Origin: Sphagnum magellanicum
Lineage: Eukaryota; Streptophyta; Sphagnopsida; Sphagnales; Sphagnaceae
Length of the DNA stretch: 64,000 nt
Reading direction: 5' to 3'
Assembly: GCA_021904315.1 (NCBI GenBank)
Contig: CM038923.1
Location: forward strand, 4,216,001 to 4,280,000
The notes beneath the pieces are model-generated. The model ran no database searches. It was not told the origin of the DNA and saw nothing but the letters and a program-made list of their open reading frames with translations. Each line of letters begins with the position of its first letter. Positions within the stretch are counted from its first letter, which is position 1. Below, piece by piece: positions 1 through 64,000 of the stretch. The position numbers and the translations under genes were made by a program.

Positions 1-19
1 AAAACACTGAACCCTAGAA

Positions 20-214
20 TCCCAGGGGTGATGGCTCAGTGGTAGAGCCCCTTCTGGGACCCTGGGAGCTGAAAAGATCCTGGGTTCAAACCCAGTGGTG
101 TTCGGGTGAAACAGCTGCAAGACCTCTACCAATGAGCTTGACTTGACTTGGGGGTGCCCACAGCTTGTTAGGTCAGGTCTGCTGTTGTGCTTCACAAGAA
201 AGAAAAAGAAAAAG
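20..214 (+). mobile_element. tRNA-derived SINE, complete, with target duplications
   Basis: Short non-autonomous retroposon. A tRNA-like head starts near 26, with an A box TGGCTCAGTGG at 32-42 and a B box GGTTCAAACCC at 83-93; these are the two halves of an internal Pol III promoter. A non-tRNA body follows to about 195, then an A-rich tail made of AAAGA-type repeats to about 214. The flanks are near-identical: 1-19 and 215-231 both end in AACCCTAGAA, as expected of a target-site duplication made by LINE machinery. The boundaries are therefore well supported. The tRNA-like part cannot be a working tRNA, because the acceptor ends do not pair and the element continues well past the tRNA length. 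Seen: boxes, tail, duplication. Inferred: mobilisation by a LINE elsewhere in the genome. Confidence 0.85.
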
Positions 215-314
215 AAAACTAAACCCTAGAACTTTGTGATCTGCATCAAATATAGCACTCGACCGTAAAACTTTGTCATCTTGGCTCTTCCTGTAAAGGT
301 GAGACTATGAAACA

Positions 315-1621
315 ATGTCTGAGCAATGCAATGTGATTTGCAGCATTTCAATGCAGGATTCAGTTGTGCCCTTTGAAGTCCTTATCTGTGGCCTTGTAGT
401 CCTGTTAACCTTGCTTGCAATCTTTCCCTTTGTACAGTTATTGGTGAATGCTACTGCAGGTGTTTCATGGGCCCTCTATGGCCGCTCAGGTAAGCCCCTT
501 TGTTGTCTTCTCATGGGATGATGATGTCAAGACCTTGAATTTTCGACGAGATATGACTTGGAAGTGGTTTAGGGTTTAACCCTAGACCCTGAAAACCAAC
601 ATGAGTGACCAACATTGAATATTGTATGTGTGAGGTCCGCTATGCTCTTGAACTTTGTACAATGAATGCCTGGTGGTGGGATGTTGACAGTATGTGGCAG
701 CTTTCTTGTTGTCAGAGGCTACAATGTGATGGCAATCTCCTGAGCATAGTGGAAGTAGTTTGTCCACAGGAGGTGAATTTTGTTGCTCCAGTTCTCCTGA
801 CTACAATATCAAAGGTGAAACCCATCAAATGGCCTTGCTCTTGTAAGCAAAAATATGAGAGCTTCTAGAAGATTAAATGGGTGAGGAGGCACTCCTCTCG
901 ATCTTGCAGAAAAGTATTAAATTATTGACAATAAGCTTTTCTTCGACAGTTTGTTGCAGTCATTTAGGAGTGAGCTCAATCTTTGTGATGTTCCAGTAAT
1001 GAAACATTTTTTCTTGAATGGGTTTAGCGTTTAGGGTTGCAGCTACAGCTCAAATAATGCTGAGAGTCTTGGGGATTACTGACTAATGTATTTGTGTCTT
1101 TCTAGATCCAATCAGCGGCAATGCTGTTACTTTGCAGTTTGGTGATAACTCCACCAACCACCAACACAGCTGCAGAAAGCACCCTTCTGGTATTGACTGT
1201 TTTTCTTTTCTTTTCCACATATGTCAATGGTGGCTAATTAGGGTTCTAGTTTTCACCATTTCTTTTGTTATCAATCTTTACTGGAAATGATTTGTGCATG
1301 AACATATTTTCTCATGGACTCATCTGTAGGCTTTTGGTGTTTTACAATGGAAGCTTTGTTGCTTGTCTTTCGGAGCTTTGATCTGCTCAGAATATTGCAT
1401 GCTTAATTTTGTAAAAGGGGGACCAAAATGATTGATGATCAAAAGAGCAACAGTCTCTTCCTATTTATGCATCTTGTAAGGTCAGATAAATATGCAGGAG
1501 TTTCTGGACAGATCTTTAATGCTATGTTTGTTGCCATCTGACAGACCTTCCACAAGCTTGGCTGGCGGTTACAAGGCTGTTGATGTGCTCTGCTGTTTCT
1601 AAATGGATAAGATCTGTGTGA
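315..1621 (+). CDS. Candidate small three-exon membrane protein gene, function unknown
   Basis: Three putative exons, 315-489, 1106-1189 and 1545-1621, keep one frame of about 111 codons. Intron 1 (490-1105) starts GTAAGC and ends TTTCTAG; intron 2 (1190-1544) starts GTATTG and ends CTGACAG; both are phase 1. Residues about 18-50 are hydrophobic (FEVLICGLVVLLTLLAIF), suggesting one membrane segment. The rest is short and polar and ends TGA at 1619-1621. I do not recognise a family. The start ATG at 315 is the first in the frame, but an exon further left cannot be excluded. The sequence here is less AT-rich than the later window, which suits a genic region. Short frames and GT/AG sites occur by chance, so this is a hypothesis; a 3' or partial exon set of a larger gene, or a pseudogene, is equally possible. 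Confidence 0.28.
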
Positions 1622-4245
1622 AGGATTGTGTTACGTGATTTGTGGATGCTTCATGGAGCTTGAAAGTAAATCATTTCTGGCTGATGTTGGACTGTGAAAG
1701 GCCTGTTCCAAGTGCACCTGACATGTGGAGGTATGTAATTGATTGGGCCAAACTAGCAAGGCCATTTATTTCAGAAATGCTGGAGCACCAGTAGGTAGCA
1801 TCTATAATCTTCATAATCTACTGAAGTGCAAGCCATAATGCAGTTGAAACATGATGCACTTTTGAACGGAAGATGAATTGCAGTTAAATTGCAGATGTAC
1901 AACACAAAAGGCCCTTCATTCCTTGCCTGATGGTGCCTGACATACAAGATACACATGATGTATTTCTATGCTGCAGGTTATGCTATGGTCAGATGGATTT
2001 TCATTACCAAAGTTTTAGGGCTGTATGTACTGGTGAGATAACGCAAATTTCTTATTCTCCACTGCATTTCACTGTTTTATGACAGGTGTGCTTCTTTACA
2101 TATTCACACCTTTTCACCTTCACAAAGGATTTTTTTTTGTGATCCCATCATTTCTTGTGAGCCAGAGGCTTTCTGGATACCGGCATCAACATGAATTGCT
2201 CTGGATTGCATTGGGGAATTCTATGTGTTCTATTCAATCTAGCATGCTAGGCCTATCACTCGTGGGGTGTCCCTTGTCTTTTGAGAATTTGACAGGTGCT
2301 CCTCGCTCATTCATGATATCTTACAAATTTGAATTCTAGCAGTTGGTTGTTAAATGTTTTAGATATCTACCTGTATATGGAATCCTTTCTTCCACATGAG
2401 GACTGTGAAACAAGAACCTGCTGGAGGTGGTGGGAGGATGCACCATTTTGATGTCATGCAGTTGGTGAATTTTCTTTTGTTCCACTTGTTCTAATTTCAA
2501 TTTCAGATTACAGAATGCTTTACTTAGCAGAATTGACCATCTATCAGCATACTGAATCAGCATTGCTGATCCAGCCAGAGCTGCATATCCTGAAGTTCCC
2601 TGTGTCCCATGATGTATTCCCCATAGCTCTTAATGCCAGGGAACAGGCCAGCTAGGGCTGATTCCAGGCTTTAGCACACCCAGAGCTTCCTCTCTGGGGT
2701 TTGCCAGGGCTGGAATTGGCCCTAACTGGCTTCTTCTCTCTACTATGCAAAAAGTTGAATTTATATAGGTTCTGTCAGTTTCATCCTGTCATCAGCTAGC
2801 TGCCTTCTGCTCAAAATTTTGTGTACTGGGGTGGTGGTGTTTCATTCTCAAGCTCACCCCTTTGGAACACATTGAATGAAATTTTCAATTTTCAGTTGTC
2901 ATTTCTTTTTCATGAAAGTTGTGATGAAGGAAAGTTTCAATTTTCTCCACTGCGGATGACTTATGAAATAAACTATAACAATACCTTTTGAAAAACCTTT
3001 GAACTGGGTTTGAACTTTGAACCAGCTTCACAGTTCCCAGTCGGGTATCTTGTGAGTGAGTATCCACTCAAGCTGTGACATGGTCATTCTTCAGTTCTTC
3101 ATCATGATCAGATTCAATTGCCTGCTCAACTAGGAAGTGGAGTAAGAACAGTGTGTTGACCTCTCTGTAGCTGGCTGATCACATTGAGCAATTTGAGAGA
3201 CCATCAATTGTTGCACCACTTTGGAACAAATGTTGGACTGATTGTGGATCCAGGAGCTCTTATTCCATCTTCCAATTTCTTACATGGCCCAAATTCAGCT
3301 CAGCAGTCAGAAATTCAACATCATATGAATGGAAGTCTCTCAGGCATGCATGTGAAAAAGGTGCCATTGTAACACAAAAGTTCCCCCAACGCTTCCCTGA
3401 GAGTTCAGTTTGTTCTCTGTTTGGTCAATAATTCTGTTACCAAAACTGAAGTTGAAGCTGAGATACACTTCTGGTTTATGGATTGCCAGTTGCCCAACTA
3501 ACAGGCCATTTGAATTGTGAAAAAGATCCATTCTATCAAATGTTACCAAAAATTTGTTAAACTATGGTGTAGGTCTCTACTGTTGACAAAGCAAAGTATA
3601 ATCTAGATGAGGTATGTTGTTAAAGGTTACGATCAGCTCATTCAAGCCCCCAGAGACTACAAGACTTCAAGGTGTTCCAAAAGAGAGTCATGGAGTGGTT
3701 GTGGTCTCTCCTGCTCTGTGGAGCAGTCACTGGAGTTTAGATGTAACAAAGAGTAGTATTTCATACTTTCTGAAGCCAAACCCATGTAGATCAAACGCCT
3801 AATGAGAAGTATGTCTTAACCACAAAAAATACCTTATAAAGTAGAACTGCATATATCTGAGCATCACCCTACAAATAAGCAGAATGGTGCACTCACAAAT
3901 TTGTGACACTAGAACATTTACTCAATATAGGGTGTGTAGTCAATGTAGTGCAAGTTGTAATTTGGAGTAGGGACTCATGCCAGCTTCACAAGTTGCTTTG
4001 TTGGTTCAAATTTTGTTAGGCCATACTAGATGCTAACTTAATCTCTAAATGCTTGACAAGCCAGAAATGGTTTTTGGGGGAAATTTCAAATGGATGTGGG
4101 TTATGAAGATTTACCTATTTTTCAGTTTCATTTTTTGGGGGGTTGCATGGGGCTTTAGAGCTTTCAGATGGTTTGCAAACTAGGAATTCCACATGGATTG
4201 GGGACTTGGGTGAGGCTTTGATCAAATAAGTGCATGCATTTGTGC
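1622..4245. other. Unassigned non-repetitive sequence
   Basis: I see no recognisable gene or element. Base composition resembles the candidate gene to its left, so UTR, intron or decayed genic sequence is possible. The open frame at 3184-3372 (62 codons, rich in His, Ser and Gln) reads somewhat like coding sequence and is followed by a possible donor (AAAAAGGTG), but no homologous family was recognised and no linked exons could be assigned. Confidence 0.3.
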
Positions 4246-4503
4246 CTCTAGCTGGTGGACCAGCTGTTTGCACTCAAGACTACACCAATGAAGGCAATGG
4301 GAGTCATTGGTGGGCAGCAAGGGCCTGACAATCTGGAACCTCATTTACTAATTGACCTAGGAGTTCCAACATTGGAACCCCTTTCAAGTTGCTGCATGTT
4401 TTCAAGGATCTGCACATTCACATTTCAAACATTGCAAGCTTTCATTCTTGCTCAAAGAACCACATTTTGGTTTGAACTTTTGGTTTGGTACTCGAGTACC
4501 TAA
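4246..4503 (+). pseudogene. Exon-like open stretch, unidentified
   Basis: After a good acceptor-like pyrimidine stretch and CTCTAG, an open frame runs to a TAA at 4501-4503. Its first ~45 codons have a coding-like composition (for example DQLFALKTTPMKAMGVIGGQ), while the later part is Cys/Phe-rich and less convincing. No family recognised, and no partner exon could be identified to either side. It may be a terminal exon of a diverged gene or a chance frame. Confidence 0.18.
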
Positions 4504-4821
4504 CTTGGTCATTGTGAGTGTCATATGAGGATGTAAATCATCCCTCAATTGATTTTGGCTGAAACTTTTATCAAAAGGTTTTTGAGTTTGTATATCAATG
4601 GTTGGATTTGTTATCTCATTAATGGATGAGTACATTGGACTTGATAATTTCTAACTAAAGCTTTGAATCTTATATATTAAAGCAACAGTGCTATCTGTCT
4701 GTTTGGACAGTGCCTAGAAAATTCTTGGAGTTTCCCCAGATGTAACTTCCCCATATGTAACTGACTCCAGAAATAAAAGAAATCAGGGGTAGTCTGATTT
4801 TTTGAGACAAAAAATTTGGTA

Positions 4822-5345
4822 GACCAGAAAAAAAATATTTAGGCCTTGGACAGCCTAGAATCTTTCTTTCTTTTTTTTTGTATTGACCAAGACTACCTTT
4901 TTTTCTTTTAGCTACTGTCCATCCCGATTAAGGGGACGGATGAAATGTCCGTCCGGCTTGATGATGGGACGGATTTAAGGGAAGACCAGAAAAAAAATGT
5001 TTAGGCCTTGGACAGCCCAGAATCTTTTTTTTTTTTTTTTTGTATTGACCAAGACTACCTTTTTTTTCTTTTAGCTACTGTCCATCCCGATTAAGGGGAC
5101 GGATAAAATGTCCGTCCAGCTTGATGACGGGACGGATTTAAAGGAAGACCAGAAATAAAATATTTAGGCCTTGGACAGCCCAGAATCAATTTTTTTTTTT
5201 TTTGTATTGACCAAGACTACCTTTTTTTTCTTTTAGCTACTGTCCATCCCAATTAAGGGGATGGATGAAATGTCCATCTGGCTTGATGACAGGACGGATT
5301 TTGGGGAAGCTTTTTTTCTTTTAGTTACTGTCCGTCGCGAACCAA
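4822..5345. repeat. Tandem array, ~162-163 bp unit, about three copies
   Basis: Copies begin at 4822, 4984 and 5147 with GACCAGAAA. Each holds TTAGGCCTTGGACAGCC, a T-run, GTATTGACCAAGACTACC and a GGACGGA...TCCGTCC inverted pair. Copy 3 ends near 5310, and a partial copy (TTTCTTTTAGTTACTGTCCG) runs to about 5345. Copies differ by few substitutions, mostly T-run length and C/T changes within the CCGTCC motif, so the array is fairly young. The open frame at 5261-5464 starts inside the last copy and is not treated as a gene. Confidence 0.85.
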
Positions 5346-6999
5346 GTTTAAAAGAAACCGGGGGACTTCACAGTGGCCGAAGGTCATGGGCACCCACTAG
5401 TAGTCATAAAAAAGGCTTGGGCTCTTCAGGGTTGATACTTGATACAAAATCTCAACTATCATAACTGTCACTGAATTAACCAATTATGAAACCTTGTGCG
5501 GGTGGGCTGTGGATAGCAGGTGGCCAAACCTTGGTCATTCCTCACTTGCCAAACTGTGTTGTTTGTTGTGGAAGGGAATGTCTCAGGCGACAAGCAATGG
5601 TGAAGTGCAACCCCACGTTCTACCGTCCCCAAGGATTCCTCTAAACTTCAAACTGTAAACCAGTAACCCTAGTAGTACCAAAGCTTGGCTTCAGCAGCAA
5701 GGTGCCTAAAAAGTCAATTATTTTTGGTCAGTTATTATGTTCAGCAGTAAAAACAATAATAATTTAAAATTCAACATTATACTAAATAAATGAATCTATT
5801 GTGCTTGAAAGCTTCATTCAGATTTTTGGCATTAGCAGTCACATAATTTTCAGAAGTTTTGGCAATTCCAAAAAGCAATTAATTAGTGCTTAACCAGTCT
5901 AGGTACTAGGGTAGTCAAAAAGAGCAAAAAAGGACATGAACTCCTGGAGGACATGAACTTATGTTTCTAAACTTCAAATGGAAATTGGGGCATGAAAGGG
6001 AACGAACTGCTCCCTCCAAAACCTGATTTTTGCTTTTGCAGAGTTGTTCAGAGTTCAAACTCCTTGGATGATGTGAAGGTTTGTTTTTATGTTTTTTGCT
6101 TCTTACAATGGCAGCAAGACTGGTAGATTCCTCTCCAGCTTGAACTTGGTTCTCTTCAGCTGGTAACCTCTAACTAGCTTCTCCATTTGCAGTCTGACTA
6201 CTTATTTATGGCAGTCTGGGATTCCCTCAACTTTGGTTCTTTTCAAGGGGCAAGCAGCTAGACTTTGGCATTGAACCATTTCACATTTGTTTTTCAAGAT
6301 TCTTTTGGTTTTGTTCTATTCGAAGTCTGCAGTTCCAGAAACCGATTTAAAACGCTGCAACCAGCCCCCTAAAAACATTTTAAATGTCCACCCAAAACAT
6401 ATTTTTTAAAAACAAGTGATTTAAGTCAGTTTGTCCAGAAGGCCATTTGTCCTCAAGAATCGAGTTAGAGAGGTTCAGAGATTTGGAGTCAACTCTGAAA
6501 AAGCATCCAAACTGAGTTTCTCCAGGTGACTGACAGCTCCCCAAGGAGATCACTGCCATTGCCAGTGAGGAAAAGGCAGGCTCAATTTTAATGAGGAAAA
6601 AGGCCATTTCTCTTGAGTGCCCATTTCTTGCAGCTAGCTGAAGCTTTTCTGGATCTCTCTCTACTCACCTCATAAAGCATGGCTTGGGAAATACAGATGA
6701 ATACCCTTGTTGAATTAGCAGGTTCCACAAAAATTATGTTATTTTCAGGGATTAAAATAATTTTCCAAATATGTTATCTTTCTCAATGAATATATTTGCC
6801 AAGGAAATTAAGCATTCTCTCGGAATATTCCAGAATGTTCTATCCATCAAAATGGGATCATCCAAAATAATGAAATAATTATTAGGCAAAGACTAGATGA
6901 ACCTGCTATTCAACTACATTAAGACTTGATCATAGTTCTAACCTTTGAGGAGCAGTTACAAGGTGGAGTGGGGGAATTTTTTTATTTAATTTTTCAATT
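5346..6999. other. Unassigned sequence
   Basis: No gene, repeat array or terminal inverted repeats recognised. Composition becomes more AT-rich from about 6700. Confidence 0.3.
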
Positions 7000-7990
7000 T
7001 TGTGATATAGCCACACAGGTGATCGATCATCCACAAGAGGAATTAGTCAAATTCGGCTACAGGTCAGAGAGGAAAGTAGAAAATCTTTAAAGAATCATGC
7101 TATATTTTGGCAACCAGATGGAACCTATTGTCTTAATATGGTGATTTTATAATTGTTTTCCCATGGAATCTAGTGACTTTGGTGCATTTTTTTTTTTTAA
7201 ACTCCTTTGTATGAATCACATTGGATTTTATTTTTTGGTCACCAAGTGATGAAAATTCACCCCTTACCAAAAAAAAATGCTGATTTTGGGGTGAATTTTT
7301 GAAAGAGAATTTGCGTCCTCATTTGAAGGTTTCATTTCAAACAAGATTTGAAGCATTTTGAATGGTCAGGATTATTTATGCCTTTGCATGCTCCAAACAT
7401 AGTGTCTATGTTTTAGTGAAGACTTATTCTGTTGGCTTTTCCTTTAGGAAAGAGATTTGGCATTGGAGATGAATTTGGGCATACAAATTTGGCTCAAACT
7501 TGACTCAATGTGAATGACATTGGGAGTACTAAGTGTGCATATGATGGACGGGCATGTTCCAATATAAAATTGTACACATCTAGATGAAAAGTTCAAGATC
7601 CTCTAAGGGAAGTTTCTGGTTTGAAGTTTGAACCTACCATAAATGGTAAAATCATAACCTGATGAGCTGCTTGCTTTTGCACTCTTTGAAGCAACCTCTT
7701 TTTAATTGGCAAAATACGGTCAAAAAAAGAATTAAATTTTGAAAATTTGAAAATGAAGTGATTTTGGAGGATTTCAATCCTTAGAAGTGAGAGATTTTTT
7801 TGTTTTAATTTCAGATTTTTAATTTCCTTTTCAATGTGTAGCCAAAAATATATAAAGATGATTAAAGTTTTTTTCCATTAAATATAGTTTATAGCCAGAT
7901 TTGGCTAAATCTTCCTATGAATGATCACCACTTTTTCTACATCTTTCTATGCACAATCCCCACTTTGGCTATGGACAACAACTGATGTGT
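7000..7990 (+). repeat. Dispersed repeat copy 1 (TAGCCA-type family)
   Basis: Two blocks, about 7015-7140 and 7680-7990, align in order and orientation with 58215-58330 and 58520-58830. Shared landmarks include ATCCACAAGAG, AGAGGAAAGT, AAATGAAGTGATTTT and a block of short AGCCA/TGGCTA motifs around ATAGCCAGATTTGGCTAAAT. The central 7141-7680 has no clear counterpart. Shorter copies of the right part occur near 38277-38370 and 53690-53732. The unit may be part of a non-autonomous retrotransposon or an LTR, but no ends, duplications or coding domains were seen. Confidence 0.6.
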
Positions 7991-8622
7991 TAAAACCCTA
8001 TCTATAAATAGCTATTACACATCAACTATAAATTCACACAAGATAGGGTAAGAAAACAAATTCAGACCACCAAATCCCGCAATCCCATAGACCTGCAAAA
8101 AAGAAAAATCTTCAGGCTTACACACAACCTTACTATGCAAAACATTGAAAATAATTGTCTCTTTCTAGCATTTCCATTGTTCCTTTAAAAATCTCACAAA
8201 CCTACCAAACCCTAGTAGACATTTTAACTGTTAGTTCACTCAAGATAACTAAGAAAAAAACAGAAACTGGGACCATCAAATCTAGCAATTGTAGCAAACA
8301 TTTTGTCTGGCACACCTACCTACACACAAGCCTATTCAACACCCTCTGTATGTTAGTACATTAATATCATAACCCTAGTCTTACACAGACAGGGCTAAAA
8401 AACAGTGCTTTGAAATTTGAAGCCACTGAAAGGCGCCAAATTCCTGGCCTGGCCTGGCATCATTGATATGATAAGCAAAAGGTTCCAAGCGAGTTCCAAA
8501 TACTGGGGAACTGCTCAACTGTGGACCTGTCTGTCAATGGTGGAGTACAGTTTAGCTTTAGCTGCAATCCTTTTTTTTTTGGGTCTCCAGGAAATTAATC
8601 TCCTTTCTCGCTTACAAGCAAG

Positions 8623-8697
8623 GCAAGAGAAGAAAAGAGAAGAGAAGAGAAGAGAAGAGAAGAGAAGAGAAGAGAGCAGAGCAGAGCAGAGCAGAGC
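8623..8697. repeat. Purine-rich pentanucleotide microsatellite
   Basis: A run of GAAGA repeats passes directly into GCAGA repeats at about 8676, which suggests a point-mutated subunit that was then amplified. A GCAGT run follows at about 8809-8828. The open frames on both strands that span the run (8417-8830 and 8515-8745) are by-products of its composition. Confidence 0.9.
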
Positions 8698-8829
8698 GTC
8701 ATTCATTCTTTCTTTCTTCTCCTGGTCTCTCATACAAGAGGACACTGTCTCTCAGGTACATTATTTTTCAGTGAGATTTTGTACATCCCGACTTTCAATA
8801 CAGCTTCAGCAGTGCAGTGCAGTGCAGTA

Positions 8830-9049
8830 GTTTCAGTTGTGTTCAGTGGACTGTCACCAGACAGAGGGAAAGAAACAACCTTCAAACTGATGAGACTAGC
8901 TGTCTCCTGTTCTTGTCCATCCCATAAATACTCAAGTTTCGCTGCTTTCGTCAACCTCCCAGTCGCAAAGGCACCACTGGTGACTGGGCTATCGGACTCC
9001 TACAAGTCAATGGGAATTATGCGGTAAAACAAGCGAAACGTGAGCCCAG
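8830..9049. other. Unassigned, GC-richer stretch before a MITE
   Basis: No recognised feature. It is less AT-rich than its surroundings and contains CCCATAAATACTC at about 8919, which could be read as a TATA-like element, but no transcript unit follows it. Confidence 0.2.
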
Positions 9050-9052
9050 TTA

Positions 9053-9412
9053 GAGCACCTCCAGCGGTGCTCAGTGTGTGACCTTGCAAAAATATTTTTC
9101 ACATCCAAGTTTAGTTATGAACTCTTTTGCAAAGCCACCGATAAAACTGAAACTGGCACAGCAAATATGTGGGGGACTACTAATAGCAAACCACCTGGAC
9201 CAATCATTATGATAGACCAATGAGAAATCAGATACAGCAAATTTATTACACTATTTTCTACAGGTGCACACCCCTGCTGCCCCTTTTACCTGGCTACCAC
9301 AACCTGTGCAATTGTGCTCACCAATTTTCCTGAGCCAAACCAGCAAATTTTGGATTTGCTTTGTCCAATTTTACTGTTCAGGATCACATACCGAGCACCG
9401 TTGGAGATGCTC
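9053..9412. mobile_element. PIF/Harbinger-type (Tourist-like) MITE, 360 bp
   Basis: Terminal inverted repeats: GAGCACCTCCAGCGGTGCTC at the left and, read inward on the other strand, GAGCATCTCCAACGGTGCTC at the right. TTA trinucleotides flank both ends (9050-9052 and 9413-9415). A GAGCATCTCCA-type terminus with a TTA duplication is the known pattern of plant PIF/Harbinger MITEs. There is no coding capacity; mobilisation would need a transposase in trans. The open frame at 9314-9520 crosses the right end and is not a gene. Confidence 0.88.
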
Positions 9413-9650
9413 TTAAAGGTCCTTCACATATCAAAAGCTCAAGGAACGAGCTGGGCAACTCCCATCTCTAAAGGAATATTTGGCTTCAGGACAAGTTTAG
9501 AGCATCTCCAAGCCCAGTAAGGGTAAAACTGCTTGTACTTAGTCCTTTGAACAAAGAACAACTTTCAAATAGGGTGAAACTGAGTTTGGACTTGTAAATA
9601 TGCACAAGATAAAAAGCAATCTTCAAAAGGAGCAATAGAAGAGACTGATT

Positions 9651-9851
9651 ATTTCTTTTTCTGTTTTTACAAAAAAAATTGGTATTGATAACTCTGGCCA
9701 TAGCCTAAAAAACCCTATACCACCAGGGTAGCTCACTGTCCTCAAGGCTCACACAGCATGAAGTAAAGGGGGGTTCAGTTGGGATTTGAACTCCCAACAG
9801 CCTTGCTAGGCAGCCTTATACCCTCAGCCAGTAGAGTAGCTGATTGTCCTT
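9651..9851 (-). mobile_element. tRNA-derived SINE nested in a MITE
   Basis: Flanked by perfect 8 bp duplications, GACTGATT at 9643-9650 and 9852-9859. On the minus strand it has an A-box-like TGGCTGAGGGTATAAGG (within 9811-9835), a B box GGGAGTTCAAATCCC (9781-9795) and an A-rich 3' tail (GTAAAAACAGAAAAAGAAAT) at 9651-9670. The homologous MITE at 27477 lacks the insertion and keeps one GATT at the site, giving an empty-site comparison. Not a functional tRNA: the arms do not close and the body continues. Confidence 0.82.
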
Positions 9852-9966
9852 GACTGATTGCTTTCGATTGGCTGTCTGTGATGATTAGCCCAATGGGCAT
9901 CCTAAAAGTAGTCCCTCACTTTATAGTGCCAATTTTTCATGTTTATAGGTGGGGATGATGAAGACC

Positions 9967-10089
9967 TTAAATAAGAAAAGGGTCCTTATTGCAGACAGTA
10001 CAAAAGTACTGCCTGCTTCTTTTCTTCCGTCTCTGCCCTTGACAGGTACTTTTGTACTGCCTGCCATAAGGACCCTTTGCTTATTTAAC
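9967..10089. repeat. Foldback element inside the MITE
   Basis: Two ~48 bp arms (9968-10017 and 10042-10088) are near-perfect reverse complements, sharing AAGGGTCCTTAT and AGTACAAAAGTACTG. They are separated by a ~25 bp pyrimidine-rich loop. The flanks carry GGTGGGGATGA (9949) and GGTGGGAATGA (10097), one of which matches the single GGTAAGGATGA in the related MITE, so the unit is likely an insertion. A transcript would form a long hairpin. Confidence 0.75.
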
Positions 10090-10198
10090 ACCTTCTGGTG
10101 GGAATGAGGGAATAACTTAATAGTCAATGTCGGATGTGGTAAACATTGGTAAATGCCCAAATAATAAATAATAGGGGGTGTGAGTGAAGATGCTCTTA

Positions 10199-11739
10199 TG
10201 GTTTTTTTACAACCCTCATTTGTTCAGAGTTATTTGCTATACATATACATACATATATATATATACACCCTTCTACCTTGGCAGCTTCGACACTAATTAT
10301 ATTATTTTCAGAAATATTGAGATTTTCACCAAAAAAATCTTAAATAAAAAAAATTTGTGAAGATGCAAAATATTGAATCTTTAAGAAAACTTTATTTGTT
10401 GAAATGAAATATTCAAAATTAATTAATTATTTTACAGACATGTTTCGAAGCTACTAAGGTATCACAGTATGTGAAATCATGATTACTGTCATTTGGAGTT
10501 TGATTGTGTTATACACTTTTTAAACTTATGACGTATCAAAATAACATGTAAAATAACACTCTCAAACATGAGTGTAAAAATCTCTTTCCAGGATACTACA
10601 ATCTCCTTGGACCCTCACATGCTCTTGCTTGGTGGGTTCAAGCAATAGATGAACCAACCTACTTGGTTAAAGAATAAATGGTTGGGCATAAATAGAAGGT
10701 TTGGAAAACCACATTTGGGTCAAAGTTGCATAATACTTCAAAGATGAATGTTGCTCAATATTTCATGTATATTGCAATGTTGGACGGATATCAAAAAAAT
10801 GTGAGAATTGGCTAGGGTTTCAGGCCAACTCTAACCATGAAGACTAACAGATACCACTTGGGATGAGATATGCCCTGGTAGTTCTAACTGGTGTGAGAAT
10901 TGGCCCCTTAACAGAACCTTCAAAAATCTCATTCTTGAGCAAGGTAGTGGAAGGTAGCATTCTTTTGGTTTGAATCAACATGGCAATCATTCATTTGTGA
11001 TTGAAAGCACAAGGGAATTCTTTAGATATAAGGTTCCAATTTGTACTTCTCTCATGCTCGAAATGTATATAGGTCATAGTTATGTTATTTCCACCAGTTG
11101 GTTTGCTCACCTCTTGTGTAGTAATTTAAAACAAGAAGTTTAACCCTGCAATGCATTGAACATTGAAATTTGTATGTTTGTAAAGACGACAAACTTTTCA
11201 CCTTTATATGTTGTTTCTAATGTACATAGGAATGTTGGGAAACTATTGGGGAAAATGTTATATCATGGTTTGGGCTATAATGAAAGGTGTTGATCCTCAT
11301 TTGTGGACAAACCAATCATTTATGATCCTATACCATAGTAGCCAAATTGTCGTGCCTGAAAAAAAAACAATGTAGGAAAAAATGCATTCACACAACATAC
11401 ATTGCAACTTCATAACCAAATATAGAAAACATTCTCTTTGTAATGCATTCAAGTTGTAACACACACACAACTTGAAGATCACAACATAGAGTTCAAAGAT
11501 GCAAGAATACAATCAAAGTTTTTCACTACAAGAGGATGTGGTTATTCTCACACAAAAAGCTAAGATGCATGACACATGTGTGAAGTAAACTTTGTTGTTT
11601 CATCCATTACAATCTACAATATGTGGTGTTTATTGTGGCATGTAGTACATTAAAATGGCAATTTGACATTAAATAATGGCACATGTTACATATGACTGGT
11701 GTTACCATTATTATTAACTAGAGCTACTATTATTGTTGC
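10199..11739. other. AT-rich unassigned sequence
   Basis: Holds a short AT dinucleotide run near 10240-10265. No gene or bounded element recognised. A middle portion (10560-11110) is less AT-rich and might be retroelement-derived, but I found no motif to prove it. Confidence 0.3.
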
Positions 11740-11744
11740 ACATC

Positions 11745-12895
11745 CACCAATTGACAGAAGTAGGTGTGACCAATCGAAAAAATAATGATGTTCGCAAGCT
11801 TTGGTATTTTTCCAACTTGTTGAAAGGAAGGGGAGGAGATTGGTTTGCTCAATGGGTCCAACCACACTATTAGGAGCCACATGTGCCCCCTTAGATCATT
11901 GCTTTATTCTTAAAATATTTTTATAATCTTTTTAATACGTCTTTCAATAAAAAATTTTAAATTTTTAAATTTTTCTTAATACTATCATGTTAAAGTGTAT
12001 ACTAAAAAATGTCCCAAAATATGTCATTAAAAAATATTTTCAAATTGTGCTTTTAATGTCAAAACTATTTTGAAATTATTTTTATGCAACTTTTAAACAA
12101 TGGTTACAAGAGGTTAAAAGTCCTTATACATATTTTTCACTCATTAGATTGAATCCAAATTTTTATTATATGTACATAATGTATTCACAATAACATTTTA
12201 TAATTATTTATTTATTTATTTTACAATCCAAAGTCCAAAAAATTAAGCAGCGGTTATGACTGTTTTTGGTGCATGTTAGTATGATTGCACCCCAATATAA
12301 AACAACAAAGCCACTATGACATTCTATAAGCTAATGTGTAACAAGCTTTTATTGCAAGGTTTAATGTGGTACACAATGAAAGACATGCAATAATTACTTT
12401 ACAAAATATGAAAGAAATATGAAATTGTCAAAGATTACTATGATAGATTATTACAATTATGCACTATAATGCCTCATTAACTAGACGATGTTTACCCACA
12501 AGAAATGTTTTGTGAAGGACTACATACCAAGTTGAAGATGGCAATACTTGGTTTACCTCAAAGAACCATTGTTGAAATTCAAAATTCAACAAGGATAATA
12601 GAAGATAAGCTACTACCTATTAAAAAAAGCCATAGTAAAGCAACAAGAAAAATCAACGATGAGGAGTTTGAAAAAGATTCAAAGGATGAAAGATATAAGA
12701 AAACAAAAAAAAAAAAACAAGGTGCATGTTGACACCTATCAAAGAGGTGTATATTACTTGAATTGTTATAATGAAAGGCATTATGGACACCAAGGAATGC
12801 AAGTTGTTGTAGAAGTTTTGCCAATTTGCAAGAATGACGATGACAACATAGACCAATGTCCAAAAAAGATATCAAAAAAGAAATGTTGATGTAAG
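11745..12895 (+). pseudogene. gypsy gag relic, split by a MITE
   Basis: The left part (11745-11853) reads NNDVRKLWYFSNLLKGRGGD followed by WFAQ, the standard retrotransposon gag core (the LKGxAxxWF region). A 439 bp MITE interrupts it. After the MITE come DYYDRLLQLCTIM with a stop shortly after, then an FCEGLHTKLKMAILGLP block (the FxxGLxxxxKxxxxxxxP motif of plant gag), then a Lys-rich tail. The 75-codon frame at 12505-12732 is the longest open piece. The family's gag packages the RNA into particles; this copy is broken. Confidence 0.75.
11854..12292 (+). mobile_element. MITE, GGGTCCAACCACACTA family, 439 bp, in gag
   Basis: Left terminus GGGTCCAACCACACTATTAG; right terminus, read inward, GGGTGCAATCATACTAACATG. 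CAAT flanks both ends (11850-11853 and 12293-12296). Taking out the element and one CAAT joins the gag frame in register, so the boundaries are independently supported. It aligns over most of its length with 42962-43388 and, with an internal deletion, with 45298-45536. No coding capacity. Confidence 0.82.
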
Positions 12896-13092
12896 GTTGA
12901 GGTCTTAGTTAATATGGTGTAAATAAAGGCACTAGAATTTATAAATTAAAACAAAGAAATTTATTCAAAGCCAAATAATCAAAGAGGTCAAGGATGGAAA
13001 AAAAATCAAAATTACTAATAAGATTAAGGAAATCAATATAGTTGCAAAATAGTTACAACCAAAAAAAAGGATTTTGGCAAGGCAACAACATG

Positions 13093-13140
13093 AAATGTTT
13101 TTGCTACAAGAAGGAATGACATGTTCACAAACATTGTCCT
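13093..13140 (+). pseudogene. gypsy CCHC zinc knuckle relic
   Basis: The frame reads C-F-C-Y-K-K-E-stop-H-V-H-K-H-C. The second C and the C-x2-C spacing are disturbed and a stop sits before the His, but the C...H-x4-C pattern and its place between gag and protease fit a nucleocapsid zinc knuckle that binds RNA. Confidence 0.55.
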
Positions 13141-13271
13141 ATGTGAAAGCAACATTTAGAAGAGGAAGCCAAGTTGAATTTGAAACCTAAGGTGGGAGCA
13201 TATTTTATTATGGTTCAATGGAATCAATATGTAATTGAAGTTTGTATGGCTATAAGAAGTAGAAAACAAAA

Positions 13272-13794
13272 ATGAAAAAAGAAAAGGCAAAATTTGAAAG
13301 GGTGAGTCATATGAGAAGACAAGGAATGAAATGTGAAAAAGGAAAAATTATTGATGAATCATGGAATATACAAATTAGAGATGATTCACTAAGGAAAATA
13401 TTTGAAAATCAATTAACCAAACCTATAGCTAGATTACTAAATGGACAACCAAGCAAGTAGTCAAAAGAACTAACCAATTTGATGTACCATCTATTGTTAA
13501 ACTAAAAACAATGGGAAAGTCCAATTGGTCGGCAATACATGATGAAACTATCAATGAACTTATCAATCAATTTGATAAGATTTTAATTGAACTTTTGGAA
13601 ATGAAGATGCTAGAACAGGAGATAGTTAGTGCAAGGAGCAATTATGAAGAAAAGGTGAAGGAGCATATTTTGGATTTGAAGCTAAAAGTTAAATTGAAGC
13701 AACTATTGGAGATTTGCCCATAACTAAGAAGAATGAGGTACAAGTATGCCAATCAAAAGAAAATGAAAATGTGTTACTACTATATATATAACAA
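13272..13794 (+). pseudogene. gypsy linker region between knuckle and protease
   Basis: Open pieces at 13272-13460 and 13511-13723 encode charged, helical sequence (for example DETINELINQFDKILIELLE). This is the usual content of the poorly conserved spacer ahead of the protease. Short T/A repeats near 13781-13790 interrupt the frame. Confidence 0.4.
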
Positions 13795-13986
13795 GTGCAA
13801 CCCAAAGTGAATATTTCAATGAAGTTATGTTGGTTGCTCAAGGGTATATTGAGTAAGTATGAAATCCAAAATGTATCATTATACAAAGGTTTTAGTATAA
13901 ATATCATCTCAAATGTACTAAAGAGGAAGCCAAGATTTAAAGACATCAATCAACTTCTTTCATGGTATGAATCATTGACTATTTAA
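13795..13986 (+). pseudogene. gypsy aspartic protease relic
   Basis: Reads KGILSKYEIQNVSLYKGFSI, then NIISNVLKRK and a FKDINQ block. The expected catalytic Asp-Ser/Thr-Gly triplet (usually DxGSA in this group) is here Tyr-Lys-Gly-Phe-Ser, so the catalytic Asp is lost. The family's protease cuts the polyprotein; this copy would be dead. Followed by two stop codons at about 13984. Confidence 0.55.
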
Positions 13987-14077
13987 TAAGGTGAATATTG
14001 TGTTAGTTCACAACTTGAAAACTAAATTAACAAGGTGTACGTACAAAATAACTATAGTAATGTTACATATGGAGGAT

Positions 14078-14895
14078 GGGTGAAAGCACACTATGCCCCC
14101 CACAAATTGTTGTCACAAAAATAGAAATTTTGCATTTGATTTTTTGGGTACATGTGGACATCACATCTTAGATTATTTTTGTTCATTTCAAATATATTGC
14201 ATTAGCTTTAGACTTAAACGTTTTTTTTTTTTTTTTAATCCAACAAACATTTACAAACTTGAACATATGAAGTATATTTGTGTCAAAATAAATGTCACAA
14301 AGTATGAAAATTTGCAAATATATTTCAAAACTAAAATTATGGGTGGAGTTTTGTAATGAATTTTTTTGTGGTGAATGATATTGATATACATCAACTAAAT
14401 CTATGAGCATTTAAAAGTTTAAATTTTTGCTTGAAAATCCATTCAAAAAATGTTTTTTTTGCACTTCTTAAGCAATAAATGCATAGTAAATTCTTTCTTT
14501 TGGGAAAAAGACCATTACCTTAATAAAAAGGAAGAGATTTTACAATTGGGCATTATATTATTTTTTCATTTTTCTTTGGTTTAATGATGTGTCATGAACC
14601 ACAAACATGAGGCCTTATGGTTGTTGAAAAAATATATGTTATATATTTTATGCACATTGATTTTATACAATCCTCTTCATCTAACCATCGGATTAAGTTG
14701 AATTTTGATTCAAAATGAACTTTGAATTCCAAAATGTTGTCATGCACATTTTGAAGTTTTTTCTTTCTTATGTTTAGGATTTCCAAAAGATGTCATCAAG
14801 ATTTCAACTTACTCCATACCTATCATATTTGTTAAACATCATTTTTTAAAATGAAAAGTGGTGAAAAGTGGCTCACCCATAATGTGCTTTCACAT
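14078..14895 (+). mobile_element. MITE, GGGTGAAAGCACACTATG family, 818 bp, in gypsy
   Basis: Left terminus GGGTGAAAGCACACTATG, right terminus read inward ATGTGAAAGCACATTATGGG. The flanking 4-mers are GGAT and GAAT, an imperfect duplication. Taking out the element and one 4-mer leaves the gypsy frame in register across the site. The interior is AT-rich without coding capacity and shows weak similarity to 17729-18511 (a TTTTGCATTTGATTTT-like block and a GTACATGTGG block near the left end). Confidence 0.7.
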
Positions 14896-15145
14896 GAATG
14901 TCTACGAGGCTTGTACTCCATGTTATTGGGAAGATCTTAGGTTAAACAACCAAAATTCAAATCATGATTGCTACAAAAATACCTTAACAATTGTCATTGA
15001 AAACAAAATTGTCACATTGAGTACATTGAAACGAACTTTCATTCACCCATCTAAGAGACCTTGTAATCTTGATGATGATTATGATTGGGAAGGTTTCATT
15101 AACAAAAATGAAGAATGTCTTTATGAAGTTGTTCCAAAGCTATGA
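14896..15145 (+). pseudogene. gypsy polyprotein segment between protease and RT
   Basis: A clean open piece of about 83 codons, ending PKL-stop, starts directly at the MITE's right edge. It contains EACTPCYWEDLRL, a DCYKNTLTIVIEN block and DDDYDWEGF. Acidic/aromatic blocks of this kind lie between protease and RT in some plant gypsy elements; I infer this from position and frame continuity, not from a recognised domain. The open frame at 14858-15145 begins inside the MITE, so its first codons are not native. Confidence 0.5.
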
Positions 15146-15589
15146 CTAGTAGGTGAAATGAGCCTAGAAGATTTAAAGTTCTTAGCAAATGTCTATTGTG
15201 GAATGTTGTAGCCCAAAAAACCATTAAACTTTTTAATATGGTTTTATCATGATGAACCTAAAAAAGTGATGATTTTAAATGAATTAATTGATGTTACCAA
15301 AAAAGATGAAAAAGTTCATGGTTGGACTTTCATGATCGATGAGCAATTGATAAAGTTAAACTTGGGAAGTGAATAAAAACCCAATATAATGTTAGTAAGT
15401 GCAAATTTCTTATTACATCAATGGGACAAATCAAGCAATTGTGTTCAAAGTTTTAAAATGTTTTTATGCGGAGTTAATAGTAGCTAAAAAGTATATCAAG
15501 AGAGATTTTATGAACACAAAATTGAGCTTATGGTTAACACATGCCCAATTAAGGAAAATTAATATCATATGAATATAGACTACATGTTC

Positions 15590-16115
15590 AAAAAGTTAGG
15601 GGAAACATGGTTGTCTCCTTTGATGATTTTATTTAAGAAAAATAGGAAGTTTCAAATATGTGTGATCTTTCGAAAACTAAATGTATAAATCCAAAATGAA
15701 CCTTTTTTCATATCCTTTTTTTTAATTTAGTACTTGACTCGCTTGTAGGCCATGAAATGTATCATTTATGAATGGCCAATACATTGTTCACAATCAAATG
15801 AAAATGGTTGAAGAAGATGATGAAAAAATTGCATTTATCTTTGAGCCAAAAATCTCATGCATGTAGTGTTATGCCTTTTGGTCTATGTAATGTTCATGCC
15901 ACTTTGTAGGAGGTCGTCACTTAAACCTTCAAAGAATATTTGAATGATTTTATGCAAGTCTTCTTGGACATTTCAATGTATATGGTAGTGAGATAAAACA
16001 TATGGAGCATCTTAGGAAATGCATGAAGAAATGTTAGGTGAAGGCCATTAGTCTCAATCCAAATAAATGTGTTTTTTAATGAACTTTGGAGTTCTATTGG
16101 GATTCAACAACTACA
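15590..16115 (+). pseudogene. gypsy reverse transcriptase relic
   Basis: Recognisable RT blocks in order: SPLMILFKKNRKFQICVIFR at about 15616-15675 (the family's SPxVxVxKKxGxxRxCxDYR region, here with Ile for the catalytic Asp), RKLNV, a NGQYIVHNQMKM block (15771-15810), a LCNVHAT-like block (15882-15905), and FLD at 15961-15969. At FLD the catalytic FLDD/YxDD box is broken by a small deletion. The RT tail GVLLGF lies near 16089-16106. Several stops and frameshifts are present. It copied element RNA when intact. Confidence 0.72.
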
Positions 16116-16120
16116 TATAT

Positions 16121-16710
16121 GTTTGGCAGTGAGGATTTTCCCACCAATGTTGGGCACAATAATCAAACTAGGAAATTTTGAAGAGATGTGGAAGGTGAAA
16201 GACACTAAATTGAAGGAATATTTAGTTTATATAATATTCCATGGCTACATCATCTTCAATGGCCATTCTAATTATGAAAAATAAAACCACTTCACAAGAT
16301 TTTGGGAGTGTATGCACAATGTTGGAAAATGCTTTCTAGAAAGTACTATAAAAAACTACCCAACCACACCATCCAACAAGTTGAGCTTTACTATGGCTCA
16401 AATTCATGAAATATACATGGAAGAACGAATGAAGGATGAACTACAAAGGTTAGACAAATTTGCTGATTATTGACTAATAAAACCTTGTACAATGATGTGT
16501 GGCCTTCATGAGGTGATGACAATGATAACATGACACTTCAACATTAGAAGACCAAATCATGCGTGCAAGCAAACTCATCTAGGAAGAAATCGTTTACACC
16601 CCATTGCTCCTAGAATCATGTATATTAGCTCCAAGAAAAACAAAAGATGTTCACCTTATGACATTGACAATGTGATTTCATTACTCACTATGCATAGGAG
16701 TACATAAAAA
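16121..16710. other. AT-rich unassigned sequence after RT
   Basis: Expected RNase H sequence is not recognisable. The open frame at 16069-16284 runs out of the RT tail in a shifted frame. An MAQIHEIYMEERMKDELQRL-like stretch at about 16393-16455 is helical but unidentified. Confidence 0.3.
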
Positions 16711-17473
16711 AGGTGAAACCACATTACAATGGTCCCCTTTGTGTAATCATGTTGAAGGTGGTGCATCTTTGAATCTAATCCATGTCAAAATTAAGAAGGA
16801 ATTTCACTTTTTTTTGCATATATTACGGTAGAACCCAAACAAGATAATAGATTTTTATTTTATTTTTCTCTTTATATTATGGTGGGTTGGAGCATATTTG
16901 TACCAAAAATTTACATGTCACTTTATATTTTAAGAATGCAAATATATTCCAAAAGTAATTGAAGTCATTTTTAGCCTTTATGGAATTGGTAATATCCATT
17001 TTTCATGTGATTTCACATAATTTGAACCATGTTTGTGAACCATTTAGATAATTTGATCACTTTTCATGTCAGAAATGGGTTTTTTGGGGGGTCTTGACCA
17101 TAACATTTTGGTAATTGACATTTTGACAAATGATCATTTTCAAATGAAGGTAACAAGTATTTAGAGAAGATTTTTTTTTAAAAAATCAAATTCTTCTTTG
17201 AATAATTAGTGAAATTTCATTTTAATGCAATTCAAAAGAAAACCAAGTTTGTTATATTGTGTGTGTGTATATATATATATACTCATGGTTCATTTTTTTT
17301 ACAATTTTTTTCAAATAATATTGGATGATATTGGTCTTGTGAAAGTCCAAATTATAACCTTTAAACACCAAAAATGAAACCCAAAATTAAATGAACCACA
17401 TTTGGGGAGGTGTATATTATGATAATCATTATGAAAGTGCTTGAAAAGGGGCCACCATAATCTGCTTTCACCC
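16711..17473 (+). mobile_element. MITE, GGGTGAAA family, 763 bp
   Basis: Left terminus AGGTGAAACCACATTACAAT followed by GGTCCCC; right terminus read inward GGGTGAAAGCAGATTATGG followed by TGGCCCC. Flanks are A-runs on both sides (TAAAAA / AAAAAT), compatible with a 4 bp AAAA duplication but uninformative. The interior aligns as a reverse complement with 17729-18511: ATGGGTTTTTTGGGGGG, TTGACCATAA and ACATTTTGACAAA blocks all have counterparts. A TA run sits at 17265-17280. Confidence 0.75.
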
Positions 17474-17728
17474 AAAAATACCAAATGATAATGAAGTGGA
17501 TTATTAGATAATTTTCAATGTAATGAAAAAACTAATGAACAAATTACAATTTTTTCACATTCCATGTAAACATATATTGAGAGGGAAACTAGTGTGCTAT
17601 AAGAAGGAAGATTAAAGGAATATGTGAGAACACTATAATAATTAGTAGTTAAAATAAAGTATAGATGAATTAACTTAAGTGCTTAGCCAAATAAAACTAG
17701 CTACATGAAGTGGATAGGTTGGACAATT

Positions 17729-18511
17729 GGGTGAAAACACACTATGGGGGGACCACTTTGGGCATTTTCACGACATGTATGTAATATATATTTCTAAAAA
17801 AAATTGTTGCATTTAATTTTGGGTTTCACTTTTGATGTTTGGGCTTGATATTTTTGATTTTCACAAAGTTAATGATATATAATATTATTTGAAAAAAAAT
17901 AAAGAATTAAATTCAAAGAATAATGGGTATACTTATGGTATATGTAGTATAATGAAACATGTTTTGCTTTTAGATTGCACTAAATTTGGTTTGAATTAGT
18001 TATCCAAAAAATGTTTGAAATGAAAAATTTTTAAAATGACCAACCTCACATCTTTGTCATCTTCCATTTGAAAGTGATTGTTTGTCAAAATGTTATTTTA
18101 CCACATACTTATGGTCATCATCCCCCAAAAACACCCATTTGTGATATGACAATTATCAAACTTTTCATATGGCTCACAAACTTATTCTAATCATATGGAA
18201 TCACAATGTTTAGTAAATATTACAAATTTCATAAAGACTAAAAATAATTTCAATCATTTTTGAGTATTTTTCATTTTATAATATGTTGTGATGTATATAT
18301 TTTTGGCACAAATATACTCTGACATCACATCATATTAAATTAAAAAGTGTAGTTTCTTTGGAATTTGACTTATTTGGGTTTTGACCTACCATAATATGCA
18401 AATATTGTGAAAATCCTTCATAATAATGACATGGTTGAAGTTCAAACATGGGACCCTTAAAAATAATACAATGTGACAACAACCCTAGCCCCCCCTAGTG
18501 TGTTTACACCT
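17729..18511 (-). mobile_element. MITE, GGGTGAAA family, 783 bp, opposite orientation
   Basis: Left terminus GGGTGAAAACACACTATG then GGGGGG; right terminus read inward AGGTGTAAACACACTAG then GGGGGG. AATT flanks both ends (17725-17728 and 18512-18515). The interior is the reverse complement of the neighbour at 16711-17473, so the strand given is only relative to that copy. About 255 bp separate the two. No coding capacity. Confidence 0.8.
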
Positions 18512-18515
18512 AATT

Positions 18516-20634
18516 GACCATTTATAGTTAGTTGAAATTAGTTGTCCAAATCAATTTGTATTCAATCAACGATTTTGCTTTTTGGTTAAGTAATGAGAAA
18601 TGCTAAACATTTTACTACAAAAATGCCCTTTACTTTCTACAAATTTAAAGAATCCATTTTTCATACAAATAACCAAACATTTGAGTCCAAACAAAACCTC
18701 AGCAAATGACACAATAATTATTTTGTAGAATCCATGTATTATGTCAAATTGAAAGAAAAATCATAAAGAATTGAACATATGACTTGTGTATTTTGTTTTA
18801 GGGCTAACAAAAAAAGTATTTACGAAAAAGAAGAAAATAAAATATTTTAGTTTCTTAGGTTTTTAATCCCTTGTCGAAGACAATGTCAATTGCCTTGAAA
18901 TGCAACCGAAATATGGTTTGGCAAAAACAATGTTGACCAAGAACTAATTGATACCCCTTCTTGAGTCTTTAATGACTTTTCAAAGGGTCACCCCTTCTAG
19001 AAATTACTACTGCAAGTGAAGAAAAAATCTAAAACTAGTTATGCACACCTACTAGTTATTAAAATAAAAAAAAAATGCAATATTTTAAAGGCTTTCTATC
19101 TCTTAACAAGTAGTTGTAATCTAGTTGTAGATTTTAATAATGATATACCCTAACATGACTAACTACTTTAGTTATTTCGACAAGTGTTATTTTGAAATAA
19201 AGGAATGGGTAAGAGCCCAACAATAATAATTAATTATGAAGGACTAAATGGAGCAAAATCTTATCGTTAACCTTCTAACATAATATGAATTGTGGAGTCA
19301 AGTGGTAGTCTTTGTTACTTTTTGTTGCATACTTTTAAGGGAATATATGAAATGGTTCGAGGTTGTTATTTGTCGCATACTTTTAAGGGAATACATGAAA
19401 TGGTCCGAGGTTGTTATTTGTTGCATACTTTCAAGGGCCTATATATGATGCAATCACACATTGCTTATTAATTTGTATTGGTGGTATAGTTCCTTGATCC
19501 ATATAACAGGGCACACATAACATGGGGTGTGTTCCCTAGTTTTTCGTGATAAATTAGGATCCCCAATCGTATAATCTCCTAAAATGTTGTCACTTGGAAA
19601 ACGGTCACAAACATGATTCTAATTCCAACCCATATATCTTCAAACTTAATATGAAACTAAATTTTATCAAATAAGTAATAGTGCCCCTAGATAAAAGACT
19701 AAGATTAGCATATGCCTTCTATCTTTTACACAAGGAATCCACTTGTAAATATATCTAACTTTGAACATGTTGCCATTAGTTGGTGGTTTCGACCTTTGAA
19801 AAGAAATTTAAGATCTGTGTTACTCATTCATGCATTAAAATGCAAGCATCCAAATGGGACATAGGGCATAATTCTCTATTGGTGAACTCTAAATAGGACA
19901 TAAAGACAACTAGCAAAGAGGTTGTTGTGACCATGTCCAACACACATATATAAGAACCACAAATATAGAGAAGGTTCTAATGCTTATAATTTGATGTTTT
20001 ACAAAACAAAAACCTTGCATTTATGCATTTGAATACAAGGAAATAGATGTGATGGAAGGCATTTAGGTTTTTATCAATAAACTTTAAACAAGTTAGAAGA
20101 ACATCCAATTGTTATTTGTGGTTGTTACAACCATATTATTCAAGGTTAGCATATGTAATTGCCAATATAAAAAAGGATTAATCATATAAAAAATCTCAAT
20201 ATACATTTGCCTTGGATTAATCCAATGAAGGCAATATAACTCATTGTTCTTAGTAGTTTCTAGAATATGTGCACTTGGTACCTTTGCATCACAAGGGTTA
20301 AAGCAACATACAAAATGAAGAAAACAGCCAATGAATCATTATATGCATCCACTACTAAATTGATTGCAAACAAGTATAACAATGCTACTAATATTGTGAC
20401 CAAATATGGTAATATGCAATGTAGTTGGTTCACAATCCTCTATTAGTCCAAAATGGGAGCTTGATTTCATGTTCACACAAATGATGTTGGTATATTCCCC
20501 TAGTCTTTTATTTTCATCCAAAGTGTAATAAAATGCATCCTATGTAAGTTGAATAATAAAAAGATGTTTTGGGCTTTAAAATACATGTAAGCTTCACCCA
20601 ACAACTCTTCACAATATTATCACGAGGTGAAAAC
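18516..20634. other. AT-rich unassigned sequence with a short tandem repeat
   Basis: Apart from the 48 bp tandem at 19324-19440 I see no gene or element boundary. The open frame at 20339-20521 has no coding signature. Confidence 0.35.
19324..19440. repeat. Tandem repeat, 48 bp unit, about 2.4 copies
   Basis: GTTGCATACTTTTAAGGGAA-type units start at 19324, 19372 and 19420. The first two copies differ at a few positions (T/C in GTYGCAT, TATATG/TACATG, GTTCG/GTCCG). The third is truncated after AAGGG. Confidence 0.85.
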
Positions 20635-21224
20635 ACATTACGTAATCCCTTTTTGTGTGTCATATTTGTAGTTTTTCCTACATTTCTTTGAAATTTAAAT
20701 ATGAAACATTAATATTTTCATTGAAATATCAAGAAAGGGATTCACATATGTAATGCTAATAGAGTTGGATTTTTTAAAATGTAAAAAAACACATCAAAAT
20801 CCTAAATATTTAATGAGTAATATTGGACTTTTGAATCTTGATGATAAATTCTATAACATCTTGCAAAACTCATGGATACATGGACTTTTATCTTACAACA
20901 TGTCAATCTTATTGTTTGAAACTTTGGGATATTTGATTAATTATATTTTAAAAACTAAAAATGCATTGAATGAATGGAATGTGATTTTAATTTATTATGT
21001 TATGAACTTTTCAAAATCCCAAAAACTATGATTATTAAAAAAAAATTTGTGTATTTTGATATTCCTAATCATTACATTTAGAAAAGTTTCAGGAATGTAA
21101 CGCTTAACCACCTTTCCTTGAACTTTTTGGTTAGAAACACAAATTTGAAACATGAATTGAAAATTTTCTTGGGAATTTTTTTCTTAAGGTAATTTGGAAG
21201 TCATTCTATTTTTATATTCTTATT

Positions 21225-21520
21225 GGGTAATTAGTTGAGTAAATATAATTTAATTAAATGAATTTCTAAAGTTAAGGTTATCAATTTTTGAAGGGGCCAT
21301 TTTGATTAAAAATTGTTTTTATAAAAGAATTCCAATTTATTCTATTCTAAAATAAGCTTCAATTAGTGCATGCAATTGATAAACATGAGAAAAAAAAATT
21401 ATAATTGTGAAAACATTTAAAGTAAAGGGCCTAGGAAAATGATTTGTGCATTTTTGGTTCTTTAGCCATTCCTTGAGGTGGTTCCTAGTGGTCCATCCAA
21501 GGATGTTTTCTCCCTTAAGC
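21225..21520 (+). repeat. Dispersed repeat, partner at 48703-48985
   Basis: Aligned landmarks in the same order: TTAATTAAATGAATTT, TGAAGGGGCC, ATTAGTGCATGCAATTGATA followed by AACATGAGAAA, AACATTT..AAAG, and AGCCATTCCTTGAGGTGG followed by TTCCTAGTGG. On either strand the two copies give partly matching peptides (minus strand TTRNHLKEWLKN versus TTRNQIKEWLKN). This suggests a decayed coding segment, but I do not recognise the protein. Confidence 0.55.
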
Positions 21521-21700
21521 ATTTGATAATATTAATTTTTTTAAAAATATTTTAGGATTTAAAAATATATCCTTTATAGCATCATGGCTTGAAATTGGAA
21601 ATGGGAAAAAATGTTAATTTCAATATCAACTAAATATTCGTATTTAAAACCAGTTTTCAACTACACTATAAAAGGACTTTGAAAAAGGACTCTAATCTAG

Positions 21701-22473
21701 GACAAAACGAAATCAAAGGAGCCACAAGTGTTACTTTACATTAATTCTACATGTCCTTTTCCCCCAAAATAACTTTTTCATATGAATGATTTTTTGAATG
21801 ATTCTTTTGAAACTTGTTATGAAAAATGATTAAAATGACCCCAATAAGTCCAATAAAAATCTTAATAATTTTTTATAAATACTAGTTTGTAAAAATGTAT
21901 AGATTCCTTGCAAATTTTATGTTTCATCTTGAAAAATGATGATAATTTGAAATCATACAAAAAAAATAAATTAATAAACTTGAATTCGATGTAATATAAA
22001 ATATGCATTTTTTTAATACATCATGTACATTATACCCCATTTATATGTGGTAAAACACTCTTGAAGTTTTGAATTCTGAATTTTAAAATGTACATATTTT
22101 GAATTTTCAAAGCTTTATAATTCCACATTTTTGAAATTGTGAAATTTTTTCTAGTGTGTCTAATAGGTTATTATCATCTCATATTTTCTACCATTAACTT
22201 ATTTCTATTATATGAATCCTTTAAAAGTCCTTTGTAAAAATGTCCTTTTTTAATGACATAATTTTTCATTTTCAAAAATCCTTAACTAAACCAAAACTTA
22301 AAATTGGATCAAATGGATTTTTAATTTGAGTTTCTTGACATACATGTGTGTGAAAAAGGAATAATGTGCCATCATTACCATGGTTTCAAATGGCAAAAAA
22401 AATAAAATCTCTAGTTTTTTATGACAGAATTTGACATCTTACACCCTTTGTGGCTCCTTTGACTGTGTTTTGA
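21701..22473. mobile_element. Possible MITE with CAAAGGAGCCACAA inverted ends
   Basis: GACAAAACGAAATCAAAGGA then GCCACAAGTGT at the left; read inward from the right end, GGTCAAAACACAGTCAAAGG then AGCCACAAAGGGTGT. The match covers ~33 bp with small gaps. A direct duplication of the flanks was not found. The interior is AT-rich with no coding signal. Confidence 0.42.
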
Positions 22474-22514
22474 CCCATCTATAGAAATTTAGTGACCTTA
22501 ATGTTCTTTCACCC

Positions 22515-23499
22515 TACATAAATACTCTAAAAATTTTAACTCCATTTTTATTTTACACCAAAGCTTTGGTGTTGCACTTATCTTAATCCATGTGCACAAA
22601 ACACCTTGCAAAATTTAGGGGTCCACACAATCGATGGACTCTAAGGAAAAAAAAATCATTCATGCATTAATTGTTTATATGATTAAAGTGTTATAATAGG
22701 TTTTTACTACCATTAGTAAAAAATCCCATGAGGAATGTTTTAATACCAACAATGGAATATTTCGATTTAAGAACCTCCAATTCAAACATGCAATATGATT
22801 TCACACAAGTTGTGCATCCCATTTGCCCCATAGCCAAACATACATATACATGAAAACCATAATCTTTGAAGTTGGATCTTGGAAGATTCCTAAACATGCT
22901 TGCACTTGTAAAAATAATGAATGGACTATGTTGGCATTTGAATATTCATGATATGCTCTCATTCATAATCAAATATTTTTATGGAACATAGAACAATGCA
23001 CAAATTCCAAAATTTTAAAAAATATAGTTGTTTAGTTCATGCACTAATGAGATTGTTGACATATTTTTTCCTCAATTGCAAGAGATGCAAAATGTGACTT
23101 ACATTAGATAATCCCTTTGGAAAATACTTCTTGGATTCTTACATCAAATTCATTTTGTAAAGACAAACTAACAACGTGATTGTTGGAACTTGTGATCACA
23201 TTTAAGGCATGGATATAAAAGTTCTACAAACAATCCTTGAAGGTTTTGCAACTTGCACTATGCCAAAACATGGCATATATGATTACTTCCATGACTAAGT
23301 TTGTATTCATAAGTGATGACCATGTTGTGACTACATGTGATAGTAATTGAATTGGACCCATTGCTTTTATTGCAAATCATTTTTTGGTCCTTAGTTATAA
23401 ACGCCATGTCACACATGATTGCAATCACAGTTGACATAATCATCATTTGATCATACATTTTAAGCCAATGGATTGGAATATTACAAATATATATTTACA
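22515..23499. other. AT-rich unassigned sequence
   Basis: Nothing recognised. The short minus-strand frames at 22691-22897 and 23258-23458 have no coding signature. Confidence 0.35.
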
Positions 23500-23504
23500 A
23501 TTCA

Positions 23505-23690
23505 AAGATAGACTAGGTAACCTAAAAGTCTAGCTTAAACAACCTAAGCTAAGCTATAAACCTAACCTAGCATGGCTAATTTGCCCAACTTAATAAATAA
23601 ATAGGTTGTAAGTACAAGGACTTGAACCCCTCATCTTCACATTGAAAACCAATCCTTAACCATTGCACCATTTTTTCATCAAGTAGTAAC
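23505..23690 (-). mobile_element. tRNA-headed SINE-like segment, copy A
   Basis: On the minus strand it reads an A-box-like GGTGCAATGGTTAAGGATTGG (23650-23670; long form split by one base) and a B box GGGGTTCAAGTCC (23618-23630). AACCTATTTATT.AAGTTGGGCAA follows, and then a CTTAGCTTAGGTT-type tail. The same order occurs at 34600-34810. The A-to-B distance (about 40 bp) fits a tRNA-derived Pol III promoter. A T-run lies just outside the 5' end on the plus strand. Confidence 0.6.
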
Positions 23691-24780
23691 TTTTGTCATA
23701 AAATGATTATGATCATGAATAGTTTTTTTCTAAGCTACCTAGGTAGCTTAACATGCCTACCTTGCACACCTAGGCTAGTCTAATTGTATTAATGTAGATA
23801 TTATTTTATGTTATTAAGCTATTGCTAGGCTACTATAAGGTTATTTTAAATTATTACTAAACTACATTAAGCTATTACTAGGCTATTTTAAAATGCCCTA
23901 AACTATGACTAGACTATTTTAAGCTACCATTAAGCTATTATTAGGCCACTCTTAGGTTATTTTACTTTACTACTAAGTCCAAGCATGAAAAAGTAGAGCA
24001 AAGAATTACCTTGCAACATAAATGGAAAGTGGCCATCAAGTAGGCCCTGGTATATTGAATTAAAAAATATTATTTACTTCAATGATTAATTAAATGAAGT
24101 TATTTGATTTTGTTACAACTATATTTTCAAACCACATGTTTAAAGTTGGCTCGTATATATTCATCAAAATTCAAGCAAATGTCACAACCAACAAATTAAA
24201 TTGCAAGTAGATTAAATATTGGGTCTATTCTACTTTTAAATCAATGGTATGCAAAATATACTAGTGGATTTTTAAATTTTTCATTGTAGAATGAAAATAT
24301 ATTTAACCTCTAATGTAAAAGTAGGAATAAATGCAATATTAATTGTTAGATTCATTCCTACTTGTTACTCATCAAAACTAAATGAAAGCATGGAGGTTTC
24401 CATAATGAGACTTTAAAAAAGTTTTGAATCTACTTTCTTATGTTTATGTTGAAAATTGACATATTTAAAATTTGGATTTGAGTGGATGTACTTCTTGGTC
24501 CACTTTACCATGCTTCGACCTTACTAGGCTACTTTAAGCTATGTGAGGCTATTATCAGGTTAGTACTAGGCTACTTCAAAATATTCTAAAATATTTTTTC
24601 TATTTTAGGCTATTCTAAGCTATTATAACTTGTATGTAAAGGTTGCTTTAAATTACCTAGGCTATTTTGGCTTCTACATATATTAGGCTACTTTAGGGTA
24701 CCTAGGCTAAAGTACCTTCTCTATCTCCTAGCTACCTAGCCTAATTACCTTAGATACCTAGGCTAATTAATAATTGGTCA
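23691..24780. repeat. Degenerate CTAGGCTA/TTAAGCTA short-repeat tract
   Basis: Two dense stretches, about 23730-23960 and 24515-24775, are made of loosely repeated words such as TAGGCTACTTTAAGCTA and CTACCTAGGCTA, with spacing near 10-16 bp. The 24000-24510 interval between them is ordinary AT-rich sequence. The words are largely self-complementary (CTAG, AGCT, TTAA). No coding potential. Confidence 0.65.
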
Positions 24781-27332
24781 AACAAGGTCAACAAGACAAC
24801 TACTACATCCTTTTTCAAGATGACTACTAGTCATGTACTCATAATCATGACTAAAGTCACATAAATGGCATATACATATGCCGCCAACAACTACATGACT
24901 AAGTTTGAACATAATTGTAAAATGTCCTAGGTAGTCATGAATACCAAGTTTCAACATGGTATTGAGTATTGACACTTTTGTAAAATTGTGCATTTGCATG
25001 CAAAGATGAATGGGATAGAAGGTTTAATTGCTTATTGGTAAATTCCAAAGATGTCAAAGATACATATAACTTTAATTGGTTATTTTGACCATAGCCATTC
25101 GTTCACCAACAAAACAATTGTTGAAAAAAATTACATGGTAAGGCTTTAAGTTTCAGGGCCTCCTAGACCCTAAACACTATAAAATAAAATTAAAAAAGAA
25201 CATTAGATGTAGCAAGTCAACCTCACCTAGATCACACTATTGATAAGATTCTTCAACTAACGCACATACATGGCTCACATTTTTGGCTTCCTTTCATTCA
25301 TTCATGACTTGCAAAAATGCATCATAATTATACTATTGCATAAATTAACAAAACCATTAAAAGAAGCAATTATGAAAACAAATCACCCAATAATCCATTA
25401 ATCTTTGTAACATTAAATGGGAAAAAAGTTACAACAATAAAAACACTTTGTGATATGCACTTCAAACCCAAAAATCCAAATCCAATATTGGCAATGACCA
25501 AGATATCTTTGCAACTTGCAACCACAACATAATGTAAAAACTCCCACTACTTGAATGTAAAACCCTAAATCAAAATTATGAATTTATATGTTAAATCATG
25601 TGGAACAACTATTTTTTAGTTCTTCTCATTTTGTAAAAATGCCAATTTGGTTTTGGTATGAAGGTCCATCATTGTCTAATCCATTAGTGCAATTTCAACA
25701 TGTTAATGCCAACATTACATATAAACTTAGTAATTGGATTAAAAATGGTTCAAAATTAAAAAGCGATCAACACTATTTATACCCTCGTTGCCATAATGTT
25801 TCATTATGATATCCTTGGAGATATTAAAATGTCTTGGAATATTAAAAAAATGCATGCTTTCACACATAATTTAGGGTTATTAAAGCTAGAAGTGAAAGTT
25901 GCCTCACTTTTTGCCACTTCCAAAATGGCAATAATCGAGTTAAAAAATATTCTAAGTAATGTTTGTAAGTTCAAGGTATTAGGCATGTCCAAGTTGAATT
26001 CTAGGTTAGGTTTTGAGGTGTTTACCAAGGGGACACTTTTATTTTAATTTACAAAATATGTGAATAAAAATGTAGGGTCCCATGTATTCATAAAATTATA
26101 ATTTAATTGATTTTATAATGTGATTATGTGTATTTTGAAAATCAGGATATAATTGATATAAATTATGTGTTAATCCCAAGAGTTATAAAAAAATTAAAAA
26201 TTAAACATATGTACTAATTTTTTTAAGTATTAGTTGTTAATAAGTTCAATTAATAGGTAAATAAGTGAACTAGCATTAATAAATGAACTAGTAATTGAAC
26301 ATGGAAAAATGTGAAATGAAGGATCCCTTCACACCATTGATACATGAATCATTTTGAAAAAAATACACCTTATATGGGTATTTTGCTTTGACACCTCCTA
26401 ATAACCTAGTTGGATGATATGTTAAGTATATATGGTATGTTGAAAAAATATCAAACTTATCACACGATCTTACCATGTGCAATTGCATCTTCATCACTCC
26501 TCACAACTTCAAATATTAAAAACTAAAAACTCAAATAAATATAAAATATCAAAATTTGATGCAAAAAAAATTAAAATAAATATAAAATTAAAACTTCTTC
26601 ACATAATATCCCCAAAAAATACCTTGTTTAATACAAATAATATGAGACTTTAACACTTAATGTTCCCCCCCGTCCCCCATATGTCAAGACTAAAGATGAT
26701 GATTGATGATGGGTGACTTTCATTAGACACCAAAAGTTCCCCCATCCAAACAATGAATTTCAATCATTTCTGGCTCTGAAATTCGGCCACAAAATTGTTT
26801 ATCAAAAGCAATGGTGGGCCAGAACTCATGATTAAAAAACATAACGATGTCTTGTTGATGAATTTTATGTTCTTTTCAGGAAGGATGTCTTGGACATGCT
26901 AAATGTTAGCAAGCTCGAAAAGGTGACATTCTGATTCAACACTATGATATTAAAATAAGGTGTGGGCGGGGCACTTGATTGATGCATCTTTAAGGCTTTG
27001 AATGCTTCCTAGCTCCTAGGAAACATCATGGGGGGATCCTCTACATGAATGATTGTGGATGTGAAATCTATATAAACTACCTTTGGACTGGAGCCTAGAC
27101 CTCTTGGGACTCAATATGTGGCTAAAACATGATTTGAAATGTGACACCAAACTCAGGTTATTTAGAACAACACATTGCAAACTTACTTCAAGGGGTTGGG
27201 GGCAACACCCTTAGATTCACTAGCATTTTGCATTTCTGATTGTTCATGTTCAATATCTATTCTATTCTTTCATGTATTTGCCAAAATTTAGAGTATAGAC
27301 ACATATATTTCACAAAACTGTAACGCCCTCTA
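24781..27332. other. AT-rich unassigned sequence
   Basis: No element or gene recognised. Overlapping plus-strand frames at 25588-25809 and 25796-26047 together give ~150 codons with a mild coding-like look (for example EGPSLSNPLVQFQHVN), but I recognise no family. From about 26650 the composition becomes less AT-rich. Confidence 0.3.
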
Positions 27333-27395
27333 GAGCACATCCAGTGACATTATTTGAGAAAGAAGATCTTGTATGCACTATGCACCCCCATTTAT

Positions 27396-27435
27396 TTATG
27401 GGTTTATTTATTTATTTATTTATGCATGCATGCAC
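27396..27435. repeat. TTTA then CATG microsatellite
   Basis: A run of TTTA units passes into ATGC/CATG units just before the MITE at 27477. Confidence 0.85.
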
Positions 27436-27476
27436 AAACAACAGAATTGCTTGGTGAAACTTAATTCTGAAAACTG

Positions 27477-27776
27477 GAACATCTCCACCAGCAGCAATTA
27501 AAATGACCCAATCACTATACTTTGGATGAAGTGCACCCTTACATGGTGTCAAATTGAGTTTGGACATGTAAATATGCACGGATGGTAATTTAAAAAGGTC
27601 ACTAGAAAAAATTAAAATGATTGCTTTTGATTGGCTGAGGTGACGACATTTAAATAATCTCTCAGTTGTCCAAATTTTCATGTTCCTGGGTAAGGATGAG
27701 GAAATAATTAACACTCTATACTAGCTGTGGTAACTAAAGGTAGAGGCCTACACATGGGGTGTGGGTGGCGATGCTC
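27477..27776. mobile_element. PIF/Harbinger-type MITE, copy without nested insertions
   Basis: Right end, read inward, GAGCATCGCCACCCACACCC followed outside by TTA (27777-27779). Left end GAACATCTCCACCAGC at 27477; the flank there is CTG, so the left TTA is lost or the boundary is elsewhere. An alternative left end, GAGCACATCCAG with CTA before it, lies at 27333. The interior matches 9500-10195 minus its two nested insertions. No coding capacity. Confidence 0.65.
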
Positions 27777-27779
27777 TTA

Positions 27780-28199
27780 TATATCATATGTGAACAAATC
27801 TATAATAAGGTGCCCTCCATATGCACTAGGAAATTCCTTGGAGTGTAGCATGTTACATGAAAGAGCCTTGAAATTGCCACCCTGACTAGAGATTGGTAAA
27901 TCTAGAATTTCAAAATCTTGGTTTTAGGAGCATTTGTGAGTATCATGAGCCACAAATTGAACCTTGTAGATATGTCAAATTAATGGACAAGACTCATCCC
28001 TAGGCTATATACGGATGGATAGTTCCTACATTAAATGTTAGTTAATTGTGCAACTAACACAAAATACTGCATAATGACTTGTTTGGTTTGGCTTGCGTAG
28101 CGTGGAACCGTCCTGTCCATTGTTTTGGCTCCTTGCCAAGAACATTTCTTCATTGTATCTTTTGGTGGATGGAACACTACCCTTCAATTTTATGACTTG
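27780..28199. other. Unassigned sequence
   Basis: No feature recognised. Confidence 0.3.
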
Positions 28200-29050
28200 A
28201 TTAAGAGCCTATTGACATGCCCTTCTACGTAGACCCTCAAGTGTGAGGATTTGCCGAGGCCCAAGTCCAGACCACTGCGGGGTAGCTCCCATGGCGATTT
28301 GGGTTACAGGTCTAAGTGTTGGGCTGGGTTTGACTCTCAGTTTGACAGACTCACGAGCTGCATAGGTGCCAACAAGTGAGGGTTCAACGAAGGGGTCCCG
28401 AGGTGATGCCTTGGACATGCTAAGTCTTTGAACCAAACAAGTATGCGATTAGGCCGAAAGACAAGAGATAGTAATCTCAATCAACAATGCCTTAAACCAC
28501 TTAGGAAGTTCACAGTGGGTTTTAGTCGCACCCGTTTAGAGGTCAGGGTTAGCCCTAAATTGCAAAACAGGCCTGAATGTTGTAGCTTCACTAAGTGCGT
28601 TATTTTCCATGTCCAAGTACCGCAGGTGTTTAGGAAAGCACATGAACTAAACGAAAGAAAGTAGTGGGGGAAAGGAGGGCAAATCTGAGTGCAAGACCTA
28701 GTCTTTAGCTCAGTTAAAGCGTGGTTATGGGCCCCTATACGGTACCCAACTCATTGTCAACCAGTGGTTGGGAAAATAGAATTCACTGCAATGTAATGAT
28801 ATAAATGATAATAGAGCATCAGAACTTTTGCCCAAGGGGGTGAAGTAAGGGTACAAGGGTCCAGGCCTGAAATTATAGGTAGTGCCTGTTATTTCTAGTG
28901 TGCTGGCGTGTGGGCCCTTTGTGAACACTTCAATGGTCATGTGTACAAATGAGAGGTTGTACTGGAAGGGCATCATAGGAGAGGATTTTCTTGGCATGGG
29001 GCAAGAGAAAAAAAATGTATTTTGATTCAACACAACAAATCTCACAACTC
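28200..29050. other. GC-richer island, unidentified
   Basis: About 850 bp clearly richer in G and C than the surrounding tens of kilobases, with sharp transitions. Frames exist on both strands (minus 28209-28436 and 28725-29045; plus 28428-28664), none with a recognised domain. Internal fragment (GPRQILTLEGLRRRACQ) reads like coding but has no partner. Best guess: part of an LTR or leader of a retroelement, or a captured gene fragment. A TAGCTCAGTTAAAGCG motif near 28707 resembles a tRNA A box, but no B box follows. Confidence 0.35.
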
Positions 29051-31459
29051 ATGCTTTTGTCAAGTCAAGCACACAATTTGTCATCCACCATATTAAGAGG
29101 AAGTCGGTTTTAAAAGATCAAACTTGTCACAAACAAGGTGTCCATTGCAAATGTTTTGTCAAATATATGTACCCCTAGAGTAGATGATGGCCCCCAAGAA
29201 GATCCCAAGACTAAGTGAACCTGACTGACTGGCTGTTGTTCCATTTCCAGGGCTTTGGAGGTTGGAGGTTATGGGTTTCTCCCTGTTGTGTACAGCCTCT
29301 CTGTAGTTTTTGTGTACCCCAAACCCTAAACCCCTTCTCCCATTAAAATCTTGTTATGTGACCCTCATTACAGATTCACTTTTGTCTTATTCCCTGCGTA
29401 ATATGCACTACCTCAGTCTCCTCTTTTGACAAAACAAGAAGATGATCCCTTCTCTACCCCCTACTTGTGATTAAATATTTGTTTTCTGTCTGGGTCTCAA
29501 ATTCCAGGAGCATGATTCCAAGTTCCTTCTCTGTTTCGTCTGAATTGAAAGACATGACAATTTGAGAGATGAGCATGGTTGGTCCAGAAAAACATTGATG
29601 ACTTTATTTGTCATAAGTTCATTCATGTATAAAAAGTGCATCATTTGTGCAATGTTTTACGCAATATGGTGGTGCATGCACACAAAAATTAACCATATGT
29701 AAAAGACCCATTGCAATTTTCATAGTATATTTTTCTGTCCCCTTCCAAGCATAACCTCACACAAGAAGCTTATGAAATAGAAATGTTTTGTTGATTAGTC
29801 AACATGACCTTATGATTTTCTAAGTGTCATGCTTTTTAAAAAAATTATTTGTTTATTTATTTTCTTTTCTTTTGCAAAGGATTTTTTTACAATGTTTTTT
29901 TCCTTTTAATATGTTTTTAAAAATCACTTCAATTTCTTCTTTACAAGTATACAAACTAAAATTTGTTGAAGTAGACTGTGTCAAAGTTGAAATAAAAGTA
30001 GAACGTGTCAAACCAAAATCAAACTTGAGATCAACCACATAGTTGATAGTGATAGGCTAGTTGTACAATTTTTTAAAAACATGAGCAAAGCTTGTACTCA
30101 TATTGACAAGTCCCAATGGCACACCAACAAAGATACAATCCAAACATTCCATGTACCTACAAAACTCCTTGTCAAACACCTTGTTCCAAAATCCATTTCT
30201 AGAATCAATTAAGGATTTTCTTTTGACACCATCTTGAACTTTTGAATAGTCAATTGAATTAGACAAGTCACTTGTTACATGGTCAAATGTGACACTAGTT
30301 TGAAAAACCATTTGTTTTTAAGTCTACCTCCTCAAGCTTGTAAATTAATCTTAAAAACAATGAATTCTAAACTAAAATAATTGACTAATGATAATTGTTT
30401 ATTAAACATTTGACAATTTAGGAGGAACTTTTCAAGTTTATAACATTAGATTAAAAATCATAAAGACAACCAATAGAAACCCTACACATGATGTATGTGA
30501 TAATATGTATTATGTATATAATTAATAAAATTATTAATTTATTAATTATGACTGATTTTTTGACTAATATGTGTCTATAATTTCACCATCATTAGTCTTA
30601 AATGCCCGTCTTTAATACTTTGCATAATCTAGAACAATTAATCTAATTTTGGTTATAATGAACATTAGACATTGATAGGTGTCAAAGTAACTTTTTAAAT
30701 GTATGTCTTTCACACTTCCCATTGTCTAAAAAATTATGTTATGTGCCCTTGATTCACACAAGCTTAATCATAATAATTTATTCACATTTCGCATAAACAA
30801 TTGTCAATGTACATTGAACTTTACAAAGATTACAAATACACCTAATTTGATAGTACTACAAAATTGATCCCATTGAAAATAATGCATACATGAATGTGGA
30901 AGTAGCTTTGCAAATATTAACAAATTAAGAGCATAGGAAATCAGTACAACAAATACCCATTTTGAATAACAACAACATTGTCTAAGTCCAAAATTAGAAT
31001 ACAATCCAATTAATATGTAACCTATATACATATGTATCATCTATGATCATGACCCCAAAAAATGCAAAATTCAAAAAAGTTTCATATCTTCCTTTCTCCA
31101 CATAACAAGGGAGCCTTCTCCCTCCTTCGCTCATACTTGAGGGGTTCCTCATTGCCATTTGGCTATTGTAATTTAATTTTTCCTTGGAATATTTTACTTA
31201 GTTCATGATTGAATAGCACCCATTTGGTATAAAATCCCCATGGGATTTGTCTTTTGGAGCTCCAAAAACAACTCCAAAACCCATGCTCCCAAATATACTA
31301 TTTGAAAGCTGCATTTTAGGCCTTTTTAAATAGGAAACAACCAAAACATTATGTTATACATCATCAAGTTATGTCTATCATTTATGTTATTTCCAAAAAC
31401 CCTTTGAAACTTCAAAAACCAACATGAATGATGAATTAATTATGTGGCAGAATTGTTTT
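29051..31459. other. Mostly AT-rich unassigned sequence
   Basis: The stretch 29210-29350 is GC-richer and runs through TGTGTACAGCCTCTCTGTAG and an ACCCTAAACCCC block into AATAAA-poor sequence; it could be a retroposon 3' end but shows no tail or duplication. The minus-strand frame at 30057-30311 (84 codons) has a balanced composition but no recognised family. Confidence 0.3.
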
Positions 31460-33543
31460 TCAAAATAGGTTCAATATTGAAAATGTCATTCTTTCACCTC
31501 CTTTTGGTCTCTTGTTAGGAGTTGTGGATACTTCCACTTCAAGCTTTTGACCATAAATTTCCAACCATTTTTTAAAAGCACCATGTGTTTCCTTAGCTAA
31601 TCCTTCCATTGTCAACATGCATTTGAATGAACTTTGTGAATAACAAATTAACTTCCACCACATATTCCTTTCCCTTGCCTTTCACCTCCTTTCCTCCCAT
31701 CACTTTTGATTTTGGAACTATTACTAACCCATTTGCTACAACAATAGTTGGAGATAGACTAACTACCTATAACAATACAAATTGATTATTGCATCACATG
31801 TCACATGCATTAGTTGATATGCATGCATGTAGAAGTTCTGAAGACAAACAGTAAAGTGTGTCTACTTCAACATTGTCGACATGGTTGTCATTATTCACAT
31901 GGTTGGCATTTGAATGGTTATGTTGTGTATGTGGTTTTTTTATTTCATTTATAATCTTTGCACTTTCATGTTGTGTAGGTGGATTGATTTGTTGTACTTC
32001 ACTTGTGATAAGCTCAACTCCTTTGCTTGACTCACCTAGGGGTTTTGTTTACTTTTATGAAGCAAATTGTGTAGTCATAGAAAGTAGAAGGTTTGTGGAC
32101 TCTTGGGCAAAATTCTCAATGTGATCAATGCATTGATTCATATGCAAATTTGACTTGGGTTCATATGAGTTTGTTTTCTTTGAAATCACATTAATATGTC
32201 CTTTCATATGCATTTCCCCTTTATTGAACCTTCTACACATCAAGGCACATTAATGTGATTAGATTATTATAATTCTCTTTATCTACTATAACATAATTTA
32301 GAAGTTGAAACCTTACCACTACATTGGAGACATTAGGACCTCCACCCACCTTTAGTTTATTCCAGTTGCCTTCCATGACACCTTTCAATTTACACATTTT
32401 AATGGTCACTTCTATAGGGGAGGGTGCCCTACTAAGGTTTTCCTCCTTTGCAATAATTAAAAACTCAAATTAATTATAATGGTCCTAATATATACATTGT
32501 AAACACCTAAATCCAAATTACAAAAACCATTACCAATTGTGTTTGAATCTCATCTTCAACATGCTTTAAACGAGATGGATTTTGTTGACAACTTATAGCT
32601 ATCTTCAATCAAGCTACCTCCTCCATTTTGAAGGGGTTGTAGATCATCACCTTCAAGTTTTCCCAATGTGCAAATGTGTAAATTATAGGGCAATCTTTTT
32701 CAAATTTTGTTCAAACCTACAAATTGTTCTTCATGTTTTTCATGCATGTCTTTAGGTATATCTTGAAAGCTTTGTCTAACAAGGGGTAATCAACATATTC
32801 CAGAAACTTTGCCAAGCTAATATTTCATATTGCAACAATAATGATAAGTGGATGTTCGTCCACTTTTATAATGTTTAAATTTTGTCCATGATAAATACAC
32901 TCAAAGAACAAACCCCCAAATATACCTCCTTGTGCCAATGGGTCTCACTTTTGCATCAAATCACAACCAATAAGGTTTTTTTCTCATTCAACTTCCATTG
33001 AGGAGCCACAAATCTTGCTATTGTTTCAATTTTCCATTTACAAACCTGGCTGAAATGCACAAATATCAATATATTTATTTGGATGTCAAGCCATAAAATC
33101 TTTTTCATCTTCAACAATAGTAATTATTGCACATGATGTCAGAGTAATTAGTGCATGATTAGTTCTTGCATTGGCTTAGGTTAAGTTTTGTAAAATAAAT
33201 AAGTTTTGGAAGGCTTTAACTAACTTCCCATTGGCCTATTTGACATAATTGACCACCAAACTACCTAACCTAGTTACATGTCCTAGTCCTCTCTTCCCCA
33301 AACTCAATGATTATTGGTTAAATGTTTGTTCTTTAATGTAAACAACAAAACATTGATAGAATTGGATTGAATGGTAAATCCAAAGGCCAAATGAATAAGT
33401 TGCAAATGTGTAATAGGTAAATCACTAACTACTACATTTGTCACATGTATCTCATCAATATCATCATCAAATTCAACCCAAGCCACATCTTCATCCAAAG
33501 TATAATCATATATGTCAAGGTTTGGGTCAATAATCATCTTCAT
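31460..33543 (-). pseudogene. Decayed minus-strand coding region, unidentified
   Basis: Several minus-strand pieces have coding-like composition. 33304-33543 begins MKMIIDPNLDIYDYTLDEDV and is strongly acidic. Near 32740-32960 the translation includes AQGGIFGGLFFECIYHGQNL, a VDEHPLI block and SLAKFLEYVDYPLLDKAFK. 31460-31663 includes FKKWLEIYGQKLEVEV. They lie in one direction with stops and gaps between them, as in a decayed gene or transposon ORF. I do not recognise the family, and joining them is inference; the gaps could be introns or lost sequence. Confidence 0.3.
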
Positions 33544-33714
33544 TGTTTATCTAGTACTTCTTTTGGTGGTTGAAGTCTTTCTTGCCTTCTTTGTCCACTG
33601 CACTATATGAAGTTTTGTACATTCCACACATGCATTAAAAATGATCCTCCAATGCAAATTGGAATGATGGTCCAATGTAAATCAATCAACACAAAATTGC
33701 AAATCTACAACTAT

Positions 33715-34330
33715 ACACACATAAGCACACACAATTCAAATTCCAAAGCACTTAATTAAACCTAGGTGGGTATTACAATTATTTCAAGTGACTACAAGTT
33801 AGATTTCTTCCATTTAAAATGATTATAGGTTAGATATCATATCAAAACTCAAACTGAATGATTTTCATTCTTCACAACAACAAATAGTAACATTGTACAT
33901 TTATACCAATTTGGCTACTTGACACACACAAGCACACACATCTACAAATTTCAAAGCACTTAATTAAGCCCATGTGAATATTACAACAATTTAGGTGATT
34001 ACATGTCATATTTATTTTATTTTAAATGACTATAAGTTAGATTTCATATTAGAACTCAAACTAAACGCTTTTCATTCTTCACAACAACACATAATAACAT
34101 TGTACATTTGCAACAATTGGTTATTAGACACACATAAGCACATGCATCAACAAATCCCAAAGCATTTAATTGAGCACATGTGAGTATTAAAACTATTGAG
34201 GTGACTACCAATAAGATTTCCTTTGTTTTAGGTGATTGCAAATTAACTTTCACATCAAAATTCAAATTGAATGATTTTCATTTTTCATGGCAACACATAG
34301 TAGCATTGTACATGTCTCTAAAACAAACAT
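33715..34330. repeat. Tandem repeat, 206 bp unit, three copies
   Basis: Copies start at 33715, 33921 and 34127 with ACACACAYAAGCACA. Each continues with AAAGCACTTAATT, AAGTTAGATTTC, AAACTCAAACT, TTTTCATTCTTCACAACAAC and a CATTGTACAT end. Divergence between copies is moderate (about one in six to eight positions by eye). The short frames within it (33995-34183, 34180-34374 and 34056-34265) are by-products. Confidence 0.85.
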
Positions 34331-34599
34331 TTCTACTAGAATCATGTAAATGGTTATTTCAAACAATCACATAATTCACTAGGTAATTTAATTATTATTC
34401 TTAAAATGGATAAAATTGAGGTCCCAAAATAGAAGATGTGAATTAGTGGAAAATGTTACCAAAATGTTAATGTGGCTTTCCACTTAAAATTAATGAAACT
34501 TTTCACTAATATATGAAATTTTCATGTGATAACATAGGCCACATTTAATAAACTGATTGACCACTTATGAATTGCCATGTGGCAATCAAGTCCTAGTCA

Positions 34600-34810
34600 A
34601 AATAACGTTAAGTGACCTAGCCTAAGAAACCTAATGTAATAAATTTAACCTAGGAGGCCTAGCCTAGGTGTTTTAAGCAAAAAACAAAGCTAGGTATGCC
34701 TACCCAGGTAACTTAGTCCATAAATGCATGGTTGCAAGTGTGAAAACTTAAACACCTCACCAACACTTTTAGGGTTCAAGTTCTTAACCATTGTATCACA
34801 TTTTTTTTTT
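34600..34810 (-). mobile_element. tRNA-headed SINE-like segment, copy B
   Basis: Minus strand: A-box-like GTGATACAATGGTTAAGAAC (34780-34799), a weak B box GGTGTTTAAGTTTTC (34741-34755), GCAACC and then a body of CCTAGCTTTG and CACCTAGGCTAGGCC words. Order and spacing match 23505-23690. A T-run (34801-34810) bounds the head. The B box is further decayed than in copy A. Confidence 0.5.
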
Positions 34811-34859
34811 CATAACAAAACTTCCCATCACAAAAATATGAACAAGAGTTTAATCAAAT

Positions 34860-36150
34860 TTAAGTAGAAAAACTTTAATTAGGGTACTTTGTGTACCTTA
34901 ATTAAACTAAATTTAGCATAACTTATTTTAGGTTTACCTACTATGTCCTAGGCTTACCTAAGTTAAGCATACATAGGTTACCTAAGGTTAGCTAGGATAA
35001 CCAAGGTTAATAGAGGCTAACCAAGGTTGGGTTAACTTAATTTAGATTAATCAAAGTTAACCTAGGTTGACCTGGGCTATGATAAGTTAACTTAGGTTGA
35101 CCTAGGCTATCATAAGTTAACCTAGGTTAACCTTGGTTATTGTAAGTTAACCAAGGTTAACCATGGTTAAATTTAAACTAAACTTATGCTAATTAAAAGG
35201 CTAAACCCAAACTAAATTTAAATTAACTAGGGAAAAAACTAAATTAATTATGGTTAAACTTGTTATTTAGGTTAAACCTAAACAAATTGAAATTAAACCT
35301 AGTCTAACTAGGTGAAACCATGGCTAAACCTAGGCTAACTAGAAGGTTTAACCAAGGTTAAACCAAGTTAAACCTAATTTGACCAAGGTTAAACCTATGT
35401 TAATTTTAGTTTAACCTAAATTGACCTTGGTTAAACCTAACCCTAATATCAATGAAACCTAGGCTAAATCATTGTTAAATTAGACTAACTTTTGCTAAAA
35501 GTTAACCTTGGCTAAACCTTGGTTAAACTAAGCTAATTTTTGCTAAAGGTTAACTTTGGCTAAATTGAGTTAAAGTTGATAAATGTTAACCTTGGTTAAA
35601 CTTTGGTTAAAATATGTAAACCTGTGTTAAACTGTGGTTAAATTAGGCTAAAGTAATTTAAACCAACCTTGGTTAAACAAGACTAAACCTTGGCTAAATT
35701 AAACTAACTTTAAGTTCACCTTGGTTAAGCCTAGATTAAATTTAAGTTAACAACCTTAGTTAATTTTTCCTAAATGTTGACAAAACCTTGGCTAAACCTT
35801 AATTAAATTTACGCTTAAGTTAAATTAAATTAAAACTTGGTTAAACGAAGCTAAATGTAAGTTAGATTATTAGGTTAAACCTTGGTTAAAATAAAGTAAC
35901 CTAGTTTAACCAAGGTTTAAACTAGGTTAAACCTAGGCTAAATCAAGATTAACCAAGGTTAAACCTAGGTTAATTCAATTGAATTTAAAGCAAACCTAAG
36001 TTAACTTCAGTTAAACCTAGGGTGAGCCTAAACAAACCTTTCTAAACTTAGGATAAATTTAAGCTAACTAAGGTTAAACTTAAGTTAAATTTAAACTAAC
36101 AAATACTAAACTTAAGTTAAACCTAGGTCAACCAACATTCAACCTAGGTT
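34860..36150. repeat. Degenerate TTAACCTAGGTTAA tract, 1.3 kb
   Basis: Built almost entirely from variants of AACCTAGGTTAA, AACCTTGGTTAAA, GGTTAAACCTAGG and ACTTAAGTTAAA at ~10-14 bp spacing. Most words are palindromic and either strand looks alike. No regular higher-order unit was seen. No open frame of note. The plant telomere word (TTTAGGG) is not the unit here. Confidence 0.85.
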
Positions 36151-36720
36151 AGTTAATACATTATGGATGATATTAATATGGATTTGAAAAATAACTTGTC
36201 ATTCTATGTATTGGTTCTAGCTTGTGTTTTAGCTTTATAAATAATGTTTGTTTTGAACCCTTTGTCATTGAATCCAAAATTATTGAGGTGTTATTCAATC
36301 TCATTTCAAATTGATTATTGATTATTGATAACTAAATAAATAATTCAATTAAAAAAATCTCACATCACATGTGAAAATTGTGTCATGAAACAAAATTAAA
36401 GTTGTGACATTTAAGGTCTTGTCACAATATGGAAAATAAGATTATTTGCAACTAGCCTTGCAATTAGCCTTACAATTAGGTTTTTGAGTTGTAATGACCA
36501 TTTGCAACTTCATTGTAATTCAACATATTTTTTATGGCATGCGTGTTATTAGATGAATTGATTGAGTTATATTGGATGCAACTCATTATATGTGGAATTG
36601 TATACGTATGCAATTTGTGCAACTTAGTTGTAATTGTGCATGAACAATTATTGGGTAAATTCCAATGCAACCAATTTGCAACAACTATTGTAATGTCATC
36701 TTAACATTGTTTTTATCCAT
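36151..36720. other. AT-rich sequence with clustered TTGCAA words
   Basis: From about 36445 to 36690 short words such as TTGCAACT, TTGCAATT and GTTGTAAT recur on both strands. No gene recognised. Confidence 0.35.
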
Positions 36721-36724
36721 CCAT

Positions 36725-37155
36725 TAAGGATGATGTAATGATCTTGATAGTGGAAAAGATGTGGAAAAAACCACTAAAACATTTTTGTGGTTTGATGATA
36801 AGAGGTTTTGTCAAATTTTTTAATTATTGGTTGCTTGGGAATGGGTGCACATATGTAAGGATCTTGTAGTAAACAAATAGTTGCATTTGGAGCACATAAT
36901 ACTTCAATATGTTTAAAATGCATTATATTGGTAACAAAAACAACTTGTTATGCATGAATGGGTACACATATGTAATGATGTTGATAGTTTACAAGTTGCA
37001 TTTGGAATACACATACATAGTTCAATGGGTGAAAAATGCACCACATTTGTAACAAGAACTATTTGTTATGTGTGACTATGTATACATATGTAATGATGTT
37101 GAACAAGAGGTGGAAAAAATTCCTAGAACATTTTTGTGGGCTAGGAATGAGAGCT
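36725..37155. repeat. Tandem repeat, ~117 bp unit with outer flank duplication
   Basis: Units start at 36839, 36956 and (partial) 37074 with RRATGGGTRCACATATGTAA-type sequence. The sequence before the first unit (36750-36790: GTGGAAAAAACC, AACATTTTTGTGG) recurs after the last one (37113-37140), so a larger segment was duplicated as well. Confidence 0.75.
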
Positions 37156-38276
37156 TTAATTATCTTTTTGAATAAAAAATTAAGATTATAATTTTCATGC
37201 TAGTAATCAAATAATGAACATTGCAACACTATTAATTTGCCTCTTGCCATTAGTACAAAATTTTACTATTTGTTTAAAAACATTTTTAATTGATCAAATT
37301 TTAATAAATTTGAACATTAGTTGCATGGGGTAGCAATATAAAAGGTTAAAATTTCTTGTTGCGATAGTATAATCAAAACTACAAGGAATCATAGGATCAT
37401 ATGCATAAGATTGCAAATCAACAAAATAAAAAAGTTGCAAATCAATACATTGATTATTAATCACAACCAAGTTTGACAATATAGGTAAACATGTCGAAGT
37501 AGAAGCAAAAATAGATTACATCAATAAAACAACAAATAGAAGAAGACTATTGACAAAACAAGGATGATGAATGCTCCAATGTAAAACAAAACACATCAAA
37601 GCAAAAGAATAAGCAAAAACACAACCAAATATTGAAAGTTTGACAAAACAACAAACAAATGTTAAGAGCTTGACAAAACAAACAATACAAAAAAAAAGTT
37701 CACATGTGAAAAGAAAAAGCAAAGCTCTCAAGGCTATCATGAAACCTCACAAGAAGGGGGAAAAAAAGACATTGAAAGACTTATTAAAAACAATTAAGTT
37801 AAGGTGAAAATAAGAAAGAAAAAAAAACTTGAAAAAAAATTGCTTCATTTATTTGTGTAGGTGAAAGGTCTAAATGTAGACCCTTTTCCTATACTGAAAA
37901 TTTGAAACATTTAAAACTAATACAAAATTTCAAATACAAATGCCATTAAAAAACATTGGTTATATTTGTGAAATATAAGGTTTAAAATGCTACGATTATT
38001 GAATTCCTTCATGTGGACATGTCTTTTATGTCCTAGTATTTGTTAGGAAGTCTTGTGCATGTTGGTTATTGCATATTGATAAAATCATAGTGTAATCTGA
38101 AGTTTTTTGGTGTCTGAGATTTGTTGTTGCTTAATACTAGCAGCCTTTTTTTTTGTAAATTTAGCAAGTTGGCTAATTATTATTTTTCACACTGGCTAAA
38201 AATTACCTTTTTTTCAATTTTGAATTGCCAAATTTTTACATATATATATATAGGGCCAGATTTCTCTATTGAAGCC
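37156..38276. other. AT-rich unassigned sequence
   Basis: A CAAAACAACAAA-rich interval (37500-37720) produces a long hydrophobic minus-strand frame (37516-37740), a composition artefact. A TA run lies at 38240-38251. No gene recognised. Confidence 0.3.
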
Positions 38277-38370
38277 TGTAGCCAAAAATGTGAAGGAATC
38301 TTAAACCATTTTACATTCATATCCTGTTTATAGCCAAATTTGACGAAATTATATTATGGATGGTTGCCAG
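38277..38370 (+). repeat. Dispersed repeat copy 3 (TAGCCA-type family)
   Basis: TGTAGCCAAAAATGTGAAGG, ATCCTGTTTATAGCCAAATT and GGATGGTTGCCA align with the right part of 58215-58830 and 7000-7990. Confidence 0.6.
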
Positions 38371-38836
38371 TTCAGCTACATCACAAATATGAAATCAAAA
38401 CCTGGCTTGATAGGTGTCTTCTAGGGGTATGTTTCCATGCCTTCTGTTCACCCACTTTCCAACCACAATTAATTTCATCAAATTATGGCAAAAGGGTTTT
38501 CATGTTCACCTCACTATTTCTCAACCCACTGTGAAAAAGTCCACACCTGGCAGATGCAGGTGTAGAGAGTTCATATGACCCAACCACATCAAATTGTTTT
38601 TTCACTTGCACAAGTAAGGTAGCTGACATTTGTTGGTTTGGTGGGTACCTCCAGATCTTGAGGATGGGGGTGTCACCAGCCAGAACATGAGAAATCCACT
38701 ATATTAGTGGGCCATTGTCTTAACATTCTACATAAAAACCCCAACTATTTGAGTGGGAGGTTGTACAAATTAACGGGTGAGTGGCAGATCATGGAAATGA
38801 ACCATTTTAAACTGCTAGCCTTTGTGTTATTCTGTA

Positions 38837-39127
38837 GTTCTAGATCTTGTTGGCTAACTGGTGCTGATTTGCTTGCTTGATTTAGGAGGTCCAATGCACA
38901 GATGCATTTTTGTTTTTTCGACATGGGTTTTTGATTGGGGGTTTTGTCTTCTCTTCCCCTCCCCCTCTCCTAGTTCCAGATCTTGTTGGCTATCTAGTGC
39001 CGATTTTCTTTTTTGTTTTGGGAGGTCCAATCCACAGATGCAATTTATGTATTTATTTACTTATTTATTTTCCCTCCTCATGGGTTTTTCTCATTGGGGG
39101 TTTTGTGTTCTGTCCCCCCTCCCCGCA
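38837..39127. repeat. Tandem duplication, 136 bp unit
   Basis: The unit starting GTTCTAGATCTTGTTGGCT (38837) recurs at 38973 with GTTCCAGATC. Both contain GGAGGTCCAATSCACAGATG, a CATGGGTTTTT block and CCCCTCCCC. The second copy has an added TTTA-rich insert. The plus-strand frames here (38861-39265 and 38910-39158) run through the duplication and have no other support. Confidence 0.85.
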
Positions 39128-39465
39128 ATTCTCAAAGCCTGTATCACAGTGGGGTTGAAGAAGGACATGAGTCCGTCAGCAGAAATTGTTGATCAGACCA
39201 ACTGGATTCACCATGAATTCTGCAGCTACAATTTCATCAAAGTCCTAGACTGCAAAAACATCTGACTTACAAGGCCTTTATGTGTATCGGTGGGGGAGGG
39301 GAGAGACCATGATGATCATGACAGCAACTGTATAAACCAACAAGTACCATGCTTAGTCGCACTGACATTCTTTTGTCTGTACAAACTCAAGATAGATCCC
39401 CATGTTCGAGCAATATATAACCTTGGAGACGCTAGGTCAGTCTAGGAGGACCAGATGCAAGGACT
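39128..39465. other. Unassigned, less AT-rich
   Basis: No gene recognised on either strand; may belong with the retroelement fragment to its right. Confidence 0.25.
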
Positions 39466-39741
39466 TCATGCTTGTTGGAGGAGCAGATACAGTAGTTCTT
39501 CTCTCCTAAATGAACTATCAGAGCCACGGCAACACCCTCCAATACCTTTGGTTCCTGGAAATGGGGATGAACATAGATCAACTGTACAACAGTAAATAAT
39601 CGTACTTACCCCGTTTGCACACACTCTCAAGCTGGCTGAAGAGGATTCCAATTGTACACCAAGCTTATGTACAACTCTGCTCTTCACGAATAAAAAAGTA
39701 CGTGATCTATCAACCAGGAGGCTTACCGAACCTGACAACAA
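39466..39741 (-). pseudogene. Possible gypsy-type protease fragment
   Basis: Minus-strand frame of 91 codons. Residues about 8-44 (LLVDRSRTFLFVKSRVVHKL, then GVQLESSSASL) resemble the retropepsin region of gypsy elements, where VLVDSGSTHNF.. is followed by VxxxLGxxxE. The catalytic Asp-Ser-Gly would here be Asp-Arg-Ser. After CANG comes a GTAAGTAC that looks like a splice donor, but the next acceptor is only ~28 bp away, too short for an intron. No gag or RT was found nearby. Alternative: an unrelated exon. Confidence 0.33.
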
Positions 39742-40099
39742 ATTGATTCAATTGACTGAACTTCTGTAAAATTTGCCCAGTGTGTCCCAATCTTTACTAC
39801 ATGAAAATACCATGCTACTATTAGCTTATGAACTTTGCTCATAACCTCAAAAGTGGAAAAGGAGAAATGAATTTTGGCTTCTCTTGTAAGAGGACTGGCA
39901 AGTTCCTACAGTGTTAATCGTTTTTAGATCTTGTGCGCGACCATGTTTGCTACTTGACGCTTTGTGATTGAGCTTCAGTGGTAGCAAATACGTATTTGTC
40001 AACTTGATTAACGAAATCAAGTTGCATGTAAGAAGTTGTGATTTTTTTTGGTAATGTTTGAGTGAAATGTGAAATTGTGAATGATATTTTATTGTGAAC

Positions 40100-40235
40100 A
40101 TTGGTGTTTAGAGGTCCAAATTCTGGTAAAATTGAAGATTGCCTAGTTCTTTTTTGGGTGTGAAATGTTGTGCAGGGGTTCGAACTCCCACCCAATCACC
40201 TATTCACTATAGGCATATGACTAAGCTTCAAGATT
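40100..40235 (-). mobile_element. Degenerate tRNA-derived SINE fragment
   Basis: Minus strand carries a good B box, GGGAGTTCGAACCCC (40175-40189). Upstream lies a weak A-box-like stretch (TTAGTCATATGCC, within 40207-40225) at tRNA-like spacing. Downstream is ACATTTCACACCCAAAAAAG. No duplication or tail was identified, so the ends are approximate. Confidence 0.45.
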
Positions 40236-40556
40236 CAAATTGGTGATAGAATTTAGAATTTAGTAATTGATAACAAATATCACTAAAAAAAAACAAGCAA
40301 CATGCAAAACAAGATCTACGAAACAAGCCAAGATTATTGAAATAAAAAGAAATTGCAAGTATACAAACGTGTTTAAAGGAATTGTGGCTAACAACTATGT
40401 ACAAAGACTATTATCCAACCTTTTGTTCCACTCTACTCACCTATACTTACAAGTAGATATGAATTTTGCACAGGTAGCAGCATTTACAAATATGTGAAAG
40501 TTGGTATAGTCATTGTAGTTTAATAGCTTAAAAATGCTATAGAAAAGCAATAACAC

Positions 40557-40580
40557 ATGCATGCATGCATGCATGCATGG
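40557..40580. repeat. CATG microsatellite
   Basis: About six CATG units in a row, a self-complementary repeat. Confidence 0.9.
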
Positions 40581-41578
40581 GATGGCAACTTTTAGCATTA
40601 TCTACATAACATCCACAAGTTTTGCAAACTTCATTCCATGTGGCTTTTCACATTTTTCAATCTCTAATGCAATGAATTGAACTAAGATAATATTTGGAAC
40701 ACCAAGTGGGTTGTCAATTTGTTTCCTCAGCTTTGATTTAAGGAAAAGCACAATGTATTAGAGTAGCATTCATCTTCAACAAAACCCAAAATTTAGATAG
40801 TGACAAGCTCTGCCAACTTTATGTACTTAAGAATTTTGTGGTAGAAGATTTGCAATGCTATCAAGGTGCACCAAAGTTTGTCAATGGATTCATGAAAAGA
40901 TGTTGAACATTAATTAGACTTGGGTGAGCCATGGGAACCCTTGTATAGTTTTGAACATAGTCAAATTCATTATGGATTATTGCAAGTCCAAGGCACTACT
41001 TGACAACAAAAGAACCACCCAACATTAAAGTGCACCCACCTTCCTTGAATACATAGTAGGCTTCTTTCAAGATATTCAAATGTGCGGTAAAAGTAGAATC
41101 AAGGTCCCCTTGAAGCCAATATTGCGAATAAATTGTTCCAATTGTATTCATTAATGGATGGGTTTGAAATCTTGACTCTAGTTTTACATTTAATCAGTTA
41201 TTGACTTACAAAACTACTTTCATTGATCACATAACATCTTCACACTTTTCCCTTGTCGCAATTGAAACCTCTCAATGAACAGTGATGCCCATACAATTCC
41301 CACTTTCAATTCAAAACATAAAGAATCACATAGGTTAATTGGAGAGACATGTTGTTATTCCATGATGATGGACTCATAATTTGTTGCATACAAAATTGTG
41401 AACTACTTTAAATACATAAGGTAGTGATCACATAGATGTGCATAACATGCATTTTAACATGGCAAATCTTCACTATAACCACATAATTGGGTGCAACCAC
41501 AATGAAAGGAGCCACTGGCAACAAGGTTGGAGTCCTTACCAAAGGTTACAATATAGATGTGGCTTTCATGTATTGGTT

Positions 41579-41614
<36 letters not shown>

Positions 41615-42961
41615 AAAATTATGTACACATGTGAAAAATCATTTCCACCACATGAATTATCTTATTTTGGACTAATTAATCAATTTTTCTGGTTCAAATT
41701 TCTTTCACGTAATGTTATTTGTAAAAAATAATTGTAAAAAAGTCATGGAATCATTATTTGTGTTTTTTGAATCCCAATTATGAATGAGCCCAAATTTAGT
41801 TTTTTGGACTAGATATTAATATTGAAACCAAATAATACTATAATGATATAAAAATAATTTTTTTTTTGCATCAAACTTGACATTATAATCAAATTTATAA
41901 CTTTTTTTAACCATGATCACAAATTTTGAACTATATTATAATCATTAAAGGTGTTTAAAATCAAAATCAGGATTATTTTGATTTGCACATGTACTTAAAA
42001 GGATTCAATGCATGTGCACATAAAAACATCAACACATGTGGCTTTTCTTATATTGAAGTATGTTAAAACCCATAATAAATTTGAAAACATTTGGTGAATA
42101 TTTGAATAACAAAAATCATAGTCAATTTTAAAGGTGTTTAAAAGCACAATGTCAACAAGTGTTTTGTGCATGATTAAGAATTATAATAACATAATGAAAT
42201 GATTTCAAATTCATGGGATTCTAGTTTCACGATTAAACAAACATAATTTTAAAGGATGGATAATTATTTTATTAACTACAATAATGGTTCTTTTCAAAGT
42301 AATGTAGGTATAATTTCATGACAATTAACAAGTGTTTTTAGCACTTTTTAATGTGACTACAACTAATTGCAAAAACACATCTTTTAGTTGAAAGAATTTG
42401 ACGAAGAAGTGGACTATTGTAAACAATGACATAATGGTTACTAACCTTAGCAAAAGTTCCACATCAAATAATAATTGTAGAGTTTTGTTAATGGCTTGAA
42501 AATTGAAATGCATATCCAAGTTCACCTTCATAAGCAATGTTTGATATTATTCGAGTACCTTATTTGTGGGTGACAACATTGATATTCACCTAGATTTTAT
42601 TTTTCATAGTAACTTATTGTTTTCTATTTCCATAATCTCAACAAATTTGAGCTTTAAATAACATTTTAGACTTTTACAAAAAAAATGGTGCAAACATTAT
42701 AGAACATTTTTTAAACAAGATACCAACTTTTTGTTTGAAAATGTTTGTACCACAAAATTGGTTCAATGGGGCCATGTAAGGGATATGAAACAAAAAAAGG
42801 GGTGTAGTGTTTTTGCATTGGGAATTTAACACCTTCATAAGTTCCTTGGAAAATGTTAACACCATCAATACTAAAATATACTAATCAACTTTAGTTGAGT
42901 TTGTTTTTGAATAATCAACAAAAAATTTATGACAACTATAATAAGGTTATCAACACAACAA
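40581..42961. other. AT-rich unassigned sequence
   Basis: Holds a TA run at 41583-41612. At 41487 the motif GGGTGCAACCACAATGAAAG then GAGCCAC resembles the left end of the MITE family at 42962, but no matching right end follows at a sensible distance, so it is probably a solo remnant. No gene recognised. Confidence 0.35.
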
Positions 42962-43388
42962 GGGTCCAACCACACTATTAGGAGCCACACGTGCCCCCTT
43001 AAACCATTGCTTTATTCTTAGAATATTTTTTATAAAAAAATTAATACGTATTTCCAAAAAAAATAAAATAAAATCTTAATACTATTATGTTAAGTTGTAT
43101 ATTTAAAAAATTTCAAATTGTGTTTTTAGTGTCAAAATTATTTTAAAACTATTATTATGTAGCTTTTAAACAATGGTTACAAGAGATTAAAAGTTTTTAT
43201 GCGTATTTTTCAATCATTAGATTGATTCCAAATTTTTATGACATGTACATAATGTATTCACAATAACATTTTATTAAAAATTATTTTATTTTATTTATTT
43301 ATTATTATTATTATCATTACAATCCAAAGTTCAAAAAATTAATTAGTGGTTATGACTACTTTTGGTACATGTTAGTATGACTGCACCC
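42962..43388 (+). mobile_element. MITE, GGGTCCAACCACACTA family, 427 bp
   Basis: Left terminus GGGTCCAACCACACTATTAG, right terminus read inward GGGTGCAGTCATACTAACATG. Nearly colinear with 11854-12292. Flanking 4-mers are ACAA and ACAT (three of four match). A TTATT run near 43290 expands this copy internally. No coding capacity. Confidence 0.78.
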
Positions 43389-45297
43389 ACATCCATTCAC
43401 ATACATGGTGGATAGTTAACAAAATATGAAGACAAAAAAGGGGTAATAGGAACTGTTGATGCTTCTTAAGTTGGCTATAACTAATCTAGATTAGATGATG
43501 TGGTAGCACATGGTCTATCAAAAATTTCTTAAGATAGTGCAAAATAATTGTGTTTAGATAATGTTACATTTTTTTCAAGCATAAAACACACTAGTTACAT
43601 GTTTAAAAATGAGATGAAAGGCATTTTATATTCATTGGATAACTTTCAAAGTTATCCAAATATTAAATTAATATGTTAAAAAGGGCATTGTACAAATACC
43701 CGCACATTTTAAACAATATTTTAATTTGTGATACATCTAAATATGTCAAGAAAAGACTAGTTACACCTAAAATGGTTCCAATTGGTTCATTTTGACCTAG
43801 GAAATCAACACTAGGTTTGCACAACATGAACGTGGATAGAAACCCAACTTTGGTTTTCTATGCTAGTCACCTCATCACATGTTAATGACAAAAAATGAAA
43901 ATATTTGTTTTTTTGGTTACATATATAAGAAATATCATGTTGTGAAAAAACTTGAATATTTTTCAACTACTATCATGATTCCTTGATATTTTATAGGGGT
44001 AATTTTCAATTGTAAGAAAAATTTAGAAAGCCCTTTCAAATTTATGTAATCATGATTAATCATGAATTTGCCATTGACCAAAATAATAATAAAAGGTGGC
44101 AAATTGCATAAATTTTCCTCTTTGTATCACTTAGAATTCCCTTTTTCATTTTTTCTAACATTAAAGAATGATGAGTTTTTTTTAGTGCATGAAACATCAT
44201 TGGACTTGCATGCACACATCAAGAATCCATCATCCATTCTCCATTTGCACTAGGATGCTTGTCCAATGCAACATGTTTATTAATAAAATCCCATTTTGGG
44301 ACAAACAACTTCTCCTTTTTCTCAAACACACTTTGTAATATATGGATGCAAAGTTACCTTGCCAATCAAACATAAGGTTCAACCTAATGCTTTTTCATGG
44401 ACTATCAAAAACACATATTGACATCAAAAACACATTTCTTATGTTTCTTTGGGTGGATTTGATTCGAAGATGGATTATCAACAAACTCATTATCCTTATC
44501 TTTTCAACATAGGCCTTTATTGTTGCACCTAAATCCAACAAGTTGATACATTTTTCTCTTGCTACACTAACCTCATGCATATAGATGCATCAAGAAATAA
44601 TGGCTAAGGATTGGGATGAGATGATTACAAAATGATTTGACCAAGAAAAAATTAGAATCTAAAATTTGGTAGCACTATTTTATAACATTTGAAAGCCATT
44701 TTGAGATGATTCAAATTGTCCTATGAATTGTAATAAAACCCAAAACTTGAAATCTTAATAAAGAAACACACAAAAATTTATGACTTAGTATTTTCAAAAC
44801 CAAAATGTACCTTTTTACACACATAGAATGTTAAATTAGAATATATAAAGACAATGAGGAATAGTGGTTTTTTTTTTGTAAATTTTGTAATGTATCAAAA
44901 TGATGACTCATAGGAAGATTTAACCAAATTTGATTATAATTACATGAGGTTTGTGTAGTAAGAAATCTCAATAATAAGAAAATGATAGACATTTGTGAGT
45001 AATTTCATAATGTAATAAAAAGTGTTCATATGCAAAGACTAATTGTTGCATTCAAATAGGGAAGTGCATGAGGGATAAAGAAACATCCCTTTGAGTTGAA
45101 AGTTTGATAGTACGTGCCATCTTTGATAGTAAATAACTAGCCTTTTTTCAATGTATTTTTGGGCCTCCCACCCAATGGAAGATTTCAATGTAACTTTTGA
45201 AACTTGAAAAACCCTAGCTAAATTGTCATTGCGCCTTTCAAATATGGAAAGTTTATTTGTTTCATTTCTTTTTTAATAATAATAATATATATTTTTT
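43389..45297. other. AT-rich unassigned sequence
   Basis: No gene or element boundary recognised. Confidence 0.35.
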
Positions 45298-45536
45298 GGG
45301 TACACTCTCTCAATCATGAAACATACTTGCCCCTTAAATTCACTGTTGACATCTTTTTTTAAAATCTATATTTATAGTGTTTGAATATTATTATTTAAAT
45401 TTTTATATTAAAAAATTTCCCAAAATAGGTAGGCATGTATTAAAATTTTCCAATTTAAATAATTAAATATGAGTCCTTTTACATTGTAAAAACAATGTCT
45501 ACAACTACTTCAATACATGTTTGCAAAAATGCACCC
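45298..45536 (+). mobile_element. MITE, same family, shortened to 239 bp
   Basis: Left GGGTACACTCTCTCAATCAT then a TTGCCCCTTAAATTCA block aligns with the first ~50 bp of 11854-12292. Right ACATGTTTGCAAAAATGCACCC aligns with the last 22 bp (one base over the short quotation limit of a motif, key part TGCACCC). TTTT lies on both sides. The copy is more diverged and lacks the middle of the longer copies. Confidence 0.5.
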
Positions 45537-48500
45537 TTTTCATTTTCTTTTCTTTCTTTTTATTTTCATTCTATATTTCAAAATGAAACATATTAAGCCC
45601 TAATTTTATATGACAACACATTTCAACACAAAAAAATTCAAAAAATTGCAAAATTTTATTCCCAACAACATTCATATAATCAATACAACATGAAAATGAC
45701 AAAGCCATGTTAACAATTCAATTCATCATGGAAACACCAATGGCATCAACAATTCAATCTAAATTGAATGCCATGGTGCAACAATTGGGTTCAACTCCAA
45801 TTTCCTTGTCATGTTTATGTATTTCAAAATCAATTAAAAATGACAAAGTTTAAATCATTGTAAGGTACATATTTATGAACTAATGCACAAGTAACAAAGC
45901 TCAAATTAATTTGTATATGTGAATCAAACAAAATATGAAGATCTAAAACAACCCTATACATCATCACCAAAACTCACATGTTTTGTCCACTACATCTATC
46001 ACCAAACCAAGAATTGTCTTTGGATCATCCACTAGAAAATTGATAGTTATAAGGCAATTTTGTATATGGTTGAACATATGACCAAAAGTTGTGTTTACAT
46101 TGAGAACCTCAATCTAGTGCCTACCAACCATGAATAGCTTCTAAGTAATGATTGTGCTTAGAAGGTTCAACATCAAACATTTCATTTCACAAGTTGTCAT
46201 CACCATTATTAGCAAATGATTTACTTGTTTTTTAAGCCTATAAAATCAACTTCTCTTGAACAACACCAAAACCATGAATAATAAAAGGTCTGTTTGGACC
46301 AAGAACACCAGTGGAAACAAGAAAAGGTATCTTTGGACCAAGAACACAAGTAGTAGCAATAGGTGTTTCTTGGGTTAAAACACCATTAATAGCCAAGTCT
46401 TTAAGAAAAAATAATAGTCATTAACGATTATTACATGAAAACCATTAGTAACACCACCTCATTCATTGGCAAGAACAATCAAATTAGTACAAGCCACATC
46501 AATATGATTTTCAACATGAACCTTTTACACAAGATAAAAGAACAACAAAAAACTAGAAATATTATCAGCAACAATTCTTACATGTATAGAAACACCATCA
46601 ATGGCCGCGACTGATCTCTCCTAGGTGGGAACAATTGAATCAACAAAAGCCAAATCAATGATTTCACTATCCTTCAACATGAATGTCTTGCACGAAACAA
46701 TTAGAAAAGAAGAGCAAACAAAAAACAAAAGCCTGAAAGCAAAAATCAAGAAACAACAAATTGATCTTTTCAAATGCCTCTTTCTCTTCACTAAAAGTTT
46801 CATTGTATCAAAGAAGACAAGTACCTTTCAACTCATTGTTGATAATATTGTACAAAGTTGTGGACATCTTTGAAATGTTTTATCAAATTGAATATGTTTG
46901 CAAACATAAAAAAACAAAACATGAAACATGAACACCACAAATGAAAGAACAAAGTGAAAAACAATAATAAATCAAATAAACCAGAAAACCAAAACTCGAA
47001 ACAAAACACACACACAAGAAAAAAAGATTTGACTTCCCATTATATCAATCTTGATGACCCATAACCTCCATACCATACTTTCATGGAACAAGAGCTTCTT
47101 CCATCCAACTAATGTCAACATTGCTACTTGTTTTGTTTGATAAAACTTTTTCTTTCATTGTAGGAAAATTAGAAATAAAATTATCAACACTCGAGCATAG
47201 TTTGCTGCAACCAAGGGCAGAGATAAGAAAATATTATGTCATCAATTTTCTTTCACTCAAATCCAAAAGGATTTAAAAGTACTCTTATCCTATATGAAAA
47301 CTTCCACATTGCCATTTTCAATTTTTGTCGTAAACTCTTAGAACAAACTTTCATCACTAAACATCATGAAATCTCTAACTAATAGGCTATGACGAGTAAG
47401 CATGCCTTTGCTCAAAAAGAACACATCCCCCCCCCCCAAGATATGGTTCTTCTTTTTTTCCGCTAACTTGGGATTCGATTTTGGTTCAGGTTTTTTCAAT
47501 TTTAGGAGCGGTTTCAGTTCTGGTTCTAGAACCTACATTTAAATTTGGCCAATTCCCAGTTCTGGGTAACCTCTAGTTTCAGCTTCAAAATTCAAAAAAA
47601 TCATCAATTCTTATTTTTTGGGGGATTAAAAAACCACAAAAAATCTGGAAAACTTGGAACATAATCCAGAAATTTTTTAAAGAAAATCAAAAGAATTAGA
47701 AATATAAAAAAAATAATCTGAATTTTTTTTCAGATAACCAGAAACAGAATCTATTTATAAAACAAAACCATCTAAAGAATCAGGAAACAATCCAAAAAAA
47801 TCAGAAAAATGAAGGAAATAATAAGTGAAAAAAAGAAAAAATTCAAAAAAAAAATGCAAAAAATCAAGATCAGCAATGAGAAAAAAATGTGGACCTTTAT
47901 TCCAAAAATGAGAAATGTTTACAAAAGTTTGACATTGCATGTTTATTTGTTAAATTTAAACTCCAAACTACACTAAGTTTAGCTCTATTGAGGATCAGCA
48001 TTTTATTAAAAAAACTTAATGCCATTTAATTCTATGTTTTAGGATTTCATGCACCAATATCTATCCATCACTCTCAAAAGGCCTTTGTGTCACCTCAAAC
48101 CTAAAACCAAAAACATAAAACCCAACAATTTGAAAATTACATCATCTCCTCAAGTTAGAGTTTATTGTAGCATTCTTGCTCCATATGTTGCTCCAATTTT
48201 TCCAGGCCTAAAATCAAACTTCAAAAATAGTTTTAACCCGTCAACTTTTACTAGACATAATCTAGCATGAAAGACAAAAAAATTGACACAATACATGAAA
48301 CTTCAAAAATTACCTAGAGCCCATAACCACTTTCCTCCAACTCAAGTAGCCCAATTTTCTCAATCACATCCTCGTTTTCGTTCATTAAGGCTTCTTACAG
48401 TTTCATGGATTATTTCACGAACTGTAAGTTACCAACATGGGCACCATTTGGCTACTTTTTGTAGATGTTCATAAGCATTTCAATCATGTATCATGTTGCT

Positions 48501-48702
48501 TTATCCATCCACCTAGTTGTAGATCAAATTTTGATACCTTTTGCTTTGATATCTTTCATTGTCTTTCCCCATTCCTTCAAGTCACTAAACATTTGCTACA
48601 ATTTGGTGTGTTGCGCATTATTTTATAGCTCTTATTAAACAATTTTAAGTTCTTTTCTATTGAGGATTCATTGCTCCATTAATTTTCTTTTACAAAAGCT
48701 TT
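45537..48702. other. AT-rich unassigned sequence
   Basis: 46260-46960 has clustered CACCA/AACAA words and open frames on both strands (46625-46873 plus), without a recognised family. A ten-base C run lies at about 47428. 47450-47600 is rich in GGTTC/TTCAG words and is followed by an A-rich AAATC/AAAAATC zone to about 47930. No gene could be supported. Confidence 0.3.
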
Positions 48703-48985
48703 AATTAATTGAGTAGGTATGATTTAATTATGAATTTTCAATAATGTGATTCTTGAAGGGCCCTCACAATTAAGAATACAAATTTGTAGCAATTTTCATT
48801 TTTTTTATTACAATAAAAATTTGAACCGTATATTAGTGCATGCAATAGATAAACATGAGAAATTTTTTTGTAATTGTCAAAACATTTTTAAAAAAGGTCC
48901 CAATAAAACTATTTGGTTAATTTTAATTTTTTAACCATTCCTTAATTTGGTTCCTAGTGGTACCACCCAAGGATGGGTTTGCCCA
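48703..48985 (+). repeat. Dispersed repeat, partner at 21225-21520
   Basis: Same ordered blocks as the partner, including ATTAGTGCATGCAATAGATA, AACATGAGAAA and ACCATTCCTTAATTTGGTTC then CTAGTGG. Divergence is high, about one in four positions by eye. Confidence 0.55.
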
Positions 48986-50592
48986 CAAGATATAGGAAAT
49001 GAATCGTTCAATTGGTAGAACCCTCATTAGGCATGCTTGAAAGTTGATACATGGTTTTTATTAACAACTCTTCACAACTTTGTATTGTTTTGATGAGATT
49101 TTGGTTTATAATGTGTATGGGCAAGGTTTTAAAAGGCAATCACCAAGGTTGGCCTACTTCATTGTATGTGGGCAAGAAAATGTTAAAGGGGTATATGTGG
49201 TGATTCAAGGTTGGAATGAATGAATAGATGGTGGTACTAAATTATTTGCTTGTGTTTTGGAGAGAAAATTGTGTCCCCTAAGGAAACCAACTTTGTGAAC
49301 ATGCATAAACCAAAATGATAATTGGGGTGGGTTCTTCTTGGATTTCCTTATCCATATTGAATATCAAAAAAATGTGTGTGGAATTGATGTGCAAAATGAA
49401 TTACATGGAGTGTAATTCACTCAATATTTGGTTTTGAAATGGGTGATGCGAATTTCTTTCTAGCATGATTCACATGGAGTCTAAGCATTGGAAAGTAGAA
49501 AATTCATGATTCTTGATAGTTTTCCAAACATAAAGTGGATTTGACAAATGTTTCCTTTTTCAAAAACTCATGATTTTATGCAAGATTTTTTACAACGTCC
49601 TCCAACATGGTCTCATGGTAATGGATTTTATTCATTTATAATTATTGCAACTAGAGCTGAAATAGTTATATATAATATTTTTGAATGTAGAAACGTTTTT
49701 GAATTTCAAACACACCCAATATTTCTGAAAAATCCTTACATCACTACAATGAGTTTATAATTAAATGTGCATCCCATACCTATGTAGGTCTCCTCTCCAT
49801 ATAAAAGATTTCCCTATTACAATTTTTCATGTACATACTTGCAACCTTCTTTATAGAAATGGACAACAACTAAAAGTAAATGCACTCCTTAAAAATACTC
49901 TATTTAACCTTAAATATTTAGTTTCAAACTTTAAAAAAATTCTTACAATAATTAATAACTAATGTACCAAAAAAAGTTACTTTATACATCAATGAATTGA
50001 CTTTTCATGCACAATAACAAATTTTTACATTGGGTGAGGATTTTTATCGTTTACTTTACCATTTTGGACTTTGGACCCTTTGAAATTAATTAATGCATAC
50101 ACCCTTAGTAAAGGATATGTTTTTAAAAAAAAAGCCAGATTTTTAATTTTGTAATTTTAATTGCAAATGTAACCCTTGAAGTTGGGTAAATGTGTTTACA
50201 AGTTTGATCTCTAATTTCTTTCTATACAATATTTCAAAGCTTTCACTTGAATACAATGTAATAAGTTTTGATTGTGTAATCCTACTTGCAAATTTAAGTT
50301 GTAATGTTTGGTGAATGTGTTATAAGTGTGATCTTTTTTTTCCCCCTTTCCTTAGTCAAGCCAATCCTTTGGTCTACCCCCACCCCATTCTTGCCCTTTG
50401 GACTAGCCTTTTTCTTGATGGCTATATATAGCCAGATGATTGTGTTCTTTTGCCTTTTTCATAAAGCACTCCTAGAAATTTCCTAGTGTATTTGGAATAC
50501 ACCTTAAATTTCCCTCTTAGAAAAGTGGACTAATCTTATGCCTACTCTTTAAGAATGAGAGTGGAATTATGTCTAGGGTACAACCCTAGCTA
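48986..50592. other. AT-rich unassigned sequence
   Basis: Plus-strand translation of 49120-49760 has broken coding-like stretches (GVYVVIQGWNE, and a 70-codon frame at 49548-49760 containing FLQRPPTWSHGNGFYSF), suggesting an old coding relic I cannot identify. Confidence 0.25.
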
Positions 50593-50680
50593 GGGTGGGA
50601 CATTCCCAAAATAAGGGGTATAGGACAAGGTGATAGCATATGGTGTTGTCCACACGCCTTGTTTTGGGAAGGCCCCCACC
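50593..50680. repeat. Small foldback, TTCCCAAAAYAAGG type, copy 1
   Basis: Left arm GGGTGGGACATTCCCAAAAT then AAGG; right arm read inward GGTGGGGGCCTTCCCAAAAC then AAGG; loop about 38 bp. The same structure occurs at 54653-54733. Confidence 0.65.
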
Positions 50681-51689
50681 AAACCAAACATTGGGACTTC
50701 ACCAAACATTGAACGTTTTCAAAAAAAACAAGAATGTAAATTAAATAATGTAAAACTCATCTAATCATGAATGATAGCATGATGCAAATTGCCCTATTTC
50801 ATGGCCCTTTTCTTTAACTACAAATATTAAACAACCTTAAAATTTTGGAAGTTGCAAAAAGGACAAATCCACGTGTGTCTAGCAAGACATCTTGTGACAA
50901 TATATTGATCTAGCAATATTGATATTTTTCATTAATGGAAAATAAAAAATAGTTTGAGTTTTTGGACATATGCAAAATATAAATTCTTAGTTTGGGAACA
51001 TGTTCCATTTTTTTAGCGGTTATTTTGACCTTGAAAACACAAGACACAAAAAACACTTTGAGTAAAAGCAACCCAAGATGTGCCACACCATAACCTCTCA
51101 AGTCAAAGGGTCCCCACTCCACTTTTCATATTGCCAAAAAAACTCTTAACAAGGTGGTGTGCACATTTTTTGTTTCAATTTTAGATCATTTGAAAAAAAA
51201 TAAAAATTTAAATAATTCTCATTGCTAAATATTCAATTTAAATTAATACAAGGTTCCATAAGAACTATGAAATTAAGTTCACTTCAACCAAAATTGTATC
51301 GGGATGGGTGACTTTCAAGAAGTCTAATACATTAGAGTCCACAACACCAAGGTGCACTAGCTAATGTCCTACTATATTTGGAAGGCACTTTATATAATCC
51401 ATGAAAATCCTTTCTAGACAAGAAGAAAGAGAAGGATGAAGATTATGCCTACTGAAAATGGAATCCAATGTTCGGCGGTTCATAGGTTTTAAAAAAGACC
51501 TTTGGTTCCAATTTTTAAAAAACTTTAAGATTTAGTTTTGGTTAGGTTTTGGTTTTTTTCAAATATGGGGCTTGGTTTAAGTTTTTATTTTTTAATTAGG
51601 GGTGCTTTTGGTTCTAGTTTTTTAATTCTCAAAGTAAGCCAATTTTTTTATTATAGGGTAGGTTAGGATAAGTTTAAAATAACCTTCCA
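50681..51689. other. AT-rich unassigned sequence
   Basis: 51470-51660 is rich in GGTTTTGGTTC/TTTAAGTTTT words. Otherwise nothing recognised. Confidence 0.3.
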
Positions 51690-52370
51690 AAATTTGAAAC
51701 ATCACTAAAAACAATGAAAAAAGAACACCAACAAAAGATCATGACCAAAACCACAAAAAACATTAGCAAAAGAGCACAACCAAATCATTAAAAGCACTAG
51801 TAGAAAAAAGTGACAAAGACAATGAAAAACACCAATAAAAAAGGGTGATCATGAAAGCCATGAAGAACACCAATAAAAAAAACATGATCAAGGACACAAA
51901 AAACACCAACACAACCAAAGCAACCAAGACACAAATTTAAAAAACACAACCAAAATAATGTGAGCAAAATTAGGAAGACACTAGTAGAAGAACACAACCA
52001 AGGCAACAAAGAGCATGAACAAAATAACTCAACCAAACTCATGAAAAGTACTAGCAAAAGAACATGACCAATGCGACCAAAATACTAGTAGAAAAATGTA
52101 CCAAGTCCACAAAGACATCAAAGACATTAGCAAAAGAACACAACCAAACCAATGAAAAACACTAATAGAAAAATGTGACCAAGGCCACAAAAAGCACCAA
52201 AGACCAATGTACCAAAAAATGACAACTACCATCACCATGATTGTCACCACCATGCAAATACCGCCATAAAGAAAAAAGAAAGTTGGCTTGGTTAGGTTTA
52301 AAAACAACACCAATAGAAGAACATGGCCAAGGCCACAAAGAGAACCAACAAACAAACAAACACAACCAAG
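51690..52370. repeat. Degenerate minisatellite, ~33-36 bp unit
   Basis: Loose tandem copies of a unit like AARAACACAACCAAGGCCAC AAAGAGCACTAGTAG (split here). Landmarks are ACCAAGGCCACAAA, AAAACACCAATA and CACTAGTAGAAAAA. About 20 copies with frequent gaps. The strand bias (A and C on plus) makes long Leu/Phe/Val-rich minus-strand frames (51797-52057, 52029-52481 and 52162-52374) that are not genes. Confidence 0.8.
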
Positions 52371-54652
52371 ACACAAGTTAAATGAACAATTTACTAGTTT
52401 TGGAGCTTGAGCTTTAAAGAAAGAGAAAACAAAAACCTTGAATTTTATTTGGAGCTTAAACTTTAAAGAAATAAGAGACAAAAAACTTCAACTTTGTTTG
52501 GAGCTTGAGAATGCATACAACACAAAAGAAACACAACGAACAAAGAAAACCATTGAAATTTAAATTTGAAACCCTAAATGTCCAAAAACCCTATAATTAA
52601 AATTAGAACTTTATTTTTATAAACATTTTAATTCAATTTTGGTTTTCATACCATTTTTGAACCAAACCCTAAGTCTAGTTTTAGTTACACCCAAGGTCAC
52701 AAATAGAGTTAATTCCCATTTGGTTCCAAAACCTACCATTCTCAACCCAAGTCCAATTCCACTTGGTTATAAAACCAATAATCAAATATATGTGAAAATG
52801 AGTTTGGGCCACTTTTTTCTTTTTCTTTTCTTCGCATTTTTGGGGGTCATAAATAGGTTTAGGGTTTTAGGGTAGATAACCTACTTGATGAAATTCCCAT
52901 CATTCAAATAAACTATTAAAAATTAAAATATCAATACTTAACCCATAATGGTTTTCCTATTTATTTGGATCCTACCTACTAAATGTATAGGTTGTTAACC
53001 ATTAAAAAAAAAAAATCAATAACCATTAGGTGGGTTATTGGTAGCTTTATTGATAATCAAGTGTTTTTTCAATAATTGGGCTACATTGGTGTAATTTTTT
53101 TCCCTCTTTTAAGCAATAGATGTAAGAACCTTCCTTTGGCATGCATTATGATGAAAATATGTTAAAATAGTGTTGAGAGTTCTCACTTTTTGGAACTTAA
53201 AAGTGACCAGTAAAAGTTAAGTATACCCTTATGAATAATTCTCAAAATACAAAGAACCAATTTTGAATTTTGACCATTGATGGAAGGTTCTTAGAATGAA
53301 GAATAGATACCATTGGTTAGCAACTCAGGTATATACTCAATTACCCATCGATTCTCAAAAAATCAAAGAACTAGTTTTGCTAAATAACGACAATTTTATA
53401 AATATGAAAAAGTCGAAGAATTGACTAGAAAATCATCATTTTTTGGGGTGAAAATTGTTGGTTCTTTAAGTTTTTTTGGGAATAACTAAAACCAATTATT
53501 CTCTAAAAATTTCAAAGAACCACCCAATAGTGGTTTTGACCTTTGACATATTATTGCCAAAAATCATAAAACAATTTTGACCCAAGTCACCACATTATGA
53601 GGAAAAATATTTTGAAATCACCATACATAATAATGTGTTCCAACATGTTGTCAAAATATGGGAGGCATCCTAATTTGGACTTTTTGACCTATAGCCAAAT
53701 TTGGCTAAGGTCTTTTTATGGATGATTACCAGTTGGGTTTTTAAACACAAAGTATTTTTTGTGTCCCATGTCTCAAAGGCCAAAATAACCAATGAAAAAA
53801 TGGAACACTCCCCAAAACCAATAATTTAAATTTCACAAACATGTCCATAGAGACAACCCAAAAGAAATGACACATCTAAAAACTCAAATTATTTGTTATT
53901 GTACATCAATGACAAATATCAATTTAGTGTATATTAATGAATTATCATAAAATGTTGTCCTAAGTATAGAAGTTGGAAAGCATGCAAGGTTGTAGGTCCC
54001 TTCCTCATGGTAACGAGGGAACACACAAACAATGCACATTAGCCAGGCAAGCTAGTGTAGTAGACATAGGTGGGTCGTGTTTTTTTTGCAACTTTGCAAA
54101 TTTTAAGGATTTTGAATTTAAGTTTTTAAAAAAGGGTTGAATTAGGGAAACATGCATCATGTTGTCGTGCCTAACTAAATGTAAGTCTTACATTAACATG
54201 AATTATGCAAATTTGCATTATGTTGTCATTTAATATTAGATGTAAGTTTTACATTTAAAAATTTACATTCTTGTTCTTGAATGTTTTTGAAAATTTTCAA
54301 TGTTGTATTTACTTACATTTGACTAATTATGCATTATTTGTATGATTTGTAAGAATATGCAATACATGGGAAGATGTCAATAGTATGAATGTGCATCATT
54401 TGTGACATGGTAGAAAGCATGATAAATTTCAAGTAGTTGTGTACCAATTGTTATATGCCTGAATAAAATGTATAATGTTATGTAAACATGCCCATGTACA
54501 TTTTTACATCCCAAAATCAAAGTTTTTCAAATGGGCACATTTCATGGACTTGGATTGTTTTGGGTCACATGTTCAAAAACCAAAGGTGTTTGTCTAAAAA
54601 CAACATTAATTGCCAACCCACTTGCATTACAAATTTGAAAAAAAATAAAATT
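52371..54652. other. AT-rich unassigned sequence
   Basis: 52600-52780 contains TTGGTTCC/AACCAAACC words similar, in inverted sense, to 51470-51660. 53180-53540 is rich in AAGAACC/GGTTCTT. A short copy of the TAGCCA repeat lies at 53690-53732. No gene recognised. Confidence 0.3.
53690..53732 (+). repeat. Dispersed repeat copy 4 (TAGCCA-type family)
   Basis: TATAGCCAAATTTGGCTAAG followed by TTATGGATGATTACCA matches the corresponding part of the copies near 7891 and 58744. The core TAGCCAAATTTGGCTA is a perfect 16 bp palindrome here. Confidence 0.65.
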
Positions 54653-54733
54653 GGTTTGGGACATTCCCAAAACAAGGGGCTTGGGATGATGATGTAATCA
54701 AGTTTAACCTTGCATTTTGGGAATGCCCCCCAC
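54653..54733. repeat. Small foldback, TTCCCAAAAYAAGG type, copy 2
   Basis: Left arm GGTTTGGGACATTCCCAAAA then CAAGG; right arm read inward GTGGGGGGCATTCCCAAAAT then GCAAGG. Homologous to 50593-50680, with a different loop. Confidence 0.65.
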
Positions 54734-57388
54734 TTGTGGGCTTACATGTAAAGCTTCAAAAAAAACTATCTACTATATTTGTAAAATAGTTTGTATCCAT
54801 GAACATACCTCTTACAAAAAAGGAGTTACCTTTTTACTATTTGGGAATAATGTGATGTGGAATGGTGAATGTATTTTTGAAAAGTGGAAAATTGTTTTTA
54901 AAAATCAATGGCTAACCTAATGGATGAAAAGTTAAAGGAGAAGATGATAAGATGAAAACAACAAAAATTTCAATAGTTATTAGGATGAATGGAAGGGGTT
55001 AAGGATGAAGGGAGATTAGATGGAAAGATCACTTTTTCCAACTTCATTTCCAATTTGGTGGTTGTGTGTTTTGTTTGTTTGCAAGTGAATGCAATACATC
55101 ATTGTGCTAATGTTTTCTTTGGAATGTTTTCAATGTGTAACTTTTCAATATGTTGTGTGAATTGTGTTTTGATGGCAATATCTTCAATAGTTTTGTCACA
55201 ATGTTTTTCAAGTAATTTGGCAGTGGTGGGATATTTTCTTTTTCAAGGGTTGTTTTATGGCATCTATGAATTAAGGTGGTTATCACAAAGTGATGAAGAT
55301 TTTGAGATATAAAACATCCTTTGTTGTGAAGAAGGCATCAAGGTGGTGAAAACCTAAGCCATTTTGGTTTTATGTCTTTATAGTATGTATTGGAGTTTTT
55401 GTTTTTGTGAATATTGTCTTACTACTAATGAAAAGAATGTTCATGACATAAACATGATCTTCCAACTTTTCACAACATTTGAAATTTTTAGAGCTAAATA
55501 ATAGAAGCTTAAGTTAGGATGTTTAGGTTAGGGGCATGTGTGGAAATGATGAAAATCACTAGGGGACTTCAAAGTTGGTTTGTGATGGCAACATTCATTC
55601 AAGCTTGATATGTTTGAGTAGGGAAATTAGGACTTCTAGGAAGCTTCATATTTCAAATTGGGAGTGAACACCTTGATATGGGAGCTATGAGTGGGCTTTT
55701 TGTTCATATGGTGAAAATTCTAGAGTTATAGTTGAAATAGCACTCGAATTCTTGAGAGTTGTAACCAAAAAGTTGGACAATAATGTCTCATTTGTAAAAA
55801 CTACCAATCTAGTGTTCTTGTCTTAGATGTCATTCAAGAAAGGCTGGGGATACATTTCAAAATTTCTGGATGGCAAAGACATGAAATAAAGTATTGGGGG
55901 CTTGCAGTGTACTTGTGCCATGATTGTTCTGGAAAAAGTTAATAGGCACTTTCATAACTGTTGTAAAACCACAACAAGTCGATGTTATGTTTTCATGCTT
56001 GATTTAGGATCAATGTGTATGTTGGAGTGTCGCGTTACAATGAGACCATGAAGAAGACTTGATAAGTTTAAAGAGAGAATTTGAAAAAATCGGATCCAAC
56101 ACATGCCAGTAGTTTCTTATGCAATGATAGCACTTGTGATAGGAAAGGTATAGTAAAGCAAATACCTATGTCATTGTTGTCTTCAGATCTGATTGTCAAG
56201 CAAAGAACAACAATTTGTGTTTCAAGCTTTGAGTACTACAACATCCTAGTCTACATATGCTCAGGCTTATAATAGGGTTGGCCTCATGCTTAACCATGGG
56301 CAAGGCCCCATGGCTACAGGACATTCACAAAATGTGTGACTGCACTAGGCTACACCACCTCAACATAGGCCCCTTATTTTCAGAAAGTCCCCACACTGGG
56401 CCTTGCCCTACACATAAATAATCTATGGAGGTTTGTGTGACCTTGGGGTTGTCCTTCTTAGTTTGAAATTGTAGACTCCTACACTGGGAGTGGATGCCAT
56501 CCCAATTTGTGTTTGGGAGGGATACTTGCTAGACATCATCAGACCCAGAGGGCCAAAGTTGAACCCGCAATTACACTGGTACCTTCAGTGAGGCCTTTTA
56601 GTGGACTCAGAGACCCTTGGGACAGGACATTTAGGACAAGTAACCTAAAACAATTCAGGATTTTTTACTATGGTACCAGTGTAGGTGCTGGTTCACCTAA
56701 GGGCCTCCAAGGGAGGCTGAGAGAGGTCAGATAAGAAGAGCACACATTATTATTATTATTCATTGTTGTTCTATCTGCCCAGTTTAAATGGGCAGATCCA
56801 AGACCTTTTTTCCCTGCCCTTTCAGAATGATTGAAGACTGAAAATAAAGAGAAAAAAAGTTTGGCTACAAGGAAAAGGAAGAACAGTAGTGGTCCCTCTC
56901 TCATAATTGACCCAGTAGGTAGGTAACATACATACATATTTGAACACTAGTTTCTCAATTTTCAACACTAGTACTACTACTAGCCCATGGAGAGCTGCTT
57001 TGTGCAATAGTCCCACTAGAGAGGTATGAGAGAAGGACTGGTGATAGCCCTTCTTAATTAGTACTGGAGCCTAGAGTCGATTTCTACATGGACAAAATGA
57101 ATAATTTTTAAATTTTTTTCATTCAAACAAAACAAAACAAAAGTTCGTTATATAAATTTTTGAAATTATTTATTTTTTCATGATTTCCTATGATATTGTC
57201 ATATGAGGAGTGAAATTATTCAGATTGTACCCTGTGATATTTATGATGGTTTCCAATACCTGGGCTTCATATGTTCACAAAAATTATTCCTTTCACTATT
57301 TTAAACATGAATGAATAATGAAATTGACCCTAGGGTAAAGTAATGAAAATTCTGCTGCAAGCTTGACGTCAAAACTCAAAAGAAACAA
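54734..57388. other. Unassigned, becoming less AT-rich to the right
   Basis: The 107-codon frame at 54989-55312 is Cys/Phe/Val-rich with no recognised domain and no flanking support. 56270-56740 is GC-richer, with a GGGCAAGGCCC inverted pair at about 56308 and 56405. A TTATTATTATT run lies at 56750. TGGTACCAGTGT at 56671 weakly resembles a methionine-tRNA primer site. Confidence 0.3.
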
Positions 57389-57740
57389 GGGGGGGGGGGG
57401 GGGGGGGGGTGTCACACTGTGGCCTTGCCATTTACATTAAAAAAAGTATATTAAGCCAGAAGAAGAATTATGGAAACTCAAATATTTCATCATGTCAAAA
57501 ATACAAGCTTTAAAAAATCCTCTAAAAAGAAACCCAAAATCCTTCAAGATATTGGAACTCTATAACTAATCTCAAGATTCAACAGGACAAAGCCAAAAAT
57601 ATCATCTTTCAAGAATCCTCATGTAAAAAATAGACCTATTATTATTGCCTAGGGGGACCAAAATCCCATAAGCTACTATATATACTCGATAATGAATCTA
57701 AACACAATATCCTTGCCTTGGTAGCTGGCAAGGCCAATAA
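57389..57740 (+). repeat. Left terminal inverted repeat, with 21-base G run
   Basis: Starts in a run of 21 G (57389-57409), followed by TGTCACACTGTGG. Pairs with 60921-61244. The right arm has only four bases at the equivalent place, so the G run expanded after the arms diverged, or is a sequencing artefact. Confidence 0.65.
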
Positions 57741-58002
57741 TAAACCTTAACACTTTACTTGCTAGCATTTCAGACAGAACAGCCTGCCTTGCACCTTGCT
57801 AAACCCGTTGGGAGGAGGTATTATGCAAAGGTAGTGGTAGTAGTAGTAGTAGGCACTCATCAATCTTCCTAAATTTATTTGTACTTCCACAAGTTTGAGT
57901 TGATGTCTTTTTACAGAAGAAAAGGACACGAGTGGTCGGAAAGCTTTTAAAAAAAAGTCTCCAAAACAACAAACAAACCATCCGTACCTAGTACTCACCT
58001 AA

Positions 58003-58142
58003 TCTATGAGAGAGAGAGAGAGAGTGTGTGTGTGTGTTCTTGAAGGAATCTTGATGAATATAAATCCTTTCTTTCTATTTTAAAAGCCCAAGAAAGAAAG
58101 GATTTATACTCATCAAACCCCCCCCCCCCCCCCCCCCCCCCC
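58003..58142. repeat. GA/GT microsatellite, hairpin and 25-base C run
   Basis: A GA run and a GT run (about 58009-58036) are followed by two 26 bp arms (58051-58076 and 58091-58117; TTGATGAATATAAATCCTTT and its reverse complement) around a 14 bp loop. A run of 25 C (58118-58142) follows directly. Confidence 0.85.
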
Positions 58143-58214
58143 GGCCCCCTCAATTCTATGCTCTTAGAAATTTGAATGACTTTTGAGCAATGTAATTATT
58201 TTCTCAAATTTGTG

Positions 58215-58830
58215 AGGTAGGCTTATGCTAGGTGGGTTTTGAATCATCCATCCATCCACAAGAGTTTCTTTGCCAACTTTGGTCATAGAGGAAAGTCGAA
58301 AAGTTGAAGGAATCGTGTTTGGCGAAATGCTAAAACCTTTTCTCTAAATATGGCAACTTCAAAAAAATAAATTGTCATAATATATGATGGCAGCTTTGAG
58401 CCATTTCTTCCCCCCAGAAAACCTTTGTACCTATAGTACTAGCTCTTTTTTCTTTTTTTGTTTTTGTCATTGGGATGTGAAACTTTGTCAAAAAAAGAAA
58501 CACTACTCTCGAGTCTTTGGTTTGTTTCCTGTAGCCTTAATTTTTTTATTATTGGTAAAATTTGGTGCAAAAGTAAAAGTAAGAAATTCAAAATAAAAAA
58601 TGAAGTGATTTTTGAGGTTTTCCATCAGCAGAAGTCAGGAAAAAAAAAAGTAAAAAAATTGCAAATTTTTCTCTATTTGGTTTTCAGTGTGCAGCCAAAA
58701 GTATAGGAAGATTATCAAAGATTTTAACTTCATATCTTGGTGAATAGCCATATTTAGCAAAATCCTCCTAGGATGATTGCCACCTTTGTTACATCTTCCT
58801 AGGACAATCGCCACTTTGGCTGCAAATAGA
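58215..58830 (+). repeat. Dispersed repeat copy 2 (TAGCCA-type family)
   Basis: Best partner of 7000-7990: ATCATCCATCCATCCACAAG, AGAGGAAAGTCG, AAAATGAAGTGATTTTTGAG and a run of AGCCA motifs ending CGCCACTTTGGCTGC. It lies inside the long-TIR element. The open frames at 58384-58596 and 58458-58706 overlap it and have no coding signature. Confidence 0.6.
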
Positions 58831-59920
58831 AGTTCACAAAAGAAACACTGGTCTACTTACTGATTTGGAGTTTGGACAATTTGGAATCAAGATGTTCAAC
58901 TTGCTGACACTGCAATTGCCTAAAGTACGTAGCTGCCCTCAAACATCATCCTTCTTTTAATCCATCCTCTGACTTACTTATCACTGACTCCTTGAGAGTT
59001 CTTGTCATCTACACTTGAAACTCGAGGGGCTAATGCAGTTGAAAATGAAACTTGAAAGCAGCCATGATGCATCATCATCATCATCCATGATAAAACGACA
59101 GTAAGGATTGAAACTTGAAAGTAAAACATGATGGCCTCCTCAAATCTGGCGGGCCATTCATCACCTCTGTGAAGTCATCAGTTGATAGTTGATATATAAG
59201 CATAGTATACCATGGTGTCAGATTTCTTTGGTAAGTTTGGTGCCACTCATAAATAACTATTGAATTTCTCTCATGTTCTCCACTTTGGAATAATGCTGGT
59301 GACTGCTCTCTCTGTTTCTCTTGCTCTAATGCTGGCTGGTTGGGGAACATGGAGTAGGCGAGGGGACTTCCTCTCTATTTTTATTTGGTTCCTCAAAAAA
59401 GGAACTTCCTCCCGCCCTTTCCACAACCCAGTAGGATTTGCTTGTTCCCTTTTTTCTTATTGACTTAAAAATCATGACCGACATAAAGGATGGCGACCCA
59501 ATTGCACAACGTTTATGTATGTATATACCCCTCACTAGAATAAAGTGTGAAACCCAACATACCACAACCAATGGTTCCTTCCTTATGTGCACATTTGGTG
59601 CTTTGCAAGTTACAACTATTTAGATCTCTAGACTCTAAATATGCAGACTTGAAAGCTTGTGGTACCCAGTCCCTTGTCCTATACTGGTTCCCTTTTTTGC
59701 AATGGATTTGTCCCATTTGTGGCCCCCAAACAAGAATAAAAACGGGTGTAGCCTAGTACTGGGGGGAAGTCCTTGCCTTTGCCCTGGGAAGGAAAAAGGA
59801 TTTTGCTTTGAACTATATATATATATATATATATATATTCTTTCCCTATTTGGCAGGTCCCTATTTTATTCTTTCTCCTCTGTTCCAAAAAGATTAGAAG
59901 AAGAAACCTTTGCAAATTAA
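58831..59920. other. Unassigned interior of the long-TIR element
   Basis: CATCAT microsatellite at 59067-59086 and TA run at 59815-59838. Several short overlapping frames on both strands (59081-59920) share no recognisable domain. Confidence 0.3.
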
Positions 59921-60900
59921 AATGACTTGCAGAGCCCTGACTGGCAGGCCTTCTGCCATGATAAAGTCAATGACGTGGGCAAAGTGAAGTGCACGTACAA
60001 GGACATCAACCTAGCCTAAAAAGACAAAGTACAAACTTGGTCATTTGGAGCAACACTTATAATGAGCTTGTTGGGGGGCTTTTTAGAAAACTGGGACACA
60101 AGAGGACATTGGAAAGGGAGAAACTTTTTCAGTCGGAGGGCCTTTTAACTTCCGAGAATGATTCCAGTAAAGACTGCAGCCCTCAAGAGGACCCATTGCT
60201 TAGGCAATTAACGTGGGATAATGGATGATGGCATGGAAGGTGCTGATGTTTCAGTGTCTGCTGATCAATGTTGGTGTTCCAACCTTGGAATAACCACATG
60301 GGTATTGCCACATTCCGCTCAAATTTGTTCTACAGGCTAAGTTGCAACAATGAGACGTATCATGTCAAATTACATGGAAGTAAGAAAAGTTTGGCATCTC
60401 CCACTCATGGAGAAGTAATACGATGCAGATTCCCCACATTGATGGTTTTGGGTATTATTTTGTTGACAAGTTCAAAAGCAGTACAAGATAGTGGATCTCA
60501 TTAGCTTCTAAGGAGTGATAGGTAGTCCCTGGAATTAGTGGGATATCTTGTGCACCAACTTAAAATGTAATTTGACAGGGATCCCAATTCATATGTGGGC
60601 TAGTCTAGTGAGCAATTTCATTACCACAAGATGCTCAATTCAGAGTTGGAAAACACTTTTGCTTTGAGTGGACACAAGTGCCAGTTGTTGCAGGACTTTG
60701 CTGACAAACTCTCTAGAAGTTCAAACGCAGATGAAGACACAATTCACACAACTTGGTTTCAGGCCATAGTGGCTATCCTTTTCAGGCAATATGGTCCGTT
60801 GGTCATGGCCTATTTTTATTTATTTATTTATTTATTTCAGTTGAGATGTTCACACTTCACACTTCAAATGAGGTAGGGATCAGGGATCTATCTACTAAGG
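59921..60900 (+). pseudogene. Gene-fragment-like sequence inside the long-TIR element
   Basis: Less AT-rich than the rest of the element. Plus-strand frames at 59989-60228, 60268-60504 and 60631-60876 contain coding-like stretches (for example NELVGGLFRKLGHKRTLERE; SGHKCQLLQDFADKLSRSSN), but with stops between them. A TTATTTATTTCAG at 60826-60840 is a good splice-acceptor match. No family recognised. In Mutator-like elements such interiors are often captured pieces of host genes; that is inference here. No transposase motif was seen. Confidence 0.28.
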
Positions 60901-60920
60901 GAGATATTTTGTTTGTTTGT

Positions 60921-61244
60921 TTGTTGGCCTTGCCCACCAAGGCAAGAAGGATATTGTGTTTAGATTCATTATAGAGTATAGTAGCTTAAAGGATTTTGGC
61001 CCCCCCATGTAATAATAATAGGTCTATTTTTATATGAGGATTTTTTGAAAGATGCTATTTTGGGTGCTTGTGTTGAAACTTGAGATTAGTTATAGAGTTA
61101 TAATACCTTGAAAGATTTTGGTTTTTTTTTGACGATTTTTTGAAGATTATATTTTTGCATGGTGAAATATTTGGGTTTCCATAATTCTTCTTTTGCTTTA
61201 AGATACCTTTTAAATGTAAATGGTCACTGTGTGACGCACCCCTT
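60921..61244 (-). repeat. Right terminal inverted repeat
   Basis: Reverse complement of 57389-57740, with some indels. Outer end ACCATTTACATT and GGGGTGCGTCACACAGTG read inward. A GTTT run (60909-60923) marks the inner boundary. Confidence 0.65.
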
Positions 61245-61302
61245 CTTTAAGATTCTCACATTGAGATCTTCCAAACCATGTTGATCCCCATCTTGCTCTT
61301 GG

Positions 61303-61867
61303 TACTATACAACACAAACGGGTTTGGAACCAAAACTATGTATGATTACTACATAGTTATGAAATTCATTATCTTGGTTGCAAAATTATTCTTTCACCCT
61401 TCTATTGTTTATGCAAGCCTCACCATTCTCTTACCATTAACTAAACACAAACAACACCAAAGCCATTCAAAACCAAAAGTTTTTCAAAACCAAAACTTCA
61501 ATTTTAACAAACTTTCACATGTTTCCTTGTGATTAATTGTGGAATCACATGGGGAACCTTGTGGTGGATAAGCTTTAGGAAATTTCTTGACTAGTTTCTT
61601 TTTAGTTGGTATATAAATGAGTGTTTGTGACCTTGAGAAACACCTTCATTTGTACAAAGTTATTGTGTGAATGTAAAGTTTGTTAAAATTGAAATTTTGG
61701 TTTTGAATGGTTTTGGTGTTGTTTGTGTTTAGTTCATGGTAGGAGAATGGTGAGGCTTGCATAGACAATAGAAGGATGAGGGAATAATTTTGCAACCAAG
61801 AACATAAATTTCATAGCTATGTAGTAATCATACATAGTTTCGGTTCCAAATTCGTTCGTGTTGTACA
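61303..61867. repeat. Large inverted repeat: arms 218 and 200 bp, spacer ~147 bp
   Basis: Left arm 61303-61520 and right arm 61668-61867 are reverse complements at about 88 % by eye. The left arm has ~17 extra bases from a small internal duplication of AAAACCAAAAG. Landmarks: ACTATGTATGATTACTACAT, TTATGCAAGCCTCACCATTC and ATTTTAACAAACTTT. Each arm, read from its outer end inward, gives a similar peptide (TMYDYYIVMKF versus TMYDYYIAMKF). Immediately outside the long-TIR element, but distinct from it. Confidence 0.8.
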
Positions 61868-61913
61868 TCTTTTTGGTTTCGTTGCTGAGACCCGAGTCTA
61901 TGCTCTTTGTGTT

Positions 61914-62326
61914 GTGAAACTTGATTGTATCGTTGAAAGTTTGGTAAGAAGAAGAGAAACAAAGGAAAGAAAAAAACAAATTATTATTTTTGTTTTAAAA
62001 CAAGAGATGCAAGGTGACTTGTTTATCCCTGAATCATGGACAGATTTGACAACATGGGTGAAAGAGATTCAGCTTGTGGCAATGGAGATCATGAGAGGCA
62101 AACCAAGCTGAGTTTGGTGCACGATTAGGCACGTAAAGCAACATCATGAAGACCATAAACATGAGTCATTATGTCTGACCCCAAGCTTGCTTTTGGATAT
62201 TACTTGTAATCCTAAGCATGAACTAAAGTTGGATTTGTGGGAATCTGAAAAGATTCGTAAAGAAAAATTGCAGGCAAGAAAGGAAATGAAGATGGCACGT
62301 GTTAAGCTATATGAGAAAATGTAAAT
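61914..62326 (+). pseudogene. Coding-like fragment, Lys-rich C-terminus, unidentified
   Basis: Frame at 61914-62111 includes IPESWTDLTTWVKEIQLVAM and stops. A second frame around 62148-62326 contains SLLLDITCNPKHELKLDLWE, then a basic helical end (KIRKEKLQARKEMKMARVKL) and a stop. The amphipathic charged helix suggests real coding ancestry. No family recognised, and whether the two pieces belong together is unknown. Confidence 0.28.
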
Positions 62327-62380
62327 AGAAGTTTATAAATGATAGTGAGTGTTCATGAATAAGCTCATGTTCATTAGACC

Positions 62381-63240
62381 TTGTTGAAACCTTTAGATTT
62401 TTTATATAAAATGATGCACTCCCAAGTCCCTAGTTAGTCCCAAGTTGGGGCTAAGTTACTCAAGTTGCGGAATTGTGGGGGATTCGGGGCACGTTCCCAG
62501 CTCTCAGCATTAAAAGGGGTAGAGGGGTGTGCTGAAGCTTCAAGATGGGACTAGGAAGAGGACAAGCTATTCACTTACTCGAACCTGCATCAAAAACCAA
62601 CCAACAAGTTGGTTAGTTCATTTTCTCGAGCACCTTTGGTGTTAGGACAAGCCACGAGCAACTCTGGACTCATTTGACTCACCACGGCCCGAACTCGGGG
62701 GAAGCCACCACCTTCCCCCATATAGTATACTTTGTGCCTTTCTGCGTCACCCACATCCGAATGGCTTTTTGTCACAAGACTCCCAAGGAGGAGCCCCGAA
62801 ACTGTCCCAATTTGGACTCCCAAGACTTTAAGCGATCATAACTCTTTGCTCAGACCTCTAATTGGGATGAAGTCTAAAGCAAAGTTGTAGCTCTCCTCGA
62901 GTGCTTTCCAACGATGTGTCGCATTCCACTTGAACACACTAAGGTCGGGTCGATTCCCAACTTGTAATGCTCGGGAGTCAAATTGCCAATTTGATTCCAA
63001 GCCCTTCTTTTTGCCATAACTTGTGCTAGAGATGTCCAAATGGCCAATTTGAGGCCATTTTCGACATCTACACTTCAATAGCTTTCCAATAATATAAAGA
63101 ACACCCCAATGCAAGGTGTTTTGACCCTTGCAATCGAACTCTAAAGTTTCGAGAGTCTCGGAGGACTCTCAAGTCCCAATTTCGGGAGTGTGAGTTTCAT
63201 CTTCAGACTTCCCTCAAAGTAGGGTTGCGACATAAAAAGT
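62381..63240. other. GC-richer, LTR- or leader-like sequence
   Basis: Begins near TGTTGAAACC; contains GCATTAAAAGGGG, and dense TCCCAA/GGAGTC words. It gives open frames on the minus strand (62590-62823 and 62836-63114) without a recognised domain; one has balanced composition (GNRPDLSVFKWNATHRWKAL). Style and composition are those of LTR/leader sequence of plant gypsy elements, but a second LTR, primer site or coding region is not in the window, so this is tentative. Confidence 0.33.
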
Positions 63241-63389
63241 GTTGTAGGTTGAAAGAAATAAAAAGAATATTAGTGTGAACCCCGTGCATAATGCACAAGT
63301 GTGTTATTTCAACAATGTTTGGTTGATGTTTTTGGTTTTTAAAAAAAACTTTTCTTTTCAAACAATTGTTGGTCCCCCCCCGCTGCCCC

Positions 63390-63590
63390 GGTCCTTCACA
63401 TTTCCCACTCCGGTTCTTTACCCTGTCGACCCCCCCACCTAGTCCTTCACATTTCCCACTCCGGTTCTTTAACCCATCGAGCCCTCCTGCTCGGTCTTTC
63501 GCATTTCCCACTCCGGTTCTTTAACCCGTGGATCCCCCCCGCCCGGTCCTTCACATTTCCCATTCCAGTTCTTTAACCTTTCGGTTTCGA
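63390..63590. repeat. Minisatellite, 51-52 bp unit, four copies
   Basis: Units start at 63390, 63441, 63493 and 63545 with RGTCYTTCRCATTTCCCAYT then CCGGTTCTTTA. A variable CCCCCC-rich spacer follows each unit. The last copy merges into GGTTTCGATTCTTGAGAACC. Confidence 0.88.
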
Positions 63591-64000
63591 TTCTTGAGAA
63601 CCCAACAGGAACAAAAGAACCGTCGGTTCCTTTCATTTCAACAACCTTGCCGAACTGATGGTTTTCGTGGAGGAACTGTCACTTTGTTGGCCGGTTCTTT
63701 GACTTTGACATTATTTTGAGGCCCATAACTATGTACCAAGATCCTCCCCTATAGAAATCGGCAGGCAAGTATCGGGTATGAAGGTCCTGGACTGACGGTT
63801 CTCAAAGATCCAAAGATCTGACTTTGTAAATCGCAGTCCAATTGAAAAGAACCAATGGTTTTTCTCTGGTTCTATAAACATTGTTCTTCGAAAAAATTCG
63901 AAAAACCCGCTGATTATTTTTCGGTGTTTTCAAGAAACGTACCGATTCTAGCCAACCGGTGGTTCTTCGCCGGTTCTTTTAAGAAATGTTGTGCTCCTTT
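63591..64000. other. GGTTCTT/AAGAACC-rich sequence to the window edge
   Basis: Short words GGTTCTTTGA, CCGGTTCTT and AAGAACC recur irregularly on both strands, evidently part of the same repeat unit as the minisatellite and cut by the window end. The 63-codon frame at 63528-63719 has no independent support. Confidence 0.4.

Follow-up and report, generated by a model that had tools for sequence, protein, structure and literature searches.

Short elements with GGGT-type inverted ends and 4-bp target duplications form a large group in the genome of a peat moss

Described systems and the structure of element A1

Plant MITEs are sorted into five superfamilies by the length of their target duplication and by their ends. 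A MITE survey of 207 genomes, four bryophytes among them, used the same five together with Micron; neither Sphagnum nor "4 bp" occurs in its main text. The Sphagnum genome paper gives 7.8% unclassified repeats and 6.8% CACTA, the most abundant classified type. 4-bp duplications are described for Sola elements, which have variable ends and have been reported from a moss, Physcomitrella (Sola1), and of which the Sola2 families use an AT-rich 4-bp target such as AWWT. Ginger elements have duplications of 4-6 bp, TG...CA ends and inverted repeats of 40-270 bp. These facts on Sola, Ginger, Sphagnum repeats and the MITE survey are drawn from PMC3627910, PMC9033089, PMC10741241, PMC13120521, PMC12550479, PMC11333200 and PMC9946827. 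The group of elements reported here was not found to be described in the literature on Sphagnum MITEs and DNA transposons, on 4-bp MITEs and on MITEs together with Sola in mosses, among the matches listed; Repbase may hold it.

The window is a stretch of 64,000 nucleotides of Sphagnum magellanicum DNA. A 439-bp element, A1, is located at 11854..12292 on the plus strand and was delimited by its paired ends, its CAAT flanks and its genome copies. Positions 11850-12296 read, in order, CAAT, GGGTCCAACCACACTA ... TAGTATGATTGCACCC, CAAT. The 5' inverted end GGGTCCAACCACACTA occupies 11854..11869 (plus strand) and the 3' inverted end, GGGTGCAATCATACTA on the minus strand, 12277..12292; pairing is imperfect, with 13 of 16 bases matching. 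The left and right target duplications CAAT at 11850..11853 and 12293..12296, to which no strand applies, were identified from the sequence and from the flanks of other copies. A1 has an A+T content of 76%, and a single frame of at least 35 aa, counted from stop to stop, lies wholly inside it, with a length of 39 aa. The element has no coding capacity, and there is no transposase gene inside. A1 thus combines the features by which a MITE is recognized: it is short (439 bp) and has inverted ends, a 4-bp target duplication and many similar copies. In size, structure, copy number and lack of coding capacity it resembles members of the five plant MITE superfamilies, but it differs from them in the combination of a 4-bp duplication with GGGT ends.

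Genome copies and the length of the target duplication

The genome, comprising 438,994,042 bases on 31 contigs, was searched for family A, to which A1 belongs. The search yielded 518 first-look candidates, 40 of which were scored, and the 39 scored copies besides the window copy were 82-87% identical. The family A 5' end has 100 exact matches in the genome, and the 3' end has 240 matches with at most one mismatch. Copies differed from their consensus by a mean of 10.5% (7.5-14.3%; 789 transitions and 571 transversions); family A copies are therefore old. Four family A 5' ends were observed on one strand of contig C7 (16375802, 16401440, 16432888 and 16464063) at distances of about 25.6, 31.4 and 31.2 kb, a spacing which tandem segmental duplication might give.

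The duplication length was determined with 30 copies fetched together with their flanks. Both ends of each copy were set where they agreed best with the consensus termini, and the flanks were ignored at this step. One copy (L012) was left out, its 5' end being absent. In the remaining 29 copies, identity between the 4-bp flanks was 0.85 as compared to 0.28 for mismatched pairs; exact 4-bp flanks were present in 17 copies, with a mean of 0.99 and a maximum of 5 in 300 shuffles. Lengths of 1-3 and 5-12 bp gave no signal in these 29 copies (0.17-0.34 as compared to 0.26-0.30 for mismatched pairs). Two further copies (L015 and L017) share their flanks with L008; they were therefore removed as well, and the three were counted as one event. 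In the resulting set of 27, exact 4-bp flanks were found in 15 copies (2000 shuffles: mean 0.75, maximum 5) and at least three of the four bases agreed in 22, while the other five (L004, L010, L024, L026 and L028) all agreed at two of four. No two of the 15 exact duplications have the same sequence (ACCC, AGTG and GTAG are examples); hence, no fixed target sequence is required. Their A+T content is 65% as compared to 70% in the flanks.

Duplications typical of other plant superfamilies were not observed among the family A copies. At 2 bp, as in the TA duplication of Tc1/Mariner, none of 29 copies was exact; at the 3 bp of PIF/Harbinger it was one of 27, with a shuffle mean of 0.65; and at 8 bp and 9 bp, the lengths of hAT and Mutator, it was none of 27. 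CACTA elements make duplications of varying length, and CACTA was therefore excluded on its ends, those of the group being GGGT. Ginger is similar in its duplication length; however, its TG...CA ends are absent from the group, in which GGGT...ACCC ends with an inverted repeat of about 16 bp are found instead. An earlier note, written from the window sequence, had described A1 as a member of a MITE family bounded by GGGT/ACCC, with a 4-bp duplication that does not match the usual plant superfamilies. The genome copies support this description: copy ends set by consensus alone give the duplication at GGGT/ACCC, and the tabulated flanks carry a signal at 4 bp only, which argues against the superfamilies with TA, 3-, 8- and 9-bp duplications.

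Two sources with 4-bp duplications have to be considered here. As a tentative reading, the group could represent non-autonomous members of a Sola1-type lineage from moss, mobilized by a Sola (DDD) transposase. It shares with Sola1 of Physcomitrella the 4-bp duplication, inverted ends and occurrence in a moss, and the ends of Sola elements are variable. However, no transposase was identified in elements with these ends among the pairs and loci examined, and the 15 different duplications with their A+T content slightly below that of the flanks do not correspond to the AT-rich target of the Sola2 families. For these reasons the group is not assigned to Sola here, but it may work like a Sola element. 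Alternatively, the source might be a transposon of Chapaev type, or another one related to CACTA (CMC), that duplicates 4 bp. Chapaev makes 4-bp duplications, and CACTA heads the classified repeats of Sphagnum; nevertheless, with GGGT in place of CACTA ends such an origin is unlikely.

Host sequence and related elements

The earlier note had also held that A1 splits a gypsy gag frame, and that this frame proves the insertion and fixes the duplication length. Upon joining the flanks with one CAAT, the left-hand GGDWFAQ indeed reads on in frame into YKTTKPL, and a stop follows after these seven codons. An identical reading frame results if 1, 7 or 10 bases are omitted instead; hence, the frame cannot fix a length of 4 bp. 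Since lengths equal modulo 3 behave alike and the stop comes early, this argument had to be given up as a proof, and the split frame is weak support for the 4-bp duplication. Furthermore, Pfam analysis revealed no gag domain in either flank of A1: the right flank gave one sub-threshold match (DUF5308, E 0.014) and the left flank none. To the right of A1, the host relic contains a frame of 83 aa (12481..12732, plus strand), which has 61 matches in the genome including itself, 48 of which hold stops by our own count. This frame thus belongs to a dispersed, mostly broken repeat protein, which makes a retroelement relic plausible as the host; the assignment to gypsy gag is not backed by Pfam. An empty site was not found in the genome, where the left-flank DNA of A1 matches itself alone.

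The window contains six elements belonging to three families with related ends, all on the plus strand; the five besides A1 had escaped the earlier note. A2 (42962..43388, 427 bp) is a second family A copy with 78% identity to A1 and flanks ACAA/ACAT, which agree at three of four bases. B1 of family B (41489..42364, 876 bp) is flanked by AATT/AATT; its own ends pair at just 9 of 16 bases, unlike other family B copies, in which clear ends are present. Element C1 (14078..14895, 818 bp) is of the GGGTGAAAGCACACTA type and has flanks GGAT/GAAT (three of four bases), the last two bases of its 3' end being changed. The related element C2 (16711..17473, 763 bp) is flanked by AAAA/AAAA, a low-complexity sequence, and C3 of family C (17729..18511, 783 bp) by AATT/AATT. 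Exact 4-bp flanks are thus present in four of the six elements, one of these flanks being AAAA, and three of four bases agree in the other two. When 200,000 pairs of window positions were drawn at random, 14 had at least 10 of 16 bases paired together with a 4-bp match; single elements therefore need the context of their family.

Family B gave 864 first-look candidates in the genome, of which 40 were scored; its flanks carried a signal at 4 bp only, with an identity of 0.68 as compared to 0.35 and exact duplications in 3 of 11 copies. Family C, searched with C3, gave 974 first-look candidates; 40 were scored, and the other 39 were 82-87% identical in the main piece. Three of the 40 scored family C places consist of two pieces. 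Two of these places span about 1.36 kb and share a gap of about 590 bp; the third spans 0.96 kb. The two places sharing the gap, C31:7366-8729 and C9:5141033-5142393, perhaps go back to one duplicated insertion or to an assembly duplicate.

A general end pattern was defined as GGGTNNAANCACANTA followed by a non-T base (V) 19 places on. The general end GGGTNNAANCACANTA has 1844 matches in the genome as compared to 94 for the reversed pattern, which served as control. Among the matches listed (100 of 1844, all on contig C1), 67 begin with GGGTGAAA by our own count, and many different sequences lie behind them. The commonest form of the 16-base inverted end is about GGGTGAAARCACAYTA. Measured elements are 0.3-0.9 kb long; a few reach up to 1.4 kb, and these carry inserts.

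Inverted ends, a duplication of 4 bp, a high copy number, the absence of coding capacity and further families with ends of the same type are direct observations. With these, A1 is very probably a non-autonomous cut-and-paste DNA transposon (MITE) of a large, old group of elements of about 0.3-0.9 kb which share a 16-base inverted end and an untargeted 4-bp duplication. If A1 moves as TIR transposons generally do, a transposase of DDE/D type supplied from another locus would bind the inverted ends, excise the element and insert it into target DNA cleaved with a stagger of four bases; repair of the stagger would then give the duplication.

Candidate sources of the transposase

Long or autonomous partners were searched for among pairs of ends. 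In 359 kb of sequence (77 partly overlapping records including the window), exact 4-bp flanks were present at 19 end pairs; 18 of these are 300-900 bp long, and the remaining pair is a 1370-bp family A copy with an insert and flanks ATGT/ATGT. In this copy (L031 1245-2614, C15:1427000-1431500) the insert measures about 0.9 kb and may be a solo LTR. When all 100 exact 5' ends of family A were combined with the first 100 of the 240 3' ends, 34 convergent pairs at a distance of at most 25 kb were obtained, with lengths of 277-591 bp in 33 cases and 1370 bp in the other. Among the general-end matches listed in a further set (100 of 347), at least five convergent pairs of 610-814 bp were recognized by eye. 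Two long candidates with general ends on contig C1 (6.5 and 2.9 kb) had no matching 4-bp flanks. A transposase within elements bearing GGGT-type ends was not found among the end pairs and loci examined; these negatives on the source transposase come from few, decayed loci.

A stretch of 5.9 kb (L049/L050), which contains a transposase-like gene, was considered as autonomous partner and rejected. In its relatives, homology extends past both of the GGGT elements found in the stretch; these are therefore nested in a larger element, which hosts them as two GGGT MITEs. The frames of this stretch had no Pfam match, and the ends of the larger element around this type of gene were not found at the loci compared. 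The gene belongs to a multi-copy family (L049, L050, L053-L062) with 36 matches and without Pfam match, copies of which carry nested GGGT MITEs; its places include C1:22301107, C1:22319522, C10:5064465 and C10:5082831. Two inverted pairs of this gene family, with partners about 18.4 kb apart, are located on contigs C1 and C10, and the partners on contig C1 share 99.98% identity over 5.9 kb.

Elements that encode DUF7869 (PF25273), a protein family which we take to be possibly Sola-related, were also considered as source. A search yielded 259 first-look candidates, and all 150 that were scored exceeded the cut-off, most of them being broken. The match at C1:18729327 lies 733 bp from a GGGT end at C1:18728594, and some others are also located near GGGT ends. 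However, the GGGT end at C1:18728594 (L073) is that of a distinct 638-bp MITE, flanked by AAAA/AAAA, beside the DUF7869 gene, and no such end with at most three mismatches follows the gene. At a second locus (L074) no such end with at most three mismatches was found anywhere in 7.5 kb; at a third, none was present on the expected strand within 1.4 kb past the gene, where one match with three mismatches lies on the other strand. This counter-evidence, from few, decayed loci, is weak. We regard a DUF7869 source as quite improbable. A link between DUF7869 and Sola did not appear in the literature among the matches listed. The DUF7869 genes themselves look like the remains of a large transposon family, whose own ends were not found at the loci read.

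Finally, the group might derive from PIF/Harbinger elements and have changed the length of its duplication. The ends of PIF elements often begin with GG, and the PIF/Harbinger transposase domain DDE_Tnp_4 is abundant in this genome (632 candidates; 150 of 150 scored were over the cut-off). The sole DDE_Tnp_4 element with clear ends (L067 225-3654, C6:7669000-7674000) has GGGCCAYTTTAGATSAGG ends, which also begin with GGG, but it differs from the group by its 3-bp TGA duplication and by the remaining end sequence. Five other fetched DDE_Tnp_4 loci had no convincing ends of any kind, and a PIF/Harbinger derivation appears very unlikely.

The 4-bp duplication together with GGGT ends falls outside the scheme of five superfamilies; hence, an annotation using these five classes would misfile the group or leave it unclassified. 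It is conceivable, if somewhat doubtful, that a TIR lineage outside the five plant MITE superfamilies, recognizable by GGGTGAAARCACAYTA-type ends and by 4-bp duplications at untargeted sites, is among the main sources of peat-moss class II DNA and is misfiled or left unclassified in this way. The ends and the duplication length given here suffice to annotate the group and to seek its transposase in other mosses.
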